Source: Nocardioides jiangxiensis
Lineage (GTDB): Bacteria > Actinomycetota > Actinomycetes > Propionibacteriales > Nocardioidaceae
Direction: 5' to 3'
DNA length: 64,000 nucleotides
NCBI RefSeq assembly: GCF_030580915.1
Contig: NZ_JAUQTA010000002.1
Span: 248,001-312,000, forward strand
Part shown: positions 1 to 64,000 of the stretch, piece after piece
How positions within the stretch are numbered: the stretch's first letter is position 1
How the letters are laid out: each line of letters opens with the position of its first letter
The notes under the pieces: generated by a model
Database searches by the model: none
What the model was told of the DNA's origin: nothing
What the model saw: the letters and a program-made list of their open reading frames with translations, nothing else
Position numbers and translations under genes: made by a program

Positions 1-204
1 CGTGCCAACGCCCGCAAGGCCCCGCAGAAGGGCAAGGGCAAGCGCGTCTCGGGCAACCCCGCGAAGGCAGCGCAGCAGAAGGCGGCCGAGGCGGCCAAGG
101 CGCCCGCCGCGGCGAACCCGTTCGGCACCCCGGGCGGCTTCAACTACGAGGAGGCCGCGGCCAACCTCAACCTGCCGGCCGGTTTCGACAACCTCTTCAA
201 GTGA
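1..204 (+). CDS. ffh: Signal recognition particle protein Ffh, C-terminal tail (partial)
   Basis: The frame is open from base 1 to a TGA at 202-204 and encodes the last 67 residues of a protein. The visible part is a basic, Lys/Gln/Ala-rich linker with GKGKRVSGNP, ending in a hydrophobic tail close to GFDNLFK. This resembles the extreme C-terminus after the M domain of actinobacterial Ffh, which binds 4.5S RNA and signal peptides. The GTPase and methionine-rich domains lie outside the window. Position just before rpsP-khpA-rimM-trmD fits ffh. The call rests on tail composition and synteny only. Confidence 0.75.
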   Translation, partial: RANARKAPQKGKGKRVSGNPAKAAQQKAAEAAKAPAAANPFGTPGGFNYEEAAANLNLPAGFDNLFK

Positions 205-208
205 CCTG

Positions 209-574
209 ATGCGGGTTCTCGTCGTCGACGGCGCCAACGTCGTCGGCGCCCGGCCGGACGGCTGGTGGAAGGACCGCGCGGCGGCTGCACGACGGCTGCA
301 CGAGCAGCTGCTCGTCGCCGACATCACGTACGACGCCGTGGTGCTGGTCCTGGAGGGCCAGGCCAAGGGCGGGGTGAAGCCGGGTCGCGACCGCGATGTG
401 CGTGTGGTGCACGCGTCGAAGGACGGCGACGCCGCGATCCTCGACGAGGTCCGGCTGCTCGTCGGCAAGGGTCACGAGGTGGTCGTGGCCACCTCCGACC
501 GGGAGCTCGCCCTGCGCTCGGAGGCCCTGCGCGCCCGCACCATCGGTGCAGCCTGGTTGCTCGACCAGCTCTGA
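209..574 (+). CDS. NYN/PIN-like domain protein
   Basis: This 121-residue protein starts at an ATG four bases after the ffh stop. It opens with a beta strand and an acidic motif, VLVVDGANVVG (Asp7, Asn10), followed by GWWKDR. A second conserved-looking stretch, KDGDAAILDE, and a strand ending VVATSDREL give the alternating alpha/beta pattern and acidic residues of NYN/PIN-type metal-dependent nucleases. Such genes are common after ffh in actinobacteria and are often labelled NTP pyrophosphohydrolase without proof. Nuclease activity is an inference from the acidic residues. Spacing suggests cotranscription with ffh. Confidence 0.7.
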   Translation: MRVLVVDGANVVGARPDGWWKDRAAAARRLHEQLLVADITYDAVVLVLEGQAKGGVKPGRDRDVRVVHASKDGDAAILDEVRLLVGKGHEVVVATSDRELALRSEALRARTIGAAWLLDQL

Positions 575-579
575 CCGGG

Positions 580-734
580 CGCGAGACGGGGCTCGTGCCG
601 CGGCCGGAGCGGGCGTTGTGCCGCGCCGATACGGGCCTTGTGCCGCGCCGAGAAGGGGCTCGTGCCGCGCCGAGACGGGCCTTGTGCCGCGCCGAGACGG
701 GGCTCGTGCCGCGGCCGGAGCGGGCGCGGGCCGC
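580..734. repeat. Seven-copy 22-bp tandem repeat
   Basis: Seven consecutive units lie at 580-601, 602-624, 625-646, 647-668, 669-690, 691-712 and 713-734. The commonest unit reads GCCGAGACGGGCCTTGTGCC followed by GC, with CTT/GCT alternation. Unit 2 is 23 bp; the others are 22 bp. Units 5 and 6 differ at two bases. The array fills the gap between the NYN gene and the leaderless promoter of the amidohydrolase. It has no spacers, so it is not a CRISPR array. Confidence 0.9.
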
Positions 735-740
735 TAGGTT
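735..740 (+). promoter_or_regulatory. Leaderless -10 box (amidohydrolase)
   Basis: TAGGTT ends seven bases before the ATG at 748. This is the TAnnnT spacing of actinobacterial leaderless transcripts and supports that start. No clear -35 is seen, because the tandem repeat abuts the box. Confidence 0.65.
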
Positions 741-747
741 GGCGAGC

Positions 748-1818
748 ATGAGCACGCTGCGGTTCCACGGTCCGGTCCTTCCCTCCGGCGAGGTCCAGGA
801 CCTCTACGTCGTCGACGGCCACGTGACCTATCACGCGCAGCCGGGTGCCGAGACGGCGGCGCGCGGCTGGATCGTGCCCGGCCTCGTGGACGCCCACTGC
901 CACCTCGGGCTGGGGGAGGAGGGCGCGATCTCCGAGGAGGAGACGGTCACGACCGCGATCGAGGACCGCGACGCGGGCGCTCTGCTGCTCCGGGACTGCG
1001 GCTCGCCCATCGACACCCGCTTCGTGCAGGAGCGCGACGACCTCCCGCGGCTGGTCCGCGCCGGGCGCCACGTCGCCCGCACCCGCCGCTACCTGCCCGG
1101 CTACGGCGTCGAGGTCGAGCCCACCGACCTCGCCCTCGAGATCGCGCGCCAGGCGGAGCGCGGCGACGGCTGGGTGAAGATCGTCGGTGACTGGATCTCG
1201 CGGGCAGAGGGAGACCTGCTGCCGTCGTTCCCCGCCTCCGACCTGGCCGAGGCGATCGCGACCGCCCACCGCCACGGCGCGAAGGTCACCGCCCACTGCT
1301 TCGGGCAGGACGTGCTGCCGGGCCTGATCCGTGCCGGCATCGACTGCATCGAGCACGGCACCGGCCTCTCCCTGGAGCTGGTCGAGGAGATGGCCCGCCG
1401 CGGGACGGCACTGGTCCCGACGGTGATGCAGACCGACAAGCTGCTCGGCTTCGCCGACGCGGGCCGCGCGAAGTTCCCGGCGTACGGCGACCGGATGGCC
1501 GACCTCCACGCCCGCCGCCGCGAGGTGCTGATGAGTGCCTACGAGGCCGGTGTGCCCCTCTTCGCGGGCACTGACGGCGGCGGCGAGAAGCGCCACGGCA
1601 ACCTCGCCAACGAGGTGCTCGCGATGCACGCGATGGGCATCCCTGCGGAGGACGCCCTGGCGTCCGCGTCCTGGAAGGGCCGCGCCTGGCTCGGCTTCGG
1701 TGCGCTGGAGGAGGGGAGTGAGGCCGACTTCGTGGTGTACGACGCCGACCCGCGTGCTGACCTCGGCGTGCTCCACTCACCGGCCCTTGTGGTGCTCCGC
1801 GGCAGGGTCGTCGCCTGA
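748..1818 (+). CDS. Amidohydrolase family protein
   Basis: This 356-residue protein has the metal-binding layout of the amidohydrolase superfamily: His50-Cys-His52 at the end of strand 1, Lys144 (WVKIVGDW), His183 (TAHCFG), His203 (IEHGTG) and Asp276 (AGTDGGG). That fits a cyclic amidohydrolase or imidazolonepropionase-like binuclear hydrolase acting in the cytoplasm. The short N-terminal and C-terminal beta segments (residues 1-40 and 325-356) form the usual flanking sandwich. Substrate cannot be told from sequence. It stands alone behind its own leaderless promoter, between the 22-bp repeat array and rpsP. Confidence 0.88.
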   Translation: MSTLRFHGPVLPSGEVQDLYVVDGHVTYHAQPGAETAARGWIVPGLVDAHCHLGLGEEGAISEEETVTTAIEDRDAGALLLRDCGSPIDTRFVQERDDLPRLVRAGRHVARTRRYLPGYGVEVEPTDLALEIARQAERGDGWVKIVGDWISRAEGDLLPSFPASDLAEAIATAHRHGAKVTAHCFGQDVLPGLIRAGIDCIEHGTGLSLELVEEMARRGTALVPTVMQTDKLLGFADAGRAKFPAYGDRMADLHARRREVLMSAYEAGVPLFAGTDGGGEKRHGNLANEVLAMHAMGIPAEDALASASWKGRAWLGFGALEEGSEADFVVYDADPRADLGVLHSPALVVLRGRVVA

Positions 1819-1819
1819 T

Positions 1820-1849
1820 TTCTGTCACGCAGGAGGTCTCTGGCAGAAT
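1820..1849 (+). promoter_or_regulatory. Probable rpsP promoter and start of leader
   Basis: TTCTGT (1820-1825) and CAGAAT (1844-1849) are separated by 18 bp. This would give an rpsP leader of about 125 bases. The leader contains the palindrome GGTCCGGACC at 1889-1898 and a GAGCAG/CTGCTC pair at 1909-1914 and 1943-1948. A GAAGGAG ribosome site lies near 1967-1973. The promoter is a reading of the sequence only. Confidence 0.45.
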
Positions 1850-1983
1850 GACCGGCTGAGTCCTGCTCGGATCGCGACCCTCTATCCCGGTCCGGACCAG
1901 GCCCACTCGAGCAGACCACTGCGGTCCCCACCTGTCGGTGTGCTGCTCACCCACTCACAAGCTTTGAAGGAGACACCACAACC

Positions 1984-2460
1984 GTGGCCGTCAAGATTCG
2001 CCTCAAGCGCCTGGGCAAGATCCGGGTGCCGCAGTACCGCATCGTCGTCGTCGACGCCAAGAAGAAGCGTGACGGCGCCGTCATCGAGGAGATCGGCACG
2101 TACCGCCCGAAGGAGGAGCCGTCGTTCATCGCCGTCACCTCCGAGCGCGCGCAGTACTGGCTCGGCGTCGGCGCCCAGCCGACCGAGGCCGTCGAGGCGA
2201 TCCTCAAGATCACCGGTGACTGGCAGAAGTTCAAGGGCCTCCCGGGCGCCGAGGGCACGCTGAAGGTCGCTGCCCCGAAGGCCGACAAGCTCGAGCTCTT
2301 CAACAAGGCGCTGGCCGAGGCCCACGCCGAGCCCGTCTCCGAGGCCATCAAGAAGGCCGAGAAGAAGAAGGCCAAGGCCGAGGAGCCGGCTGCCGAGGCT
2401 GAGGCTCCGGCCGAGGCCCCCGCCGAGGAGGCCGCTGAGGCCGAGGGCGCCGAGGCGTGA
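1984..2460 (+). CDS. rpsP: 30S ribosomal protein bS16
   Basis: This is a 158-residue bS16, a small-subunit assembly protein binding 16S rRNA. The start is GTG after GAAGGAG. The first ~85 residues are the conserved fold ([24 protein letters not shown]). A typical bacterial bS16 is 80-100 residues; here there is a long tail. Residues ~118-158 are almost only Ala, Glu, Pro and Lys, first basic ([13 protein letters not shown]) then acidic. The gene opens the rpsP-khpA-rimM-trmD block, and its TGA overlaps the khpA start as GTGA. Confidence 0.97.
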
Positions 2461-2705
2461 GCATGCTCGCCGACGCGCTCGAGCACCTCGTGCGCGGCAT
2501 CGTCGACCACCCGGACGACGTGACGGTGCGCGACAAGCAGCTCCGCCGCGGCTCCGTGCTCGAGGTCCGGGTGCACCCCGACGACCTCGGCAAGGTGATC
2601 GGCCGCAGCGGTCGCACCGCCTCCGCGTTCCGCACCGTCATCTCCGCCCTCGCGGGCCGGGGTGGCGCGCGGGTCGACTTCGTGGACGTCGACCGCCGCA
2701 ACTGA
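2457..2705 (+). CDS. khpA: KH-domain RNA-binding protein KhpA
   Basis: This 82-residue protein is a single KH domain with the RNA-binding GxxG loop in [10 protein letters not shown] near residues 44-53. KhpA-type proteins are small RNA chaperones found next to rpsP in Gram-positive bacteria. The GTG at 2457 overlaps the rpsP stop; an ATG two codons later (2463) is the alternative start. A strong hairpin at 2730-2756 follows the stop. Confidence 0.93.
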
Positions 2706-2729
2706 GCAGCACACAGCAGCATCGCCGAT

Positions 2730-2756
2730 GGGCGTCACCCCTCACGGGTGGCGCCC
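2730..2756 (+). terminator. Hairpin after khpA
   Basis: An 11-bp stem (GGGCGTCACCC with GGGTGGCGCCC, one G:U pair) encloses the loop CTCAC. There is no T-tract. It sits between khpA and the rimM promoter. Confidence 0.65.
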
Positions 2757-2774
2757 GTCGCGCATTTCCCCGAC

Positions 2775-2780
2775 TAGGCT
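2775..2780 (+). promoter_or_regulatory. Leaderless -10 box (rimM)
   Basis: TAGGCT ends eight bases before the rimM GTG at 2789. Together with the hairpin just upstream it suggests that rimM-trmD start a new transcript. Confidence 0.6.
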
Positions 2781-2788
2781 GACCCCTC

Positions 2789-3394
2789 GTGAGCAGCAGC
2801 ATCGAGGTCCTGGTCGGTCGCATCGGCAAGCCCCACGGCATCCGCGGCGAGGTGACGGTCGACGTCCGCACCGACGAGCCGGAGCGCCGCTTCGAGCCGG
2901 GCGCCGCGCTCGACGTGACGGCTCCGAAGGGTTCGGCCTATGCCACGAAGCGGCTGACGGTCGAGAAGGTGCGCTGGCACCAGGGCGTGCTCCTCGCGAA
3001 GTTCGCCGAGATCCCGGATCGCAACGTCGCCGAGACGGCGCGTGGCGCGCTGCTGCACGCGCAGGTGGACGCCGACGAGACGCCCGAGGATCCCGACGAG
3101 TTCTACGACCACCAGCTGATCGGTCTGGTCGCGGTCAACCTCCAGGGCGTCGAGATCGGCACCGTCACCAAGCTCCTCCACGGCGCCCAGGACCTGCTGC
3201 AGATCCGCACGCCCGACCGCCGTGACGCGCTGGTGCCGTTCGTGACCCAGCTCGTGCCCGAGGTGGACCTCGCCGCGGGCCGGGTCGTCATCGCCGACCG
3301 CCCCGGCCTGGTGACGCCGTTCGAGGAGACCGACGAGCCGGACCCGGAGCAGACCCAGCGCCAGACCCAGCGTCAGGCGAAGCAGCAGCGATGA
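2789..3394 (+). CDS. rimM: Ribosome maturation factor RimM
   Basis: This 201-residue protein is RimM, which binds S19 and helps 30S head maturation. The N-terminal barrel carries [14 protein letters not shown] (residues ~9-22), and the PRC-barrel half starts near FYDHQLIGL (~107). The last ~25 residues are a Gln/Glu/Arg tail with no family counterpart. The GTG start is supported by the leaderless -10 box at 2775. The stop overlaps the trmD start as ATGA (3391-3394). Confidence 0.95.
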
Positions 3395-4557
3395 GGATCG
3401 ACGTCCTCTCGATCTTCCCCGACTACCTCGCGCCCCTCGAGCTGAGCCTGCCCGGGAAGGCCCGGGCGAAGGGACTGCTCGAGCTGCACGTCCACGACCT
3501 GCGGCAGTGGACCCACGACCGCCACAACACGACCGACGACACCCCCTATGGCGGCGGTGCCGGCATGGTGATGAAGCCCGAGCCGTTCGGCGAGGCCTTC
3601 GACGAGCTGGGCGTCGACGAGCGCACGACGGTCGTCTTCACGACCCCGAGCGGCGAGCGCTTCACGCAGGCGCTCGCGCAGGAGCTCAGCACCCGTGAGC
3701 GGCTGGTCTTCGCCTGTGGCCGGTACGAGGGCATCGACCAGCGGGTCATCGACCACGCCCGGGAGCGGGCGGAGGTGCGCGAGATCAGCCTCGGCGACTA
3801 CGTGCTCAACGGCGGCGAGGTCGCCGCACTGGCGATCACGGAGGCCGTCGTACGGCTGATCCCCGGGTTCATGGGCAACCCGGACAGCCTCGTCGAGGAG
3901 TCCCACGAGGACGGCCTGCTGGAGTACCCCGTCTACACCAAGCCGAAGCAGTGGCGCGGGCACGAGGTCCCCGAGGTCCTGCTGTCGGGCGACCACGGCA
4001 GGATCGCCGCGTGGCGCCACGACCAGCGCGTACGCCGCACGGCCGAGCGCCGCCCGGACCTGCTGCACGGCTCCGCGGTCGCGGGGGAGTGGCGGATCGA
4101 GAAGGCCGGCGCTGCCGATGCCGCCGAGCTGATGACCCTGCAGCGCGCCTGCTGGGCCCAGGAGGCGGTTGCCAACGACACGCTCGGGCTGCCGGCACTG
4201 CACGAGTCCCTCGATGACGTCGCCGCTGCGATCGCCGCGAAGCACGTCTGGGTCGTGCGCGTCGCCGGCCGTCTCGTCGGCTCCGTGCAGGCGGTGGCCG
4301 ATGGCCAGACGTGGGAGATCGGCCGGCTCATGGTCGCGCCCGACCTGCAGGGCAGGGGTCTGGGGCGTGTGCTGCTGGAGCACGCCGAAGCAGCCCGCCC
4401 GTCGGACGCCACGGCGTACCGGCTCTTCACCGGAGCCGCGAGCGAGGCCAACCTGCGCCGCTACAAGCGCGCCGGCTACCGCGTCGTGGGCTCAGACGAG
4501 CGCTACGGCATCCCGGGCGTCGAGCTCGGCAAGCCGGTGCGCCGATCACGCCGCTGA
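3391..4557 (+). CDS. trmD: TrmD tRNA (guanine-37-N1)-methyltransferase fused to a GNAT acetyltransferase domain
   Basis: Residues 1-~230 are TrmD, the SAM-dependent SPOUT enzyme making m1G37 in t[28 protein letters not shown] (53-65), GRYEGIDQR (110-118) and the knot [13 protein letters not shown] (131-143). A typical TrmD is ~230-270 residues; this is 388. Residues ~234-388 form a complete GNAT domain with the acetyl-CoA loop [20 protein letters not shown] (313-332) and a terminal [12 protein letters not shown]. No stop or frame break separates the two parts. At the position of the catalytic Asp (EDS in well-studied TrmD) this protein reads EES (Glu170), judged by counting from Arg155; that alignment is from memory. 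It is coupled to rimM by ATGA. Confidence 0.93.
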
Positions 4558-4624
4558 GCGCGTGGCCGTGCGAAATCGTTGTGCGTGAGGCGCAACGCGA
4601 CCGCGTCGTTTCGCCGTGAGATCT

Positions 4625-4662
4625 GTTACGAGCCGGAAACACAACATGGCGACTGGCGAAAT
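4625..4662 (+). promoter_or_regulatory. GlnR-type nitrogen-control site upstream of amt
   Basis: GTTAC (4625-4629), six bases, GAAAC (4636-4640), then a weaker half TGGCG (4647-4651), six bases, GAAAT (4658-4662). The spacing matches the actinobacterial GlnR pattern GTnAC-n6-GAAAC repeated every 22 bp, though the second GTnAC half is degenerate. Location 103 bp before an ammonium transporter gene supports the call. It predicts induction under nitrogen limitation. Confidence 0.65.
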
Positions 4663-4764
4663 CCGGTGACTGCAGGATCCTCCCAACGCCATGGTCAGCA
4701 ACGTCGCCGACCCGGCATTGTTTCTCTCGGCAGCGCTGCTGCCGATACAGGAAGAGGTTGGTGA

Positions 4765-6039
4765 ATGTCCGCAGACAACGTATGGCTGCTCGTGGCCACC
4801 GCCCTGGTCATCTTCATGACTCCGGGTGTCGCGTTCTTCTACGGCGGTCTGGTCAAGGCCAAGTCCGTCGTCTCGATGATGATGCTGAGCTTCGGCGCCC
4901 TGGGCCTGATCACGGTCCTCTGGGTGCTCTACGGCTACAACATGGGCCAGCAGCTGCCCTCCGGCATCCAGCACTTCGTCGGCAACCCGTTCAGCGACTT
5001 CGGTCTGCTGGACAACGCCAACGGCAAGGGTGACTACAACATCATCTCGATGCTGTTCGACGGCTCCTTCGCCATCATCACGGTCGCGCTCGTCTCCGGG
5101 GCCATCGCCGACCGCTCGCGCTTCTGGCCGTGGATGATCTTCGCCGCGCTCTGGGGCACGGTCGACTACTTCGTGGTCAAGGGCTGGGTCTGGGACACCG
5201 ACGGCTGGATCTACAACTTCGGCACCACGCACCTCGGCAAGTTCCTCGAGGGTGACAACGGCGTCGGCGCGCTCGACTGGGCCGGTGGTACTGCCGTCCA
5301 CATCAACGCCGGTGCTGCCGCTCTGGCCCTCGCGCTCGTCCTCGGCAAGCGCAAGGTCGGCTTCTCCAAGGAGGAGGCCGTCGCCCACAACGTCCCGCTC
5401 GTCCTCATCGGCACGGCGATCCTGTGGTTCGGCTGGTTCGGCTTCAACGCCGGCTACAACGGTGGCTCGGACGCTGGTGCCGGCCTCATCGCGATGAACA
5501 CGCTGGCCGCCCCGGCCGCCGCCATGATCGGCTGGCTGCTCGTCGAGCAGCTCCGTGAGGGCAAGCCGACCGCCGTCGGCGCCGCCGGCGGTATCGTCGC
5601 CGGTCTCGTCGCGATCACCCCGGCCTGTGCGCACCTCAACCCGGTCTGGGCGATCGTCCTCGGCCTGCTCGCCGGTGCCATCTGCGCCCTGGCGATCGAC
5701 CTGAAGTACAAGCTCGGCTTCGACGACACGCTCGACGTCGTCGGCGTCCACATGGTCGGTGGCTTCATCGGTTGCTGGTTCCTCGGCTTCTTCGCCGAGT
5801 ACGCCCCGGGCACCGACGGCGTCAGCAAGATCGACACGGGCATCTTCTTCGGTGGCGGCGCTGACCAGCTCATCACCCAGGTCGTCTGCTCCCTGGCCGT
5901 GTTCGCCTACTCCTTCATCACCGCGTACGCCATCGGCTTCGCGATCGAGAAGACGGTCGGCTTCCGCGCCAAGGAGGAGGACGAGATCGCCGGTATCGAC
6001 CTCGCGCTCCACGGTGAGGCCTACAACTACGGCGTGTGA
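4765..6039 (+). CDS. amt: Ammonium transporter Amt
   Basis: This 424-residue polytopic membrane protein is an Amt/Rh channel. It has TPGVAFFYGGLV near residue 14, the first pore histidine in WAGGTAVHINAG, the second in VVGVHMVGGF, and about 11 hydrophobic helices. The ATG is preceded by an AGGAAGAGG ribosome site. It ends in a short charged cytoplasmic tail. In many actinobacteria amt is followed by glnK and glnD; here a convergent fic gene follows, so its PII partner must be elsewhere. A GlnR-like site precedes it. It sits alone between trmD and rplS. Confidence 0.96.
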   Translation: MSADNVWLLVATALVIFMTPGVAFFYGGLVKAKSVVSMMMLSFGALGLITVLWVLYGYNMGQQLPSGIQHFVGNPFSDFGLLDNANGKGDYNIISMLFDGSFAIITVALVSGAIADRSRFWPWMIFAALWGTVDYFVVKGWVWDTDGWIYNFGTTHLGKFLEGDNGVGALDWAGGTAVHINAGAAALALALVLGKRKVGFSKEEAVAHNVPLVLIGTAILWFGWFGFNAGYNGGSDAGAGLIAMNTLAAPAAAMIGWLLVEQLREGKPTAVGAAGGIVAGLVAITPACAHLNPVWAIVLGLLAGAICALAIDLKYKLGFDDTLDVVGVHMVGGFIGCWFLGFFAEYAPGTDGVSKIDTGIFFGGGADQLITQVVCSLAVFAYSFITAYAIGFAIEKTVGFRAKEEDEIAGIDLALHGEAYNYGV

Positions 6040-6062
6040 TCCACACACCGCTGTGAACACAG

Positions 6063-6103
6063 CGAAGGCCCGTCCCGCATCACGCATGCGGGGCGGGCCT
6101 TCG
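6063..6103. terminator. Bidirectional terminator between amt and fic
   Basis: An 18-bp stem runs from CGAAGGCCCGTCCCGCAT to ATGCGGGGCGGGCCTTCG, with one G:U pair and a 5-base loop. It lies between two convergent genes and can end both transcripts. Confidence 0.85.
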
Positions 6104-6110
6104 TCGTTGC

Positions 6111-7364
6111 TCAGTGGTCTTCCGCATGGAGCGTCAGGGCCTTCTCGCTGATCCGCACGCTGAGGTCGTGCACCTCGTGCAGGACGTCGCGGGCGAGCCA
6201 GACCGGGGTACGCCGCGACCCCTTCGCGCGGGTCAGCACGCCAGCCGCGACCGCGTCGGAGACCACGGCCCTCGCGGCGTCCTCGGCGAGGTTGAGCCGC
6301 TCACCGACGAGGCGCAGGTTGACCATCGGCTCCTCGATGACCAGATCCAGCAGCCGGTACGCCGGGGTGCCGGCGTACGGGCGGGCGCACGCCTCCTGCC
6401 AGCGCTCGCGGATCTCGACGACGTCCTTCGCGGTCTGGTGCGACTCGCGGGTCGCGATCGAGGCCGCCGAGGCGAGCATGGTGACGATCGTCGAGGCGTG
6501 GCCGGCGCGGTAGTCGTTGAGGGCCTGGAAGTACTGGTCGCGGTGGGAGACGAGGCCCGACGCGATCGGCACCGTCAGGTGGCGCGTCACGCGTCGCTTG
6601 CGGAGCACGGCGTGGATGAGTGCGCGACCGATCCGGCCGTTGCCGTCGGTGAAGGGATGGATCGACTCGAACTGCGCGTGCACGATCGCGGCCTGCGCGA
6701 GGGCGGGCATGTCGTCACGGTTGGCGAAGGCGAAGAGGTCGTCGAGGTACGCGTCGACGGTCTCCGGCGGGGGAGGCACGTGCAGGGCGCCCAGGGGCGA
6801 GTAGTCGCTGCCGCCGACCCAGTTCTGCCGGTGCCGCACGTGGCCCGGGCGGACGTTGTCGCCGGGCACGCGTGAGAAGAGGTCGTGGTGGGCCTGGAGC
6901 ATGGCCTCCTTGGAGACCGTGCGCGGGAGCTGGCCCGCGTCGCGGATCATCCGGGCCAGCGCCGAGGTGGCCGACGCCATCGACATCGCCGAGGAGTTGG
7001 CCCCCTCGCCCAGCAGCGCCTTGCCGTAGTCGGCGAGCGAGGCGTCGACGTTCTCGATCTTGGAGGAGTCGACGGACTCGGTCCGGAGGAGTAGGCCGTT
7101 GAGCGCGGCGAGCGTGCGGCCGTGGACCATGTCGAGGTGGGTCAGACCACCGGCGACCGCCTCGAGCATGCGCAGCAGTGCCGGCTCCGGCTCGAAGCTC
7201 AGGCGTGCGATCCGCGGGGGCAGCGAGACCGTGATGTCGCGGACCAGGCGGTCCTTGCGGGGGCCGCGCGGAGAGGCCTGCCGCCACGGCCGGACCTCGT
7301 GCTCGTGGGACGGCCAGTCCGTCACGCCCGCGACTGCGTCGGCCGGTACGTCGGGGGAGGTCAT
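6111..7364 (-). CDS. Fic family protein (probable AMPylase, self-inhibited type)
   Basis: This 417-residue protein carries the full Fic motif HPFTDGNGR at residues 236-244, with catalytic His236 and the anion-binding loop intact. It therefore probably transfers AMP or another nucleotide moiety to a hydroxyl on a target. The inhibitory (S/T)xxxE(G/N) motif is present as SSKIEN at 100-105, N-terminal to the Fic core, which marks a class II self-regulated Fic rather than one with a separate antitoxin. Residues ~335-400 look like a winged-helix segment (LRLVGERLNLAEDAARAVVS). It is the only minus-strand gene in the ffh-DUF2469 block. Confidence 0.92.
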   Translation of the reverse strand: MTSPDVPADAVAGVTDWPSHEHEVRPWRQASPRGPRKDRLVRDITVSLPPRIARLSFEPEPALLRMLEAVAGGLTHLDMVHGRTLAALNGLLLRTESVDSSKIENVDASLADYGKALLGEGANSSAMSMASATSALARMIRDAGQLPRTVSKEAMLQAHHDLFSRVPGDNVRPGHVRHRQNWVGGSDYSPLGALHVPPPPETVDAYLDDLFAFANRDDMPALAQAAIVHAQFESIHPFTDGNGRIGRALIHAVLRKRRVTRHLTVPIASGLVSHRDQYFQALNDYRAGHASTIVTMLASAASIATRESHQTAKDVVEIRERWQEACARPYAGTPAYRLLDLVIEEPMVNLRLVGERLNLAEDAARAVVSDAVAAGVLTRAKGSRRTPVWLARDVLHEVHDLSVRISEKALTLHAEDH

Positions 7365-7394
7365 GGGCGGATCCTTCCAGCAGGAGTGCCCGAT

Positions 7395-7424
7395 TTTCCG
7401 GCGTACGCGCTCCTGTCGTAAAGT
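7395..7424 (+). promoter_or_regulatory. Probable rplS promoter
   Basis: TTTCCG (7395-7400) and TAAAGT (7419-7424) are 18 bp apart. They would give an rplS leader of about 160 bases. The promoter overlaps the region just upstream of fic on the other strand. Confidence 0.5.
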
Positions 7425-7592
7425 TCACCCTTGGTCCACGCTGGCCGAAGGGGCGCTCCGGGAATCGCACGGAGGTCCCGCTTCCCGCTCCTGCCACAGG
7501 GGGCGCAGGGAGCCGCCGGCCACGCAGCGTGACCACCCCGAACGATCAAACCGAAATCTGCGGTCGACCTGTGGCGTCCGTCAGGAGTGAAC

Positions 7593-7943
7593 ATGAGCAA
7601 CGTGATCGACCAGCTCGCCGCTGGCATCAAGCGCGACGACGTCCCCGCCTTCCGCGCCGGTGACACGATCAAGGTCCACGTCAAGGTCATCGAGGGCAAC
7701 CGCTCGCGTGTCCAGGTCTTCCAGGGCGCGGTCATCCGCATCCACGGCTCGGGCATCGGCCGCACCTTCACCGTCCGCAAGGTCTCGTTCGGCGTGGGCG
7801 TCGAGCGCACCTTCCCGCTGCACTCCCCGATCTTCGAGAAGATCGAGGTCGTGACCCGCGGTGACGTCCGTCGCGCGAAGCTCTACTACCTGCGCAACCT
7901 CACGGGCAAGAAGGCCAAGATCAAGGAGCGCCGCGAGTTCTGA
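7593..7943 (+). CDS. rplS: 50S ribosomal protein bL19
   Basis: This 116-residue protein is bL19 of the large-subunit interface: [41 protein letters not shown] and the basic end [10 protein letters not shown]. The ATG at 7593 is chosen because AGGAG (7583-7587) sits five bases ahead; an in-frame GTG at 7587 overlaps that site. Length is normal for the family. The lepB promoter follows within 60 bp. Confidence 0.97.
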
Positions 7944-7985
7944 GCGTATGGCGAGGCGCAGGCCTCGCTCGCTCGCAGGGCCGGT

Positions 7986-7991
7986 TAGGCT
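7986..7991 (+). promoter_or_regulatory. Leaderless -10 box (lepB)
   Basis: TAGGCT ends seven bases before the GTG at 7999, fixing that start over longer upstream frames. Confidence 0.6.
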
Positions 7992-7998
7992 CTGCCGC

Positions 7999-8820
7999 GT
8001 GACTTCCGAGGACCGCGACCCCAACCCGAGCAACGGGACCACCGACACCGGTGAGGGGGCGCGGTCCTCGACCATTTCCCTGGGACCCGCAGGGAAGCGG
8101 CAGATGCCCATCTGGCAGGAGTCGATCCTCCTGCTGTGCATCGCGCTCGGCCTGGCGGTGCTCCTGAAGGCCTTCTTCATCCAGGCCTTCTACATCCCGT
8201 CGGAGTCGATGCTCCCGGGGCTGCACGTCAACGACCGGATCCTCGTGCAGAAGGTCTCCTACTGGGGCGGGGGAAGCCCGCAGCGCGGCGACGTCATCGT
8301 CTTCTCCGACCCCGACGGGTGGCTCAGCGAGTCCGAGAGCGCCGGCCCGACGAGCCCGGTCGCCAAGGTCCTGGGCAAGGTCGGGCTCTACCCGAGCGGC
8401 GGTCACCTCGTGAAGCGCGTCATCGGCGTCGGCGGTGACGTCATCACCTGCTGCGACAAGCAGGGCCGCCTCAAGGTGAACGGCGTTCCGGTCGACGAGA
8501 AGGCCTATCTCGCCAAGGACACTCCGTGTGCCGCGCCGCTGAGCCAGCAGATCGTCGGCCGCAACCAGAAGTGCGGGCCGCGTGACCTCAAGGTGACCGT
8601 GCCGAAGGGCTACCTCTTCGTCATGGGCGACAACCGCACGGACTCCGCCGACTCGAGTGCCCACATCTGCGTGCCGGGGAGCACCACCTGCCCGCCGACC
8701 CAGGGCTTCGTGCCGGTGGACGACGTCGTCGGCAAGGTCTTCGCGCTGGTCTGGCCACTCAGCCGGTTCGACATGATCTCGCGCCCTGACGACTTCAAGG
8801 GCGTTCCGGACCCGAGGTGA
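7999..8820 (+). CDS. lepB: Signal peptidase I
   Basis: This 273-residue membrane protease removes Sec signal peptides. A hydrophilic N-terminus (1-38) precedes one membrane helix (~42-60, [20 protein letters not shown]). The Ser nucleophile is Ser70 in PSESMLPG and the general base is Lys139 in [10 protein letters not shown]; a later signature box reads [12 protein letters not shown] Cys pair region (ITCCDKQG) and [12 protein letters not shown] add extracytoplasmic cysteines. It is coupled to rnhB by a GTGA overlap (8817-8820). Confidence 0.96.
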
Positions 8821-9575
8821 GTACCGCCCCCTCGCTCCGTGTCGAGCGACGCCTGCTCCGTGAGGGCGTCGCCACCCTCGCGGCCGCCGACGAGGTCGGA
8901 CGCGGCGCTCTCTGCGGTCCCGTCACCATCGGCATGGTCCTGATCGATGCCGCGACCAGGTCGGCACCGACGGGCGTCCGTGACAGCAAGCTGCTCACCC
9001 CTGCTGCCCGGGAGCGGCTCGTGCCGCGGATCCAGCGCTGGGCGATCTCCTACGGCGTCGGTCACGCCAGCCCGGTCGAGATCGACGAGTTCGGCATCAC
9101 CGCCGCGCTCCGTCTCGCGGGGCAGCGGGCACTGGCCCAGCTCTCGGACGAGGCCGGAGTGGTCCTGCTCGACGGCAACCACGACTACCTCAGCGAGCCC
9201 GAGCAGGAGGCGCTCTTCGGCAGTCCCACGCCGGCCGTCGTCGCGGTGCCCCCGGTGGTCACGATGATCAAGGCCGACATGAAGTGCGCCGCTGTCGCCG
9301 CTGCGAGCGTGCTGGCCAAGACGGCACGCGACGCGCTGCTGCTCGAGCTCGCCGAGGCGCACCCGGAGTACGGCTGGGCGGAGAACAAGGGATACAGCGC
9401 TCCCGAGCACCTGGCCGCGCTCCTGGAGCACGGGCCGACGCCGCAGCACCGCCTCAGCTGGCGCCTTCCCGGGTGCGACGTCATCGACCCGGTGGCCTTC
9501 CGGCGGGCCGCGGCGATCGGCGTACCGGCGGGCGTGCAGAATGGCGCGGAACCGTCACAGGAGGAGTCGCGATGA
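8817..9575 (+). CDS. rnhB: Ribonuclease HII
   Basis: This 252-residue enzyme cleaves RNA in RNA:DNA hybrids, including single ribonucleotides in DNA. The acidic active site is visible: Asp25-Glu26 in [13 protein letters not shown], Asp119 in LLDGNHDY and Asp154 in IKADMKC, followed by [13 protein letters not shown]. The GTG start overlaps the lepB stop. The last ~30 residues are a divergent tail. Its stop overlaps the next gene as ATGA. Confidence 0.95.
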
Positions 9576-9877
9576 GTGCCGAGGATCTCGAGAAGTACGA
9601 GACCGAGATGGAGCTCCACCTCTATCGCGAGTACCGCGACGTCTCCCGGATCTTCAAGTACGTCGTGGAGACCGACCGCCGCTTCTACCTCTGCAACCAG
9701 GTCGACGTGAAGGCCCGCACGGAGCAGGGCGACGTGTTCTTCGAGGTGTCGATGAGCGATGCCTGGGTGTGGGACATGTACCGACCGGCCCGCTTCGCGA
9801 AGAACGTCAAGGTGCTCACCTTCAAGGACGTGAACGTCGAGGAGCTCGCCAAGCCCGATGACGACCCGAAGGTCTGA
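9572..9877 (+). CDS. DUF2469 family protein
   Basis: This 101-residue acidic protein begins [20 protein letters not shown] and contains [15 protein letters not shown] and [13 protein letters not shown] segments typical of the actinobacterial DUF2469 family. It regularly follows rnhB. No function is established. It has no signal peptide or membrane segment. The ATG overlaps the rnhB stop, so it is probably translationally coupled. Confidence 0.9.
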
Positions 9878-9960
9878 GCGTCCTCTGACGGCTGACCGAT
9901 CGGACTAGCCCGAACGGCTCATTTCGCCCACCGGGCGCGACACGGTGTGGCAAGCGCCAC

Positions 9961-9966
9961 TATCCT
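9961..9966 (+). promoter_or_regulatory. Candidate -10 box for the Tad-like pair
   Basis: TATCCT lies 57 bases before the tadE-like ATG, giving a short leader that contains the GGGAGGGG ribosome site at 10014-10021. Confidence 0.4.
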
Positions 9967-10023
9967 GACCCGAGGTGCCGGGAGGGAAACCGCACCGACT
10001 GTGGACACGCCTTGGGAGGGGTC

Positions 10024-10461
10024 ATGTCTCGTCGTGCTTTCGCGCGTGCGCGCGCGCAGAGGGATGAGGGCGGTGCAGCCGCGCTGGAGTTCGCCCTGGT
10101 GCTGCCGGTCCTGCTGGTGATCATCTTCGCCATCATCAGCTACAGCTACATGTTCAGCGTGCGCCAGGCCCTCACGCAGGCGGCGGCCGAAGGTGCCCGC
10201 GCGGCTGCGGTCAGCACCCCCAGCACGCAGGCCGCGACGAATGCGACAGCCGCGGTCAACTCCGCTCTGTCGAGCCTCTCCATGACGTGCGGCAGCGGGG
10301 GACTCACCTGCACCCCGACGAGCATCGTCTGCGGGTCCGCCACGTGCATGAAGGTGACGGTGTCGTTCGCCTACCGCACGCACAACCCGCTCCCGAACCT
10401 CCTGCCCACCGCGATGATCCCCGCGACCCTCAGCTTCAGCTCCACCGCCCAGGTCAACTGA
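10024..10461 (+). CDS. TadE-like pseudopilin
   Basis: This 145-residue protein starts with a basic stretch (MSRRAFARARAQRDEG), then GAAALEFALVLPVLLVIIFA, a prepilin-like segment with the conserved Glu (E~23) and one membrane helix. This is the TadE-like arrangement used for minor pilins or surface appendage components. The rest is Ala/Ser/Thr-rich and presumably outside the membrane, with several cysteines (MTCGSGGLTC). The ATG is favoured by GGGAGGGG; a TTG four codons upstream is possible. No TadA/B/C or prepilin peptidase gene is nearby. Confidence 0.8.
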   Translation: MSRRAFARARAQRDEGGAAALEFALVLPVLLVIIFAIISYSYMFSVRQALTQAAAEGARAAAVSTPSTQAATNATAAVNSALSSLSMTCGSGGLTCTPTSIVCGSATCMKVTVSFAYRTHNPLPNLLPTAMIPATLSFSSTAQVN

Positions 10462-12137
10462 TGAGGTGGTTCTCGTTGTCGCGGCGTGAGCGTGACGAAC
10501 GCGGTGCGGTGGCGGTGTTCACGGCCCTGCTCATCTCGACGGTCCTCGTGGGGGCGACCTCGTTCACCGTGGACATCGGGTACCAGCGCATGGCGCGGCG
10601 CGACATGCAGGCGGTGGCCGACGTGGTGGCGATGGACATGGCGCGCAGGCTCGATGGGTCGACGTCGTCGGTGCTCAAGTCCAACGCCGCGTGGCAGTCG
10701 GCCCTCTCTGCGTCGTTGGCCCGTCAGGGCAGCACCGTGGGTGCCGCGCTGTCGGTGACGACGTGCACCGCAGCCGCCGTCGCATCGGCGTCGGCGCGTC
10801 TCTCGACCACGGGCATCTGCGCCTACCCGGGGATCCTCAACGCGGACGGGACGTTCTCCGACAGCGGCTCCGCGGCCGCCACCCACGTGAAGGTGCTCAC
10901 CCGCACCAGCGTCGACTACTTCCTGCCGGTCTTCTCCAGCTCGGGGTCCGTCGCCCGCTCCGCAGTCGCCTCGTCGCAGAAGACCGCCTGCTTCCGACTG
11001 GGTTCCTTCGCTGCCCGGATCAACACCTACTCGTCCGTCCTGGGGCCGTTGCTGGACAAGGCGTTCGGGGTCAACCTGTCCGTCCTCTCCTACCAGGGTC
11101 TCGCCCGCGGCAACGTGAGCCTCCTCGACCTCGCCACCCAGCTGGGACTGGGCAGCGTCGACGCCCTGGCGACGACCAACGTGACCTTCGGCTCGCTGAT
11201 CAACGCGACTGCCGCGATCCTCACGAAGAACGCCGGCGACCCGGATGCCGCCGCGTCGCTCACGGTCCTCCAGCAGCTCAATGCTGCTGCAGGGCTCAGC
11301 ACGACGGTGAACCTCGGCAAGCTCTTCTCGCTGACGGACTCGAGCACTGCGGCCAAGCAGGCCACCGTCAACGTCCTGGACCTGATCTCCGGTGCTGCGT
11401 TCGTCGCGAACGGGTCCAACGCACTGGCGATCCCGCTCTCGATCAGCCTTCCGGGCATGACGAACGTGACCGCCAACGTCAAGGTGATCGAGCCGCCGAA
11501 GATGGCCTGCGGTGCGGTCGGCAAGGCACGGGCGCGTACGGCGCAGATCCAGATCGACGTGACCGGCAAGCACACCACCACGGTGCTCGCGCTGGTGACC
11601 ACCACGGTCGACATCACGATGAGCCTGAAGGTGGCATGGGCCGAGGGCCTGCTGACGGATGCGGTGTGCGGCGCCGGCACGAGCGTGTCGCCGTACGGCA
11701 TCGACGTGCTGACGACCAGTGGTCTGGCCACCCTCGACCTGGGACTCGTCGCCAAGACGATCACGCTGGCGGGGCTGCTGCCGGACGTGAACGCCTCGGT
11801 GGGCGTCTCCGTCGTTGCGTCAGGCGGCAGCCAGACGGCCCAGGTCCGCGTGCCGCCGAAGGACTTCAACACCCCGGTCGAGACCGGCGCGGGGTCGATC
11901 GGCCTGGCCGGAAAGGGCTCGACGAGCACCATCACGAGCGACGTGCCCCTGATCGGGCAGACGGGCTCCGCGGTCGTCAACTACGTCCTCAACACCGTCC
12001 TCGGGCCGGTCGTCTCTGCGCTCGACACGCAGGTGCTCACACCCGTCACGGAGGCCTTCGGTGTGAACCTCTCCGGAGCCGATGTGTACATCTCGCCGCC
12101 TCCGCCGAACTGCTCATCACCCCGGCTCGTCGGCTGA
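10461..12137 (+). CDS. TadG-like pilus-assembly/surface protein
   Basis: This 558-residue protein has the TadG N-terminus: a basic RRERDERGAVAVFTALL region, a membrane helix, then DIGYQRMARRDMQAVADVVAMDMA. The start ATG shares one base with the preceding stop (TGATG). The long remainder is Ala/Ser/Thr/Val-rich with few charges, consistent with an exported beta-rich domain. The phrase AFGVNLS appears twice (residues ~199 and ~532), each after a VLGP-type segment, suggesting internal duplication. It ends NCSSPRLVG. Anchoring or adhesive roles are inference. A terminator follows at 12149. Confidence 0.8.
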   Translation: MRWFSLSRRERDERGAVAVFTALLISTVLVGATSFTVDIGYQRMARRDMQAVADVVAMDMARRLDGSTSSVLKSNAAWQSALSASLARQGSTVGAALSVTTCTAAAVASASARLSTTGICAYPGILNADGTFSDSGSAAATHVKVLTRTSVDYFLPVFSSSGSVARSAVASSQKTACFRLGSFAARINTYSSVLGPLLDKAFGVNLSVLSYQGLARGNVSLLDLATQLGLGSVDALATTNVTFGSLINATAAILTKNAGDPDAAASLTVLQQLNAAAGLSTTVNLGKLFSLTDSSTAAKQATVNVLDLISGAAFVANGSNALAIPLSISLPGMTNVTANVKVIEPPKMACGAVGKARARTAQIQIDVTGKHTTTVLALVTTTVDITMSLKVAWAEGLLTDAVCGAGTSVSPYGIDVLTTSGLATLDLGLVAKTITLAGLLPDVNASVGVSVVASGGSQTAQVRVPPKDFNTPVETGAGSIGLAGKGSTSTITSDVPLIGQTGSAVVNYVLNTVLGPVVSALDTQVLTPVTEAFGVNLSGADVYISPPPPNCSSPRLVG

Positions 12138-12148
12138 CCCGAGGTGCG

Positions 12149-12182
12149 GCCCGGTTTCCGTCCCCAGCGACGGAGGCCGGGC
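12149..12182 (+). terminator. Terminator after the Tad-like pair
   Basis: A 14-bp stem (GCCCGGTTTCCGTC with GACGGAGGCCGGGC, two G:U pairs) encloses a 6-base loop. It begins 12 bases after the stop. Confidence 0.8.
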
Positions 12183-12260
12183 CGGAGCTCCACACCCCGG
12201 CGCCGGGGGGCCGGGCCGGCCGGCGCGGTTCGGGGAGCGTGTGTGCAGGAGGTGTCGACG

Positions 12261-12656
12261 ATGACGAACAGGCAGGTCGAAGCCGTGTCCCCTGATCCGA
12301 GGACACGCGCGCAGAAGCTCGGGGCGTACGGCGAGCAGCTCGCCGCGCGCCACCTGGTGGGCGAGGGCATGGTCGTGCTGGATCGCAACTGGCGCGGCGA
12401 AGGCGGTGAGCTCGACCTGGTGCTGCGTGACGGTCGGACCCTGGTCGTGTGTGAGGTGAAGACCCGCAGCTCGACCGGTTGGGGAGCTCCCCTCGAGGCC
12501 GTGGGTCGCCGCAAGGCGGAGCGGTTGCGGCGCCTCGGCGCGCAGTGGGTGGCCGCACACGACGTCCGGGTGCCGGAGGTCCGCATCGACCTGGTGGGGG
12601 TGCTCCGCACTGCGCAGGGGCACGTGGTGGAGCACATCCGGGCGGTCGGTGCATGA
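12261..12656 (+). CDS. yraN: UPF0102 (YraN) family nuclease-fold protein
   Basis: This 131-residue protein has the YraN pattern: LGAYGEQLAARHL, NWRGEGGELDLVLRDG and VVCEVKTRSS. The E-D-ExK residues resemble the restriction-endonuclease-like fold. Cellular function is not established. The ATG at 12261 follows AGGAGG (12247-12252). It overlaps comM by ATGA and heads a yraN-comM-dprA run of competence/DNA-processing genes. Confidence 0.92.
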   Translation: MTNRQVEAVSPDPRTRAQKLGAYGEQLAARHLVGEGMVVLDRNWRGEGGELDLVLRDGRTLVVCEVKTRSSTGWGAPLEAVGRRKAERLRRLGAQWVAAHDVRVPEVRIDLVGVLRTAQGHVVEHIRAVGA

Positions 12657-14239
12657 GCTGCGCGACGGCACGCACGATCACGCTCGCCGGCCTGCTCGGC
12701 CACCTCGTCGACGTCGAGGTCGACGTCTCCCAGGGCCTCGTCGGCACCAACCTCGTGGGCCGTCCCGACGCCGCCATCAACGAAGCCCGCGAGCGGTGTC
12801 GCACCGCCATCAAGAACGCCGGCCTCACCTGGCCCGCAACCCGGCGGGTGACGATCCTGCTCTCGCCCGCCGACCTGCCCAAGCGCGGGTCGCAGGTCGA
12901 CCTGGCGATCGCCGTCGGCGTGCTCGCCGCGACCGGGCAGGTGCCGCCTGCGCTGCTCGACGGCACGGTCTTCCTCGGTGAGGTCGGCCTGACCGGGCAG
13001 CTCCGGCCACTGCCGGCGGCGCTTCCCCTCGTCATGTCCGCCGCCCGCTCCGGCGTACGCCGCGTGGTGGTCCCGCAGTCACAGGCGGCGGAGGCGTCCC
13101 TGGTGCCCGGCATCGAGGTCTTCGGCCTCCGCTCACTCCAGCAGGTGGTGGCCTGGCTGCAGGGGACCGAGGTCCCCGACGCGGCTCCCGTGGCGCCGCA
13201 GGCCGGTGCCCGGCTGCTGCAGTGGAGGGGCGATGACCGCCTGGCGCACCTCGACCTGGCCGACCTCGACGGCATGCTGGAGGAGCGGCTGGCGCTCGAG
13301 GTGGCCGCAGCCGGAGGACACCACCTCCTCCTGACAGGGCCGAAGGGGGCGGGCAAGACCTCCCTCGCCGAGCGGCTTCCCGGTCTCCTGCCCGACCTGA
13401 CCGTCGACGAGTCGCTCGAGGTGACCGCGATCAGGTCGCTCGACCGGACTCTCGGGCCCGACGGTGGGCTGGTGACCCGCCCGCCCTACGCCGCTCCGCA
13501 TCACCGCTCCTCGCTCGTGAGCGTGATCGGGGGCGGGTCTGGCATCGCGCGGCCGGGCGAGATCAGCAAGGCGCACTGCGGGGTGGTCATGCTCGATGAG
13601 TTCCCGCTGTTCGCGCGTGACGTGCTGGATGCGCTGCGGCAGCCCCTGGAGTCGGGCGAGGTGACGATCGCCCGCGGGGAGGAGGTGGCGACGTTCCCGG
13701 CCCAGGCTCTCTTCGTCCTCGCGTGCAACCCCTGCGCCTGCGGCAACTACGCGGCTTCGGTCGCGCTGGACCAGTGCATCTGCAGCGAACAGACCCGCCG
13801 CGAGTACCGTCGCCGCCTCACCGGACCCGCCATCGACCGCATCGACATCACGCGCGAGGTCCTGCCCGTGGCGTCGCTGTCCAGTGGGCCGCTTGACCCC
13901 GTGCCCGAGGACAGCGCCACGGTGCGGGCACGCGTCACCGAGGCCCGCGGCCGGCAGGCCGCGCGCTACGCCGACCTGCCGTGGCGCCTCAACGCCCAGG
14001 TGCCTGCAGCCCGGCTCCGCGACACGTGGCCGCTTCCCGAGGTGGGGCAGGTGGTCGTGGACTCCGCCGTGCGCAGCGGTGCACTGACCCGCCGGGGCAC
14101 GGTCCGCGTGCACCGGCTGGCATGGACGCTCGCCGACCTCGCCGGACGCGCGGTGCCGATCCGTGCCGATGTCGAGGTCGCCCTGCGCCTGCGCACCGGG
14201 GCGAGACTCGACTCCTGGATGGTCGGGAGGGCGTCGTGA
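12653..14239 (+). CDS. comM: ComM/YifB-type Mg-chelatase-like AAA+ ATPase
   Basis: This 528-residue protein has the family layout: a Lon-type N-terminal domain (residues 1-~165, VGTNLVGRPDAAINEARER), an AAA+ domain with Walker A GPKGAGKT and Walker B VVMLDE, and a C-terminal Mg-chelatase segment with cysteines in CNPCACGNY. ComM acts as a hexameric helicase in integration of incoming DNA in transformable bacteria. The ATG overlaps the yraN stop and the gene overlaps dprA by GTGA, so the three are probably cotranslated. Confidence 0.94.
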   Translation: MSCATARTITLAGLLGHLVDVEVDVSQGLVGTNLVGRPDAAINEARERCRTAIKNAGLTWPATRRVTILLSPADLPKRGSQVDLAIAVGVLAATGQVPPALLDGTVFLGEVGLTGQLRPLPAALPLVMSAARSGVRRVVVPQSQAAEASLVPGIEVFGLRSLQQVVAWLQGTEVPDAAPVAPQAGARLLQWRGDDRLAHLDLADLDGMLEERLALEVAAAGGHHLLLTGPKGAGKTSLAERLPGLLPDLTVDESLEVTAIRSLDRTLGPDGGLVTRPPYAAPHHRSSLVSVIGGGSGIARPGEISKAHCGVVMLDEFPLFARDVLDALRQPLESGEVTIARGEEVATFPAQALFVLACNPCACGNYAASVALDQCICSEQTRREYRRRLTGPAIDRIDITREVLPVASLSSGPLDPVPEDSATVRARVTEARGRQAARYADLPWRLNAQVPAARLRDTWPLPEVGQVVVDSAVRSGALTRRGTVRVHRLAWTLADLAGRAVPIRADVEVALRLRTGARLDSWMVGRAS

Positions 14240-15372
14240 CGGCGGCTGAGCCGGAGCGCATCGCCCGGGTGGCGCTCAGCCGGCTCGGTGAGCCGGGCGA
14301 CCCGAGGATCGCCGCGCTGGTGGCGGAGATGGGGGCCGTGCGCCTGCTGGAGGCCCTGTCCGACGAGCGTGACCTGGAGGGCGTGCACACCGACATCGCC
14401 GGCCGGCTGGCCGTCAACGACCCGGTGGGCGACCTCGAGCGCGCCGCGGCGCGCGGCATCCGCTTCGTCGTCCCCGGCGACTCCGAGTGGCCCGGCCAGC
14501 TCCATGACCTCGACCGGGCGGGCACGGTCCACGACCGTGGCGGTACGCCGCTCGGCCTGTGGGTGCGCGGCCCCGTCGCCCTCGACGACCTCGGCGACAG
14601 CCTGGCGGTGGTGGGCTCGCGCTCGTCGACGGCGTACGGGGAGGCGGTGGCGCGTGGCGTGGCCGCCGACGTGGCCGGCCACGGGATCACCGTGATCTCG
14701 GGCGCCGCCTTCGGCATCGACCAGGCCGCGCACCGGGGCGCCGTCGCGGGCGGTGGTCCCACGGTCGCTGTCCTCGCCGGCGGTGTCGACCGGCCCTATC
14801 CGGTCGCGCACACGCGACTCCTCGAGCACCTCGCGGAGCACGGAGCCGTGATCTCGGAGGTGCCACCCGGCAGTGCACCGACGCGTGTGCGGTTCCTGAT
14901 CCGCAACCGTCTGATCGCCGCGCTGGCGCGCGGCACGCTCGTCGTCGAGGCGGCCCATCGAAGCGGAGCGCTGAGCACGGCGCGCTGGGCGGAGCGCCTC
15001 ACCCGCACCCTGATGGCCGTGCCGGGTCCGGTGACGAGCATCCAGTCCGCGGGTCCACACGACCTCGTGCGCTCGGGTGCCGCGCAGCTGGTCACCTCGG
15101 GTGCCGAGGTGCTGGAGCTGATGGGTGCCGCGGGCACCCACCTGCTGGTGGAGCCACGCGTGGAGACCCGCGTGCGCGACGTCCTGCGGCCCCGCGAGGC
15201 ACGGGTGCTCGACGCGGTCCCCGTCAGCCGGGCTGCCTCGACCGCGTCGATCGCCCGTGCAGCGGGTCTCGGCCTGGTCGGGGTGCAGACCGCGTTGGGC
15301 TTCCTGGCACGCGACGGCTTCGTCGAGCGCCTCGAGGACGGCTGGAGGCTGGGTCCGCAGGGGCGCGCCTGA
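14236..15372 (+). CDS. dprA: DNA-processing protein DprA
   Basis: This 378-residue protein carries the Rossmann-type DprA core (VGSRSSTAYG, ISGAAFGIDQAAH, VLAGGVDRPYP, RFLIRNRLIAAL) that loads RecA onto single-stranded DNA during transformation. An N-terminal extension (~1-110) precedes the core, and a C-terminal winged-helix region (~310-370, VSRAASTASIARAAGL) follows. The GTG overlaps the comM stop. Downstream xerC has its own promoter. Confidence 0.95.
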   Translation: MTAAEPERIARVALSRLGEPGDPRIAALVAEMGAVRLLEALSDERDLEGVHTDIAGRLAVNDPVGDLERAAARGIRFVVPGDSEWPGQLHDLDRAGTVHDRGGTPLGLWVRGPVALDDLGDSLAVVGSRSSTAYGEAVARGVAADVAGHGITVISGAAFGIDQAAHRGAVAGGGPTVAVLAGGVDRPYPVAHTRLLEHLAEHGAVISEVPPGSAPTRVRFLIRNRLIAALARGTLVVEAAHRSGALSTARWAERLTRTLMAVPGPVTSIQSAGPHDLVRSGAAQLVTSGAEVLELMGAAGTHLLVEPRVETRVRDVLRPREARVLDAVPVSRAASTASIARAAGLGLVGVQTALGFLARDGFVERLEDGWRLGPQGRA

Positions 15373-15395
15373 CCGGGCCGCCCCCGGAGGGTCCC

Positions 15396-15401
15396 TACGA
15401 T
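15396..15401 (+). promoter_or_regulatory. Leaderless -10 box (xerC)
   Basis: TACGAT ends seven bases before the xerC ATG at 15409. Confidence 0.55.
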
Positions 15402-15408
15402 CGAGGCC

Positions 15409-16335
15409 ATGACCGAGAGCGAGCTGCTGCCCGAGGCCTATGCCGCGGTGCTCGCCGACTTCGAGCGCCACCTGGCGGTCGAGCGCGACCTCACGCCGCA
15501 CACGGTCCGTGCCTATCTGGGCGACCTCCAGTCGCTGCTCGGGCACGTCGCGCGGCTCGGCGGCGACGATCTGGACGACCTGGACCTGCGTGCCCTTCGC
15601 AGCTGGCTCGCGAAGCAGCAGTCGCTCGGCAAGGCGCGCACGACGATCGCCCGTCGTGCGACGGCAGCCCGGGTCTTCACGGCCTGGTTGCTGCACACCG
15701 GCCGGATCGCGACCGACCCGGGTGCGCGGCTCGCCTCACCCAAGGCGCATCGCGCACTGCCCGAGGTCCTGCGCCAGGACGAGGCCATCGCGCTCGTGGA
15801 GGCCGCCTCGGCGACAGCCGCAGAGGAGGGGCCGACGGGGATTCGTGACGCCGCGCTCCTCGAGCTGCTCTACGCCACGGGCATCCGGGTCGGGGAGCTC
15901 TGTGGGCTCGACATCGACGACCTGGACTTCGACCGCAACGTGGTCCGCGTCTTCGGCAAGGGCCGCAAGGAGCGCACGGTGCCCTTCGGTCAGCCCGCTG
16001 CTGCTGCCCTGAGGCGCTGGCTCGCCGCGCGGTCGGGAGTCGCCCGGGCAGGCTCGGGCGCGGCCCTCTTCCTCGGGGCCCGCGGCGGCCGGATCGACCA
16101 GCGGGTGGTGCGCCAGGTCGTCCACGACCGGGTGACCAGCGTGCCCGGTGCCCCGGACATCGCGCCGCACGGGCTGCGGCACACCGCCGCCACCCATCTT
16201 CTCGAAGGGGGAGCGGACCTGCGCACCGTGCAGGAGCTCCTCGGCCATGCGTCGATGGCGACCACGCAGGTGTACACCCACATCAGCAACGAAAGGCTGC
16301 GCACCGCCTACCAGCAGGCGCATCCGCGGGCCTAG
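15409..16335 (+). CDS. xerC: Tyrosine recombinase XerC
   Basis: This 308-residue protein is a complete tyrosine recombinase: SAM-like DNA-binding domain (residues ~15-100), then the catalytic set Arg160 (TGIRVGEL), Lys184 (GKGRKER), His254-xx-Arg257 ([10 protein letters not shown]), His280 (LLGHAS) and Tyr289 (QVYTH). With XerD it resolves chromosome dimers at dif. Position after dprA is usual for actinobacterial XerC. It converges with an M23 gene. Confidence 0.92.
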
Positions 16336-16348
16336 CGGCGGAGCCGCT
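16334..16348. terminator. Short hairpin between convergent xerC and M23 genes
   Basis: AGCGGC and GCCGCT form a 6-bp stem around GGA, overlapping the xerC stop. It is small, so termination is uncertain. Confidence 0.4.
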
Positions 16349-16356
16349 GCCCGGCG

Positions 16357-16911
16357 TCAGGCCGCACCCGACAGTCCCTGCCACGGCTTGAGGCGCACCG
16401 GCCCCGCCGCGCCGACGAGCTCGAGCGGGTCGAGGTAGGTCTCGCCCCGCAGCCAGCCCCAGTGCAGGCAGGTGCCGGGGGCGCAGTGCCCACCAGCCTG
16501 GAGCACGCCGATCGGCGCGCCCGTGCCGACCCGATCCCCGACGTGGACGAGCGCGGTCACCGGTTCGTAGGTCGTGCGGGTCGCGCCGTGGCTGACCACG
16601 ACCACACCGCGTCCGGCGATCCGGCCCGTGAACACGACCTGCCCGGCCAGGGCCGCGCGCACGGTGTCGCCGGCCGCTGCGTCGAGGTCGACCCCGCGAT
16701 GGCCCGCCGCCCAGGGCATCGGGGGAGGCGCGAAGCCGTGCACGACGACCGGCGACGTGCCGACTGGCCAGACGCCGCGCCCGCGTGGGTCGAGGTGCTC
16801 CGTGGCGGTCGGCGCCGGCCCCGGAGCGGTAGCGGTCAGCGCGGCGTGCGGGGGAGTGGTGGTGGGCAGGGCGTACAGCGTGCTGAGCAGCGCGGGAATG
16901 ATCAGGTACAT
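16357..16911 (-). CDS. M23 family metallopeptidase, secreted
   Basis: This 184-residue protein starts at an ATG preceded by a GGAGG site. Residues 1-~23 (MYLIIPALLSTLYALPTTT) look like a signal peptide. The LytM/M23 fold follows, with zinc motif HRGVDLD, a central VVVSHGATRTTYEP and the closing CLHWGW. Such enzymes cut peptidoglycan cross-bridges, or serve as activators when zinc ligands are lost; here the ligands look intact. It lies on the minus strand, divergent from rpsB. Confidence 0.87.
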   Translation of the reverse strand: MYLIIPALLSTLYALPTTTPPHAALTATAPGPAPTATEHLDPRGRGVWPVGTSPVVVHGFAPPPMPWAAGHRGVDLDAAAGDTVRAALAGQVVFTGRIAGRGVVVVSHGATRTTYEPVTALVHVGDRVGTGAPIGVLQAGGHCAPGTCLHWGWLRGETYLDPLELVGAAGPVRLKPWQGLSGAA

Positions 16912-17054
16912 GGCCCGACCCTCCGCCGTCGGGCCCGGCCGGGTCGGCTCACTGGGCCTGGCCGGTGGAGGGAGGGCCGCTCGACCGCCTTGTGCATCGA
17001 AACCGGGACGACGGGGGCGGCGGTGCCGGATTCGCCCGTGGCCCCGTGAGCGAC

Positions 17055-17317
17055 TAGTCTGGGAAGGCAACCCATCCGTGGGTTGACTTCGCGCGCCTGA
17101 CGACCGTGGCGGCTCCTCCCTGGGAGCCGGTCGCACGCGGGCGCCGCTCCTCGGTTCCACCACGCGGTGGGTCGGAGCGGCGTGCAGGCGCCAGGGCCAC
17201 CGGCACCCGTCGGCGGCAGCAACTGAAAACACACCGCACCGGAATCCGGAGCGCCTCCCGCATGGGCCAAGGCGACTCGCACACGGGCCGGGGCGACACA
17301 CCAGGAAGAGAACCACC
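17055..17317 (+). promoter_or_regulatory. rpsB promoter and structured 5' leader
   Basis: The 406-bp gap 16912-17317 holds no gene. TAGTCT at 17055-17060 is a probable -10 box, giving a leader of about 250 bases. It contains three clear hairpins: AACCCA/TGGGTT (17069-17084), GGCTCC/GGAGCC (17111-17128) and CGCCGCTCC/GGAGCGGCG (17142-17182), the last with an inner CCACC/GGTGG stem. Feedback by S2 on such a leader is possible but unproven. Bases 16912-17054 hold the M23 upstream region and nothing else recognised. Confidence 0.5.
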
Positions 17318-18154
17318 ATGGCAGTCGTGACCATGCGCCAGCTCCTCGAGAGCGGCGTCCACTTCGGACACCAGACCCGTCGCTGGAACCCGAAGATGAA
17401 GCGCTTCATCATGACCGAGCGCAACGGCATCTACATCATCGACCTGCAGCAGTCGCTGGCCTACATCGACCGCAGCTACGCCTTCGTCAAGGAGACCGTG
17501 GCCAAGGGCGGCACGATCATGTTCGTCGGCACGAAGAAGCAGGCCCAGGAGGCCATCGCCGAGCAGGCGACGCGCGTCGGCATGCCCTACGTCAACCAGC
17601 GTTGGCTCGGCGGCATGCTCACCAACTTCACCACCGTCCACCAGCGCATCAACCGCCTGAAGGAGCTCGACCTCGTCGACTTCGACACGGTTGCCGGCTC
17701 GGGTCGCACGAAGAAGGAGCTCCTGCAGATGAAGCGGGAGCACGCCAAGCTCGAGAAGACCCTCGGTGGTATCCGTGAGATGACCCGCGTGCCGTCGGCC
17801 ATCTGGGTCGTCGACACCAAGAAGGAGCACCTGGCCATCGAGGAGGCGCGCAAGCTGCGTATCCCGATCGTCGGCATCCTCGACACCAACTGCGACCCGG
17901 ACGAGGTCGACTTCCCGATCCCGGGCAACGACGACGCCATCCGTGCTGTCGGCCTGCTGACCCGCGTGATCGCCGACGCCGCCGCCGAGGGCCTCATCGC
18001 CCGCTCGGGCGTCAAGGCCGCCGAGGGCGCCGAGACCGTCGGCTCCGAGGAGCCGCTGGCCGAGTGGGAGCAGGAGCTCCTCGCCCCGGCCGAGGCCACC
18101 GAGGCGCCGGCCGCCGAGGCCACCGAGGCCACCGAGGCTCCGGCCGAGGCCTGA
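17318..18154 (+). CDS. rpsB: 30S ribosomal protein uS2
   Basis: This 278-residue protein is uS2: [34 protein letters not shown] and [13 protein letters not shown]. The first ~235 residues are the conserved domain. The end (~240-278) is an added acidic tail of Ala/Glu/Thr/Pro repeats ([17 protein letters not shown]), similar in style to the bS16 tail in this window. It heads rpsB-tsf; a hairpin separates the two. Confidence 0.97.
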
Positions 18155-18168
18155 TCAGGCTCATGTGT

Positions 18169-18203
18169 AACGCGGGCTGTCGTCGTTGACGGCAGCCCGC
18201 GTT
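18169..18203 (+). terminator. Hairpin between rpsB and tsf
   Basis: A 14-bp stem (AACGCGGGCTGTCG with CGGCAGCCCGCGTT) encloses a 7-base loop. It may attenuate transcription into tsf, because no promoter is obvious before tsf. Confidence 0.75.
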
Positions 18204-18246
18204 CCGCGCTCACCAGACTTTTCACGAACCAAGAGGGAAGAAGAAC

Positions 18247-19056
18247 ATGGCTTTCACCGCTGCTGACGTCAAGAAGCTCCGCGAGATCACCCAGGCCGGC
18301 ATGATGGAGTGCAAGAAGGCGCTCGACGAGACCGGTGGCGACCTCGACAAGGCTGTCGAGCTGCTCCGCGTCAAGGGTGCCGCCAAGGCTGCCGCGCGTG
18401 CCGCCGAGCGCGAGGCCTCCGCCGGCCTCGTCGCCGCCGCTGGCAACGCCCTCATCTCGCTCAAGGCCGAGACCGACTTCGTCGCCAAGAACGAGGCCTT
18501 CGTCAACGCCGCCAACGCGATCGCCGAGGCCGCCGACGCCGCCAAGGCCACCACGGTCGAGGAGCTCCGCGCCGTCGCCCTGGGCGACACCACCGTCGGC
18601 GAGACCGTCGACGAGCTCGCCCGCACCATCGGCGAGAAGATCGAGCTCGGCGAGGTCGCCTACTTCGAGGGCAACACCACGGTGTACCTCCACAAGAAGG
18701 CCTCCGACCTGCCCCCGACCCTCGGCGTCCTCGTCGAGTACACGGGCGACGAGGCTGCCGCCAAGCAGGCCGCCCAGCAGGCCGCCGCGCTGAAGGCGCA
18801 GTTCCTCACCGCCGACGAGGTCCCCGCGGACGTCGTCGAGGCCGAGAAGGACGTCCTCACCAAGAAGACGCTGGAGGAGGGCAAGCCGGAGGCTGCCGTC
18901 GCCAAGATCGTCGAGGGTCGCATCGGCGCCTTCTTCAAGGAGATCGTCCTCCTGGACCAGGAGTCGGTCTTCGAGTCGAAGAAGACGGTCAAGCAGGTCC
19001 TGGACGCGGCCGGCACCACGGTCACCAAGTTCGCCCGCTTCGAGGTCGGTGCCTGA
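18247..19056 (+). CDS. tsf: Elongation factor Ts
   Basis: This 269-residue protein is EF-Ts, the nucleotide exchange factor for EF-Tu. The N-terminal UBA-like domain ([19 protein letters not shown]) and the core motif [14 protein letters not shown] are clear. Length is normal for actinobacteria. A purine-rich AGAGGGAAGAAG site precedes the ATG. A very strong terminator follows. Confidence 0.97.
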
Positions 19057-19075
19057 CGCACCGCCTGACAGGCAC

Positions 19076-19115
19076 CAGCGGGGCCGGTACGACGCACGTC
19101 GTACCGGCCCCGCTG
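19076..19115 (+). terminator. Strong terminator after tsf
   Basis: A perfect 19-bp stem (CAGCGGGGCCGGTACGACG) is closed by only two loop bases in DNA and followed by TCTGTCTG. It is the longest perfect stem found in the window. Confidence 0.9.
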
Positions 19116-19133
19116 TCTGTCTGCACGGTGCGA

Positions 19134-19139
19134 TAGGTT
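19134..19139 (+). promoter_or_regulatory. Probable -10 box for pyrH-frr
   Basis: TAGGTT lies directly after the tsf terminator and 44 bases before the pyrH ATG, so pyrH-frr-cdsA probably begin here. Confidence 0.5.
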
Positions 19140-19183
19140 TGCCCCCGCGCATCCGCTCCACCCAGACCCCCGAAGGGATCTCC

Positions 19184-19897
19184 ATGCCGGCCTACAACCG
19201 CGTCCTGCTCAAGCTCTCCGGTGAGGTGTTCGGCGGTGGCTCGGTCGGCGTCGACCCCGACGTCGTCGCGGCGGTCGCCCGGGAGATCAAGGCCGTCGTC
19301 GATGCCGGTGCCCAGGTCGCGGTCGTGACCGGCGGCGGCAACTTCTTCCGCGGTGCCGAGCTCCAGGAGAAGGGCATGGACCGGGTCCGCGCCGACTACA
19401 TGGGCATGCTCGGCATCGTCATGAACTGCCTGGCCCTCCAGGACTTCCTGGAGAAGGAGGGCGTCGACACCCGCGTGCAGACGGCCATCACGATGGGCCA
19501 GGTCGCGGAGCCGTACATCCCGCGCCGGGCCATCCGGCACATGGAGAAGGGCCGCGTCGTCATCTTCGGCGCCGGCATGGGCATGCCCTTCTTCTCGACC
19601 GACACGGTCGCCGTCCAGCGCGCGCTGGAGAGCAAGTGCGACGTCGTCCTCGTCGCCAAGAACGGCGTCGACGGCGTCTACACCGCCGACCCGCGCAAGG
19701 ACCCCACCGCCACCAAGCTCGACCACGTCACCTACACCGACGCGATCTCGCAGGGCCTCAAGATCATGGACCAGACGGCGTTCGCGCTCTGTGGCGAGAA
19801 CAAGCTCCCCATGGTCGTCTTCGGCATGGAGCCCGAGGGCAACATCCTGCGCGTCGTCATGGGTGAGAAGATCGGCACGCTCGTCAGCGCCGGCTGA
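19184..19897 (+). CDS. pyrH: Uridylate kinase
   Basis: This 237-residue enzyme is bacterial UMP kinase of the amino-acid-kinase fold: RVLLKLSGE (P-loop-like start), [22 protein letters not shown] and [14 protein letters not shown]. It makes UDP for nucleotide synthesis. The ATG at 19184 matches the usual family start. It is followed after 64 bp by frr, the usual partner. Confidence 0.97.
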
Positions 19898-19961
19898 CGC
19901 CCCAGACATCCACCGGCGTACGCCGGATCCCGCACTGCACCGCACACACCAGGAGAAGACC

Positions 19962-20522
19962 GTGCCGATCACCAGCATCCTCGACGAGGCCGACCAGAAG
20001 ATGGCGAAGTCGGTCGAGGCGACCCGGGAGAACTTCGCCACGATCCGCGCCGGCCGCGTCACCCCGACGGTCTTCAACAAGCTGACCGCGGAGTACTACG
20101 GGACCCCGACCCCGCTCGCGGGCCTGGCCACCTTCACCGCGCAGGACGCGCGCACCATCCTCATCGCCCCGTTCGACCAGGGCGCGATGGGCGCCATCGA
20201 GAAGGCGATCCGCGACAGCGACCTCGGCGTGAACCCGTCCAACGACGGCAAGGTGCTGCGCGCCGTGTTCCCGGAGCTCACCGAGGAGCGCCGCAAGGAG
20301 TTCGTCAAGCAGGCCAAGGAGAAGGCCGAGCAGGGTCGCGTCGCGGTCCGCCAGGTCCGCCAGAAGGCCAAGCAGGGCCTCGAGCAGCTCGAGAAGGACG
20401 GCGAGGTCGGCAAGGACGACGTCACCGGTGCCGAGAAGAAGCTCGACGCGACGACGAAGAAGCACGTCGACGCGATCGACGAGATGCTGAAGGCGAAGGA
20501 AGCGGAACTCCTCGAAGTCTGA
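19962..20522 (+). CDS. frr: Ribosome recycling factor
   Basis: This 186-residue protein is RRF, which splits post-termination ribosomes with EF-G. Motifs include IRAGRVTPTVFNKL, YYGTPTPLAGLATF and the long helical region RKEFVKQAKEKAEQGRVAVR. GTG start follows AGGAGAAG. Length is standard. cdsA follows 12 bp later. Confidence 0.97.
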   Translation: MPITSILDEADQKMAKSVEATRENFATIRAGRVTPTVFNKLTAEYYGTPTPLAGLATFTAQDARTILIAPFDQGAMGAIEKAIRDSDLGVNPSNDGKVLRAVFPELTEERRKEFVKQAKEKAEQGRVAVRQVRQKAKQGLEQLEKDGEVGKDDVTGAEKKLDATTKKHVDAIDEMLKAKEAELLEV

Positions 20523-20534
20523 GAGGGTTCGCCT

Positions 20535-21410
20535 GTGACGACCTCCACTCCTGCGCCGCAGAAGGACCATGGCCGTGCCGGCCGTGACCTGAAGGCCGCG
20601 ATCACCTCCGCCGTCGTGCTGCTCGCCGCGATCTTCGCGTCGCTGGCGTTCTGGAAGCCGGCGTTCATGTTCATCGTGGCCGCGGCGGTCGTCGTCGCGG
20701 TCTGGGAGCTCCGCAAGGGGTTCCTGGCCAAGGGCATCGACCTCCCCGAGCAGCCGCTGATGATCGGCGGCGTCGTGATGGTGGCCGTGGCCTTCGTCTG
20801 GGGTGCGCCCGCCCTGGTCACGGCGACCGCGGTGACCGCGCTGGCGATCATGCTGCACCTCCTGCGCCGCGGCGTGGACGGCTACGTCCAGAACGCCACG
20901 GCGGCGGTCTTCGCGCTGATCTACCTGCCGTTCCTGGGCTCCTTCGTCGCTCTCCTCCTCCGGGAGGACGGCACCGCGCGCTGGACCGACGAGGTCGACT
21001 ACGGCGTGCTCGGAGTCGTGGCCTTCGTCCTCGTGACGATCGCCTCGGACATCGGCGGCTACATCGCGGGCGTCCTCTTCGGCAAGCATCCGATGGCTCC
21101 GGTCATCTCCCCGAAGAAGTCGTGGGAGGGCTTCGCCGGCTCGGCGGTCTTCTGCGTCGCGGTCGGCATCGCCGTCGTCACCTGGCTCCTCGACGGCGAC
21201 TGGTGGGTGGGCATCCTGCTCGGTCTGATCGCGGTCACGATGGCGACGCTCGGCGACCTCTGCGAGTCCGTCATCAAGCGCGACCTCGGCATCAAGGACA
21301 TGAGCCAGATCATCCCGGGCCACGGGGGCCTGATGGACCGGCTCGACTCGCTCCTCGCGACGGTCGCGCCGATCTGGCTGCTGCTGCACTACCTGGTCTT
21401 CACCCGGTAG
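20535..21410 (+). CDS. cdsA: Phosphatidate cytidylyltransferase (CDP-diglyceride synthase)
   Basis: This 291-residue membrane enzyme makes CDP-diacylglycerol from phosphatidate and CTP. About eight hydrophobic helices are visible. The family signature is complete near the end: ESVIKRDLGIKD followed by PGHGGLMDRLDS. The N-terminal ~20 residues are hydrophilic. GTG start; it follows frr closely, so is probably in the pyrH-frr transcript. Confidence 0.95.
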   Translation: MTTSTPAPQKDHGRAGRDLKAAITSAVVLLAAIFASLAFWKPAFMFIVAAAVVVAVWELRKGFLAKGIDLPEQPLMIGGVVMVAVAFVWGAPALVTATAVTALAIMLHLLRRGVDGYVQNATAAVFALIYLPFLGSFVALLLREDGTARWTDEVDYGVLGVVAFVLVTIASDIGGYIAGVLFGKHPMAPVISPKKSWEGFAGSAVFCVAVGIAVVTWLLDGDWWVGILLGLIAVTMATLGDLCESVIKRDLGIKDMSQIIPGHGGLMDRLDSLLATVAPIWLLLHYLVFTR

Positions 21411-21449
21411 CCCAGGGAACCCCGCGGCGGGCCAGTGCGTCACACCTGC

Positions 21450-22214
21450 ATGAAGGTGCTCGTCCTCCTCGCGCTCGCCGTGACCATCGCGGCCTGCGGC
21501 ACCGAAGGCCACCGGGAGCCGGGTCTGATGCCGACGCTGTCCGGTGACTACGTCGTCACGGCGGTCACCGACGGCGGGCAGCCCCATGCCGTCGTCCGGG
21601 GCACCGAGATCCGGCTCTCCTTCGCCGACGGGAACCTGGACCTGCAGGCCGGTTGCAACCGGATGAGCGCGGCCTACACGATCGACGGCTCGCGGCTGAC
21701 GGTCGGCCCGGTGGCATCCACCGAGATGGGCTGCCCGCAGCCCCGGATGGCGCAGGACACCTGGCTCGCCGGACTCTTCGCCCGCCCCGCGACGATCGAC
21801 TGGCAGCAGCAGACGATCACCGCAGGCGACGTCGTCCTCACCCTCCGCCCGCGCACCGCCGTGCATCCCGACCAGGACCTGAGGCGGACCCGCTGGGTGC
21901 TCGACGGCGTCACCCGCGGCGAGGTCGCCGGCTCGGTGCCCGCCGGGCCGGAGGTGGCGCTGGTGCTGGAGGGCACCGACGTCGCGCACGTGAGCGGGCT
22001 CTGCAACGGCTTCGGGGCCGACATCGAGGTCGCCGACGGCGTCATCCGCTGGATGCCGCACATGCGGACCCTCATGGCCTGCGCGGACCCGGACCGGCAG
22101 GCGCTGGACGACACGGTCAGCCGCGTGCTCACGGGCCGGACGTCGTACCGGGTCACGGAGAAGACGCTCGTGATCACCCACGGCGAGGTCGCACTGACCT
22201 TCCGGGCCGGCTGA
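21450..22214 (+). CDS. Lipoprotein with two META domains
   Basis: This 254-residue protein begins [16 protein letters not shown], a lipoprotein signal with the acylated Cys at residue 16. Two META-type repeats follow: one with [19 protein letters not shown] and one with [17 protein letters not shown], each ending in a VxLTxR strand. META (HslJ-like) domains occur in small envelope proteins, some linked to stress or novobiocin resistance. ATG at 21450 is chosen because it starts the signal peptide; a GTG at 21435 is five codons upstream. Confidence 0.82.
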
Positions 22215-22267
22215 CTCGCGCCGCGCGATTCGGCAGGCCTCCCGGGGGATGGGAGAATCGCGCTGTC

Positions 22268-23395
22268 ATGAGTGAGAAGTTCCAGACCCTGCCCCTCGTC
22301 TTCGAGGCCCCGCGTGGCCGCGGCAAGCCGCCCCGCCACCTCGCCGACCTCGACGAGACGGGCCGCAAGGAGCTGCTCACCGAGATGGGGCTGCCCGGCT
22401 TCCGTGCCAAGCAGCTGTCGACCCACTACTTCGGCCGGCTCGTGCACGACCCGGCCGAGATGACCGACCTCCCGGCCGCGCAGCGCGACGACCTGGTCAA
22501 CGCGCTCCTCCCGGACCTGATGACGCCGATCCGCGAGCAGCAGGCCGACCGTGGCAAGACGGTCAAGACGCTCTGGAAGCTCTTCGACGGCTCGCTCGTC
22601 GAGTCGGTGCTCATGCGCTACAAGGACCGCGCCACCATCTGCATCTCGAGCCAGGCCGGGTGCGGCATGGCCTGCCCGTTCTGCGCCACGGGCCAGGGCG
22701 GCCTGCAGCGCAACATGTCCACGGCGGAGATCGTCCACCAGGTCGTCGTCGGCGCCCGTGCCATGGCCAACGGTGACGTCGCCGGCGGACCGGGGCGCCT
22801 CTCCAACGTGGTCTTCATGGGCATGGGGGAGCCGCTCGCCAACTACAAGGCGACCGTCGCCGCCGTACGCCGCCTCACCGACCCCGCTCCGGCGGGCCTC
22901 GGACTGTCCGCCCGCCACGTGACCGTCTCCACGGTCGGCCTGGTGCCGCGGATCAAGCAGCTGGCCGACGAGGGCATCCCGGTGACCCTGGCGCTCAGCC
23001 TGCACGCGCCCGACGACGAGCTCCGCAACGAGCTGGTGCCGATCAACACGCGTTTCTCGGTCGAGGAGACCGTCGCCGCGGCGTACGAGTACTTCGAGAA
23101 GACGGGTCGCCGGGTCTCGATCGAGTACGCCATGATGCGCGACATCAACGACCAGGCGTGGCGTGCCGACCTCCTCGCCGAGGTGCTGTCAGCCAACGGA
23201 CGCGGCACCGGCTGGGTGCACATCAACCCGATCCCGCTCAACGACATCCCCGGCTCGCAGTTCACCCGGTCGCGCGAGGAGGACATGGACGAGTTCGTCC
23301 GCCGCCTCAACGACTCGGGCATCGCCACGACCCTGCGCGACACCCGCGGCAGCGACATCGACGCCGCCTGCGGTCAGCTCGCTGCCTCGGAGTGA
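22268..23395 (+). CDS. rlmN: Dual-specificity rRNA/tRNA methyltransferase RlmN
   Basis: This 375-residue radical SAM enzyme methylates C2 of A2503 in 23S rRNA and A37 in some tRNAs. The iron-sulphur motif is Cys132-xxx-Cys136-xx-Cys139 ([12 protein letters not shown]). The C-terminal methyl-carrier cysteine is Cys368 in DIDAACGQL. Also seen are [12 protein letters not shown] and [12 protein letters not shown]. Length is typical. An SRPBCC gene follows after two bases. Confidence 0.97.
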
Positions 23396-23397
23396 CG

Positions 23398-23913
23398 GTG
23401 ACCGGTGTGCTCGGCCGTCGCGAGATGACGGTCTCGGACTCGATCTGGGTGGACGTCGCGCCCGAGGTGGCCTACGACGCGGTCAGCGACGTGACGCAGA
23501 TGGGCCGCTGGAGCCCGGAGAACACCGGCGCGAGGGTCGCGTCGTCCGCCCGCCGAGCGCACGTCGGGATGACCTTCGTCGGTGACAACCGGCGCGGTCC
23601 GGCGCGCTGGCAGACCCGGTGCACGGTCACGGCGGCGGACCGGGGGAGCAGGTTCGCCTTCGATGTCCACCGCTGGGGCGTGGCACCCTGCCTCCTCCCC
23701 GTGGCGGTCGCCTCGTGGGCCTACGCGTTCGAGGCGCGGGACGGCGGCACCCTCGTCACCGAGACCTGGCGGGACGGCCGCACGCGCTGGCCCCACCTGA
23801 GCGTGCGCGTCTTCGACCCCCTCGCCACGGGGCGGGCCAGCTTCGCCGACTTCCAGCGGAGCAACATCGCGCGGACCCTCCGGAACCTCAAGCGGGAGCT
23901 CGAGAGCGCCTGA
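23398..23913 (+). CDS. SRPBCC/polyketide-cyclase-like protein
   Basis: This 171-residue protein has the START/Bet v1-like pattern: SIWVDVAPEVAYDAVSDV then TQMGRWSPE, a central VHRWG strand region, YAFEARDGGTLVTETW and a C-terminal helix NIARTLRNLKRELES. Such proteins bind hydrophobic ligands. The GTG at 23398 lies two bases after rlmN with GGAG five bases ahead; an ATG at 23425 is the alternative start. A hairpin overlaps the stop. Confidence 0.78.
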   Translation: MTGVLGRREMTVSDSIWVDVAPEVAYDAVSDVTQMGRWSPENTGARVASSARRAHVGMTFVGDNRRGPARWQTRCTVTAADRGSRFAFDVHRWGVAPCLLPVAVASWAYAFEARDGGTLVTETWRDGRTRWPHLSVRVFDPLATGRASFADFQRSNIARTLRNLKRELESA

Positions 23914-23943
23914 CGTGCGCCACGTCACGCCCGCTCGACGGGC
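23911..23943 (+). terminator. Double hairpin after the SRPBCC gene
   Basis: TGACGTG/CACGTCA (23911-23927) includes the stop codon, followed by GCCCG/CGGGC (23929-23943). Confidence 0.6.
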
Positions 23944-24004
23944 AGGTCACGGGACATTCACCTCCAGTCAACGCGGGACAGGTCAACGGGTCAGCCCGGC
24001 TCCC

Positions 24005-24010
24005 TAGCGT
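24005..24010 (+). promoter_or_regulatory. Candidate -10 box for the glycosyltransferase
   Basis: TAGCGT lies 56 bases before the ATG. Upstream, CAGGTCACGGG (23943-23953) recurs as CAGGTCAACGGG (23979-23990), a direct repeat 36 bp apart that could bind a regulator. Confidence 0.4.
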
Positions 24011-24066
24011 CGTGCTCGCTGAGAGACCCCTGAGAAACAGGGGCCGGTGATGCGAAGGAGCTCCCG

Positions 24067-25257
24067 ATGGCCCGCACCCTGGCGGATGTCCTCGAACTCA
24101 ACCTCCACCCCGAGCCGGTCCGCCTGGACGGCCTGCGGGTCCTCGTCGTCGCGGAGTCGTTCCTCCCGCAGATCAACGGCGTGACCAACTCGGTACGCCG
24201 TGTGCTGGAGCACCTCTCCGCGGAGGGGCACCACGCCGAGCTGATCGCTCCCACCGGCCCGGACGCCTACGCCGGCTTCCGTGTGACCACCTGCCGTGGC
24301 GCCAGCCTCCCCTTCTACAAGGACTTCCGGATCGGTCTCGAGACCCGGCGACGCCTGCGCCGGGAGATGCTCGCGTTCCGGCCGGACGTCGTGCACATCG
24401 CCTCGCCGGCGACCCTCGGCTACCAGGCGGCCAAGGCCGCCGGTGAGCTGGGGATCCCCACCGTCGCGATCTACCAGACCGACATGGTCGGCTTCGCTGC
24501 CCGCTACGAGATCCCGGGCGGTGCCAAGGCGATGGAGGCGCTGACCCGGCGGATCCACACCCGGGTCGACCGCACGCTGGCGCCGTCCAGCGCGAGCCTG
24601 CGACAGCTCGAGGAGCTCGGCATCCCGGGTCTCGGGACGTGGGGCCGTGGCGTCGACACGGTGACCTTCCACCCGGAGCGCCGCGACGAGGCACTGCGCG
24701 CGCGTCTGGCTCCCGGCGGCGAGCTCCTGGTCGGCTACATCGGTCGCCTGGCCCCGGAGAAGGAGCTCGACCTCCTCGCGCACCTCCACGACCTGCCCGG
24801 CGTGAAGCTCGTGGTGGTCGGCGGTGGCCCCTCCGAGGGTGATCTGCGCAGGCTCCTCCCGGACGCCGCCTTCCTGGGCGTGCTGCACGCCGAGGAGCTC
24901 GGCGCCGCCTACGCGAGCCTCGACGTCTTCGTCCACACCGGCAGCCACGAGACCTTCGGCCAGGCCGTCCAGGAGGCGCTCGCCGCCGGCGTACCCGTGG
25001 TGGCACCGAACCGTGGCGGCCCGGTCGACGTGGTCGACCGCGGTGCCGGCTTCCTCTTCGAGCCGGGTGACGGCGCCGACCTGCGGCGGTACGTCGAGCT
25101 GCTGGTCGGAGACGAGCTGCTCCGCTCGCAGATGGCCGCGACGGCACGGCGCAGCGTCGAGAACCGCAGCTGGCACGCGGTGAACGAGACCCTCGTCGCG
25201 CACTACCGCGAGGTCATCGCCGAGCGTCGCGGGGCGGCGCTGCGCCGCGCCTCCTGA
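24067..25257 (+). CDS. GT4 glycosyltransferase, MgtA/PimB-like mannosyltransferase
   Basis: This 396-residue GT-B enzyme has VLVVAESFLPQINGVTNSV at the N-terminal fold, YIGRLAPEKELDLL at the start of the nucleotide-sugar domain and the E-x7-E region ETFGQAVQEALAAGVPVVAP. These are close in pattern to actinobacterial GDP-mannose-dependent alpha-mannosyltransferases acting on membrane glycolipids. Donor and acceptor are inferred from family resemblance only. AAGGAG precedes the ATG. It stands alone with its own promoter. Confidence 0.85.
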   Translation: MARTLADVLELNLHPEPVRLDGLRVLVVAESFLPQINGVTNSVRRVLEHLSAEGHHAELIAPTGPDAYAGFRVTTCRGASLPFYKDFRIGLETRRRLRREMLAFRPDVVHIASPATLGYQAAKAAGELGIPTVAIYQTDMVGFAARYEIPGGAKAMEALTRRIHTRVDRTLAPSSASLRQLEELGIPGLGTWGRGVDTVTFHPERRDEALRARLAPGGELLVGYIGRLAPEKELDLLAHLHDLPGVKLVVVGGGPSEGDLRRLLPDAAFLGVLHAEELGAAYASLDVFVHTGSHETFGQAVQEALAAGVPVVAPNRGGPVDVVDRGAGFLFEPGDGADLRRYVELLVGDELLRSQMAATARRSVENRSWHAVNETLVAHYREVIAERRGAALRRAS

Positions 25258-25306
25258 TCGTCCGGACCGGCTGCTCGGGACGGGCCCGCTCCGGGCCGGG
25301 ATGCCC

Positions 25307-25312
25307 TAGGGT
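25307..25312 (+). promoter_or_regulatory. Leaderless -10 box (MoxR operon)
   Basis: TAGGGT ends seven bases before the GTG at 25320, favouring that start over the GTG at 25311, which overlaps the box. It would drive the whole six-gene operon to 30092. Confidence 0.6.
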
Positions 25313-25319
25313 GGCGCTC

Positions 25320-26327
25320 GTGTCCGCCGAAGCCGTCGCACCCGCACCCGTGATCGAGCAGGAGGAGCTGGCCCAGGCCGGCGAGATCCTGGCCGCCGTC
25401 CAGCACGCGTTCTCCGGCCGCGTCGTCGGGCAGGAGCGGCTCCGCACGGCCCTGCTGGTGGCGCTGCTCGCCGAAGGCCACATCCTCGTGGAGTCCGTGC
25501 CCGGCCTGGCCAAGACGCTCGCGGCGAGCACGCTGGCCGCGAGCGTGCGGGCGGAGTTCTCCCGCATCCAGTGCACGCCCGACCTGCTCCCCAGCGACAT
25601 CATCGGGACCCAGGTCTACGACCCGCGCAACCACACGTTCGAGACCCAGCTGGGGCCGGTGCACGCCAACTTCGTGCTCCTCGACGAGATCAACCGGGCG
25701 TCAGCCAAGACCCAGAGCGCGATGCTCGAGGCGATGCAGGAGAGCCAGACCTCGATCGCGGGCGTCGTCCACAAGCTCCCGACCCCGTTCATGGTGCTCG
25801 CCACGCAGAACCCCATCGAGGAGGAGGGCACCTACGTACTCCCGCGCGCCCAGATGGACCGCTTCCTCCTCAAGGAGGTCCTGGACTACCCGAGCGTCGA
25901 GGAGGAGGTGCAGGTCCTCGAGCGCATCGAGAACGGCACCCTCGGCCGCGACACCCACGCCCAGGCGGTCATCGGCCACGAGCACGTCGCGTGGCTCCAC
26001 GCCCTGACCAAGCGCGTCTATGTCGACCCCGCCGTCAAGCGCTACGTCGCCAGCGTCGTCGCCGCGACCCGGGGCGACGCGCTGCCGGCGGAGGTCCGGG
26101 GCTACGTCGACATGGGAGCCTCACCGCGCGCGACGGTCGCCTTCTTCCAGGCCTCGCGTGCGCTGGCGCTGCTCGCTGGCCGCAACCACGTCCTCCCCGA
26201 GGACATCCGCGCGTTGCGCCACGGCGTCCTCCGGCACCGCGTGCACCTCTCGTTCGAGGCGCTCGCCGAGCGGGTCCGGGTCGAGGACATCATCGACGCC
26301 GTCGTGAAGACCGTCCCGTCGCCCTGA
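25320..26327 (+). CDS. MoxR family AAA+ ATPase
   Basis: This 335-residue ATPase has Walker A-type ESVPGLAKT, Walker B LLDEINRASAKTQ, sensor ATQNPIEEEGTY and the arginine-containing DRFLLK region. MoxR proteins act as chaperones in metal-cofactor or complex assembly and sit with DUF58 and von Willebrand A genes, as here. It is the first gene of a six-gene operon with short gaps or overlaps. The substrate complex is unknown. Confidence 0.94.
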   Translation: MSAEAVAPAPVIEQEELAQAGEILAAVQHAFSGRVVGQERLRTALLVALLAEGHILVESVPGLAKTLAASTLAASVRAEFSRIQCTPDLLPSDIIGTQVYDPRNHTFETQLGPVHANFVLLDEINRASAKTQSAMLEAMQESQTSIAGVVHKLPTPFMVLATQNPIEEEGTYVLPRAQMDRFLLKEVLDYPSVEEEVQVLERIENGTLGRDTHAQAVIGHEHVAWLHALTKRVYVDPAVKRYVASVVAATRGDALPAEVRGYVDMGASPRATVAFFQASRALALLAGRNHVLPEDIRALRHGVLRHRVHLSFEALAERVRVEDIIDAVVKTVPSP

Positions 26328-26344
26328 TGCGCTGACCTGACCGG

Positions 26345-27235
26345 ATGACCGTCCACCTCACGCGGGTCAAGGCCCGCCTCTCCATCCACGCACACCGCAA
26401 GGTGCGTGGCCTCCTCGAGGGGGAGTACGCCGCCCTGCACGCCGGGCGGAGCATGGACTTCAACGACCTGCGCGAGTACGTCCGCGGCGACGACGTGAAG
26501 GACATCGACTGGAAGGCCTCGGCGCGCTCGCGCGCCCTGCTCGTCAAGCGCTACGCCGCGCTGCGGCAGCACACCATCCAGCTGGTCGTCTCGACCGGGC
26601 GCAGCATGGCCGCGCTGCACGACCGCGACGTCCCCAAACGCGACCTGGCGATCACCGTCGCCGGGGTGCTCGGCTGGCTCGCGGTGCGCCACGGCGACCT
26701 GGTCGGGGTGGCCTGGGGCGACGCCGACGAGCAGCACCTCCTGCGCCCGCAACGGGGCGAGCTGCCGCTCGAGCGCGGCCTGCAGGCGATCCACGACGCG
26801 ACCACGACGACCGGCGGTGCGTCGGACCTGGCGGCGCTCGTCGACTACGTCGTGCGCACGGTCCGCCGGCGTACCGTCCTGGCGCTGGTCTGCGACGCGT
26901 GGGAGCTCGATGAAGCGGCGCTGACCGCGATGAAGCGGCTCGCGGTGCAGCACGAGGTGCTCTTCGTGACCGTCGGCGGCATCGACCCGACCGCCGAGGA
27001 CCTCGCGCTCGACGTCCTCACCGACGTCGACACCGGCAAGCCGCTGCCGGCCTGGATCGCCGACGACGAGGAGCTTCGCCGCCAGTACGCCGACCTGCTG
27101 GTCGCCGACGCCGCCTCCCTGAAGCGCCAGCTCGACGCCCTCGGCATCGTGCACGCGCACGTGACGGACGAGGCCTCCATCATCAAGACCGTCTTCGACC
27201 TCCTGGAGCACCACCGCCATGCGCGCCGCGGATGA
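26345..27235 (+). CDS. DUF58 domain protein
   Basis: This 296-residue protein has the DUF58 signature: RKVRGLLEGEYAALHAGRSM, DFNDLREYVRGDDVKDIDWKA and LLVKRYAALRQ, followed by a vWA-like fold region. It lacks membrane helices. DUF58 proteins pair with MoxR ATPases. It starts 17 bp after moxR and overlaps the next gene by 17 bp. Confidence 0.92.
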   Translation: MTVHLTRVKARLSIHAHRKVRGLLEGEYAALHAGRSMDFNDLREYVRGDDVKDIDWKASARSRALLVKRYAALRQHTIQLVVSTGRSMAALHDRDVPKRDLAITVAGVLGWLAVRHGDLVGVAWGDADEQHLLRPQRGELPLERGLQAIHDATTTTGGASDLAALVDYVVRTVRRRTVLALVCDAWELDEAALTAMKRLAVQHEVLFVTVGGIDPTAEDLALDVLTDVDTGKPLPAWIADDEELRRQYADLLVADAASLKRQLDALGIVHAHVTDEASIIKTVFDLLEHHRHARRG

Positions 27236-27692
27236 CTTCGTCGGCCCCGTGGCGTACGGCGGGCCGTGGACGTGGCTGCCGTACCTCCTGGTGCTGGCGG
27301 TGGTCGGCTACTACGCCTGGGTGCTGCTGGCCGGACGCGCTGCGCCCGAGCCGGACGAGGAGTTCGTCTCCCGTCGCAACCCTGCCGACGCGGTGCGCGG
27401 GCGGCGTCTGCAGGAGCTGGACCGCATCGACCAGGCGGTCCGCGCCGGTCGGATGCCGCTGCGCACGGGCTTCCAGCAGATGAGCGCCCAGGTCCGCACC
27501 TTCGTCGGCGAGGTGAGCGACGTGCCGGCGCGGTCGATGACGCTGGAGGAGCTGCGGTCCTCGCCGCACCCACGGGTCGCCGAGGCGATCGCGCTGATGT
27601 ACCCGCCCGAGTTCGCGCCCGGCGAGGCGAGCCTCGACGACTTCGCACGCAGCCTGCAGCAGGCCCGGGAGCTGGTGCGTACATGGACCTGA
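27219..27692 (+). CDS. Small membrane protein of the MoxR operon
   Basis: This 157-residue protein has one N-terminal membrane helix (~19-38, WLPYLLVLAVVGYYAWVLL), then a charged cytoplasmic or external domain with RRLQELDRIDQAVRAGRMP. Position equals that of the DUF4381-like gene in Bat-type operons, but similarity cannot be proven here. It overlaps both neighbours (by 17 and 10 bases). Confidence 0.75.
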   Translation: MRAADDFVGPVAYGGPWTWLPYLLVLAVVGYYAWVLLAGRAAPEPDEEFVSRRNPADAVRGRRLQELDRIDQAVRAGRMPLRTGFQQMSAQVRTFVGEVSDVPARSMTLEELRSSPHPRVAEAIALMYPPEFAPGEASLDDFARSLQQARELVRTWT

Positions 27693-28612
27693 GATGGCCG
27701 CTCCTGATCCTGCTCCTGCTGGTGCTGCTACCCGTGGGGTACGCCCTGCTGGTCCGGTTCATGCCCGACCCGGAGGTGCCCGACGGCCTGCCGATCGGGC
27801 ACGCGTCCCGGTTGCGTGCGCTGCCGCGCTTCCAGGAGCTGGCCCGCCAGCAGCTGTTGCTCACGCAGGTGCAGCTGGTGTCCGTGGTGCTCGTCCTCAT
27901 CGGCTCCGTGTGGCTGGCTGCCCGGCCGATGCACACCGAGGTCGTCGACAAGCCCGCGAAGCCCGGCGACGTCGTGCTCTGCGTCGACCTGACACCGGCT
28001 GCCCGCGCCGGCACCGTGCCGGCGCTGGCCGAGGTCCGCGACCTGCTGCCGGTCCTCCGCAAGGAGAAGCTGCGCATCGGCATGCAGGGCTTCCAGGCGA
28101 CGACGGCGGAGCTGCTCGCGCTCACCGACGACTTCGACCGTGCGGACGCGGTCATCGCCGAGACCCGCTCGGCGCTGGCCGACCCGACGACCAGCGGCAC
28201 CAGGGGAGCGGCGACCGGCGACGGCCTCGTCACCTGTGCCCGGACCTTCGACGCCCCCAAGGCGCAGCGCGGCCGCGCGGTGGTCCTGATCGGCACGGGC
28301 TCCTCGACGGGCTCCGTCATCGACCTGGCCGAGGCCGCCGGCATCGCCCGCGACCGGGGGGTGACCGTGTACGCCGTGCCGGCCGGTGCGGACAGGGCGG
28401 GGGTCGCTGACCTGAAGGCGGCCGCCGAGCTCACCGGGGGAGAGCTGGTGGGTGGACCCGACCCGATCGACACGGTCTGGTCGCGCGAGGCGATCCGGCT
28501 CGACCCGCCGCCCACGCCGTTGCGCCGGGACGGCCCGTTCGTGCCCACCGTGATCGTCCTCCTCGGCCTCGGCGGCCTGCTGCTGGCCGGACTGCGAGGT
28601 CTCTTCCGATGA
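27683..28612 (+). CDS. Membrane-anchored vWA-like protein with degenerate MIDAS
   Basis: This 309-residue protein has two N-terminal membrane helices (~5-25, ~60-80), a vWA-like domain starting at VVLCVDLTPAARAG, and a C-terminal helix (VPTVIVLLGLGGLLLAGL). It corresponds to BatA-type proteins. The metal-site motif DxSxS reads DLTPA, so the MIDAS looks degenerate, unlike the next gene. The GTGTYAVPA-like later strand (VYAVPAGADR) fits the fold. It overlaps both neighbours. Confidence 0.82.
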   Translation: MDLRWPLLILLLLVLLPVGYALLVRFMPDPEVPDGLPIGHASRLRALPRFQELARQQLLLTQVQLVSVVLVLIGSVWLAARPMHTEVVDKPAKPGDVVLCVDLTPAARAGTVPALAEVRDLLPVLRKEKLRIGMQGFQATTAELLALTDDFDRADAVIAETRSALADPTTSGTRGAATGDGLVTCARTFDAPKAQRGRAVVLIGTGSSTGSVIDLAEAAGIARDRGVTVYAVPAGADRAGVADLKAAAELTGGELVGGPDPIDTVWSREAIRLDPPPTPLRRDGPFVPTVIVLLGLGGLLLAGLRGLFR

Positions 28613-29490
28613 AGCCCAACTGGAACATCCGCATCGCGATGGCGGTCCTCGCCGTCCTCATCGCCTTCCGGCCGGGCATCGGGGGTGCGGTGACGGCCGA
28701 GAAGCCCGTCGGCAACGACCTCGAGGTGCTCCTCGTCGTCGACGAGACCCTCAGCATGTCGGCACTGGACTACAACGGCGCGCGGTCGCGCCTGGAGGGC
28801 GTCCGCGACGACCTCACCACGATCACGAAGGCGCTCCCGTACGCCCGCTTCGGCCTGATCGGCTTCGGCCACGACGCCAAGGTCGACCTGGCCTTCACCG
28901 ACAGCCGTGCCGCCATCCAGCGCGCCATCACGGGCATCACCCGTGAGCCGATGATGGCCGGCACCGGCACCACGCTGGACCGGCCGCTCGACCTGATGAC
29001 CACCGTCCTCGCGCAGGCACAGCGCCAGCACCCCGACCGGAGGCGGGTCGTGATCTTCCTCAGCGACGGTGAGAACACCAAGGCGGGCGCGGTCCAGCGC
29101 TCGTTCGCGGTGGCGAGGAAGTACGTCGACGACGGCGCCGTCCTCGGGTACGGCACCAGCCAGGGTGGCCGGATGCCCACGGGCGGCGAGCCGCCGTGGA
29201 CCTTCGTGCGCAACCTCGCCACGGGGCAGGACGCGCGCAGTCGCATCGACGAGACGAACCTGCGCAAGATCGCCGGCCAGCTCGGCGTCGACTACGCCTA
29301 CCGCGGCGGCACGGGGTCGCTCACCGACTGGGCGGTGGGGCTCTCGCACGACTCGCAGAACCTCACCGAGGACGGCAAGGATGACTTCGAGCTGTACTGG
29401 ATCCTCGCGATAGTCCTCGCCGCCCTGGCCCTGGTCGAGCTCCGCCTCGACGTCCTGGCTTGGCGCGAGGCGAAGGAGGTGGCCGGATGA
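28609..29490 (+). CDS. Membrane-anchored vWA domain protein
   Basis: This 293-residue protein has an N-terminal helix (~8-28), a vWA domain with VVDETLSMSALDY as the MIDAS region and FLSDGEN later, and a C-terminal helix (WILAIVLAALALVEL). It resembles BatB-type proteins. Metal residues are mostly present (Thr for the first Ser). Start overlaps the previous stop by four bases and its own stop overlaps the next gene as ATGA. Confidence 0.88.
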   Translation: MKPNWNIRIAMAVLAVLIAFRPGIGGAVTAEKPVGNDLEVLLVVDETLSMSALDYNGARSRLEGVRDDLTTITKALPYARFGLIGFGHDAKVDLAFTDSRAAIQRAITGITREPMMAGTGTTLDRPLDLMTTVLAQAQRQHPDRRRVVIFLSDGENTKAGAVQRSFAVARKYVDDGAVLGYGTSQGGRMPTGGEPPWTFVRNLATGQDARSRIDETNLRKIAGQLGVDYAYRGGTGSLTDWAVGLSHDSQNLTEDGKDDFELYWILAIVLAALALVELRLDVLAWREAKEVAG

Positions 29491-30092
29491 CCACCGATGA
29501 CCGACGCCGGCTCCTGGTGATGGGGGCGCTGCCCTCGCTGGTCGCGCTGCTCGTGGCGGTCGGGCTCTGGCTCCTCGTCCACGGCAACGCCTCGGGGCGC
29601 GACGCCTACGACGCCGGGAGATACGCCGACGCGCGGTCGGCGTTCGAGGGTGCCCACGACCTCGGTGTCGTCTCGCCCTGGATCGCGCCGTTCAACACCG
29701 GCACCGCGGCGTACCGGGCGAAGCAGTACGAGGCTGCCGTCTCTGCGTTCAACCGTGCACTTGACGACGTCCCCGACGACCACGTGTGCGACGTACGGGT
29801 CGACCTGGCGCTCACCCACGAGGCGATCGCGAAGCAGGCCGAGGCCGACGGGGAGGACGCCGACCGGCAGATCGCCCTGCGCGACGGCCGCACCGCCATC
29901 CAGGGCACGGGCTGCAACGACGCGCTCGAGAAGCGGCTCGACGATCAGATCAAGGACGCTTCGTCGAGCAACGACGACCGGTCCGAGGACCAGAAGATCG
30001 ACGACGTCGAGGCGAAGAACCGCGCGGCGAGCAAGGTGAAGGACCTCGAGCTCGAGCCGAAGAACGAGCCGCGCGAGCAGATCCAGTGGTGA
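29487..30092 (+). CDS. Membrane-anchored TPR-like protein
   Basis: This 201-residue protein has one N-terminal helix (~9-31), then two TPR-like helical repeats (GRDAYDAGRYADARSAFEGA and KQYEAAVSAFNRALDD). The last ~50 residues are very charged (DDRSEDQKIDDVEAKNR). It matches the BatC/BatE-type last gene of MoxR operons. Its TGA is followed at once by the stop of the opposite-strand LOG gene (TGATCA). Confidence 0.83.
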   Translation: MTTDDRRRLLVMGALPSLVALLVAVGLWLLVHGNASGRDAYDAGRYADARSAFEGAHDLGVVSPWIAPFNTGTAAYRAKQYEAAVSAFNRALDDVPDDHVCDVRVDLALTHEAIAKQAEADGEDADRQIALRDGRTAIQGTGCNDALEKRLDDQIKDASSSNDDRSEDQKIDDVEAKNRAASKVKDLELEPKNEPREQIQW

Positions 30093-31169
30093 TCAGCCCA
30101 GCAGGCTGACCGCCTCGTCGACGGTGTCGACCAGGTGCACGTGCGGCTCCATCGGCCGGCCCTTCGCGAGCGCCTGGAGCAGCGGCCAGGCCGGGAACGT
30201 CTCCGTCCAGTAGACCCGACCGACGAGCACCATCGGCGCGACCGACGAGGCGTCGGCGTAGTAGTTCTCGCAGGCGTCCTGGAAGATCTCCTGCACCGTG
30301 CCACCTGCTCCGGGCAGGAAGACGATGCCCGCGTTGCAGATCTGCAGCAGGATCGCCTCCCGCACCGGGTTGCCGAAGTACTTCGCGATCGAGGTGGCGA
30401 AGGCGTTGGGCGGCTCGTGTCCGTAGTGCCACGTCGGGATCCCCAGCGACTCGCCGCCGTCAGGCCACCGGTCGCGCACCTCGAACGCCGCGTCGACCCA
30501 CGCGCCGACGTCCGGCCGGAACGACGGCACCCGGCCGAGCAGGGCCAGTGCCTCCTCGAGTGCCTCCGCGGGGCGACGGGAGAGCCAGGCGCCGAGGTTG
30601 GCGGCCTCCATGGCTCCCGGTCCGCCGCCCGTCGCGACGGTGCGCGAGCCGGAGAGGCCCTGGCCCAGGCGGGCGGCCTCGGCGTAGTCGGCCGAACCGC
30701 GCTCGGAGGCGTGCCCGCCCATCACGCCGACGAGCGAGCGGCCCTTGGTCCAGGCGGCGAGGGCGGTGTCGATGCCGTGGTCGTGCAGGGCGCGCGCCAG
30801 CGCTGCCTCGCGCCCTGTCTCCCGCGACCACGCGTAGGCCCGGGCGTCCAGCGACCGCCGGTACGCCGGGGTGTCGTAGAGGTCGTCGGGGGTGTAGAGG
30901 CGCGCCGGCCAGGTGTCGACCGGGACCGTCGGCATCGCCGGGAAGACCAGCGCCCCGCGGGCCTCGAGCGAGGCGTCGGAAGCCGGGGTCAGCCGGCAGC
31001 CGAGGAACATGGCGCCCGCGACGCGACAGCCGGCCAGGACGTCTTCCCGGTCGCGGAGGTCGAGACCGGTGATCACCCAGCCGGTCATCGACACGACTCC
31101 CGCGCGGACGCGCTCGTCGAAGTCGGTGAGGTCGTGGATCTCGACGACCTGTCCCCGCCTGCGCTTCAT
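30093..31169 (-). CDS. LOG family / TIGR00730-like nucleotide hydrolase
   Basis: This 358-residue protein has the LOG-type nucleotide fold with VGVMGGHASERG, ATGGGPGAMEAANLG and PGAGGTVQEIF, close to the PGGxGTxxE active motif of cytokinin riboside 5'-monophosphate phosphoribohydrolases. It is longer than plain LOG proteins (~190) with a ~130-residue N-terminal part. Substrate is unknown; nucleotide monophosphate hydrolysis is inference. Start ATG is supported by a leaderless box. Confidence 0.82.
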   Translation of the reverse strand: MKRRRGQVVEIHDLTDFDERVRAGVVSMTGWVITGLDLRDREDVLAGCRVAGAMFLGCRLTPASDASLEARGALVFPAMPTVPVDTWPARLYTPDDLYDTPAYRRSLDARAYAWSRETGREAALARALHDHGIDTALAAWTKGRSLVGVMGGHASERGSADYAEAARLGQGLSGSRTVATGGGPGAMEAANLGAWLSRRPAEALEEALALLGRVPSFRPDVGAWVDAAFEVRDRWPDGGESLGIPTWHYGHEPPNAFATSIAKYFGNPVREAILLQICNAGIVFLPGAGGTVQEIFQDACENYYADASSVAPMVLVGRVYWTETFPAWPLLQALAKGRPMEPHVHLVDTVDEAVSLLG

Positions 31170-31176
31170 GCGCTGA

Positions 31177-31182
31177 AGGCTA
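31177..31182 (-). promoter_or_regulatory. Leaderless -10 box (LOG gene)
   Basis: On the minus strand TAGCCT ends seven bases before the ATG at 31169. It lies in the 24-bp gap after bluB. Confidence 0.55.
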
Positions 31183-31193
31183 GGGGACCGGGG

Positions 31194-31817
31194 TCAGTGC
31201 GCGGTGTAGCGCTCCTCGTGGAGCACCGTGTCGAGCGGGGAGCGGTGGCGCCAGCCGAAGCGCTCCAGGTCGGGCACGTCGGGGAGCTCGGAGACGGGGC
31301 CGACGCAGAGCCAGGCGATCGGGCGCACGTGCCCGGGCATGCCCACGAGGTCGCGCAGGAACTCCTCGCGGTAGAAGGAGACCCACCCCACGCCGAGGCC
31401 CTCCTGCGTCGCGGCGAGCCAGAAGTTCTGGATCGAGCAGACCGCCGAGTAGAGGCCCGCGTCCGCGATCGCGTGGCGACCGAGGGGGTTGGTGCCGCCG
31501 CGGGTCGGGTCGTAGCCGACGACGACACCGAGGGTCGACTCGAGGATGCCCTCGACCTTGATCTTGCTGAAGGTCTCCGAGCGCTCGCCCTCGAGGGAGC
31601 TGGCGAAGACCTCGCGCTCGGCCATCACGTGCTCGCGGAAGGCGCGACGGGTCTCGTCGGAGCGGACCAGGATGTAGTCCCACGGCTGGGTCATGCCCAC
31701 GCTGGGAGCGGCGTGCGCCGCGGAGAGGACCCGGGTCAGCACCTCGTCGTCGATCGGCGCGCCGTTGAACTCGGCACGGGTGTCCCGGCGACGGTTGATG
31801 GCGTCGTACAGCTCCAC
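31194..31817 (-). CDS. bluB: 5,6-dimethylbenzimidazole synthase BluB
   Basis: This 207-residue flavoenzyme-like protein matches BluB of the nitroreductase fold, which breaks FMNH2 to make the lower ligand of vitamin B12. Seen are RRRDTRAEFNGAPI near the N-terminus, APSVGMTQPWDYILV and ATQEGLGVGWVSFY. Start is GTG after GGAGGGAT. No other cobalamin gene and no long leader for a B12 riboswitch are present. A generic nitroreductase is the alternative, but the early motif favours BluB. Confidence 0.85.
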   Translation of the reverse strand: MELYDAINRRRDTRAEFNGAPIDDEVLTRVLSAAHAAPSVGMTQPWDYILVRSDETRRAFREHVMAEREVFASSLEGERSETFSKIKVEGILESTLGVVVGYDPTRGGTNPLGRHAIADAGLYSAVCSIQNFWLAATQEGLGVGWVSFYREEFLRDLVGMPGHVRPIAWLCVGPVSELPDVPDLERFGWRHRSPLDTVLHEERYTAH

Positions 31818-31872
31818 GGTCTATCCCTCCAGCGTTTGCGCCGCGCAACCAGGTGCGTCGACGCGGCGGCAC

Positions 31873-31878
31873 AACCTA
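31873..31878 (-). promoter_or_regulatory. Candidate -10 box (bluB)
   Basis: On the minus strand TAGGTT lies 55 bases before the GTG at 31817, giving a leader of about 49 bases. Confidence 0.45.
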
Positions 31879-31939
31879 CCTCGCAGACGGTCCTCATCCG
31901 GCACCGGGCGCGGGTGGCGGACCGTCCCGCCACACGCCC

Positions 31940-31945
31940 TAGGCT
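31940..31945 (+). promoter_or_regulatory. Leaderless -10 box (gene before dxr)
   Basis: TAGGCT ends six bases before the GTG at 31952 and is divergent from bluB. Confidence 0.6.
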
Positions 31946-31951
31946 CCTCCC

Positions 31952-32548
31952 GTGGCCACCCGCACTGACCTGACCTGGTTCCGCGCGCCCAGCGCCGACC
32001 GCCCCGGCACGACCAACCTCTGCTACCACGCGCTCGACCGCCGCGTGATCCGTGGAGAGGCGTCGGAGATCGCGCTCACCACCGCCGGCCAGGCCTACGA
32101 CGTCGCGGCCCTGCTCGCCGAGGTCGGCGCGCTCGGAGGCGTGATGCGCAGCTTCGACCTGGCGCCCGGGCAGGTCGTGGCGATCGGGCTCGGTGATCCC
32201 GTGACGCGCGCGCTCGCCGTCCTGGCGACCCTGCGCCTCGGTGCGGTCGTCGCCGACACCACGGACGACGCAGCGATGGTGCTGACCGACGGCTCGCTGG
32301 AGCCGCTCGCGGGCGTGCCCGCGCTGCTCCACGGCACCGCCTCGCAGGACCCTGTCTGGCAGCTGGAGTGGGAGTTCGCGCTCAGCGCCGGCCGCACCGA
32401 CCCGGCCGCCGTGGTCGACGTGGCCGGGGACGCTCCCGCGCTCCGGCTCGACGGGATGACGGTGCTGACCCGCGACGTCCTCGACGACGGCTCGGAGCCG
32501 GCACGGCTCGTCGCGGCACTCGGTGCCGGAGAGGTCGTCGTGCTGTGA
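31952..32548 (+). CDS. Stand-alone N-terminal fragment of an acyl-CoA synthetase-like (ANL) protein
   Basis: This 198-residue protein resembles the first domain of acetyl/propionyl-CoA synthetases: [22 protein letters not shown], then [20 protein letters not shown] and [28 protein letters not shown]. The ATP-binding P-loop, the adenylate core and the C-terminal lid that follow in full-length enzymes (600+ residues) are absent, so it should not be an active ligase. The second half is degenerate. It has its own promoter and overlaps dxr by GTGA, so it is translated with dxr. Confidence 0.7.
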
Positions 32549-33639
32549 CCCGGCGCGACATCGTCGTCCTCGGTTCCACGGGCTCGATTGGCACCCAGGC
32601 GTTGGACCTGGTGCGGGCCAACCCCGACCGCTTCCGGGTCGTGGCGCTGACGGCCGGCGGGTCCAGCGTCGAGCTCTTCGAGCAGCAGGTCGCCGAGTTC
32701 GCCCCGGCGTTCAGCGGGCTGGGGGAGGAGGCCTCGACCGAGGCCGCGGCCCTGCCCTGCGACGTCGTCCTCAACGGCATCACCGGCGCCGTCGGGCTGC
32801 GCCCGACCCTGGCCGCGCTCGAGGCGGGCAACACCCTCGCGCTGGCGAACAAGGAGTCCCTGATCATCGGTGGTCCGCTCGTCCTCGAGCGCGCCAGGCC
32901 GGGCCAGATCGTGCCGGTCGACTCCGAGCACTCCGCCATCGCCCAGTGCCTCCGGGCCGGTCGTGCGCACGAGGTACGTCGCCTGGTCCTGACGGCGAGC
33001 GGCGGCCCGTTCCGCGGGAAGACCCGCGAGGAGCTGGCCGGCGTCACCCGGGAGCAGGCACTCAACCACCCGACGTGGGACATGGGCCCGGTGATCACGG
33101 TCAACTCCGCCACCCTGGTCAACAAGGGCCTCGAGGTGATCGAGGCACACCTGCTCTTCGGCCTGCCCTTCGACCGGATCGACGTGGTGGTGCACCCGAC
33201 GAGCGTCGTGCACTCGATGGTCGAGTTCGTCGACGGCTCGACGATCCTGCAGGCGAGCCCGCCGACCATGATGATCCCGATCGCCCTCGGCATGGAGTGG
33301 CCCGACCGGGTGCCGGACGCAGCGCCGGGATGCGACTGGACCCGCCCCGAGACATGGCAGTTCTTCCCGCTCGACGACGAGGCGTTCCCCGCGGTGTCCC
33401 TCGCCCGGGACGCGGGCCAGCGCGGGAGCACGGCTCCCGCGGTCTACAACGCCGCCAACGAGGTCGCCGTCGACGCGTTCCTCAGCGGTCGCCTGCCGTT
33501 CGTCGACATCGTCCCGACGGTCGCCCGCGTGCTGACCGCCCACGACGTACCCTCGAAGAGCGCCCTCACCGTCGACGACGTGCTCGCTGCCGACGCGTGG
33601 GCCCGGACGACGGCGCGCACGCTCATCGAAGGATCCTGA
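32545..33639 (+). CDS. dxr: 1-deoxy-D-xylulose 5-phosphate reductoisomerase
   Basis: This 364-residue enzyme converts DXP to MEP in isoprenoid synthesis using NADPH. The cofactor motif [13 protein letters not shown] is at the N-terminus, with [18 protein letters not shown] (metal Asp/Glu), [11 protein letters not shown] and [18 protein letters not shown]. It is slightly shorter than the E. coli enzyme. The GTG overlaps the preceding stop. ispG of the same pathway is two genes downstream. Confidence 0.97.
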
Positions 33640-35000
33640 TGGCCCTGCTCTACTACACGCTCGGCGTCCTCGTCTTCGTGGTCGCCATGTTGGCGTCCAT
33701 CGCGCTCCACGAGGTCGGCCACATGGTCCCGGCGCGCGCGTTCGGCGGCAAGGTCACCCAGTACTTCGTCGGGTTCGGCCCGACGGTGTGGAGCAAGCAG
33801 GTCGGCGAGACCGAGTACGGCGTCAAGGCGATCCCGCTCGGTGGCTACGTCAAGATCATCGGCATGCTGCCGCCCGGCGCCGCGCAGCTGGCCGACGCGG
33901 TGGAGACCGATGCCGACGGCAACCAGGTGCTGAAGGTCCGCAAGTCCAACACCGGCCTCTTCACCCAGCTGATCTCCGACGCGCGCGCCGCCGAGTGGGA
34001 GCTGGTGCAGCCCGAGGACGAGCCCCGCCTCTTCTACAAGATGACCTGGTGGAAGAAGGTCGTGGTCATGGCCGGCGGCCCGACCGTCAACCTGGCCATC
34101 GCTTTCTTCCTCTTCTGGGGTGTCTTCGCGACGGTGGGCAACGACGCGGACCGTGCCGTCAGCCCGGTCGTCGCGCAGGTCTCCGGCTGCGTCGTGCCTG
34201 CCGCCCAGGACCAGCGTGCGTGCACCAGGGCCGAGCTCCGCGAGCACCCCTCGCCGGCAGCAGCCGCGGGCCTGAAGGCGGGTGACCGCTTCCTCTCCTG
34301 GAACGGCGAGAGGATCACCTCCTGGGAGCAGGTGCAGGGCCTGATCCGCGGCAACGGCGCGAAGACCGCGACGCTGGTCGTCGAGCGTGACGGCGAACGG
34401 GTGGCGCTCCAGGTCACCACCCAGGTCACCCCGCGCCCGCTCGACGCGGAGCACCCGACGAAGCTCGAGCCCGTCGGCTTCCTCGGTGTCGTCCCGGTCA
34501 GCGAGGCCCGCCACGGCGGCCCGCTCTACACCCTCGGGCAGATGGGTGGCATGGTCCGCGACTCGGCCCACGCCATCGCCGTCCTCCCGGTCAAGGTCTG
34601 GCACGTCGGCATGGCCCTGGTCGGGCTCGAGGAGCGCGACCCCAACGGTCCGGTCAGCATCGTCGGCGGCGGCCGCTTCGCCGGTGAGGTCGCGGCACAG
34701 CAGGACTTCCCGCTGCAGGACAAGATCGTGTCGCTGATCTCCCTGGTGGCCGGCTTCAACTTCTTCGTCGGCATGTTCAACTTCGTGCCGCTGCTGCCGC
34801 TCGACGGCGGCCACATCGCGGGCGCCCTCTGGGAGGGCGTACGCCGGGGCTGGGCCCGGGTCTTCCACCGCCCCGACCCCGGCCACGTCGACGTCGCCCG
34901 ACTGCTGCCCGTGGCCTACGTGATGACGCTGGCGTTCGTGCTCATGGGCGTCGTGCTCATCCTCGCGGACCTGATCATCCCCGTGAAGATCTACGGCTGA
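33639..35000 (+). CDS. rip: Site-2 intramembrane zinc metalloprotease (Rip/RseP type)
   Basis: This 453-residue membrane protein has HEVGH at residues 24-28 in the first helix, a PDZ domain (~200-290, AGLKAGDRFLSWNGERI), and the third zinc ligand region FVPLLPLDGGH (Asp389). In actinobacteria such proteases release sigma factors by cutting anti-sigma proteins. The ATG overlaps the dxr stop by one base (TGATG). The dxr-rip-ispG order is standard. Confidence 0.95.
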   Translation: MALLYYTLGVLVFVVAMLASIALHEVGHMVPARAFGGKVTQYFVGFGPTVWSKQVGETEYGVKAIPLGGYVKIIGMLPPGAAQLADAVETDADGNQVLKVRKSNTGLFTQLISDARAAEWELVQPEDEPRLFYKMTWWKKVVVMAGGPTVNLAIAFFLFWGVFATVGNDADRAVSPVVAQVSGCVVPAAQDQRACTRAELREHPSPAAAAGLKAGDRFLSWNGERITSWEQVQGLIRGNGAKTATLVVERDGERVALQVTTQVTPRPLDAEHPTKLEPVGFLGVVPVSEARHGGPLYTLGQMGGMVRDSAHAIAVLPVKVWHVGMALVGLEERDPNGPVSIVGGGRFAGEVAAQQDFPLQDKIVSLISLVAGFNFFVGMFNFVPLLPLDGGHIAGALWEGVRRGWARVFHRPDPGHVDVARLLPVAYVMTLAFVLMGVVLILADLIIPVKIYG

Positions 35001-35019
35001 CCGGCTGCAGCCGGTCAGC
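34996..35019 (+). terminator. 24-bp perfect palindrome after rip
   Basis: GCTGACCGGCTG and CAGCCGGTCAGC are exact complements with no spacer, and the rip stop codon lies inside. It would form a hairpin and likely ends the dxr-rip transcript. Bases 35020-35167 after it hold nothing recognised. Confidence 0.6.
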
Positions 35020-35167
35020 ACGTGTTCCCGCGCGGGGCGGTGGTGCGGTGGTGGCTCGCGTGCGCGGCACGCCTTCCTCACCGGGGACGAATGTCCGCTC
35101 ACGCACCGGGTGCTTCCGCCGTGGCGGACCACCCACTGCCCGTACGCACGCGGTGTGTGCGTCCTCC

Positions 35168-35173
35168 TAGACT
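35168..35173 (+). promoter_or_regulatory. Leaderless -10 box (ispG)
   Basis: TAGACT ends six bases before the ispG ATG at 35180. Confidence 0.6.
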
Positions 35174-35179
35174 GGCCCC

Positions 35180-36331
35180 ATGACGTCGATCAGCCTCGGG
35201 ATGCCCGAAGCCCCCGCGCCGGTGCTGGCGCCCCGCCGCCAGACCCGCCAGATCAAGGTGGGCAAGGTCGGAGTCGGCTCCGACTCGCCCGTGAGCGTGC
35301 AGTCGATGACCACGACGCTGACCTCCGACGTCAACTCGACGCTGCAGCAGATCGCCGAGCTCACCGCTGCCGGTTGCGACATCGTGCGCGTGGCGTGCCC
35401 GAGCCAGGACGACGCCGACGCGCTGCCGGCGATCGCACAGAAGGCGCAGATCCCCGTCATCGCCGACATCCACTTCCAGCCGAAGTACGTCTACGCGGCG
35501 ATCGACGCCGGCTGTGCCGCCGTCCGCGTCAACCCCGGCAACATCCGAGCCTTCGACGACCAGGTCAAGCAGATCGCCCAGGCCGCCGCCGACCGCGGCA
35601 CGAGCATCCGTATCGGCGTCAACGCCGGCTCGCTCGACAAGCGCCTGCTCGAGAAGTACGGCAAGGCCACCCCGGAGGCGCTCGTCGAGAGCGCGATCTG
35701 GGAGGCCAGCCTCTTCGAGGAGCACGGCTTCCGCGACTTCAAGATCTCGGTCAAGCACAACGACCCCGTCGTCATGGTCCGCGCCTACGAGCTGCTCGCC
35801 GAGAAGGGGGACTGGCCGCTGCACCTCGGCGTGACGGAGGCCGGCCCGGCGTTCCAGGGCACCATCAAGTCCGCCACCGCCTTCGGTGCCCTCCTCTCCA
35901 AGGGCATCGGCGACACGATCCGCGTCTCGCTCTCCGCGCCGCCGGTCGAGGAGGTCAAGGTCGGCATCTCGATCCTGCAGTCGCTCAACCTGCGCCCGCG
36001 CAAGCTCGAGATCGTCTCCTGCCCGTCCTGCGGCCGTGCCCAGGTCGACGTCTACAAGCTCGCCGAGCAGGTCACGGCGGGCCTGGAGGGCCTCGAGGTC
36101 CCGCTGCGCGTGGCCGTCATGGGCTGTGTCGTCAACGGTCCGGGCGAGGCCCGTGAAGCGGACCTCGGTGTCGCGTCGGGCAACGGCAAGGGCCAGATCT
36201 TCGTCCGTGGCGAGGTCATCAAGACCGTCCCGGAGGCCAGGATCGTCGAGACGCTCATCGAGGAGGCCATGCGCCTGGCCGAGGAGATGGAGCCCGTCGA
36301 GGGCGCGGAGGCCTCCGTCACCGTTTCGTGA
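35180..36331 (+). CDS. ispG: 4-hydroxy-3-methylbut-2-enyl diphosphate synthase
   Basis: This 383-residue iron-sulphur enzyme catalyses the penultimate MEP step. The 4Fe-4S ligands are Cys281 and Cys284 ([11 protein letters not shown]), Cys316 ([10 protein letters not shown]) and Glu323. The TIM-barrel part shows [20 protein letters not shown] and [10 protein letters not shown]. Length is normal. It follows rip with its own promoter. Confidence 0.97.
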
Positions 36332-36354
36332 TCCCGGCGGGTTCGTGTGCCGGA

Positions 36355-36360
36355 TACAGT
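36355..36360 (+). promoter_or_regulatory. Leaderless -10 box (GNAT gene)
   Basis: TACAGT ends six bases before the GTG at 36367, favouring that start over an upstream in-frame one at 36328. Confidence 0.55.
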
Positions 36361-36366
36361 CACATC

Positions 36367-37215
36367 GTGTTGTCCACGACTGCCCAGGTGCGCGTGCTCG
36401 GGTCGGCCGATGTCCCGGCCTTCCTCGCGCTCGCCGAGCGCGACCCGGTCGTCAACGTCTTCGTGGACTACCGCGCCCGGATGACCCGGCTCGACCCGGC
36501 CTGGCTCGGTGGTGAGGTCGTCGGCCGGTTCGTCGACGGCGCGCTTGTCTCGGCCCTGCACGTCGGTGCCAACCTCGTACCCGTCGAGGCGGGGCCGGTC
36601 GACCTGGACGACTTCGCCCGCCACCTGCGGCGCCTGCCGGCGACGTGGTCGACGCTGGTCGGCCCGCATCCCGCGGTGGAGCGCCTGTGGGGCCTGCTGC
36701 AGGACGACTACGCTCCGCCGCGCGAGGAGCGGTGGCGCCAGCCTCACCTCGAGCTGCGCGGCGCTCCGGCGGTCGCCGGCGACCCGCTGGTCCGGCGTAC
36801 GACGGAGGCCGACATGGCCGCGCTCTACCCGGCCTGCGTGGCGATGTACACCGAGGAGGTGGGTGTCTCGCCGGAGACCGGGGGAGGCGGGCCGCTGTAT
36901 CGGGCCCGCGTGCGGCAGCTCGTCAGCCGTGGCTGGTCGTTCGCGCGCTTCGACGACGCGGGCCGGGTCCTCTTCAAGGCCGAGGTCGCGAGCGTGACCC
37001 CGCACGCCGCCCAGGTCCAGGGTGTCTGGGTCGCTCCCGAGGCGCGTGGCCGTGGCCTCGCGGCGGCGGGGATGGCGCGGGTGGCGGAGATCGTCCTGGC
37101 GGAGATCGCGCCGACGGTCTCCCTCTACGTCAACGAGTGGAACCGGCCGGCCCGCGCGGCCTACGCCCGTGCCGGCTTCGTGGAGACCGCGCGCTTCTCG
37201 ACGATCATGTTCTGA
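36367..37215 (+). CDS. GNAT acetyltransferase with DUF4081-like N-terminal domain
   Basis: This 282-residue protein has an N-terminal ~130-residue domain (VRVLGSADVPAFLALAERDP) and a C-terminal GNAT domain with GVWVAPEARGRGLAAAGMA and YVNEWNRPARAAYARAGF. This two-domain acetyltransferase regularly follows ispG in actinobacteria. Target is unknown. The gene is probably transcribed alone. Confidence 0.88.
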   Translation: MLSTTAQVRVLGSADVPAFLALAERDPVVNVFVDYRARMTRLDPAWLGGEVVGRFVDGALVSALHVGANLVPVEAGPVDLDDFARHLRRLPATWSTLVGPHPAVERLWGLLQDDYAPPREERWRQPHLELRGAPAVAGDPLVRRTTEADMAALYPACVAMYTEEVGVSPETGGGGPLYRARVRQLVSRGWSFARFDDAGRVLFKAEVASVTPHAAQVQGVWVAPEARGRGLAAAGMARVAEIVLAEIAPTVSLYVNEWNRPARAAYARAGFVETARFSTIMF

Positions 37216-37242
37216 CCGTTCCCACCGGCCCGGGCGCAGCAG

Positions 37243-37248
37243 TAGCGT
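37243..37248 (+). promoter_or_regulatory. Leaderless -10 box (small membrane gene)
   Basis: TAGCGT ends six bases before the ATG at 37255. Confidence 0.5.
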
Positions 37249-37254
37249 TGACCC

Positions 37255-37620
37255 ATGGCCTCCCTCCCGCTCGGCGCCAAGCTCGTCTCCGGCGCCTTCC
37301 TCGCCTCCGGCACGCTGCACCTCGTCAAGCCCAACGTGTTCGAGCCGCTCATGCCGGACTTCGTCCCGGCTCACCGCGAGATCATCATCGGCTCGGGCGT
37401 CGCCGAGATCGCGTGTGCGCTGGGGATGCTGTTCCCGCCGACCCGTCGTGTCGCGGGCCTCGCGAGCGCTGCGCTGCTCGTCGGGGTCTTCCCGGGCAAC
37501 CTGAAGATGGCCGACGACGCCCGACGCCTGGGGAGCCCGACGTTCCGGGCGGTCGCCTACGGCCGGCTGCCGCTCCAGGTGCCGATGATCAAGGCCGCGC
37601 TCAACGCGGCGAAGTCCTGA
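37255..37620 (+). CDS. DoxX-like small membrane protein
   Basis: This 121-residue protein has three to four hydrophobic helices (GAKLVSGAFLASGTLHLV, EIACALGMLF, GLASAALLVGVFPGNL) and the HREIIIGSGVAEI helix start typical of DoxX-like proteins. No catalytic residues are evident. It converges with the patatin gene, seven bases apart. Confidence 0.75.
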   Translation: MASLPLGAKLVSGAFLASGTLHLVKPNVFEPLMPDFVPAHREIIIGSGVAEIACALGMLFPPTRRVAGLASAALLVGVFPGNLKMADDARRLGSPTFRAVAYGRLPLQVPMIKAALNAAKS

Positions 37621-37627
37621 TCGCGGG

Positions 37628-39283
37628 TCAGGTCAGGAACCGGCCGCGGGTCCGCTGCCACCACTCGCGCTGGCGTCCGTAGGCCTCGAGCACCGAGGTC
37701 ATCGACGGTGCCAGTGACGTCCGGCGCTGCTTCTCGGGCCGGGCCTCGTACGACGGCCGGTCGCCGTCCCACCAGACGGGCGCCGTGAGCGCGGTCAGCA
37801 GCGGGTCGAGCGCGGCCATCGAGGCCTCGCCCCAGCCGATCGCGCGGTCCATGCCGGCCCGGTTGGGTGCGAGCGTCACCGGGCTCAGGGTGGGCTCCAT
37901 GCGCTCGAGGTGGTCGGCGTACGGCGCGTTGCCGATCATCTGCACCGCCACCGCCTGGGTGACCGGGGTCATCCAGAGGTGCTTGGGGTCCCACCGCGGG
38001 TGCATCGAGTCGAGCGCGATCACGACCCCGTTGCGGGTGCCGATCCGGCCGTCGCGCAGCCGGCGGTAGGCAAGCTCGATCGGCACGTTGGCCGCGGCGA
38101 CGCCGTCGACGAGGGCCGCGACCTTCTTCTGCTCCAGCCAGGCGTCGACGAGCCCGATCATCCGCTCGCTCTTCACCTCGTGGTGGAGCACGCCGGGGAT
38201 CGCGGCGGAGAACGACTGCGCATCGACCACGTCGAACTGACGGGTGAGGTCGTCGGCGCCGATCACCATCGGCTTCACGACGCGGGAGTCGATGAACGAC
38301 GCGATCTGCCAGAGCCGGCTGTTCATGACGGGGCCGATGCTGATCGGCCGGAGGGGGAGCGCGCGTCCCTGCACGTTGGCCAGCTGCTGGCGTCGGAAGC
38401 GGGCCGGAAGCCGGGAGAAGAGGTCCTGGTGGACGCCCGAGACGACGCAGTCGAACGGGATCGCCAGGTCCGCCATCCGCATCTGCTCCCCATCGGGGCG
38501 CCGGAAGAGGTCGGCGGCGAACTCGTCGTACCGGAGGGAGAAGAGGCTGGTCAGGCCGTGGCGGCGGTAGCGCGGTTCCGGGCCGAGGATGCCGCGGTAG
38601 CTCAGGCTGTGGGCGAAGTCGATGTACTGCTCGATCGGCACCGGCGTCTCCCGGGCGAAGATGCCGCCGAGGATGGCGCCCATCGAGCCGCCCATCATGT
38701 AGTCGGGGACGCGGCCGGACTCCACGAGCTGCTTGAGCGCACCGATGTAGACGAACCCCGCGCCGCCGCCTCCACCGAGCACGAGGACCAGGCTGCGCAG
38801 CCCCACCTCGGCGTCGAGCTCCGCGGCCGAGAAGTCGTTGCGGTGCCGGTCCAGCAGCGCCTGGCGCTGCGCGGTCTGCTCGTCCTCGAGGGAGCGCAGC
38901 ACCTCGCGCGCGAGCTGGAGCCGTACGACGCGGTCGCGCTCGCGCCGCAGGGAGTGGGCGAAGGCGTCGATGACCTTGGCCCGCCAGGGATCGAGCTCCT
39001 CGCTCACGTCGACGTCGCCACGTCCCCGCGGTCCGCCGCCCGCAGCACCGGGCTCGAAGATCGTGAGGCGGGCGAAGCTGATGAGGTAGCGCAGCCGTCG
39101 CAACTCCTCGGCGGTGAGCACATCCGGGTGGGCCAGCGCGCTGCGGACCAGGCGACGCTCCATCCGCTGCAGGCGGTAGATCGGATCGTGGGCCCGCTCC
39201 GCGCTCGCCGCGGCCGCCTCGGCCGGGAGGTCGGCCAGCTCCGGGGGGAGGAAGGTGTCGCTGCGGCGGAGGGGGATGCGCAT
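37628..39283 (-). CDS. Patatin-like phospholipase
   Basis: This 551-residue protein has the patatin core: oxyanion loop [15 protein letters not shown] (~169-183), nucleophile Ser200 in [10 protein letters not shown], and catalytic Asp392 in [10 protein letters not shown]. The N-terminal ~160 residues are helical and charged ([15 protein letters not shown]), and the C-terminal ~130 residues follow the catalytic Asp. Acyl-ester hydrolysis of lipids is predicted. No signal peptide is seen. It is divergent from proS. Confidence 0.9.
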
Positions 39284-39289
39284 GGTCGG

Positions 39290-39295
39290 ACCCTA
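39290..39295 (-). promoter_or_regulatory. Leaderless -10 box (patatin gene)
   Basis: On the minus strand TAGGGT ends six bases before the ATG at 39283. It faces away from the proS box in a 78-bp gap. Confidence 0.6.
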
Positions 39296-39348
39296 GGGGC
39301 AAGGGGTCCGGCGCGGCATCCACTTCGGGGACGACCCGCCGTCGCGGA

Positions 39349-39354
39349 TAACCT
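39349..39354 (+). promoter_or_regulatory. Leaderless -10 box (proS)
   Basis: TAACCT ends seven bases before the ATG at 39362, favouring that start over in-frame ATGs at 39395 and 39401. Confidence 0.55.
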
Positions 39355-39361
39355 TGCGCCC

Positions 39362-41158
39362 ATGCCCTCGTCGTCACACGCCGCTACCCGCGTCATGCGC
39401 ATGTCCCAGACCTTCGTCCGCACGCTGCGGGACGACCCCAACGACGCCGAGGTCCCGAGCCACCGCCTGCTGGTCCGCGCCGGCTACATCCGCCGTGCTG
39501 CGCCGGGCATCTACACGTGGCTCCCGCTGGGGCTGAAGGTCTACCGCAACGTCGAGCGCATCGTCCGCGAGGAGATGGACGCGATGGGCGCGCAGGAGCT
39601 GCAGTTCCCGGCGCTGTTGCCCAAGGAGCCCTACGAGGCGACCAACCGCTGGGAGGAGTACGGCGACGGCATCTTCCGCGTGAAGGATCGCAAGGGTGCC
39701 GACTACCTGCTCGGTCCGACCCACGAGGAGATGTTCACCCTCGCGGTGAAGGACCTCTACTCGTCCTACAAGGACCTGCCGGTCTGGCTCTACCAGATCC
39801 AGACGAAGTACCGCGACGAGGCGCGTCCGCGCGCCGGTCTGATGCGCGGCCGCGAGTTCGTCATGAAGGACTCCTACTCCTTCGACACCACGCACGAGGG
39901 CCTCGAGGCGTCCTACGCCGCCCACCGCGCGGCGTACATCAAGACGTTCGACCGGCTCGGCTTCGACTACGTCATCGTGAAGGCGACCGCGGGTGCGATG
40001 GGTGGCTCGAAGTCCGAGGAGTTCCTCGCGCGGCTCGAGGTCGGCGAGGACACCTTCGTCCAGTGCACGGCGTGCGACTACGCCGCCAACGTCGAGGCGG
40101 TCAGCGTCCCGACTCCCGCGCCGGTCGCCTACGACGACGTGGCGCCCGCCCACGTCGAGCCGACGCCCGACGCGGCCACGATCGCGACGCTGGTCGACGC
40201 GCTCAACGCCGGCCACCCCCGCGCCGACCGTCCGTGGACCGCCGGCGACACGCTCAAGAACGTCCTGATGATGCTGGTCCACCCCGACGGCACGCGCGAG
40301 CCCCTGGCCATCGGCCTCCCGGGTGACCGCGAGGTCGACCAGAAGCGCCTCGAGGGCCAGCTCGAGCCGATCGGCGTCGAGCCCATGACGGAGGAGGAGC
40401 TCGCGCAGTTCCCCGACGTCGTCAAGGGCTACATCGGGCCCGGCGTCCTCGGTGAGGAGTCGAAGACCGGCATCCGCTTCCTGGTCGACCCGCGGGTCTC
40501 CGAGGGCACGGCATGGGTGGCCGGCGCCGACCTCCACGGCCACCACGTGGTCGACCTGGTCGTCGGCCGGGACTTCACTCCCGACGGCACGATCGAGGCC
40601 GCCGAGGTCCGTGCCGGCGACGCCTGCCCGAACTGCGCCGACGGGGTCCTCGAGACCGCCCGTGGCATCGAGATGGGCCACATCTTCCAGCTCGGTACGA
40701 AGTACGCCGAGGCGCTCGACCTCAAGGTCCTGGACGAGAACGGCAAGCTCGTCACGGTCACCATGGGTTCCTACGGCATCGGTGTCTCCCGCGCCGTGCC
40801 GGTCATCGCCGAGGGCAACCACGACGAGCTCGGCCTCTGCTGGCCGCGCGAGATCGCGCCGGCCGACGTGCACATCGTCGCCGCGGGCAAGGACGCGTCG
40901 CTCTTCGAGGCTGCCGAGGCGCTCAGCAACGAGCTCGCCGCCCAGGGCATCGAGGTCCTCTACGACGACCGCGCCGGCAAGGTCAGCCCCGGCGTGAAGT
41001 TCAAGGACGCCGAGCTCCTGGGGGTGCCGACGATCGTCACGGTCGGTCGCGGCCTGGCCGACGGCCTGGTCGAGATCAAGGACCGCCGTACCGGCGACAA
41101 GCAGGACGTCGCGGTCGCCGACGCCGCCGCCACCATCGCCGCGATCGTCCGGGGCTGA
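39362..41158 (+). CDS. proS: Prolyl-tRNA synthetase (bacterial type with editing insert)
   Basis: This 598-residue class II synthetase charges tRNA-Pro. Class II motifs are visible ([46 protein letters not shown]). A long insert between motifs 2 and 3 (~225-400, with [14 protein letters not shown]) is the bacterial editing domain that removes alanyl-tRNA-Pro. The C-terminal anticodon domain starts near [12 protein letters not shown]. Length is normal. Confidence 0.97.
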
Positions 41159-41186
41159 CGGGGCCGGCTGGGCGGGGGAGCGTGCC

Positions 41187-41888
41187 GTGTCGATCGAGGC
41201 GGTCATCTTCGACTGGGGCGGCACGCTGACGGCATGGCATGACGTCGACTTCCACGAGGAGTCACTCGCCCTGGCCGAGGCCGTCGTCGGTGCCCACGGC
41301 TCGCTCGACGTGCACGCTGCGCGCCTGCACGAGGCGGGTGCGCGGGTGTGGGGCTGGAGCCGGGACGAGCAGCGCAGCGCCACGGTCGCCGACCTCTTCA
41401 CCGAGGCCGGGCTCGAGCACGACCCGTCGCTGCTGTCTGCCTACTACGACTTCTGGGCGCCGCACACGCTGACCGACCCCGAGGTCGGGCCTCTCTTCAC
41501 GGCTCTGCGCGACCGCGGGGTCAAGGTCGGCGTGCTCTCCAACACGATCTGGCCGCGAGCCTGGCACCGCGGCTTCTTCGAGCGGGACGGGGTCGTCCAC
41601 CTCATCGACGGCGACGTCTACACGAGCGAGATCGCGTGGACGAAGCCGTCGGCGCGGGCCTTCGCCGCGGCCATGGAGGCGGTCGGTGCGACCGACCCTG
41701 CACGCTGCGTCTACGTCGGCGACCGGCTGTACGACGACGTGTGGGGTGCCCAGTCGGCGGGGATGCGGGCGATCCACGTCCCCCACAGCACGATCCCGGC
41801 CGACCAGGTCGGTCACACCGACGGCGTACCGGATGCGGTCGTGCAGCGCATCGGCGAGGTCGTCGACGTGGTCGACGGGTGGCGCTGA
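41187..41888 (+). CDS. HAD-superfamily protein
   Basis: This 233-residue protein has HAD motif I as VIFDWGGTL (Asp9 nucleophile), motif II in GVLSNTIWP, motif III near WTKPSARAF and motif IV VYVGDRLYDDV. The residue two after the nucleophile, usually an acid/base Asp, is Gly11. That variant occurs in some HAD subfamilies and may change chemistry. Substrate is unknown. GTG start after GGGGGAG. It converges with the DUF4439-like gene. Confidence 0.85.
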   Translation: MSIEAVIFDWGGTLTAWHDVDFHEESLALAEAVVGAHGSLDVHAARLHEAGARVWGWSRDEQRSATVADLFTEAGLEHDPSLLSAYYDFWAPHTLTDPEVGPLFTALRDRGVKVGVLSNTIWPRAWHRGFFERDGVVHLIDGDVYTSEIAWTKPSARAFAAAMEAVGATDPARCVYVGDRLYDDVWGAQSAGMRAIHVPHSTIPADQVGHTDGVPDAVVQRIGEVVDVVDGWR

Positions 41889-41895
41889 CCGGCTG

Positions 41896-41973
41896 GCAAC
41901 ACGTGTTGCAGGTTTGTGCATTGCAGAAACCTGCAATACATATCGCTGCGCAGGTTCAGGCCTGATGTTGCAG
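41896..41973. repeat. Cluster of inverted repeats built on TTGCAG/CTGCAA
   Basis: The gap between convergent genes holds GCAACACGTGTTGC (41896-41909), then TTGCAGGTTT and AAACCTGCAA (41906-41936, 11-base spacer that itself contains TTGCAG), TCAGGCCTGA (41956-41965) and a further TTGCAG (41968-41973). TTGCAG or CTGCAA appears four times in 70 bp. The stretch is clearly less GC-rich than its surroundings. It could be a bidirectional terminator or a protein-binding site. Confidence 0.75.
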
Positions 41974-42005
41974 GATCTTCCCGTACCCCCTGCTCGGACA
42001 GGCGG

Positions 42006-42434
42006 TCAGCGGTTCGCCAGCTCGCTGGTTCCGGGGAAGATCTCGGGGCTCCCCCGGAACCGCAGCTGGCGGATCGAGCACTCGACGAGGGCGGTCACCG
42101 CCCAGCTCCGGTCGGAGCCCGTCGCATGTGCCACCAGGTCGGCGTAGACAGCGGCAGCCCGCTGCTCCACCTCGAGTGCGGCGGCGTAGGCGGCAGAGGT
42201 CGAGCTGACGTCGCCCAGCGTGTAGCCCGGCTCGGCCGGCACGGCCACGCCCCCCAGGGCGGTGATCCGGGCGACGAGGTGGTCCCGCTGGCTGCGGTGC
42301 ACGCGGAAGGCGTCCGTCACCCGGTCGCGCAGGGTCGAGTCCTCGGGCGCCTGGGCGCCGATGACGCCCAGGACCCAGACGGCGGCGTGCTCCCCGGCGA
42401 CGGCGGTCTGCAGGGGAGTGATCTCGGTGCTCAC
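42006..42434 (-). CDS. Ferritin-like DUF4439-type protein
   Basis: This 142-residue helical protein reads [35 protein letters not shown] and [20 protein letters not shown], a ferritin-like pattern with regularly spaced Glu/His. DUF4439 proteins are actinobacterial and of unknown function. GTG start overlaps the stop of the upstream minus-strand gene (GTGA), so the two are coupled. Metal binding is inference. Confidence 0.75.
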
Positions 42435-42937
42435 GCGGCACCGCCCTTCGGGGTCGGCGCGGCAGCCAGGTGCATGGCGACGCCGGCGGCCATCGAGGCG
42501 ATCGCCCGGGCCAGTGGGCCGCTGGCCGCCCCCTGGGCCCCTGCGGTCAGGGAGCGCTGGAGGGTGGCCTCGCCGCGGCGTACGGCCGAGAGGGCGGCAT
42601 CGGGGGAGGGCGCGACGGCGACGGCCGCGGCGGTGACCGGGTCCTTGGTCAGCACGGCGAGGTGGGCGCGGTGCATCGCGGTCAGCGGTGCCAGCGTCGT
42701 CGCGAGACCGACGTGCCTGGTGGCGGTGTCGGCGACGAGCTGCGCCTGGGCGGCGATGGCGGTCGTCAGCTGGTCGACCGTCGTCGCGTCGGCGTCGCGC
42801 TTCGCCGCGGGTGCCGCGACCGAGGTGGGGGGTCCCCACTGGCAGCCGGCGACGGTGGCGGCGACGGCGGCGCCTCCGAGGAGTGTCGCGCCCCGGACGG
42901 CCGACCGACGGGAGACGGTGATCACGGTGTCAGGCAC
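42431..42937 (-). CDS. Tat-type lipoprotein, partner of the ferritin-like gene
   Basis: This 168-residue protein begins with [16 protein letters not shown], a twin-arginine-like signal, and a lipobox ending at Cys32 (ATVAGC). The mature part is Ala-rich and helical, with [18 protein letters not shown] resembling a four-helix bundle. GTG at 42937 is chosen by the leaderless box seven bases upstream. It probably works at the outer membrane face with the following DUF4439 gene. Confidence 0.72.
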
Positions 42938-42944
42938 GTCGGGA

Positions 42945-42950
42945 ACCCTA
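42945..42950 (-). promoter_or_regulatory. Leaderless -10 box (Tat lipoprotein gene)
   Basis: On the minus strand TAGGGT ends seven bases before the GTG at 42937. It is back to back with the rimP box. Confidence 0.6.
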
Positions 42951-42981
42951 GCGGCAGGTCGGCGCAGGGCCGTGGACCCGC

Positions 42982-42987
42982 TAAGGT
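42982..42987 (+). promoter_or_regulatory. Probable -10 box (rimP-nusA)
   Basis: TAAGGT lies 32 bases before the rimP GTG, giving a short leader with an AAGGAGG ribosome site. Confidence 0.5.
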
Positions 42988-43019
42988 TGGCGCCGACAAC
43001 AGCACAAGGAGGTCGCACT

Positions 43020-43580
43020 GTGAGCAGTTCCGGACTGGACGCCACCAGGGCCCGCATCGAAGCAGGGCTCACCGACCCCCTGGCCGCTCTGGGCCTGGAC
43101 CTGGAGGCCGTCGAGCTCTCCAAGGCCGGCCAGCGCCGCATCCTGCGCATCGCCGTCGACTCCGAGACCGGCGTGACGCTCGACGAGATCTCGGCGGCGA
43201 CCAAGGAGGTCGACGACTTCCTGGAGTCCTCCGCCGTGATGGGCGAGGAGCCCTACATGCTCGAGGTCACCTCGCGCGGCGTCGACCGCCCGCTGACCCT
43301 GCCGCGCCACTGGCGCCGCAACGCCGGCCGTCTGGTCAAGGCGACGCTGGTCGAGGGTGGCGAGGTGGAGGCCCGCATCGGCGAGTCCGATGACGAGGGC
43401 GTCACGCTCCTCGAGGACAAGCGCGCCAGCAAGGGTGCCAAGCCCAAGATCGTGGAGACGCGCGTCGCCTACGCCGACATCAGCAAGGCGCGCGTGCAGA
43501 TCGAGTTCAACCGCAAGGCCGCCTTCGAGGAGGCCGACGACGACACCGCCGACTTCGGCGACGAGGGAGACGACGACTGA
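43020..43580 (+). CDS. rimP: Ribosome maturation factor RimP
   Basis: This 186-residue protein is RimP, needed for early 30S assembly. Seen are [36 protein letters not shown] strand ([14 protein letters not shown]) and [11 protein letters not shown]. The C-terminal ~20 residues are an acidic tail. GTG follows AAGGAGG. Its TGA shares one base with the nusA ATG. Confidence 0.95.
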
Positions 43581-44554
43581 TGGACATCGACCTGAGCATC
43601 CTGCGGATGCTGGAGCGCGAGAAGGAGATCTCCTTCGACGTCCTCGTCGAGGCGATCGAGCAGGCGCTCCTGCAGGCGTACCACAAGACCCCCGGCGCCC
43701 AGCAGCGCGCGCGGGTCGTCGTCGACCGCAAGACCGGCCACGTCAACGTGCTGGTCCGCGAGCAGGAGGAGGACGGCACCTTCTCCGAGGAGTACGACGA
43801 CACCCCCGACGGCTTCGGTCGCATCGCTGCCGGCACCGCCCGTCAGATCATGTTCCAGCGCCTCCGCGACGCCCAGGACGACATCACCTTCGGTGAGTTC
43901 TCGGGCAAGGAGGGCGACATCATCTCCGGCGTCATCCAGCAGGGGCGCAACCCCGACGACGTCATGGTCGACCTGGGCAAGCTCGAGGCGATCATCCCGC
44001 TCGGCGAGCGCGTCCCCGGCGAGAACTACGAGCACGGCACCCGCATCAAGGCGCTCGTCGTGTCGGTGCGCAAGGGCATGCGCGGCCCGCAGATCACCCT
44101 GTCGCGCACGCACCCCAACCTGGTGAAGAAGCTCTTCGCGCTGGAGGTCCCGGAGATCGCCGACGGCACCGTCGAGATCGCGGCGATCGCGCGCGAGGCC
44201 GGTCACCGCACCAAGATCGCGGTGAAGTCGACCGTCCCCGGCGTCAACGCCAAGGGCTCCTGCATCGGCCCCATGGGCAGCCGGGTGCGCAACATCATGA
44301 GCGAGCTGCACGGCGAGAAGATCGACATCGTCGACTGGTCCGACGACCCCGCGGAGCTGGTCGCCCACGCGCTCTCGCCGGCACGGGTCTCCTCGGTCGA
44401 GATCGTCGACGCGGCAGCCCGCGCCGCGCGCGTGATCGTCCCGGACTTCCAGCTGTCGCTCGCGATCGGCAAGGAGGGCCAGAACGCCCGTCTCGCCGCC
44501 CGCCTGACCGGCTGGCGCATCGACATCCGCTCGGACGAGGCCGCCCAGGCCTGA
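43580..44554 (+). CDS. nusA: Transcription termination/antitermination protein NusA
   Basis: This 324-residue protein has the NusA N-terminal domain ([19 protein letters not shown]), an S1 domain (~110-180, [11 protein letters not shown]), and two KH domains ([18 protein letters not shown], then [15 protein letters not shown] [16 protein letters not shown]). The acidic C-terminal repeats of proteobacterial NusA are absent, as is usual in actinobacteria. Followed by a double terminator. Confidence 0.97.
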
Positions 44555-44560
44555 CGGACA

Positions 44561-44617
44561 CCGACAAGTGGTGGGTTCCTCGTCACCAGGTGACAGGGAA
44601 CCCACCGCTTGTGTCGG
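44561..44617 (+). terminator. Large hairpin after nusA
   Basis: CCGACAAGTGGTGGGTTCC pairs with GGAACCCACCGCTTGTGTCGG with small bulges, and a small TCACC/GGTGA hairpin caps it. Confidence 0.75.
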
Positions 44618-44636
44618 GCGGAGTCGCCCGAGCCTC

Positions 44637-44679
44637 CAACGGAGACTTCTCGTCACCTGCTGACGACGAGTCTCCGTTG
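44637..44679. terminator. Second hairpin between convergent nusA and L12-like genes
   Basis: CAACGGAGACT (44637-44647) pairs exactly with AGTCTCCGTTG (44669-44679). It lies just past the stop of the minus-strand gene and can serve both directions. Confidence 0.75.
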
Positions 44680-44696
44680 TCATCTCCGCGCATGGT

Positions 44697-44900
44697 TCAG
44701 TCCGCCATCGGCCGCACGACGGCCGTCGCTCCTGCGCCACGCAGCCTGGCGGCGATCAGTTCTGCCGCATCTTGGCTCCTGCCGCTCACGAGCGGGAAGT
44801 GTGGTTCGGCCGTCGCGTCCTTCGCCTCGCTGAGGGTCATGCCGGTGGCCTCGCGCAGTGTCTTGATCACGGATATCCATCGGTCACCGAGCACGGTCAC
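44697..44900 (-). CDS. Stand-alone ribosomal L7/L12 C-terminal-domain protein
   Basis: This 67-residue protein is almost exactly one bL12 C-terminal domain: DRWISVIKTLREATGMTLSE then AKDATAEPHFPLVSG and AAELIAARLRGAGATAVV. The N-terminal dimer domain and hinge of true bL12 are missing. GTG at 44900 is chosen because its GTGA overlaps the TGA of a 30-codon frame (ATG at 44989) and an ACGAGG site precedes it. A longer GTG start at 44948 (83 residues) is possible. Function is unknown. Confidence 0.6.
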   Translation of the reverse strand: MTVLGDRWISVIKTLREATGMTLSEAKDATAEPHFPLVSGRSQDAAELIAARLRGAGATAVVRPMAD

Positions 44901-44989
44901 GACGACCTCGTGACGACCGGGCTCCGCCAGCCCGCCTCGATCCGCCACGCCGGCGCGGCCACCTGGAGCGCGGGGCCGGGGATTCGCAT
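44897..44989 (-). CDS. Possible 30-codon leader frame before the L12-like gene
   Basis: An ATG at 44989 opens MRIPGPALQVAAPAWRIEAG and ends at TGA 44899-44897, which overlaps the GTG of the L12-like gene. No ribosome site or -10 box is clear upstream. It may be a coupled leader peptide or chance. Confidence 0.3.
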   Translation of the reverse strand: MRIPGPALQVAAPAWRIEAGWRSPVVTRSS

Positions 44990-45053
44990 GCGCTGACCAC
45001 AGGCGTTGCCGGGGGAGCGGTACGCCGGTTCGCTCCGTCACACGCCGACCCGG

Positions 45054-45059
45054 TAGAGT
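45054..45059 (+). promoter_or_regulatory. Near-leaderless -10 box (ylxR)
   Basis: TAGAGT ends nine bases before the ylxR GTG at 45069, a slightly longer gap than in the other leaderless genes. Confidence 0.5.
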
Positions 45060-45068
45060 TGCTCCTCG

Positions 45069-45374
45069 GTGGCTCGCGAACTGAATTCCCCTGCACGCAC
45101 GGCAGCAGTGCCGGTGCGCACGTGCATCGGATGCCGCGAGCGGGCTGCCCGTCACGAGCTCCTGCGGATCGTCGCAGGGACCGGTGAGGACGGCCGCCCG
45201 GCCGTCGTACCGGATCCCTCGAAGTCCGCGGCCGGTCGTGGGGCGCATCTGCACCCGACGATCGCGTGCTACGACCTCGCGGTCCGGCGGCGAGCCTTCG
45301 CCCGAGCCCTTCGGCTCGAGCAGGGGCTGGGCGCTGAGCCGGTCCGGTCCTGGCTCGAGGCACACACGTCATGA
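45069..45374 (+). CDS. ylxR: YlxR family RNA-binding/nucleoid-associated protein
   Basis: This 101-residue basic protein has the YlxR signature VRTCIGCRERAARHELLRIV and GRGAHLHPTIACYDLAVRRRAFARAL split over residues ~55-80. YlxR lies between nusA and infB in many Gram-positives and binds RNA or DNA. Its TGA overlaps an ATG that starts a chain of mini-frames leading towards infB. Confidence 0.93.
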   Translation: MARELNSPARTAAVPVRTCIGCRERAARHELLRIVAGTGEDGRPAVVPDPSKSAAGRGAHLHPTIACYDLAVRRRAFARALRLEQGLGAEPVRSWLEAHTS

Positions 45375-45448
45375 CCGACTACAGGAACTGGAGCATCCGC
45401 TCATGAGCACTCGATGAGTACTTCGCGATGAGCATGCACACCCACTGA
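45371..45448 (+). other. Chain of four tiny reading frames joined by ATGA overlaps
   Basis: After ylxR the frames are: 45371-45406 (MTDYRNWSIRS), 45403-45417 (MSTR), 45414-45431 (MSTSR) and 45428-45448 (MSMHTH). Each ATG overlaps the previous TGA as ATGA, at 45371, 45403, 45414 and 45428. The infB GTG lies 55 bases after the last stop with its own AGAAGGAG site. ATGAG(C/T)A is repeated three times (45403, 45414, 45428). The structure is seen directly; translation is inferred. Confidence 0.7.
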
Positions 45449-45503
45449 CGGTTCGACCCCACAACGCATTCCGGGGCGGGCCGAGAAGGAGTAACACAAC
45501 CCC

Positions 45504-48314
45504 GTGGCCAAGCCCCGCGTACACGAGATCGCCAAGGAATTCGGCGTCGAGAGCAAGTTCGTTCTCGAGAAGCTGAAGGAGATGGGCGAGTTCGTCAAGT
45601 CCGCGTCCTCGACGGTGGAGCCCCCCGTCGCGATGCGTTTCAAGAAGCAGTTCGGCGACGAGCTGCGTGCTGCCGGTGGCGCTGCCGCCGAGGCGCCCGC
45701 CGCCGCTGCCCCGGCTGCCGCCCCCAAGGCGCCTGCCGCCAAGCCCGGCCCGAAGCCGGCTCCCAAGCCGGCCCCGGCTCCCGAGGCCCCGGCCCCGTCG
45801 GCCCCCGCCGCTGCTGCTCCCGCCGCTGCTGCGCCGGCCGCCCCGGCGCCCGCCGCGCCGAAGCCGGCTCCCGCCGCTCCGGCGCCGAAGGCTCCGACCC
45901 CTGGCCCCAAGCCGGCTGCGGCAGCCCCCGGCCCCCGTCCGGGCGGCGCTCGCCCCGGCGCCCCGCGTCCGGGCAACAACCCGTTCGCGTCTTCGCAGGG
46001 CATGGGCAAGCGCCCGACCGAGCGTCCGGCCCCGGCTGACCGTGGTCCGGCCCAGACCGGCGGCGGCGACAACCGTCCGCCGCGTCCGCCGGCCGCCGCC
46101 GGCGGCGCTGTGCCGCGTCCGGGCATGCCGCGCCCCAACCCGGCGATGATGCCCAAGTCCCCCAACGCCTTCGGTGCCCGCCCCGGCGGTGGCCCGGGTC
46201 GCCCCGGCGCTCCCGGCCGTCCCGGCCCGGGTGGTCGTCCCGGTGCTCCGGGTCGTCCCGGCCCCGGCGGTGCCGGCGCCGGTCGTCCCGGTGGTGGCCC
46301 CGGTGGTCCCGGCGGCGCTCCCGGCGGCTTCGCCGGCCGCCCCGGCGGCGGCGGTGGTCGTCCCGGTGGTCCGGGTGGTCGTGGCCAGACCCAGGGTGCC
46401 TTCGGTCGCCCGGGTGGCCCGTCGCGTCGTGGTCGCAAGTCGAAGCGGGCGCGTCGCCAGGAGTTCGAGCAGATGCAGGCGCCCACCATCGGTGGCGTGC
46501 GCGTCCGCAAGGGCAACGGCGAGACCGTGCGTCTTGCCCGTGGTGCGTCGCTGACGGACTTCGCCGAGAAGATCGGTGTCGACCCCGCCTCGCTGGTGCA
46601 GATGCTCTTCTCGCTCGGCGAGATGGTGACCGCCACCCAGTCCGTGGGTGACGAGACCCTCGAGCTGCTCGGCGAGGAGCTGAACTACGTCGTCCAGGTC
46701 GTCTCCCCGGAGGACGAGGACCGCGAGCTCCTCGAGACGTTCGACCTCGAGTTCGGTGCCGACGAGGGTGACGAGTCCGACCTCGTCGTGCGCCCGCCGG
46801 TCGTCACCGTCATGGGTCACGTCGACCACGGTAAGACGAAGCTCCTCGACGCGCTGCGCAACGCCAACGTGGTCGACAAGGAGGCCGGTGGCATCACGCA
46901 GCACATCGGCGCCTACCAGGTCTACACCGAGGTCGACGGCAACGAGCGTGCCATCACCCTCATCGACACCCCCGGTCACGAGGCGTTCACCGCCATGCGT
47001 GCCCGTGGTGCCCAGGCCACCGACATCGCGATCCTCGTGGTCGCGGCCGACGACGGTGTCATGCCGCAGACGGTCGAGGCGCTCAACCACGCCAAGGCCG
47101 CCGGCGTCCCGATCGTGGTCGCGGTCAACAAGATCGACAAGCCGGAGGCCGACCCGGTCAAGGTCCGTGGCCAGCTCACCGAGTACGGCCTGGTCCCCGA
47201 GGAGTACGGCGGCGACGTCATGTTCGTCGACGTCTCGGCCAAGTCCGGCCTCAACCTCGAGGGTCTCCTCGAGGCGGTCGTCCTGACGGCTGACGCGTCG
47301 CTCGACCTGCGCGCCAACCCGAACCAGGACGCTCAGGGTCTGGTCGTCGAGGCGCACCTCGACCGCGGTCGCGGTCCGGTCGCCACGATCCTCGTCCAGC
47401 GAGGCACGCTCCGCGTCGGCGACTCGATCGTCGCCGGTCCGGCCCACGGTCGCGTCCGCGCCATGCTCGACGAGCACGGCGAGCCGATCGAGGAGGCGTA
47501 CCCGTCGCGTCCGGCCATGGTTCTCGGTCTCTCCGGCGTGCCGGGTGCGGGTCAGAACTTCCTCGTCGTCGAGGACGACCGGATGGCCCGCCAGATCGCC
47601 GAGAAGCGTGAGCACCGCGAGCGTGCGGCCATGCAGGCCCAGCGCCGCGTGCGTCGTACCCTCGAGGACTTCATGGCCTCCATGGAGAAGGGCGAGAGCC
47701 AGGAGCTCAACCTCATCCTCAAGGGCGACGTGTCCGGTTCCGTCGAGGCGCTCGAGGACTCGCTGTCCAAGATCGACGTCGGCGACGAGGTCTCGCTCCG
47801 GGTCATCGACCGCGGCGTCGGTGCCATCACCGAGACCAACGTCATGCTCGCTGCGGCCTCCGACGCGATCATCATCGGCTTCAACGTCCGCCCGCAGGGC
47901 AAGGCGACCGAGCTGGCCGACAAGGAAGGCGTGGAGATCCGCTACTACAGCGTCATCTACCAGGCCATCGAGGAGATCGAGGCGGCCCTCAAGGGCATGC
48001 TCAAGCCGATCTACGAGGAGCACACGCTGGGCCAGGCGGAGATCCGTGCGATCTTCCGCTCGTCCAAGATCGGCAACATCGCCGGTTGTATGGTCACCAG
48101 CGGCCTGCTCCGTCGCAACGCCAAGGTCCGCATCATCCGCGACGGCAACGTCATCGCGGACAACCTGGACCTGGCCGGCCTCAAGCGCGAGAAGGACGAC
48201 GCCGCCGAGGTCCGGGAAGGCTTCGAGTGCGGTCTGTCGCTCAAGAACTTCCAGGACATCAAGGAAGGCGACATCGTCGAGGCGTTCGAGATGCGCGAGA
48301 TCCCGCGCGGCTGA
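45504..48314 (+). CDS. infB: Translation initiation factor IF-2
   Basis: This 936-residue GTPase delivers initiator tRNA. Residues 1-~55 are the N-terminal helical domain ([20 protein letters not shown]). Residues ~57-310 are a low-complexity Pro/Ala then Pro/Gly/Arg region, long even for actinobacteria. The G domain has G1 GHVDHGKT at 438-445, [12 protein letters not shown] and [10 protein letters not shown]. Domains II, III and the tRNA-binding end follow ([19 protein letters not shown]). GTG start after AGAAGGAG. Confidence 0.97.
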
Positions 48315-48328
48315 TCGCCGTACGTCGG

Positions 48329-48360
48329 AAGCGGGGCTGGCCTTCGGGCCGGCCCCGCTT
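48329..48360 (+). terminator. Terminator after infB with TTCG tetraloop
   Basis: AAGCGGGGCTGGCC pairs with GGCCGGCCCCGCTT around a TTCG loop and is followed by TCGTCTGGT. Confidence 0.85.
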
Positions 48361-48401
48361 TCGTCTGGTCACGCGCCGGCCGGTGGCCGTGCGTACCCAA
48401 C

Positions 48402-48407
48402 TAGACT
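48402..48407 (+). promoter_or_regulatory. Candidate -10 box (rbfA-truB)
   Basis: TAGACT lies 57 bases before the rbfA ATG, just after the infB terminator. Confidence 0.45.
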
Positions 48408-48464
48408 CACCCACGCGGTGGCCCGAGCCGGGCGGCCGCATGCTTCAACGAACAGGAGACCGTG

Positions 48465-48914
48465 ATGGCCAGCCCTCGCGTTCGCAAGGTCGCCGACCGG
48501 ATCAAGGTCGTCGTCGCCGAGATGCTCGAGCGACGGATCAAGGACCCGCGCCTCGGCTTCGTCACGATCACCGACGTCCGCCTGACCGGCGACGGCCAGC
48601 AGGCGTCGATCTTCTACACCGTCCTCAACGGCGACCTCGACGAGACCGCGAAGGCGCTCGAGTCGGCCAAGGGCCTGATCCGCAGCGAGGTCTCCAAGCA
48701 GCTCGGCACCCGCATCGTGCCGACCCTGACCTTCATCGCCGACGCCCTGCCCGAGACCGCGCGCGTCCTCGACGAGGCGCTGGCGAAGGCGAAGGCGGCC
48801 GACGAGGAGCTCGCGGCAGCCCGTGCCGGTGCGCAGTACGCGGCCGGCGACGACCCGTACAAGAAGCCGCGTGAGGTCGACCTCGACGAGGACGACTGGG
48901 ACGAGGACGAGTGA
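48465..48914 (+). CDS. rbfA: Ribosome-binding factor A
   Basis: This 149-residue KH-like protein matures the 30S 5' end of 16S rRNA. Seen are [35 protein letters not shown] and [13 protein letters not shown]. The end is strongly acidic ([11 protein letters not shown]). ATG at 48465 fits the AGGAG site better than GTG at 48462. The GTGA overlap joins it to truB. Confidence 0.95.
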
Positions 48915-49798
48915 CCCAGCCGGTCACCCCCGGTCTCGTCATCGTCGACAAGGCGGGCGGGATCACCTCCCACGGCGTCGTGGGTCGGGTCCGGCGACTG
49001 GCGGGCACCCGCAAGGTCGGCCACGCCGGCACCCTCGACCCGATGGCGACCGGCGTGCTGGTGCTCGGCGTCGACCGCGCCACGCGGCTCCTGGGACACC
49101 TGATGCTCACCGAGAAGGCGTACGACGCGACGATCCGCCTGGGTATCGCCACCACCACGGACGACGCCGAGGGCGAGATCACCGCGCGGGCCACCGCGGG
49201 GCACCTCGAGGAGGCGACGATCCGCGACGCCCTCGCCCGCTTCGTCGGTGACATCGAGCAGGTCCCGACCGCCGTGTCGGCGATCAAGGTCGACGGCAAG
49301 CGTGCCTATGCGATGGTGCGGGCAGGCGAGGAGGTCGAGCTCGCGGCACGTCCCGTCACGATCCACGAGCTGGTCGTCCACGACGTCCGGCCCGGTGAGC
49401 TCCACCCGGAGGAGACCGTCGACGTCGACATCTCGGTGCGCTGCTCCAGCGGCACCTACATCCGTGCCATCGCCCGCGACCTGGGCGCGGCGCTCGGTGT
49501 CGGTGGCCACCTGACGGCACTCCGGCGGACCGCCGTCGGCCCGTACACGCTCGACCACGCGAAGACCCTCGAGCAGCTCGAGGCCGGGTTCGCGGTGCTG
49601 CCGATCGCGGAGGCGGCGCGCGCGGCGTTCCCGTCGTACGAACTGGACGCGGGGCAGGCGCAGGAGGTCCGCTACGGGCGCCGGCTGGCGCTCGCGCTCG
49701 ACGAGCTGACGGCCGTCTTCGCACCGGACGGCGAGTTCCTCGCGCTCTACGAGCCGGCGGGGGAGGCGGCACGTCCGGTGGCCGTCTTCACCGGCTGA
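48911..49798 (+). CDS. truB: tRNA pseudouridine-55 synthase TruB
   Basis: This 295-residue enzyme makes pseudouridine 55 in the T-loop of tRNAs. The catalytic Asp lies in [16 protein letters not shown]. KPxGITS-like [11 protein letters not shown] is at the N-terminus, and [16 protein letters not shown] later. Length is normal. GTG start overlaps the rbfA stop. Confidence 0.96.
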
Positions 49799-49823
49799 AC
49801 CGGGCCTGTGGGAAAGTAGCGCC

Positions 49824-50762
49824 GTGCGAGTGTGGCGTGACCTGAGCGACGTGCCGGCCGACCTGGGCCGCACGGTGGTGACCATCGGCAACTTCGACGG
49901 CGTCCACCTCGGGCACCAGCACGTCGTGGCCCGGGCGCGGGAGATCGCGGCTCTCCGGGGCGCCGACCAGGTCGTCGCGGTCACGTTCGACCCGCACCCG
50001 ATGGCCGTGCTGCGTCCCGAGCACGCGCCGGTCATGCTCACGACCCTCGAGGAGCGGCTCGCCCTGCTCGACCGTGCGGGCGCAGACGACGTCCTCGTGC
50101 TGCCGTTCAGCCGCGAGATGGCAGCCTGGACACCGGAGGAGTTCGTCCAGCGGGTGCTCGTCGACGCGCTGCACGCGAAGGGCGTCGTCGTCGGTGCGAA
50201 CTTCCGCTACGGCTGCAAGGCGGCCGGTGACGTGCACGACCTGTCCGCCTCGGGGGAGCAGCACGACTTCGTGGTCGATGCCGTCGCGCTCGACGGGGGA
50301 CCGCAGGTGTGGTCGTCCACCTACGTCCGGAGCTGCCTGGCCGCCGGCGACGTGGCCGGTGCGGCCGAGGCCCTCGGCCGGCCGTTCACGGTCCGCGGTG
50401 TGGTGGTCAAGGGTGACCAGCGTGGCCGCGAGCTCGGCTTCCCGACCGCCAACGTGCCGACGCCGGTCGACGCCGCCGCTCCCTGCGACGGCGTCTACGC
50501 CGGCATCCTGACCCGCCACGACACGGGGGAGTCGTATCCCGCGGCGATCAGCGTCGGGACGAACCCGACCTTCGACGGCGTCGTCGGGCGCCGCGTCGAG
50601 TCCTACGTCATCGACCGCACCGGCCTCGACCTGTACGGCGTCGAGGTCACGGTCGAGTTCGTCGACCACCTGCGCGGCATGGTGAAGTTCGAGGGCGTCG
50701 AGAAGCTCGTCGAGACCATGCACGACGACGTACGCCGCGCCCGCGAGGTCCTCGGGGCCTGA
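49824..50762 (+). CDS. ribF: Bifunctional riboflavin kinase / FAD synthetase
   Basis: This 312-residue enzyme makes FMN and FAD. The adenylyltransferase half has TIGNFDGVHLGHQHVV and TFDPHPMAVL; the kinase half has GRELGFPTANVP and ISVGTNPTFDG. GTG start; a weak leaderless-like GAAAGT ends six bases before it. It converges with ptsH. Confidence 0.96.
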   Translation: MRVWRDLSDVPADLGRTVVTIGNFDGVHLGHQHVVARAREIAALRGADQVVAVTFDPHPMAVLRPEHAPVMLTTLEERLALLDRAGADDVLVLPFSREMAAWTPEEFVQRVLVDALHAKGVVVGANFRYGCKAAGDVHDLSASGEQHDFVVDAVALDGGPQVWSSTYVRSCLAAGDVAGAAEALGRPFTVRGVVVKGDQRGRELGFPTANVPTPVDAAAPCDGVYAGILTRHDTGESYPAAISVGTNPTFDGVVGRRVESYVIDRTGLDLYGVEVTVEFVDHLRGMVKFEGVEKLVETMHDDVRRAREVLGA

Positions 50763-50782
50763 CCTTCGCGTCAGGCCTCGCG

Positions 50783-51040
50783 TCAGGCGTCGAGGTCCTG
50801 TTCGACGAGGGCCGCGATCGTGGCGACGGCTGCTGCGTCGTCGCCGGACACCTCGACGGTGTCGCCCTTCGCGGCGCCCAGGGTCATGATCATGAGGGCC
50901 GAGTCGGCGTCGACGGGCTCGTCGCCGGGCAGGGCGAGGTAGACCTCGACCCCGAGCTCCTCCGCCTTCTCGGCGATGAGGGCGGCGGGGCGGGCGTGGA
51001 GGCCGGCGGCGGAGCCGACGACGGCGGTCTGGACGGGCAT
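50783..51040 (-). CDS. ptsH: PTS phosphocarrier protein HPr
   Basis: This 85-residue protein is HPr, which passes phosphate from enzyme I to sugar-specific EII proteins. The active His15 is in GLHARPAA. The region of the regulatory serine reads DSALMIMTLGA. An AGGAG site precedes the ATG. It is last in the minus-strand fruR-fruK-fruA-ptsH order, separated from fruA by a hairpin. Confidence 0.95.
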   Translation of the reverse strand: MPVQTAVVGSAAGLHARPAALIAEKAEELGVEVYLALPGDEPVDADSALMIMTLGAAKGDTVEVSGDDAAAVATIAALVEQDLDA

Positions 51041-51077
51041 CTGCTTCTCCTTCGGAGGGGTGGAGGTGGGGAACGGG

Positions 51078-51109
51078 CCGCCCGCCCGAGGTGCGGGCCG
51101 GGCGGGCGG
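51078..51109 (-). terminator. Hairpin between fruA and ptsH
   Basis: CCGCCCGCCCG and CGGGCGGGCGG form a perfect 11-bp stem with a 10-base loop. It may partly end the fru transcript before ptsH. Confidence 0.7.
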
Positions 51110-51119
51110 ACCGGGTCTG

Positions 51120-53156
51120 TCAGGCAGGGACGGCGGCCGGCTCCTCGGCAGGCTGTGTAGCGGCTCCGCCGAACGACTTCAGCGTGATCACGCAGGCGGC
51201 AGCGGCGACCACGCCGGCAGCGAGGGCGATGGCGAAGCCGAGGATCCCGTCGACGGCGAAGAGCACGAAGACGCCGCCGTGCGGGGCGCGGAGGCTGACG
51301 CCGAACGCCTCGGAGAGGCCGCCGGTGATCGCGCTGCCGACCATGATCGACGGGATCACCCGGAGCGGGTCGGCCGCCGCGAACGGAATCGCCCCCTCGG
51401 TGATGAACGAGGCACCCATCAGCCAGGCCGCCTTGCCGTTCTCGCGCTCGGCGGTCGAGAAGAGCCCCGGACGTACGACGGTCGCGAGCGCCAGGGCGAT
51501 CGGCGGCACCATGCCGGCGAGCATGACCGCGGCCATGATCTTGAGCTGCGGCGCGTCGCTCGAGGTCGCCGCCGCACCGAGGCCCGCGGTGGCGAAGCCG
51601 TAGGCCACCTTGTTGAGCGGGCCGCCCATGTCGAAGGCCATCATCAGGCCCAGCACCACGCCGAGGACGACTGCCGAGCCGCCGCTCATGGAGGTCAGGC
51701 CGTCGTTGAGGTGGCTCATCAGCGACCCGAGCGGGCGGGCGAGGAGGACGAGCATCACCAGTCCGGCGACGACCGTCGTCAGCAGCGGGATGACCAGCAC
51801 GGGCATGAGGCCGCGGGCCCAGGCCGGGACCTTGCGGCTGGCCAGCCAGTGGGCGACCAGGCCGGCCAGCACACCGCCGACGATGCCGCCGAGGAAGCCC
51901 GCGCCGATGACGCCGGACACGGCCCCCATCACGAAGCCGGGAGCGATGCCCGGACGGTCGGCGATCGCGAAGGCGATGTAGCCGGCGAGGGCCGGGACGA
52001 GGAACCCGAAGGACAGGGCGCCGAGCTTGAAGAGGAGCGCACCGAGGTAGAGGGCGAGGCCGCTGTCGCCCAGCGTGTGCACGCCGTAGTGGGCCACGTC
52101 GGGGAGGTTGGTGATGCTGTTGTTGGCGATCACGTCGTCCGCCGTGGAGGCGCTTCCCTTGGCGAACGGCAGGGCGACGTCGTAGCCGCCGAGGAGGAAG
52201 CCGATCGCGATCAGCAGGCCGCCGGCGGCGACGAACGGGATCATGTAGGAGACGCCGGTCATCAGGATCCGGCGGACGCGTGCGCCCCATGACTCCTCGG
52301 CGCCGGTCTGCGCCTGCGCGTCACCGGCGGTGCCGGTGACGCGCGGGGCAGCCGGGTCGTCGGCGTACCGGAGGGCTTCGGCGATCATCGCGTCGGCGTC
52401 GTCGACGGCGCGCTTGACGCCGGAGGCCACGACCGGGAGTCCAGCGAAGCGGCCCTTGTCACGGACGCCGACGTCCGTGGCGAGGATGACCGCCGAGGCG
52501 GCCGCGATGGTGGAGGCGGGGAGCGGGGTGCTGCCGGCGGACCCCTGCGTCTCGACGTCGATGCGGACGCCGGCGCGCTCGGCCGCCGCCTGCAGCGCCT
52601 CGGCGGCGAGGTAGGTGTGGGCGATGCCGGTCGGGCAGGCGGTGACGGCCACCAGTGTGCGCTGCGCGGGGGAGGCTGCAGGAGCCGCCTCGGCAGGGGC
52701 CGGTGCCGGCTCGAGGACCCCGCGGACCAGGTCGACGACCTCGGTGACCGAGGTCGCGGTGCGGAGCTCGGCGGCGAACTCCTTGCGGACCAGCGCGCGC
52801 GCGAGCTTGGTGAGGATGGTGAGGTGGTCGGCGTCGCCGCCGTCGGGGACGGCGATCAGGAAGGCCAGGTCGGCCGGCCCGTCCTTGGCCCCGAAGTCGA
52901 CGGCCGGGTTGAGCCGGGCGAAGGCCAGCGTCGGCTCCGAGACCCCGGTGGTGCGGCAGTGGGGGATGGCGATGCCGCCCTTGAGGCCGGTCGGCGACGT
53001 GGCCTCGCGGGCGAGTACGTCGCCCTCGAGCTGTGCCTGGTCGGTGCTGCGTCCCGTGGCCGCGACGAGCCCGACGAGGGACCGGATCACGGCCTCCTTG
53101 TCGGGACCCGGGGCCACGTCCAGCACGACCAGGTCGTGGTTGATGAGCTGGTTCAT
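51120..53156 (-). CDS. fruA: PTS fructose transporter, EIIA-EIIB-EIIC fusion
   Basis: This 678-residue protein imports and phosphorylates fructose to fructose 1-phosphate. EIIA is residues ~1-150 with His66 in AIPHCRTTG; an Ala/Pro linker follows; EIIB is ~165-265 with Cys174 in VTACPTGIAHTY; EIIC is ~290-665 with many membrane helices and FDMGGPLNKVAYGFA. All three phosphotransfer units are intact. It overlaps fruK by four bases. Confidence 0.96.
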   Translation of the reverse strand: MNQLINHDLVVLDVAPGPDKEAVIRSLVGLVAATGRSTDQAQLEGDVLAREATSPTGLKGGIAIPHCRTTGVSEPTLAFARLNPAVDFGAKDGPADLAFLIAVPDGGDADHLTILTKLARALVRKEFAAELRTATSVTEVVDLVRGVLEPAPAPAEAAPAASPAQRTLVAVTACPTGIAHTYLAAEALQAAAERAGVRIDVETQGSAGSTPLPASTIAAASAVILATDVGVRDKGRFAGLPVVASGVKRAVDDADAMIAEALRYADDPAAPRVTGTAGDAQAQTGAEESWGARVRRILMTGVSYMIPFVAAGGLLIAIGFLLGGYDVALPFAKGSASTADDVIANNSITNLPDVAHYGVHTLGDSGLALYLGALLFKLGALSFGFLVPALAGYIAFAIADRPGIAPGFVMGAVSGVIGAGFLGGIVGGVLAGLVAHWLASRKVPAWARGLMPVLVIPLLTTVVAGLVMLVLLARPLGSLMSHLNDGLTSMSGGSAVVLGVVLGLMMAFDMGGPLNKVAYGFATAGLGAAATSSDAPQLKIMAAVMLAGMVPPIALALATVVRPGLFSTAERENGKAAWLMGASFITEGAIPFAAADPLRVIPSIMVGSAITGGLSEAFGVSLRAPHGGVFVLFAVDGILGFAIALAAGVVAAAACVITLKSFGGAATQPAEEPAAVPA

Positions 53157-54115
53157 GAGGGGCTTCCTTCTGCGATGTCGAGCTTCGTGACGTGCACGAG
53201 GCCGGGGCGCACCTGTGCGGGGGTGGGGATGGTCGTGCCGGGGAGCGCGGCCGCCGCACTGCCGTAGGCCACGGCGAGTGCGAGTCGTTGGTCGGCGCGC
53301 AGGCCCTGCTGCTCGCCGAGGAGGTAGCCGAAGAGGCTGCAGTCGCCGGCCCCGACGGTGGAGACCACCGTGGTCGGCGGGGGAGTGGCGTGGAGTGCGA
53401 CGTCGCGTGTGACGAGGACGGCTCCCGCGCCGCCGAGGGTCGCCAGCACCGCGTCGACGCCGCGGTCGACGAGGGTCCGTGCGGCGCGCGCCGCTGCGGC
53501 CGGGTCGCCCTCGAGCCGAGTGGGGTCGGCCCCGGTGATCGAGGCGAGCTCGTCGGTGTTGGGCTTGAGGAGGTGCGGCGCGCTGGACTCCAGGTCCGCC
53601 ACCAGTGCGGCAAGCGGGGCGTCGCTCGTGTCGACGGCGACCCTGGCCGGCGTACGACGCAGGGCGCGCGCCACCCGGGCGTACCAGTCGTCCGGCGCTC
53701 CCGGCGGTAGCGACCCGGCGAGGACGACCCAGCCGTCGTCGGCGTGCTGCAGCACCGCATCGGCCAGGGCGTCGAGGAGGGCGGGGCCGGCGGGCACGGC
53801 CGAGGCGTTGAGCTTCGTCGTCGTGCCGTCGGGCTCGGTGAGCGTGAGGTTGACGCGGATCGGTCCGCCCCCGGCGACCGGGACACAGGTGACGCCCGCG
53901 GCCGCGAGCTCACGCACGAAGGAGTCCTCGGCCTCTGCGGGGAAGACCGCGACGGTGGGCAGACCCGCGGACACCGCGGCCCGCGAGATGTTCACGCCCT
54001 TTCCTGCTGCCTGCGCGCCCGAGGAGGTGACGCGGAGGACGGTGCCGCGCTCGAGCGGACCGGCGAGGACGACCGTGCGGTCGAGGCTCGGATGCGGGGT
54101 CAGGGTGGTGATCAT
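53153..54115 (-). CDS. fruK: 1-phosphofructokinase
   Basis: This 320-residue PfkB-family kinase phosphorylates fructose 1-phosphate to fructose 1,6-bisphosphate. PfkB motifs are AGKGVNISRA near residues 37-46 and TVGAGDCSLFGYLLG near 250-264. It lies between fruR and fruA with four-base overlaps to both. Confidence 0.94.
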   Translation of the reverse strand: MITTLTPHPSLDRTVVLAGPLERGTVLRVTSSGAQAAGKGVNISRAAVSAGLPTVAVFPAEAEDSFVRELAAAGVTCVPVAGGGPIRVNLTLTEPDGTTTKLNASAVPAGPALLDALADAVLQHADDGWVVLAGSLPPGAPDDWYARVARALRRTPARVAVDTSDAPLAALVADLESSAPHLLKPNTDELASITGADPTRLEGDPAAAARAARTLVDRGVDAVLATLGGAGAVLVTRDVALHATPPPTTVVSTVGAGDCSLFGYLLGEQQGLRADQRLALAVAYGSAAAALPGTTIPTPAQVRPGLVHVTKLDIAEGSPS

Positions 54116-54879
54116 GCGATGACCACCTCGGGACCGGCAGCCGCGATCTCGGCCTGGTCGCGCGGGTCGATGGCGCCGTCGCTGATCACCACGTCGACGG
54201 CGTCGAGGTCGGCGAAGCTCTGCGCGGCCTCCTGGCCGATCTTGCTCGAGTCGGCGAGGACGACGACCCTGCGGGCTGCGCGGACGAGGGCGCGCTTGGC
54301 GGCGGCCTCCTCGAGATCGGGCGTCGACAGGCCGTGGCCCACGGTGAGGCCGTTGGTGCCGATGAAGACGACGTCGGCCCGGATCCGGGACAGCGCTGCG
54401 ACGGTGTCGGCGCCGACCGCGGCCTGGGTGGAGGGGCGGACCCGGCCGGGCAGCAGATGGAGCTCGACGTTGGGCAGGCCGGCGAGCCGCGCCGCCACGG
54501 GCACCGCGTGGGTGACGACGACCAGGCGGCGGTCCGACGGGAGCAGCGAGGCGAGCCGTGCGGTGGTGGACCCGGCATCGATCACGATGGTGGCCTCGCC
54601 GCGGGGGAGGTGGGCCAGCGCGGCCCGGGCGATCTGCTCCTTCGCGCGCTGGTTGACCGTGTCGCGCTCGCTGAGCGCGGCCTCGATGCCGGCGAGCGCT
54701 CCAGCCGGAACGGCACCACCGTGGACCCGGTGGACGAGGCCCGCGCGCTCGAGCAGGGAGAGGTCGCGGCGGACCGTCTCGGTGGTCACGTCGAACTCGC
54801 TGGCGAGCTCGACCACGGCCACCCGCCCGCGTTCCCCGACGAGGCGGGCGATCGCCTGCTGGCGCTCCTCTGCGTACAC
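54112..54879 (-). CDS. fruR: DeoR-family fructose regulator FruR
   Basis: This 255-residue regulator has a DeoR helix-turn-helix at the N-terminus (LASEFDVTTETVRRDLSLLE, residues ~25-44) and the sugar-phosphate sensor domain (VIDAGSTTARLASLLP, FIGTNGLTVGHGLSTPD). It probably represses the fru operon and responds to fructose 1-phosphate. GTG start after GGAGGAG. It is the first gene of the operon, so likely autoregulated. Confidence 0.92.
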   Translation of the reverse strand: MYAEERQQAIARLVGERGRVAVVELASEFDVTTETVRRDLSLLERAGLVHRVHGGAVPAGALAGIEAALSERDTVNQRAKEQIARAALAHLPRGEATIVIDAGSTTARLASLLPSDRRLVVVTHAVPVAARLAGLPNVELHLLPGRVRPSTQAAVGADTVAALSRIRADVVFIGTNGLTVGHGLSTPDLEEAAAKRALVRAARRVVVLADSSKIGQEAAQSFADLDAVDVVISDGAIDPRDQAEIAAAGPEVVIA

Positions 54880-54903
54880 GTTCCTGCTCCTCCGATGAAT
54901 CTG

Positions 54904-54919
54904 TGTTTATGTTGTTTTA
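54904..54919. promoter_or_regulatory. Candidate FruR operator
   Basis: TGTTTATGTTGTTTTA is a T-rich, repeated tract in an otherwise GC-rich gap between fruR and ptsI. On the minus strand it reads as repeated AAACA-type half-sites like those of DeoR sugar regulators. The match is by composition and place only. Confidence 0.4.
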
Positions 54920-54931
54920 CTCCCGAACCTG

Positions 54932-54960
54932 TTGACTGTCTAGGGGGTCGAGGGGTTAAT
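54932..54960 (+). promoter_or_regulatory. ptsI promoter
   Basis: TTGACT (54932-54937) and GTTAAT (54955-54960) are 17 bp apart, close to the housekeeping consensus. It is the most canonical promoter in the window. The start of transcription should fall near 54967. Confidence 0.7.
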
Positions 54961-54961
54961 T

Positions 54962-54977
54962 TGTGACCGTGGTCACG
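54962..54977 (+). promoter_or_regulatory. CRP/GlxR-type site across the ptsI start
   Basis: TGTGA-CCGTGG-TCACG matches the TGTGA-n6-TCACA consensus at nine of ten positions. It covers the expected transcription start and the ptsI start codon, so binding there would repress. Confidence 0.6.
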
Positions 54978-56663
54978 GAGACAGCGCAGCAGACGAAGAT
55001 CGAGATCCAGGGCACCCCGGTCGTGCCCGGAGTCGCCTACGGCCCCGCCGTCCTGGCCCGGGAAGAGGTGCCGGCGGCGTCCATCGAGGCGTTCGCATCG
55101 GTGACGTTCCCGGACGCGGCGGCCGCCCTCGCGGCGTACGACGCGGCGGCTGCTGCGGTGGCCGACGGCTTCGCCGCCAAGGCGATGTCCGTGTCGGGCG
55201 CCGCGGCCGAGGTGCTCGCAGCGAGCGCCGGGCTGGCCCGGGACAAGGGCCTGCGCTCGGTGGTGCGCAAGCAGCTCAACGCCGGCGAGCCCGTGCTCCG
55301 GTCGCTCCAGGTCGCCGTCGAGCACTTCGCGGGCATGTTCACCCAGATGGGTGGGCTGATGGCCGAGCGGGTCGCCGACCTGCGCGACATCGAACGACGG
55401 ATCACCGCGCGCCTCGTCGGCGTCCCGGAGCCCGGGGTGCCGGTGCCCGCGGAGCCATCGGTGCTGCTGGCGAAGGACCTCGCGCCGTCCGACACCGCGC
55501 TGCTCGACCCCTCACGCGTCCTCGCGCTCGTCACGGGCCTGGGTGGTCCCACCAGCCACACGGCGATCATCGCCCGGCAGCTCGGCATCCCCTGCGTGGT
55601 CGGTGCGAGCGGTGCCGGTCGGATCGCCGACGGCACGTGGGTGCTGGTCGACGGCGCTGCCGGCCTGGTCGTGACGGGTGCGGACCCGGAGGAGGCGCGC
55701 CGCCTCGCGGCAGCCGACGCCGCCGAGCGTGCGACGGTCGCGGCCTGGACCGGCCCCGCCACGACCGCCGACGGCGTCCACGTGAAGCTGCTGGCCAATG
55801 TCGCCGACGTCCCGACGGCCGAGAGCGCGGCCCAGGCGCCCGTCGAGGGAGTCGGGCTCTTCCGCACCGAGCTCTCCTTCCTCAACCGCGCAGACGAGCC
55901 GTCGGTCGAGGAGCAGGCCGGCATCTACGCCGGGGTGCTCGCTGCCTTCGGCGCGGGGCGCCACGTGGTCGCGCGCACGCTCGATGCGGGCTCGGACAAG
56001 CCGATCGCCTTCGCCACGCACAAGGGGGAGGAGAACCCTGCCCTCGGGGTGCGGGGTCTCCGGCTCTCGTTCGACAACCCGGGTCTGCTGGACCGCCAGC
56101 TCGACGCGATCGCGGCCGCGGCCGCCTCCTCGGGCATCGAGACCTGGGTGATGGCGCCGATGGTGGCCACCGTCGCGGAAGCGGCGGCGTTCGCCCGGAA
56201 GGTGCGCGACCGCGGCCTGAGGCCGGGCGTGATGATCGAGGTGCCGAGTGCCGCCCTCCAGGCGGCTCGCATGCTCGCCGTCGTCGACTTCCTCTCGATC
56301 GGCACCAACGACCTGACCCAGTACACGATGGCCGCCGACCGGATGGCGACGGACCTCGCTCACCTCACCGACGCGTGGCAGCCGGCGGTCCTGCAGCTGA
56401 TCGCGCTCACCGCGGACGCGGGCGTGACCGCACGCAAGCCGGTCGGCATCTGTGGCGAGGCTGCGGCCGACCCGCTCCTGGCGTGCGTGCTCGTCGGCCT
56501 GGGGATCACCTCGCTGTCGATGGCGCCCGCGGCGGTCCGCCCCGTCGGGGCGCAGCTCGGCCGCGTGACCATGGCGGACTGCCGCCGGGCCGCGGAGGCG
56601 GCGCTCGCCGCTCTCGACCCGGAGGCGGCGCGCGCCGCCGCCCGCGCGGCTCTCGCCCGCTGA
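54969..56663 (+). CDS. ptsI: PTS enzyme I (phosphoenolpyruvate-protein phosphotransferase)
   Basis: This protein (~564 residues) starts the PTS chain by taking phosphate from PEP. The active His (~197) is in TGLGGPTSHTAIIAR; the PEP-binding Arg region is GLFRTELSFL and the conserved Cys is in GICGEAAADP. GTG at 54963 gives two more residues, but the -10 box places the RNA start after it, so GTG at 54969 is preferred. It is divergent from the fru operon. Confidence 0.94.
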   Translation: MVTETAQQTKIEIQGTPVVPGVAYGPAVLAREEVPAASIEAFASVTFPDAAAALAAYDAAAAAVADGFAAKAMSVSGAAAEVLAASAGLARDKGLRSVVRKQLNAGEPVLRSLQVAVEHFAGMFTQMGGLMAERVADLRDIERRITARLVGVPEPGVPVPAEPSVLLAKDLAPSDTALLDPSRVLALVTGLGGPTSHTAIIARQLGIPCVVGASGAGRIADGTWVLVDGAAGLVVTGADPEEARRLAAADAAERATVAAWTGPATTADGVHVKLLANVADVPTAESAAQAPVEGVGLFRTELSFLNRADEPSVEEQAGIYAGVLAAFGAGRHVVARTLDAGSDKPIAFATHKGEENPALGVRGLRLSFDNPGLLDRQLDAIAAAAASSGIETWVMAPMVATVAEAAAFARKVRDRGLRPGVMIEVPSAALQAARMLAVVDFLSIGTNDLTQYTMAADRMATDLAHLTDAWQPAVLQLIALTADAGVTARKPVGICGEAAADPLLACVLVGLGITSLSMAPAAVRPVGAQLGRVTMADCRRAAEAALAALDPEAARAAARAALAR

Positions 56664-56665
56664 CC

Positions 56666-56701
56666 CTGACTTCTCCGTTCCTGACGGATCGGAGATCTCA
56701 G
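56666..56701 (+). terminator. Imperfect hairpin after ptsI
   Basis: TCTCCG and CGGAGA pair, extended by CTGA/TCAG after a small internal loop. Confidence 0.5.
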
Positions 56702-56735
56702 GGTATTTCCTGATGCGGTTGTCGGTGCGAAGCGG

Positions 56736-56741
56736 CAATGT
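56736..56741 (+). promoter_or_regulatory. Possible leaderless -10 box (MMPL gene)
   Basis: CAATGT ends seven bases before the ATG at 56749. It is weaker than other boxes but supports that start. Confidence 0.35.
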
Positions 56742-56748
56742 GTGCCTC

Positions 56749-58869
56749 ATGCATCGACACGTAGCGGGCGCCCTGACCGGGCGCTACACCAAGTGGGCGG
56801 TCCTGGTCTTCTGGATCGTCGCCGTCATGGGCCTCGGAGGCTTCGCCGGCAAGCTGACCTCGGTCCAGAACAACGAGGCCTCGTCCTGGCTCCCCGCATC
56901 CGCGGAGTCCACGGCGGGCTTCAAGAAGATGGAGCCGTTCCAGGACCCCAACACGATCCCGACGGTCATCGTCTACGAGCGCACGACCGGCCTCACCGCC
57001 GACGACAAGGCGGCGGCGGCGGCCGACGTCGCGTCGTTCGCGAAGCTCGACGGAGTCGAGGGCGAGATCACCGGGCCGATCCCGTCCAAGGACGGCCAGG
57101 CCCTCGAGACGATCATCAAGTTCAACCTGGGCAAGGACGGGTGGAACAAGATGCCCGACACGGTCAAGGAGATCCGCAAGATCGCCGAGACCGACGGCAT
57201 GAGCGTCCACGTCGCCGGCGCTGGCGGACAGGCTGCTGACGCGGTCGAGGCCTTCGGAGGCCTCGACTCGACGCTGCTCTTCGCCGCACTCGGCATCGTC
57301 ATCCTGATCCTGCTGGTCGTCTACCGCAGCCCCACCCTGTGGTTCCTGCCGATCTTCTCCGCCGTCGTCTCGCTCGGCACCACGATGGGCCTGGTCTACT
57401 TCCTGGCGAAGTACGCCGGGCTCACCGTCAACGGCCAGAGCCAGGCGATCCTGAGCATCCTCTGCATCGGCGCGGGCACCGACTACGCGCTGTTGCTGGT
57501 CGCCCGTTACCGCGAGGAGCTCCGCAACTACGCCGACCGCCACGAGGCGATGGCGCACGCGCTGCACCGGGCGGCTCCCGCCATCCTGGCGAGCGCTGCG
57601 ACCGTCATCCTGGGCATGCTGTGCCTGACCTTCGCGGACATGAGCTCGACCGCTGGCATGGGCCCGGTCGTCGCGATCGGCGTCGCCATGACCTACCTGG
57701 TCATGGTCACCCTGCTGCCGGCGCTCCTGGTCATCACCGGCCGCTGGATGTTCTGGCCCATGCGGCCGACCTTCGGGTCGGTCGAGCCGACCCAGTCGGG
57801 CATGTGGGCACGCATCGGCAAGCGGATCGCGATCCGTCCCCGCACGGTGTGGGTGGGCACGACGGTCGTCCTGGCGATCGCCTGCCTCGGTCTCTTCCGG
57901 CTGGACGCCAACGGCCTCTCGACCGAGGACACGTACACGAAGGAGTTCGACTCCATCAAGGGCCAGAAGGTGCTGGCCGCCCACGACCTGGTCGACCAGT
58001 CCAACCAGCTCCTCGTCGTGGCCAACGCCGACAAGCTGCCGGCGGTGGCGACGGCGCTCGAGGGTGTCGACGGCATCGTCGACCAGAAGCTGCCGGGTGG
58101 CGGCACCGTGAAGGTGGTTCCCCTCGGGCAGCCGAAGGACGGGGTCGGTGCGCTGAGCGTCGTCATCGGGTCGGACGTCAGCTCGCAGGCGTCGTTCGAC
58201 GTCGTCAACCGGACGCGTGACGCCGTCCACGCCGTGAAGGGCGCCGACGCCCTCGTCACCGGTGGATCCGCGATCTACCTCGACACCAAGGTCGCGTCCC
58301 AGCGCGACGACAAGGTGATCATCCCGCTCGTGCTGGCTGTGGTCCTGCTCGTGCTGATCGCCCTGCTGCGGGCTGTCGCGGCGCCGCTCATCCTGCTGGG
58401 CACGGTGATCCTGTCCTTCGGAGCCGCACTCGGCATCTCCGTGCTGCTGTTCGAGTACGTCTTCGGCTTCGCCGGATCGGACCCGAGCTTCCCGCTGTTC
58501 GCGTTCGTCTTCCTGGTCGCCCTGGGCATCGACTACAACATCTTCCTGATGACCCGGGTCCGCGAGGAAGCGGCCAGCCACGGCACCCGCCGGGGAGCGC
58601 TCGTCGGCCTCACCTCGACCGGCGGCGTGATCACCTCGGCCGGCGTGGTGCTGGCGGCGACCTTCATCGTGCTCGGCACGCTGCCGCTGGTCTTCCTGGC
58701 GGAAATGGGCATCGCGGTGGCACTCGGTGTCATGCTCGACACGATGATCGTCCGCTCGATCCTCGTCACGGCGATCAACATCGACCTGGGCGACAAGATC
58801 TGGTGGCCGAGCAAGCTGGGCCAGGGCAGGACAGACCCGGAGCCGACTCCGGAGCTGGTCGAGGCCTGA
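56749..58869 (+). CDS. MMPL family membrane transporter
   Basis: This 706-residue RND-type protein has two halves, each with one helix, an extracytoplasmic domain and a block of helices. Visible marks are WAVLVFWIVAVMGLGGFAG near the N-terminus, CIGAGTDYALLLVARYREEL in half one and LGIDYNIFLMTRVREEA in half two, the proton-relay GxDY positions. Such proteins export lipids or drugs. The ATG at 56713 would add 12 residues; 56749 is preferred. No regulator is adjacent. Confidence 0.92.
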   Translation: MHRHVAGALTGRYTKWAVLVFWIVAVMGLGGFAGKLTSVQNNEASSWLPASAESTAGFKKMEPFQDPNTIPTVIVYERTTGLTADDKAAAAADVASFAKLDGVEGEITGPIPSKDGQALETIIKFNLGKDGWNKMPDTVKEIRKIAETDGMSVHVAGAGGQAADAVEAFGGLDSTLLFAALGIVILILLVVYRSPTLWFLPIFSAVVSLGTTMGLVYFLAKYAGLTVNGQSQAILSILCIGAGTDYALLLVARYREELRNYADRHEAMAHALHRAAPAILASAATVILGMLCLTFADMSSTAGMGPVVAIGVAMTYLVMVTLLPALLVITGRWMFWPMRPTFGSVEPTQSGMWARIGKRIAIRPRTVWVGTTVVLAIACLGLFRLDANGLSTEDTYTKEFDSIKGQKVLAAHDLVDQSNQLLVVANADKLPAVATALEGVDGIVDQKLPGGGTVKVVPLGQPKDGVGALSVVIGSDVSSQASFDVVNRTRDAVHAVKGADALVTGGSAIYLDTKVASQRDDKVIIPLVLAVVLLVLIALLRAVAAPLILLGTVILSFGAALGISVLLFEYVFGFAGSDPSFPLFAFVFLVALGIDYNIFLMTRVREEAASHGTRRGALVGLTSTGGVITSAGVVLAATFIVLGTLPLVFLAEMGIAVALGVMLDTMIVRSILVTAINIDLGDKIWWPSKLGQGRTDPEPTPELVEA

Positions 58870-58901
58870 CCTGCGAATTGGGGCACCGGGCAGGGCTGCG
58901 C

Positions 58902-59018
58902 TAGCCTTGCCCGGTTGCCCATTTCGGGCAGCACCGCCGTAAGAACGGCCGCGGAACCAGAGTGCCCCGGTGAACAGGCCCGGGCGCGCCGCGCAACGAG
59001 TAGAAGGAGGACCGCGCT
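58902..59018 (+). promoter_or_regulatory. rpsO promoter and structured leader
   Basis: TAGCCT (58902-58907) is a probable -10 box. The ~105-base leader has hairpins TGCCC/GGGCA (58916-58930) and GCCGT/ACGGC with an AAGA loop (58936-58949), then AGAAGGAGG before the start. S15 represses its own leader in several phyla; whether this one is such an element is not known. Confidence 0.5.
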
Positions 59019-59294
59019 ATGTCGATCGGTACCGACGCGGAGACCAAGAAGAAGATCATCGCCGAGTACGGCAAGTCCGAGGGTGACACCGGTTCTCCGG
59101 AGGTCCAGATCGCGCTGCTCTCGCACCGCATCTCGCACCTCACCGAGCACCTCAAGCAGCACAAGCACGACCACCACTCGCGTCGTGGCCTGCTGCTCCT
59201 CGTCGGCCAGCGCCGTCGTCTGCTGAACTACCTGCAGAAGACCGAGATCGAGCGTTACCGCTCCATCATCGAGCGCCTCGGCCTCCGCCGATGA
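59019..59294 (+). CDS. rpsO: 30S ribosomal protein uS15
   Basis: This 91-residue protein is uS15: [40 protein letters not shown]. It binds the 16S central domain early in assembly. Length is standard. ATG after AGAAGGAGG. A terminator follows; pnp is downstream as usual. Confidence 0.97.
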
Positions 59295-59299
59295 CCTGA

Positions 59300-59334
59300 A
59301 GAGAGCCGTCGCCCGACACGGGCGGCGGCTCTCT
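59300..59334 (+). terminator. Terminator after rpsO
   Basis: AGAGAGCCGTCGCCCG pairs with CGGGCGGCGGCTCTCT (one G:U) around ACA, followed by TTCATC. Confidence 0.85.
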
Positions 59335-59357
59335 TTCATCACGCCGGGCCTCATCGG

Positions 59358-59582
59358 TAGGCTCGGTCACGACAACTCCATACAGCCATTCACCCGGAGC
59401 GACCCGCGCACACGTCGGCACGGTCCTCGGTAGTGGCCTTCAGAACTGCCCTCGTGGGCATCGCTGCGGGCCTCGATCGAAGACCGGCCCCCTCACATGA
59501 GGGACCAGGCGGGACTCATTCGCAGCACCCCGCCGCATCGAGAGGCGGACGTGGATCGCTCCACGTACAGAAAGGGTTCGCC
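59358..59582 (+). promoter_or_regulatory. pnp promoter and long leader
   Basis: TAGGCT (59358-59363) is a probable -10 box, giving a leader of about 210 bases. No gene is seen in it. A 7-bp hairpin ACGTGGA/TCCACGT (59549-59566) sits directly before the AGAAAGGG ribosome site. PNPase leaders are autoregulated in some bacteria. Confidence 0.45.
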
Positions 59583-61844
59583 TTGTCCGAGGCAACCATC
59601 TCTGCCGTCGAGACCGTTCTCGACAACGGCAAGTTCGGCACCCGCACGATCAAGTTCGAGTCGGGTCTCCTCGCTCGTCAGGCCGCCGGTGCCGTCACCG
59701 CGTACCTCGACGACGACACGATGCTCCTCTCGGCGACGACCGCCGGCAAGACGCCGAAGGACCACTTCGACTTCTTCCCGCTGACGATCGACGTCGAGGA
59801 GCGCATGTACGCCGCGGGCAAGATCCCCGGCTCCTTCTTCCGCTCCGAGGGTCGTCCGGGTGAGGACGCGATCCTCACCTGCCGCCTCATCGACCGTCCG
59901 CTGCGCCCGACCTTCAAGAAGGGTCTCCGCAACGAGGTCCAGGTCGTCATCACCGTCATGGCGCTCAACCCCGACACGCCGTACGACGTGCTCGCGATCA
60001 ACGCCGCGTCGGCCTCCACGCAGATCGCCGGCCTGCCGTTCTCCGGCCCGGTCGGTGGCGTCCGCGTCGCCCTCATCGACGGCCAGTGGGTCGCCTTCCC
60101 GCGCCACTCCGAGCTCGAGCGAGCGGTCTTCGACATGGTCGTCGCCGGCCGCGTCACCGAGACCGGCGACGTCGCGATCATGATGGTCGAGGCCGAGGCC
60201 ACGGAGTCCACCTGGGACCTCGTCCAGTCGGGCGTCCAGGCTCCCTCCGAGGAGGTCGTCGCGACCGGCCTCGAGGCCGCCAAGCCGTTCATCAAGCAGC
60301 TCTGCGAGGCCCAGGTCGAGCTGGCCAAGGTCGCCGCGAAGCCCGTCGAGGACTTCCCGATCTTCCTCGACTACGAGGACGATGTCTTCGAGGCCGTGGA
60401 GGCCGCTGTCGGCGAGCAGGTCCGCGACCTGTACTCGGTCGGTGGCAAGCGCGAGAAGGTCCTCTCCAAGCAGGAGCGCCAGGAGGAGGACGACAAGATC
60501 AAGGCGTCCCTCCTCGAGCAGCTGAGCGAGCAGTTCGCCGGCCGCGAGAAGGAGATCGGCGCGGCGTACAAGTCCGTCACCAAGGCCGCCATCCGCCAGC
60601 AGGTGCTGCGCGACAAGGTCCGCATCGACGGCCGTGGGCTCGCCGACATCCGCGCCCTGAGCGCCGAGGTCGAGGTCATCCCGCGCGTCCACGGCTCGGC
60701 CCTCTTCGAGCGTGGCGAGACCCAGATCCTCGGTGTCACCACCCTCGACATGCTCAAGCTGGAGCAGCAGCTCGACACGCTCTCGCCGGAGACGTCGCGC
60801 CGCTACATGCACAAGTACATCTTCCCGCCGTTCTCCACCGGCGAGACGGGCCGCGTCGGCTCGCCGAAGCGCCGCGAGATCGGCCACGGTGCGCTCGCGC
60901 GTCGTGCCCTCCTCCCGGTCCTCCCGACCCGCGAGGAGTTCCCCTACGCGATCCGCCAGCTCTCCGAGGCCATGGGCTCCAACGGCTCCACCTCGATGGG
61001 CTCGGTCTGTGCCTCCACGCTGTCGCTGCTCCAGGCCGGTGTCCCGCTCCGCGCCTCGGTCGCCGGCATCGCGATGGGCCTGATCTCCGACACCGTCGAC
61101 GGCAAGACCGAGTACGTCGCGCTGACCGACATCCTCGGCGCCGAGGACGCGTTCGGCGACATGGACTTCAAGGTCGCCGGCACGCGCGACTTCGTGACGG
61201 CCCTTCAGCTCGACACGAAGCTCGACGGCATCCCGGCCGAGGTCCTGGCTGCGGCCCTGACCCAGGCCCGCGACGCCCGCCACACGATCCTCGACGTCAT
61301 GGCCGAGGCCATCGCCGAGCCGGAGGAGATGTCGCCGCACGCGCCGCGCATCATCACCGTCAAGGTCCCCGTCGACAAGATCGGTGAGGTCATCGGCCCG
61401 AAGGGCAAGATGATCAACCAGATCCAGGACGACACCGGCGCCTCGATCTCCATCGAGGACGACGGCACCGTCTACATCGGTGCGACCAACGGCGAGGCTG
61501 CCGAGGCCGCCCGATCGGCGATCAACGCGATCGCCAACCCGACGATGCCCGAGGTCGGCGAGCGCTACCTCGGCACCGTCGTGAAGACGACCAACTTCGG
61601 CGCCTTCGTGTCCCTGCTCCCGGGCAAGGACGGCCTGCTCCACATCACCAAGCTGCGTGCCCTCAACGACGGCAAGCGCGTGGAGTCGGTCGAGGACGTC
61701 GTGTCGGTCGGCCAGAAGATCCAGGTCCAGATCGCCGAGATCGACGACCGCGGCAAGCTCTCGCTCGTCCCGTTCATCGAGGACGAGGGCGAGTCGGCCG
61801 AGGCCGAGCGCGTCGAGGACGCCTCCGTCGAGGCAGACGCCTGA
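59583..61844 (+). CDS. pnp: Polynucleotide phosphorylase
   Basis: This 753-residue enzyme degrades RNA 3'-5' with phosphate. Two RNase PH cores are present ([18 protein letters not shown] with [11 protein letters not shown]; then [11 protein letters not shown] with [16 protein letters not shown]), joined by a helical linker, followed by KH ([17 protein letters not shown]) and S1 ([18 protein letters not shown]). The start is TTG at 59583: it follows AGAAAGGG, matches the family N-terminus, and no ATG or GTG in frame is nearby. Confidence 0.96.
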
Positions 61845-61846
61845 GC

Positions 61847-63208
61847 GTGATCCCGCGTCGCACGAAGACGACCGCCCGGCAGGAATCTGCCGGGCGGTTG
61901 TCCGTTCCCCAGAAGATCGGCTCCACCCGTACCGTCCTCGTGGAGAAGGACGACGCCGGCCGCGTCGTCTCCCGGGTCCGCCGCACGGTGCTGCCCGGCG
62001 GCCTGCGCGTCCTCACCGAGGAGATGGCAGGTGTCCGCTCCGCCAGCATCGGCGTGTGGGTGGGCGTCGGCTCCCGCCACGAGACGCCCAGGCTCCACGG
62101 TGCGTCGCACTTCCTCGAGCACCTGCTCTTCAAGGGCACGAAGGAGCGCTCCGCGCTCGAGGTCTCGATCGTCCTCGACGAGGTCGGCGGCGACTTCAAC
62201 GCCTTCACCGCGAAGGAGTACACCTGCTTCCACGGCAGGGTGCTGGCTGAGGACCTGCCGCTGGCGATCGACGTCCTCGGCGACATGATGACCAGCTCGG
62301 TCATCACCGACGCCGACGTGGAGGCCGAGCGTGAGGTGATCCTCGACGAGATCGCCATGCACGACGACGACCCCGAGGACGTCGTCCACAACCTCTTCGC
62401 CGCCCAGGCCTGGGGCGACAGCCCCCTCGGGCGGGGCATCGCGGGCACGGAGGCCTCCATCGAGGGGCTGACCCGTGCGCAGATCAGCCGCTTCTACGCC
62501 AAGCACTACCGGCCGGCCAACATGGTCGTGTCGGTCGCCGGCAACGTCGACCACGCCACCGTGGTGCGGCAGATCCGCGCGGCGTTCGGTCGTGGTGGCT
62601 TCCTCGACGTCGTGGAGGAGCCGGTCGTGGCGCCGCGGGTCGCTGCGGCGAAGAAGGTCATCGCGGGGGAGTCGCGGGCAACGCGGCCGCTCGAGCAGGT
62701 CAACGTCGTGCTCGGGGTCCGCGGCGTGACCCGCAGCGACCCGCGGCGCTATGCGCTGGGCGTGCTCAACACCGTGCTCGGAGGTGGCGCGTCGTCGCGC
62801 CTCTTCCAGGAGGTGCGCGAGCTGCGAGGGCTGGCCTACTCGGTCTACTCCTTCGCCAGCCATCACGTCGACGCAGGCCTCGTGGGGGTGGCTGTCGGCT
62901 GTCTCCCGGCTAAGCTGGACGAGACGCTGGCCGTCGTCCGTGCCGAGCTGCGCAAGGTCGCGGCGGACGGGATCACCGCGGAGGAGCTCGCGCGTGGCAA
63001 GCGGCAGCTCGCGGGCAGCATGATCATGGGCCTGGAGGACTCCGGGGCACGGATGTCCCGCAACGGCAAGGCCGAGCTGATCTACGACGAGCTGATCGGT
63101 CTGGACGACGCGCTCACGCGCATCGACGCCGTTACCCTGGACGACGTCGCGGCCCTGGCCGCCGACCTCTTCAGCGGGCCGGAGATGCTCGCGGTGGTCG
63201 GTCCCTGA
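61847..63208 (+). CDS. M16 family zinc peptidase
   Basis: This 453-residue peptidase has the inverted zinc motif HFLEH at 88-92 (HGASHFLEHLLFKG) and the downstream EREVILDEIAM Glu. The second half has GGGASSRLFQEVREL. It resembles mitochondrial-processing-peptidase-like enzymes found after pnp. GTG at 61847 is two bases after pnp, but a terminator-like hairpin (61868-61901) lies inside this 5' part. A start at GTG 61940 (422 residues) keeps the whole domain and would avoid it. Confidence 0.9.
   Translation: MIPRRTKTTARQESAGRLSVPQKIGSTRTVLVEKDDAGRVVSRVRRTVLPGGLRVLTEEMAGVRSASIGVWVGVGSRHETPRLHGASHFLEHLLFKGTKERSALEVSIVLDEVGGDFNAFTAKEYTCFHGRVLAEDLPLAIDVLGDMMTSSVITDADVEAEREVILDEIAMHDDDPEDVVHNLFAAQAWGDSPLGRGIAGTEASIEGLTRAQISRFYAKHYRPANMVVSVAGNVDHATVVRQIRAAFGRGGFLDVVEEPVVAPRVAAAKKVIAGESRATRPLEQVNVVLGVRGVTRSDPRRYALGVLNTVLGGGASSRLFQEVRELRGLAYSVYSFASHHVDAGLVGVAVGCLPAKLDETLAVVRAELRKVAADGITAEELARGKRQLAGSMIMGLEDSGARMSRNGKAELIYDELIGLDDALTRIDAVTLDDVAALAADLFSGPEMLAVVGP
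61868..61901 (+). terminator. Terminator-like hairpin after pnp, inside the M16 5' end
   Basis: ACGACCGCCCGGCAG pairs with CTGCCGGGCGGTTGT (one G:U) around GAAT. It begins 24 bases after the pnp stop. Confidence 0.7.
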
Positions 63209-63260
63209 CGGGCCCGCTATCTGGGTAGTTCTGCCCATTCGCAGCTGTGCCCGGGCGCCC

Positions 63261-63266
63261 TAGCGT
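63261..63266 (+). promoter_or_regulatory. Candidate -10 box (secreted protein gene)
   Basis: TAGCGT lies 57 bases before the ATG. A CCCACC/GGTGGG hairpin follows at 63268-63283 and an ACGGAGGA site precedes the start. Confidence 0.45.
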
Positions 63267-63322
63267 TCCCACCGTCGGGTGGGCCCGCAGGGCGCCCGCC
63301 GCGTTGCAACGGAGGACTCGTC

Positions 63323-63937
63323 ATGGTGGCTCTCGAGACCCGGTTCGGGCTCGCATCGGTACTCGCGACGGTCGTCGCGCCTGTCGGGCTCGCCGTCGGT
63401 GCTGCGACGCCGGCCCAGGCCTACCCGATCATCTGTGACCCGGGCTCCAGCTGGACCTCGGTGGGGACCCCGAGCAGGGTGAACCAGGTGACCCATGAGG
63501 TCATCAAGGAGAACTACACCGGCAGCAGCGCCACCCGCACCTACTCGGCCTCCCGCGTGAGCACCATCGAGGCGAGCGTGTCCACGAGCTACACGGTCTC
63601 GGCCGAGGTCTCGGCCAGCATCTTCAAGGCCTTCGCGGCCAAGGTCAGCTCGACGTTGAACGCGACGGTCGCGGCCAAGGGGTCGACGACCAAGACGACG
63701 GCGGAGTCGGTCACCTGGACGATGAAGTCGGGCGACACCTACGTCTTCTACGCCGGGAGCCGCAAGGTCACCGCGACCTGGGCGCGGAAGCGCTGCAACA
63801 GCAACGGCACCGTCATCTCCACCGTCGCCACCGGTACCGCGAAGTCGTTCTACAACACCGTCGAGGGCGGCGTCGGCTGCAAGCAGGACCCGCCTGCCGG
63901 CACGATGGCCTACACGGCCAGGCACAAGTACTGCTGA
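63323..63937 (+). CDS. Secreted beta-rich protein of unknown function
   Basis: This 204-residue protein has a signal peptide with cleavage expected after Ala33 (ATPAQA). The mature ~171 residues have four cysteines and a long Ser/Thr/Val/Ala stretch with alternating polar and nonpolar residues (VSTIEASVSTSYTVSAEVSA, then SSTLNATVAAKGSTTKTT). That alternation resembles the membrane-spanning hairpin of aerolysin-type toxins, but similar secreted proteins of unknown role are also common in actinomycetes. No function is assigned. Confidence 0.8.
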   Translation: MVALETRFGLASVLATVVAPVGLAVGAATPAQAYPIICDPGSSWTSVGTPSRVNQVTHEVIKENYTGSSATRTYSASRVSTIEASVSTSYTVSAEVSASIFKAFAAKVSSTLNATVAAKGSTTKTTAESVTWTMKSGDTYVFYAGSRKVTATWARKRCNSNGTVISTVATGTAKSFYNTVEGGVGCKQDPPAGTMAYTARHKYC

Positions 63938-63940
63938 GCG

Positions 63941-64000
63941 CTACTTGCGGCCGATGATCCCGACCATCGCGGGCCGACGGCTCTGCACGGCGGAGACACG
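63941..64000 (-). CDS. C-terminal tail of an unidentified minus-strand gene (partial)
   Basis: On the minus strand a frame open at the window edge ends in TAG (63943-63941) with the last residues RRPAMVGIIGRK. It is only 19 codons, so the product cannot be named. It converges with the secreted protein gene, three bases apart. Confidence 0.4.
   Translation of the reverse strand, partial: RVSAVQSRRPAMVGIIGRK

Follow-up and report, generated by a model that had tools for sequence, protein, structure and literature searches.

Linked tiny reading frames and a predicted two-way RNA fold ahead of infB in actinomycetes: a candidate re-initiation-fed translational attenuator

The ylxR-infB interval

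The window analysed here, a stretch of 64,000 nucleotides from Nocardioides jiangxiensis, corresponds to positions 248001-312000 of contig 2 in a genome of 3.0 Mb and carries ylxR and infB, the gene of initiation factor IF-2, both on the + strand (Table 1). Between nusA and ylxR, an antisense stretch (44697-44906, -) codes for a ribosomal L7/L12 C-terminal domain (PF00542, 45.5 bits), and the usual nusA-ylxR-infB order is thus interrupted in this genome. A consensus scan of positions 44500-45600 detected neither a transcription terminator (including a U-tract) nor a sigma-70-type promoter. A viral origin was considered and rejected: the sole viral match (L032) lies inside a phage gene and is due to chance.

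The interval between the two genes is occupied by very short reading frames followed by a spacer. According to the original prediction, frames of 11, 4, 5 and 6 codons start at the ATGs at 45371, 45403, 45414 and 45428 and are chained by ATGA, and the last tiny stop, ending at 45448, lies 55 nt ahead of the infB GTG at 45504, which has its own AAGGAG; this description is correct throughout. The four frames had also been regarded as one unit, and here the comparison disagrees: among 90 congeners, the frame at 45371 is ATGA-linked in 18, fused with MSTR in the same reading frame in 3 and absent from 69. The remaining three frames, numbered 1 to 3 in Table 1, form the relay discussed below.

Table 1. 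Features of the ylxR-infB interval in window coordinates; peptides are written without the stop codon, which the coordinates of the frames include (SD, Shine-Dalgarno sequence).
Feature	Coordinates	Strand	Remarks
ylxR	45069..45374	+	101 codons; upstream gene; Pfam PF04296, 70 bits
11-codon frame MTDYRNWSIRS	45371..45406	+	incidental lineage-specific feeder; conservation absent
19-nt block GGAACTGGAGCATCCGCTC	45384..45402	+	precedes tiny frame 1; profile of 90 congeners
Likely SD of tiny frame 1, GGAG	45390-45393	+	inside the 19-nt block
Tiny frame 1, MSTR	45403..45417	+	GCTCATGAGCACTCGATGA in congeners; 4-codon equivalents class-wide
Tiny frame 2, MSTSR	45414..45431	+	start overlaps frame 1 stop; without SD
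Tiny frame 3, MSMHTH	45428..45448	+	start overlaps frame 2 stop; without SD; stop adjoins segment 1
Segment 1, GGTTCGACCCC	45450..45460	+	predicted to pair with segment 2; partly under a ribosome at the last tiny stop
Segment 2, CGGGGCGGGCCG	45472..45483	+	alternative predicted partners: segment 1 or segment 3
infB SD, AAGGAG	45486-45491	+	read from sequence
Segment 3, infB start codon to codon 5	45505..45516	+	partner of segment 2 in the masked minimum fold
Pairing stretches of segment 3	TGGCC 45505-45509; GCCCC 45512-45516	+	
infB, IF-2	45504..48314	+	936 codons; GTG start; Pfam IF-2, IF2_N, GTP_EFTU; presumed controlled gene

Conservation of the linked frames

The genus set comprised 90 of 116 ylxR-bearing genomes (the best 30 and the next 60 by rank), and YlxR rather than the motif served as the anchor for the loci. 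All 90 congeners keep the tiny frames linked. In 83 of them the linkage is by ATGA, with at least three frames; the other seven have TAATG at the second junction, where MSTR and MSNS, each closed by a stop, are followed by an ATG that overlaps the stop as TAATG. An extra 14-nt unit, in phase, is present at two loci (L006 and L015). The columns of GCTCATGAGCACTCGATGA reach 0.99-1.0 in 90 of 90 congeners after anchoring on a motif that matches at all 90 and itself fixes most letters of frame 1. The ATGAG that opens frame 3 stands at 1.0 in the 90 congeners, and the intervening bases are variable. The refutation proposed with the original prediction, namely that the frames of relatives are broken at the neutral rate, was run, and linkage proved to be retained although the bases inside the frames vary. 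Because start-stop linkage persists while the frame bases change, linked translation, rather than peptide sequence, seems to be conserved, as had been suggested; in-phase insertion of 14-nt units and replacement of ATGA by TAATG point in the same direction.

At the level of the class, 356 of 394 genomes matched YlxR. The better-scoring places were listed, with weak-match families such as f27 lying outside, and 80 YlxR-anchored loci from 33 families were chosen by hand for family spread among the matches listed. Linkage was called by a script that accepted frames no longer than 18 codons, beginning with ATG or GTG and joined through ATGA, GTGA, TAATG or TGATG, with a limit of 200 nt before infB. 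At least three linked tiny frames lie within 200 nt of infB at 77 of the 80 class loci (33 families), which gives 167 of 170 loci when both sets are pooled (90 of 90 in the genus, 77 of 80 in the class), in comparison with 107 of 8,500 dinucleotide shuffles. Linked tiny frames before infB are more frequent than chance. When the limit is widened to 330 nt, 79 of the 80 class loci have at least three linked frames, a count that is too generous for L117, at which the counted chain lies upstream of the real leader with its two clear linked frames. The frame 1 boundaries picked by the script include some upstream in-frame starts.

The motif ATGAGYACNCGATGAG occurs in 84 of 394 class genomes, and its backwards control in one. 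The relay is also found without this motif: family f20 (Streptomyces-like) has MSTR, MSTR and MSTPMN, f18 has MSAR, MSTQR and MSTSS, f37 has METK, VNGSK and MRPVRD, and f5 has MSTP, VKSR and MTMRHS. The idea that the ATGAG(C/T)A repeat is itself the functional element is not supported, as it is unrepeated in f5 and f37, which retain linkage. At five of seven loci of family f21, the usual ATG reads ACG, and frame 1 begins at a GTG that follows AAGGAG and shares the reading frame of the usual stop; the frame 1 start thus appears to have shifted in this family with the relay retained. Twenty more class loci, picked by pattern and left out of the counts, were read by eye, and 17 of them lie before infB and three (L042, L047 and L050) do not.

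In a named collection, at least 118 relay-like stretches were identified, with examples from Streptomyces, Nocardioides, Actinomadura and Ornithinimicrobium; of the 118 examined, 113 are directly before infB, and five (L227, L234, L247, L256 and L322) are not. Three of the five (L234 at about 4151, +; L247:6306-6331, -; L227:6-31, +) are tandem ATGAGCACCCG-like 11-nt repeats at or before the apparent starts of genes other than infB, and each yields linked frames of the MSTR-stop type. Duplication of a repeat at an ATGA junction could be the origin of relays. The stretch in a Paludibacteraceae MAG (L256:2759-2784, -) consists of runs of short repeats like ATGAGCACCCG and ATGAACGG, apparently a simple expansion unconnected with infB, and infB was not found behind L322.

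No homologous leader was detected at 20 loci outside the class, of which 17 were read by script and three (L195, L203 and L204) by eye; at these three the script had missed or misplaced infB, and the reading by eye gave zero linked tiny frames. One locus outside the class, L197, carries four linked frames within AT-rich sequence; the second of these resembles the tail of ylxR, and we regard the locus as unrelated. Since the leader is near-universal in the class loci and absent from the 20 loci outside, it looks like an invention of the actinomycete class that has since been retained, a picture that deeper sampling could alter.

Frame geometry and ribosome-binding sites

All 165 parsed loci show a start/stop overlap between the tiny frames, linkage being a requirement of the parsing itself. 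At the first junction, ATGA is found at 145 loci, GTGA at 17, and TAATG or TGATG at three; at the second, ATGA is found at 158 and TAATG at seven. Starts 2 and 3 are 14 nt apart at 150 of 163 loci, 11 nt at nine and 17 nt at two. The last tiny stop lies at a median of 46 nt from infB, which is not joined to any upstream frame. A Shine-Dalgarno (SD) core of at least 4 nt precedes frame 1 at 130 of 165 loci (88 of 90 within the genus) and infB at all 165, as compared with six of 165 for frame 2 and one for frame 3. This pattern is what would be expected if de novo initiation takes place only at frame 1 and at infB, with frames 2 and 3 being reached by re-initiation.

Ahead of frame 1, a block like GGAAGCRGGTCGAGA recurs across many families and is longer than an SD requires; no pairing partner of the block upstream of frame 1 was found. 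We rejected a helix, suggested by eye, that would join the upstream block to the last bases of frame 1 (CGGGT..ACCCG, TCGAG..CTCGA); in the swap scan, the upstream block with frames 1 and 2 gave a mean z of -0.27 and 0.46.

Predicted alternative folds of the spacer before infB

The comparison also brought to light a feature absent from the original prediction: the RNA that follows the last tiny stop is predicted to fold in two ways ahead of infB. By eye, the strand ahead of the infB SD (segment 2) can pair either with the segment adjoining the stop (segment 1) or with the first infB codons (segment 3). In many families these two partners are alike, with GGTCCG beside the stop and AAG GTC CGG in infB. 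When the spacer was folded alone (163 loci), the first paired nucleotide was located at a median of 1 nt, and at the 95th percentile about 9 nt, past the last stop; in these models, the first paired base of the spacer would fall inside the footprint of a terminating ribosome.

Both pairings are marked by co-variation. In a swap test, partners were exchanged between loci (59 of 164 usable loci, 32 families, 5,000 permutations). Segments 1 and 2 gave -18.94 kcal/mol with their own partners and -15.12 kcal/mol when swapped (0 of 5,000 permutations), and segments 2 and 3 gave -18.78 and -15.34 kcal/mol, respectively (also 0 of 5,000). The control, infB codons 9-15, gave no signal (2,512 of 5,000 permutations). 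The segment 1 and spacer windows of the first swap test shared 6 nt, and a non-overlapping repeat gave an equal result. When all 36 pairs of nine leader windows were scanned, with one locus per family, 31 families and four draws, 1:2 and 2:3 alone stood out (mean z -6.6 and -5.6, respectively), followed by -2.4 for two overlapping windows and -2.3 for segment 2 with the SD-start window. In particular, segment 2 co-varies with infB codons 2-8. In the window, infB codon 4 is CCC as opposed to ACC in most congeners compared, and segment 2 carries GGGGC as opposed to GGGTCT in many; because the two differ together, the 2:3 pairing is preserved. These results point to two mutually exclusive predicted pairings of segment 2, of which 2:3 would restrict the infB start.

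In a sublineage of the genus, CCTTCTGG opposes CCAGAAGGAG at the infB SD (e.g., L063), and in family f37 an anti-SD strand likewise forms the closing helix directly. As both use a direct anti-SD strand, they support the logic of the switch independently of segment 3. In the sublineage (L021, L029, L030, L063, L086, L089, L093, L097, L100 and L111), CCTTCTGG lies approx. 10 nt upstream of the SD CCAGAAGGAG, and their pairing competes with another hairpin. Family f12 (L126 and L127) retains the relay, with the last stop just 20-21 nt before infB and no room for the spacer fold; control in this family must use another route, e.g., direct occlusion of the infB SD.

Folding models with a ribosome on the relay

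A ribosome at the last tiny stop was represented by a mask that held the bases from -15 to +9 around this stop unpaired, and the cost of opening infB from -15 to +19 was taken as the readout. Under the mask, the opening cost rose by more than 0.5 kcal/mol at 152 of 166 loci, drawn from the 170 pooled loci, with a median of +4.1; the infB start became easier to open at five of the 166, and the effect was absent or reversed at 14. Shuffled spacers (984) under the same mask gave a median of -0.04 kcal/mol, with 35% up and 38% down. The readout was widened to the 30S footprint (-15..+19) after a narrower window (-15..+6), used first, had been seen to give a mixed result (59 up, 18 down, and 92 of 169 within 0.5); the SD and the start lie in a loop. 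Given this mixed result, the mask effect depends on including the downstream part (half) of the 30S footprint.

The models are sensitive to where the ribosome stands. Among 68 representatives, a footprint extending 4 nt past the stop gave a median of -0.35 (23 up, 29 down), and those extending 6, 9 and 12 nt gave +2.2, +3.4 (58 up, 3 down) and +3.4, respectively. Placing the ribosome on the frame 3 start gave a median of -0.86, with 11 up and 40 down (68 representatives). As the mask at the last stop raises the cost and the mask at the frame 3 start tends in the opposite direction, it is the relay-completing ribosome that closes infB in the folds. When infB codons were taken from another family, the median effect decreased from 3.4 to 1.6 (p 1.6e-5); however, the rise persisted in 63% of 272 swapped infB starts, and part of the mask effect is therefore independent of segment 3.

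At the locus of the window (L002), the ensemble opening cost increases from 11.2 to 15.7 kcal/mol under the mask, as predicted. Its free-state minimum fold lacks the 1:2 hairpin, segment 2 being already paired with infB, and the 2:3 pairing is likewise part of the free minimum fold at L011, L022 and L147, among others. Thermodynamic folds take no account of kinetics or of ribosomes on infB.

A possible translational attenuator of infB

The linked frames, the SD pattern, both pairings with their co-variation, and the mask effect were established by comparison or computation. On balance, they incline us to the view that the tract is a re-initiation-fed translational attenuator of infB, probably one of IF-2 negative feedback; that the frames are translated, which sign the effect has in cells and which signal is sensed are what we infer. 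A ribosome would initiate de novo at tiny frame 1; arrival at the end of frame 3 would require it to terminate and restart twice at start-stop overlaps that lack an SD. Having completed the relay, it would cover segment 1 while at the last stop, and segment 2, thereby freed, would pair with the infB start region, so that infB translation would drop; in some lineages, an anti-SD strand would pair directly with the infB SD. If re-initiation failed, segment 2 would stay bound to segment 1 as a hairpin, which would leave the ribosome site of infB more open. With two successive SD-less restarts, occupancy of the last stop may depend more than linearly on IF-2, and more IF-2 would then lead to less infB translation in a simple negative feedback. 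The earlier suggestion that the tract senses initiation capacity before IF-2 synthesis has thus gained a concrete candidate mechanism.

IF-2, or its balance with IF-3, is the most likely quantity for the relay to report, given that in E. coli IF-2 promotes re-initiation and an excess of IF-3 counteracts it. According to the accessible part of an E. coli study (PMC2268962), the gain in re-initiation upon IF2 overexpression was approx. 2.5-fold when the initiator tRNA was a mutant and slight when it was normal, and IF3 overexpression cut re-initiation almost threefold, less so in the presence of an SD; its authors state that re-initiation requires more IF2 than de novo initiation. The argument for IF-2 dependence rests on this one study, in which the IF2 effect is small with the normal initiator tRNA, and such overexpression data are described as difficult to interpret in the available text of a review (PMC12548453). 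Termination-re-initiation at AUGA has been reported, in the excerpt at hand, to operate in mycobacteria (PMC11260477).

It is possible, if unlikely, that the same switch responds to another signal, such as ribosome recycling (RRF/EF-G), RF2-dependent UGA termination, IF-3, or free 30S or initiator tRNA. Such a signal would fit with the stop of frame 1, which is UGA at 163 of 165 loci, and with the two terminations and two restarts that precede the last stop; moreover, in E. coli with the normal initiator tRNA, IF3 affects re-initiation more than IF2 (PMC2268962, accessible part). The nature of the controlled gene, infB, favours IF-2 feedback instead.

Translation of the leader might also act positively, by retaining ribosomes, guarding the RNA from Rho or RNases, and melting structure, and in this way aid infB. 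Overlapping start-stop pairs do mostly couple positively, and expression of M. tuberculosis PPE2 needs its uORF (PMC11260477, in the part available). However, a single ORF would be enough for this purpose, and the last stop is separated from infB by the median distance given above, with infB having its own SD at 165 of 165 loci. In the folding models, the mask at the last stop closes the infB start rather than opening it, and positive coupling would leave the co-variation of segments 2 and 3 without a role. We therefore consider this explanation improbable.

A leader with peptide- or codon-specific stalling that senses an amino acid or an antibiotic, of the erm, trp or whiB7 sort, would account for short frames preceding an alternative fold, for CGA directly ahead of the frame 1 stop (133 of 163 loci) and perhaps for the WhiB7 ChIP peak upstream of infB in M. 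abscessus (PMC10727445, as excerpted), which is a matter of transcription, but it is very improbable, since frame 3, which adjoins the fold, occurs in 113 different sequences among 163 loci, with no conserved peptide or control codons, the listed peptides sharing the start residue alone. Equally remote is a structured RNA bound by a protein or small-molecule regulator, with the frames retained only as sequence: frame 1 and the GCTC ahead of it are almost invariant at the DNA level within the genus and a GGAAGYGGGT-like block upstream of frame 1 recurs, but Rfam gave zero matches up to E 1 for window positions 44500-45700, linkage outlasts unit insertion, TAATG replacement and sequence change, and the swap scan finds the upstream block unpaired with frames 1 and 2.

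Relation to known systems

In the erm/cat translational and trp attenuators, a ribosome on a short leader frame chooses between two exclusive RNA pairings. As modelled, the infB leader would be like such ribosome-mediated attenuators (erm/cat, trp, whiB7), the translational type of which hides the ribosome site by one pairing. It differs from them in that it has no conserved stall peptide or control codon, would involve two start-stop re-initiations, and precedes a gene for an initiation factor. In eukaryotes, the GCN4/ATF4 upstream ORFs are serial short frames in which re-initiation gauges the availability of an initiation factor. Serial short frames and a re-initiation gauge are shared with the proposed infB relay, which, in contrast, has no scanning or delayed re-acquisition, uses overlapping stop-starts, is read out by an RNA fold, and presumably has the factor itself as its output. 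We tentatively regard it as a real possibility that the three linked tiny frames form a relay in which the odds of SD-less re-initiation are multiplied, and by which IF-2 availability is gauged and passed back to IF-2 synthesis via a ribosome-triggered RNA switch; this would make the leader a class-wide bacterial counterpart of GCN4-type control.

Autoregulation of E. coli infC (IF3) via its start codon and of prfB (RF2) via a frameshift exemplifies factors that sense their own activity on their own mRNA. As proposed for the infB leader, a translation factor senses itself through a translation event; however, the event at infB would be re-initiation, the factor is another one, and neither an AUU start nor a frameshift is involved. 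ATGA/NTGA re-initiation gene pairs resemble the infB relay in that the start overlaps the stop and internal starts are mostly without SD (PMC12548453, PMC10666635, PMC11260477; available portions). Whereas those pairs consist of protein genes that are coupled positively, the infB relay joins frames of a few codons, the last of which is not joined to infB. The rimP-leader of rimP-nusA-infB operons is a cis element of the same operon but, in the accessible part of its description, is a 5' transcription terminator before rimP and does not lie between ylxR and infB (PMC2965389). Among the literature matches listed, from a search that mostly left subscription papers outside, the accessible texts contain no description of tiny linked frames or of a two-way fold before infB. 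A review of translational coupling treats ribosome-delivering short ORFs and the role of IF2, and its available text includes no such leader (PMC12548453).

Implications

Present at nearly every class locus examined (33 families), the infB leader predicts that re-initiation serves as a regulatory signal. To our knowledge, the question of how bacteria set the level of IF-2 is largely open beyond E. coli. If the proposed mechanism is true, the leader would be the first bacterial gauge known to us that measures re-initiation itself rather than codon stalling. As a natural three-step substrate, it would also make the debate on 30S-versus-70S re-initiation testable (PMC12548453, as excerpted). Finally, functional four-codon frames, which are far under annotation cut-offs, may be findable by comparison of linkage rather than of peptide sequence.
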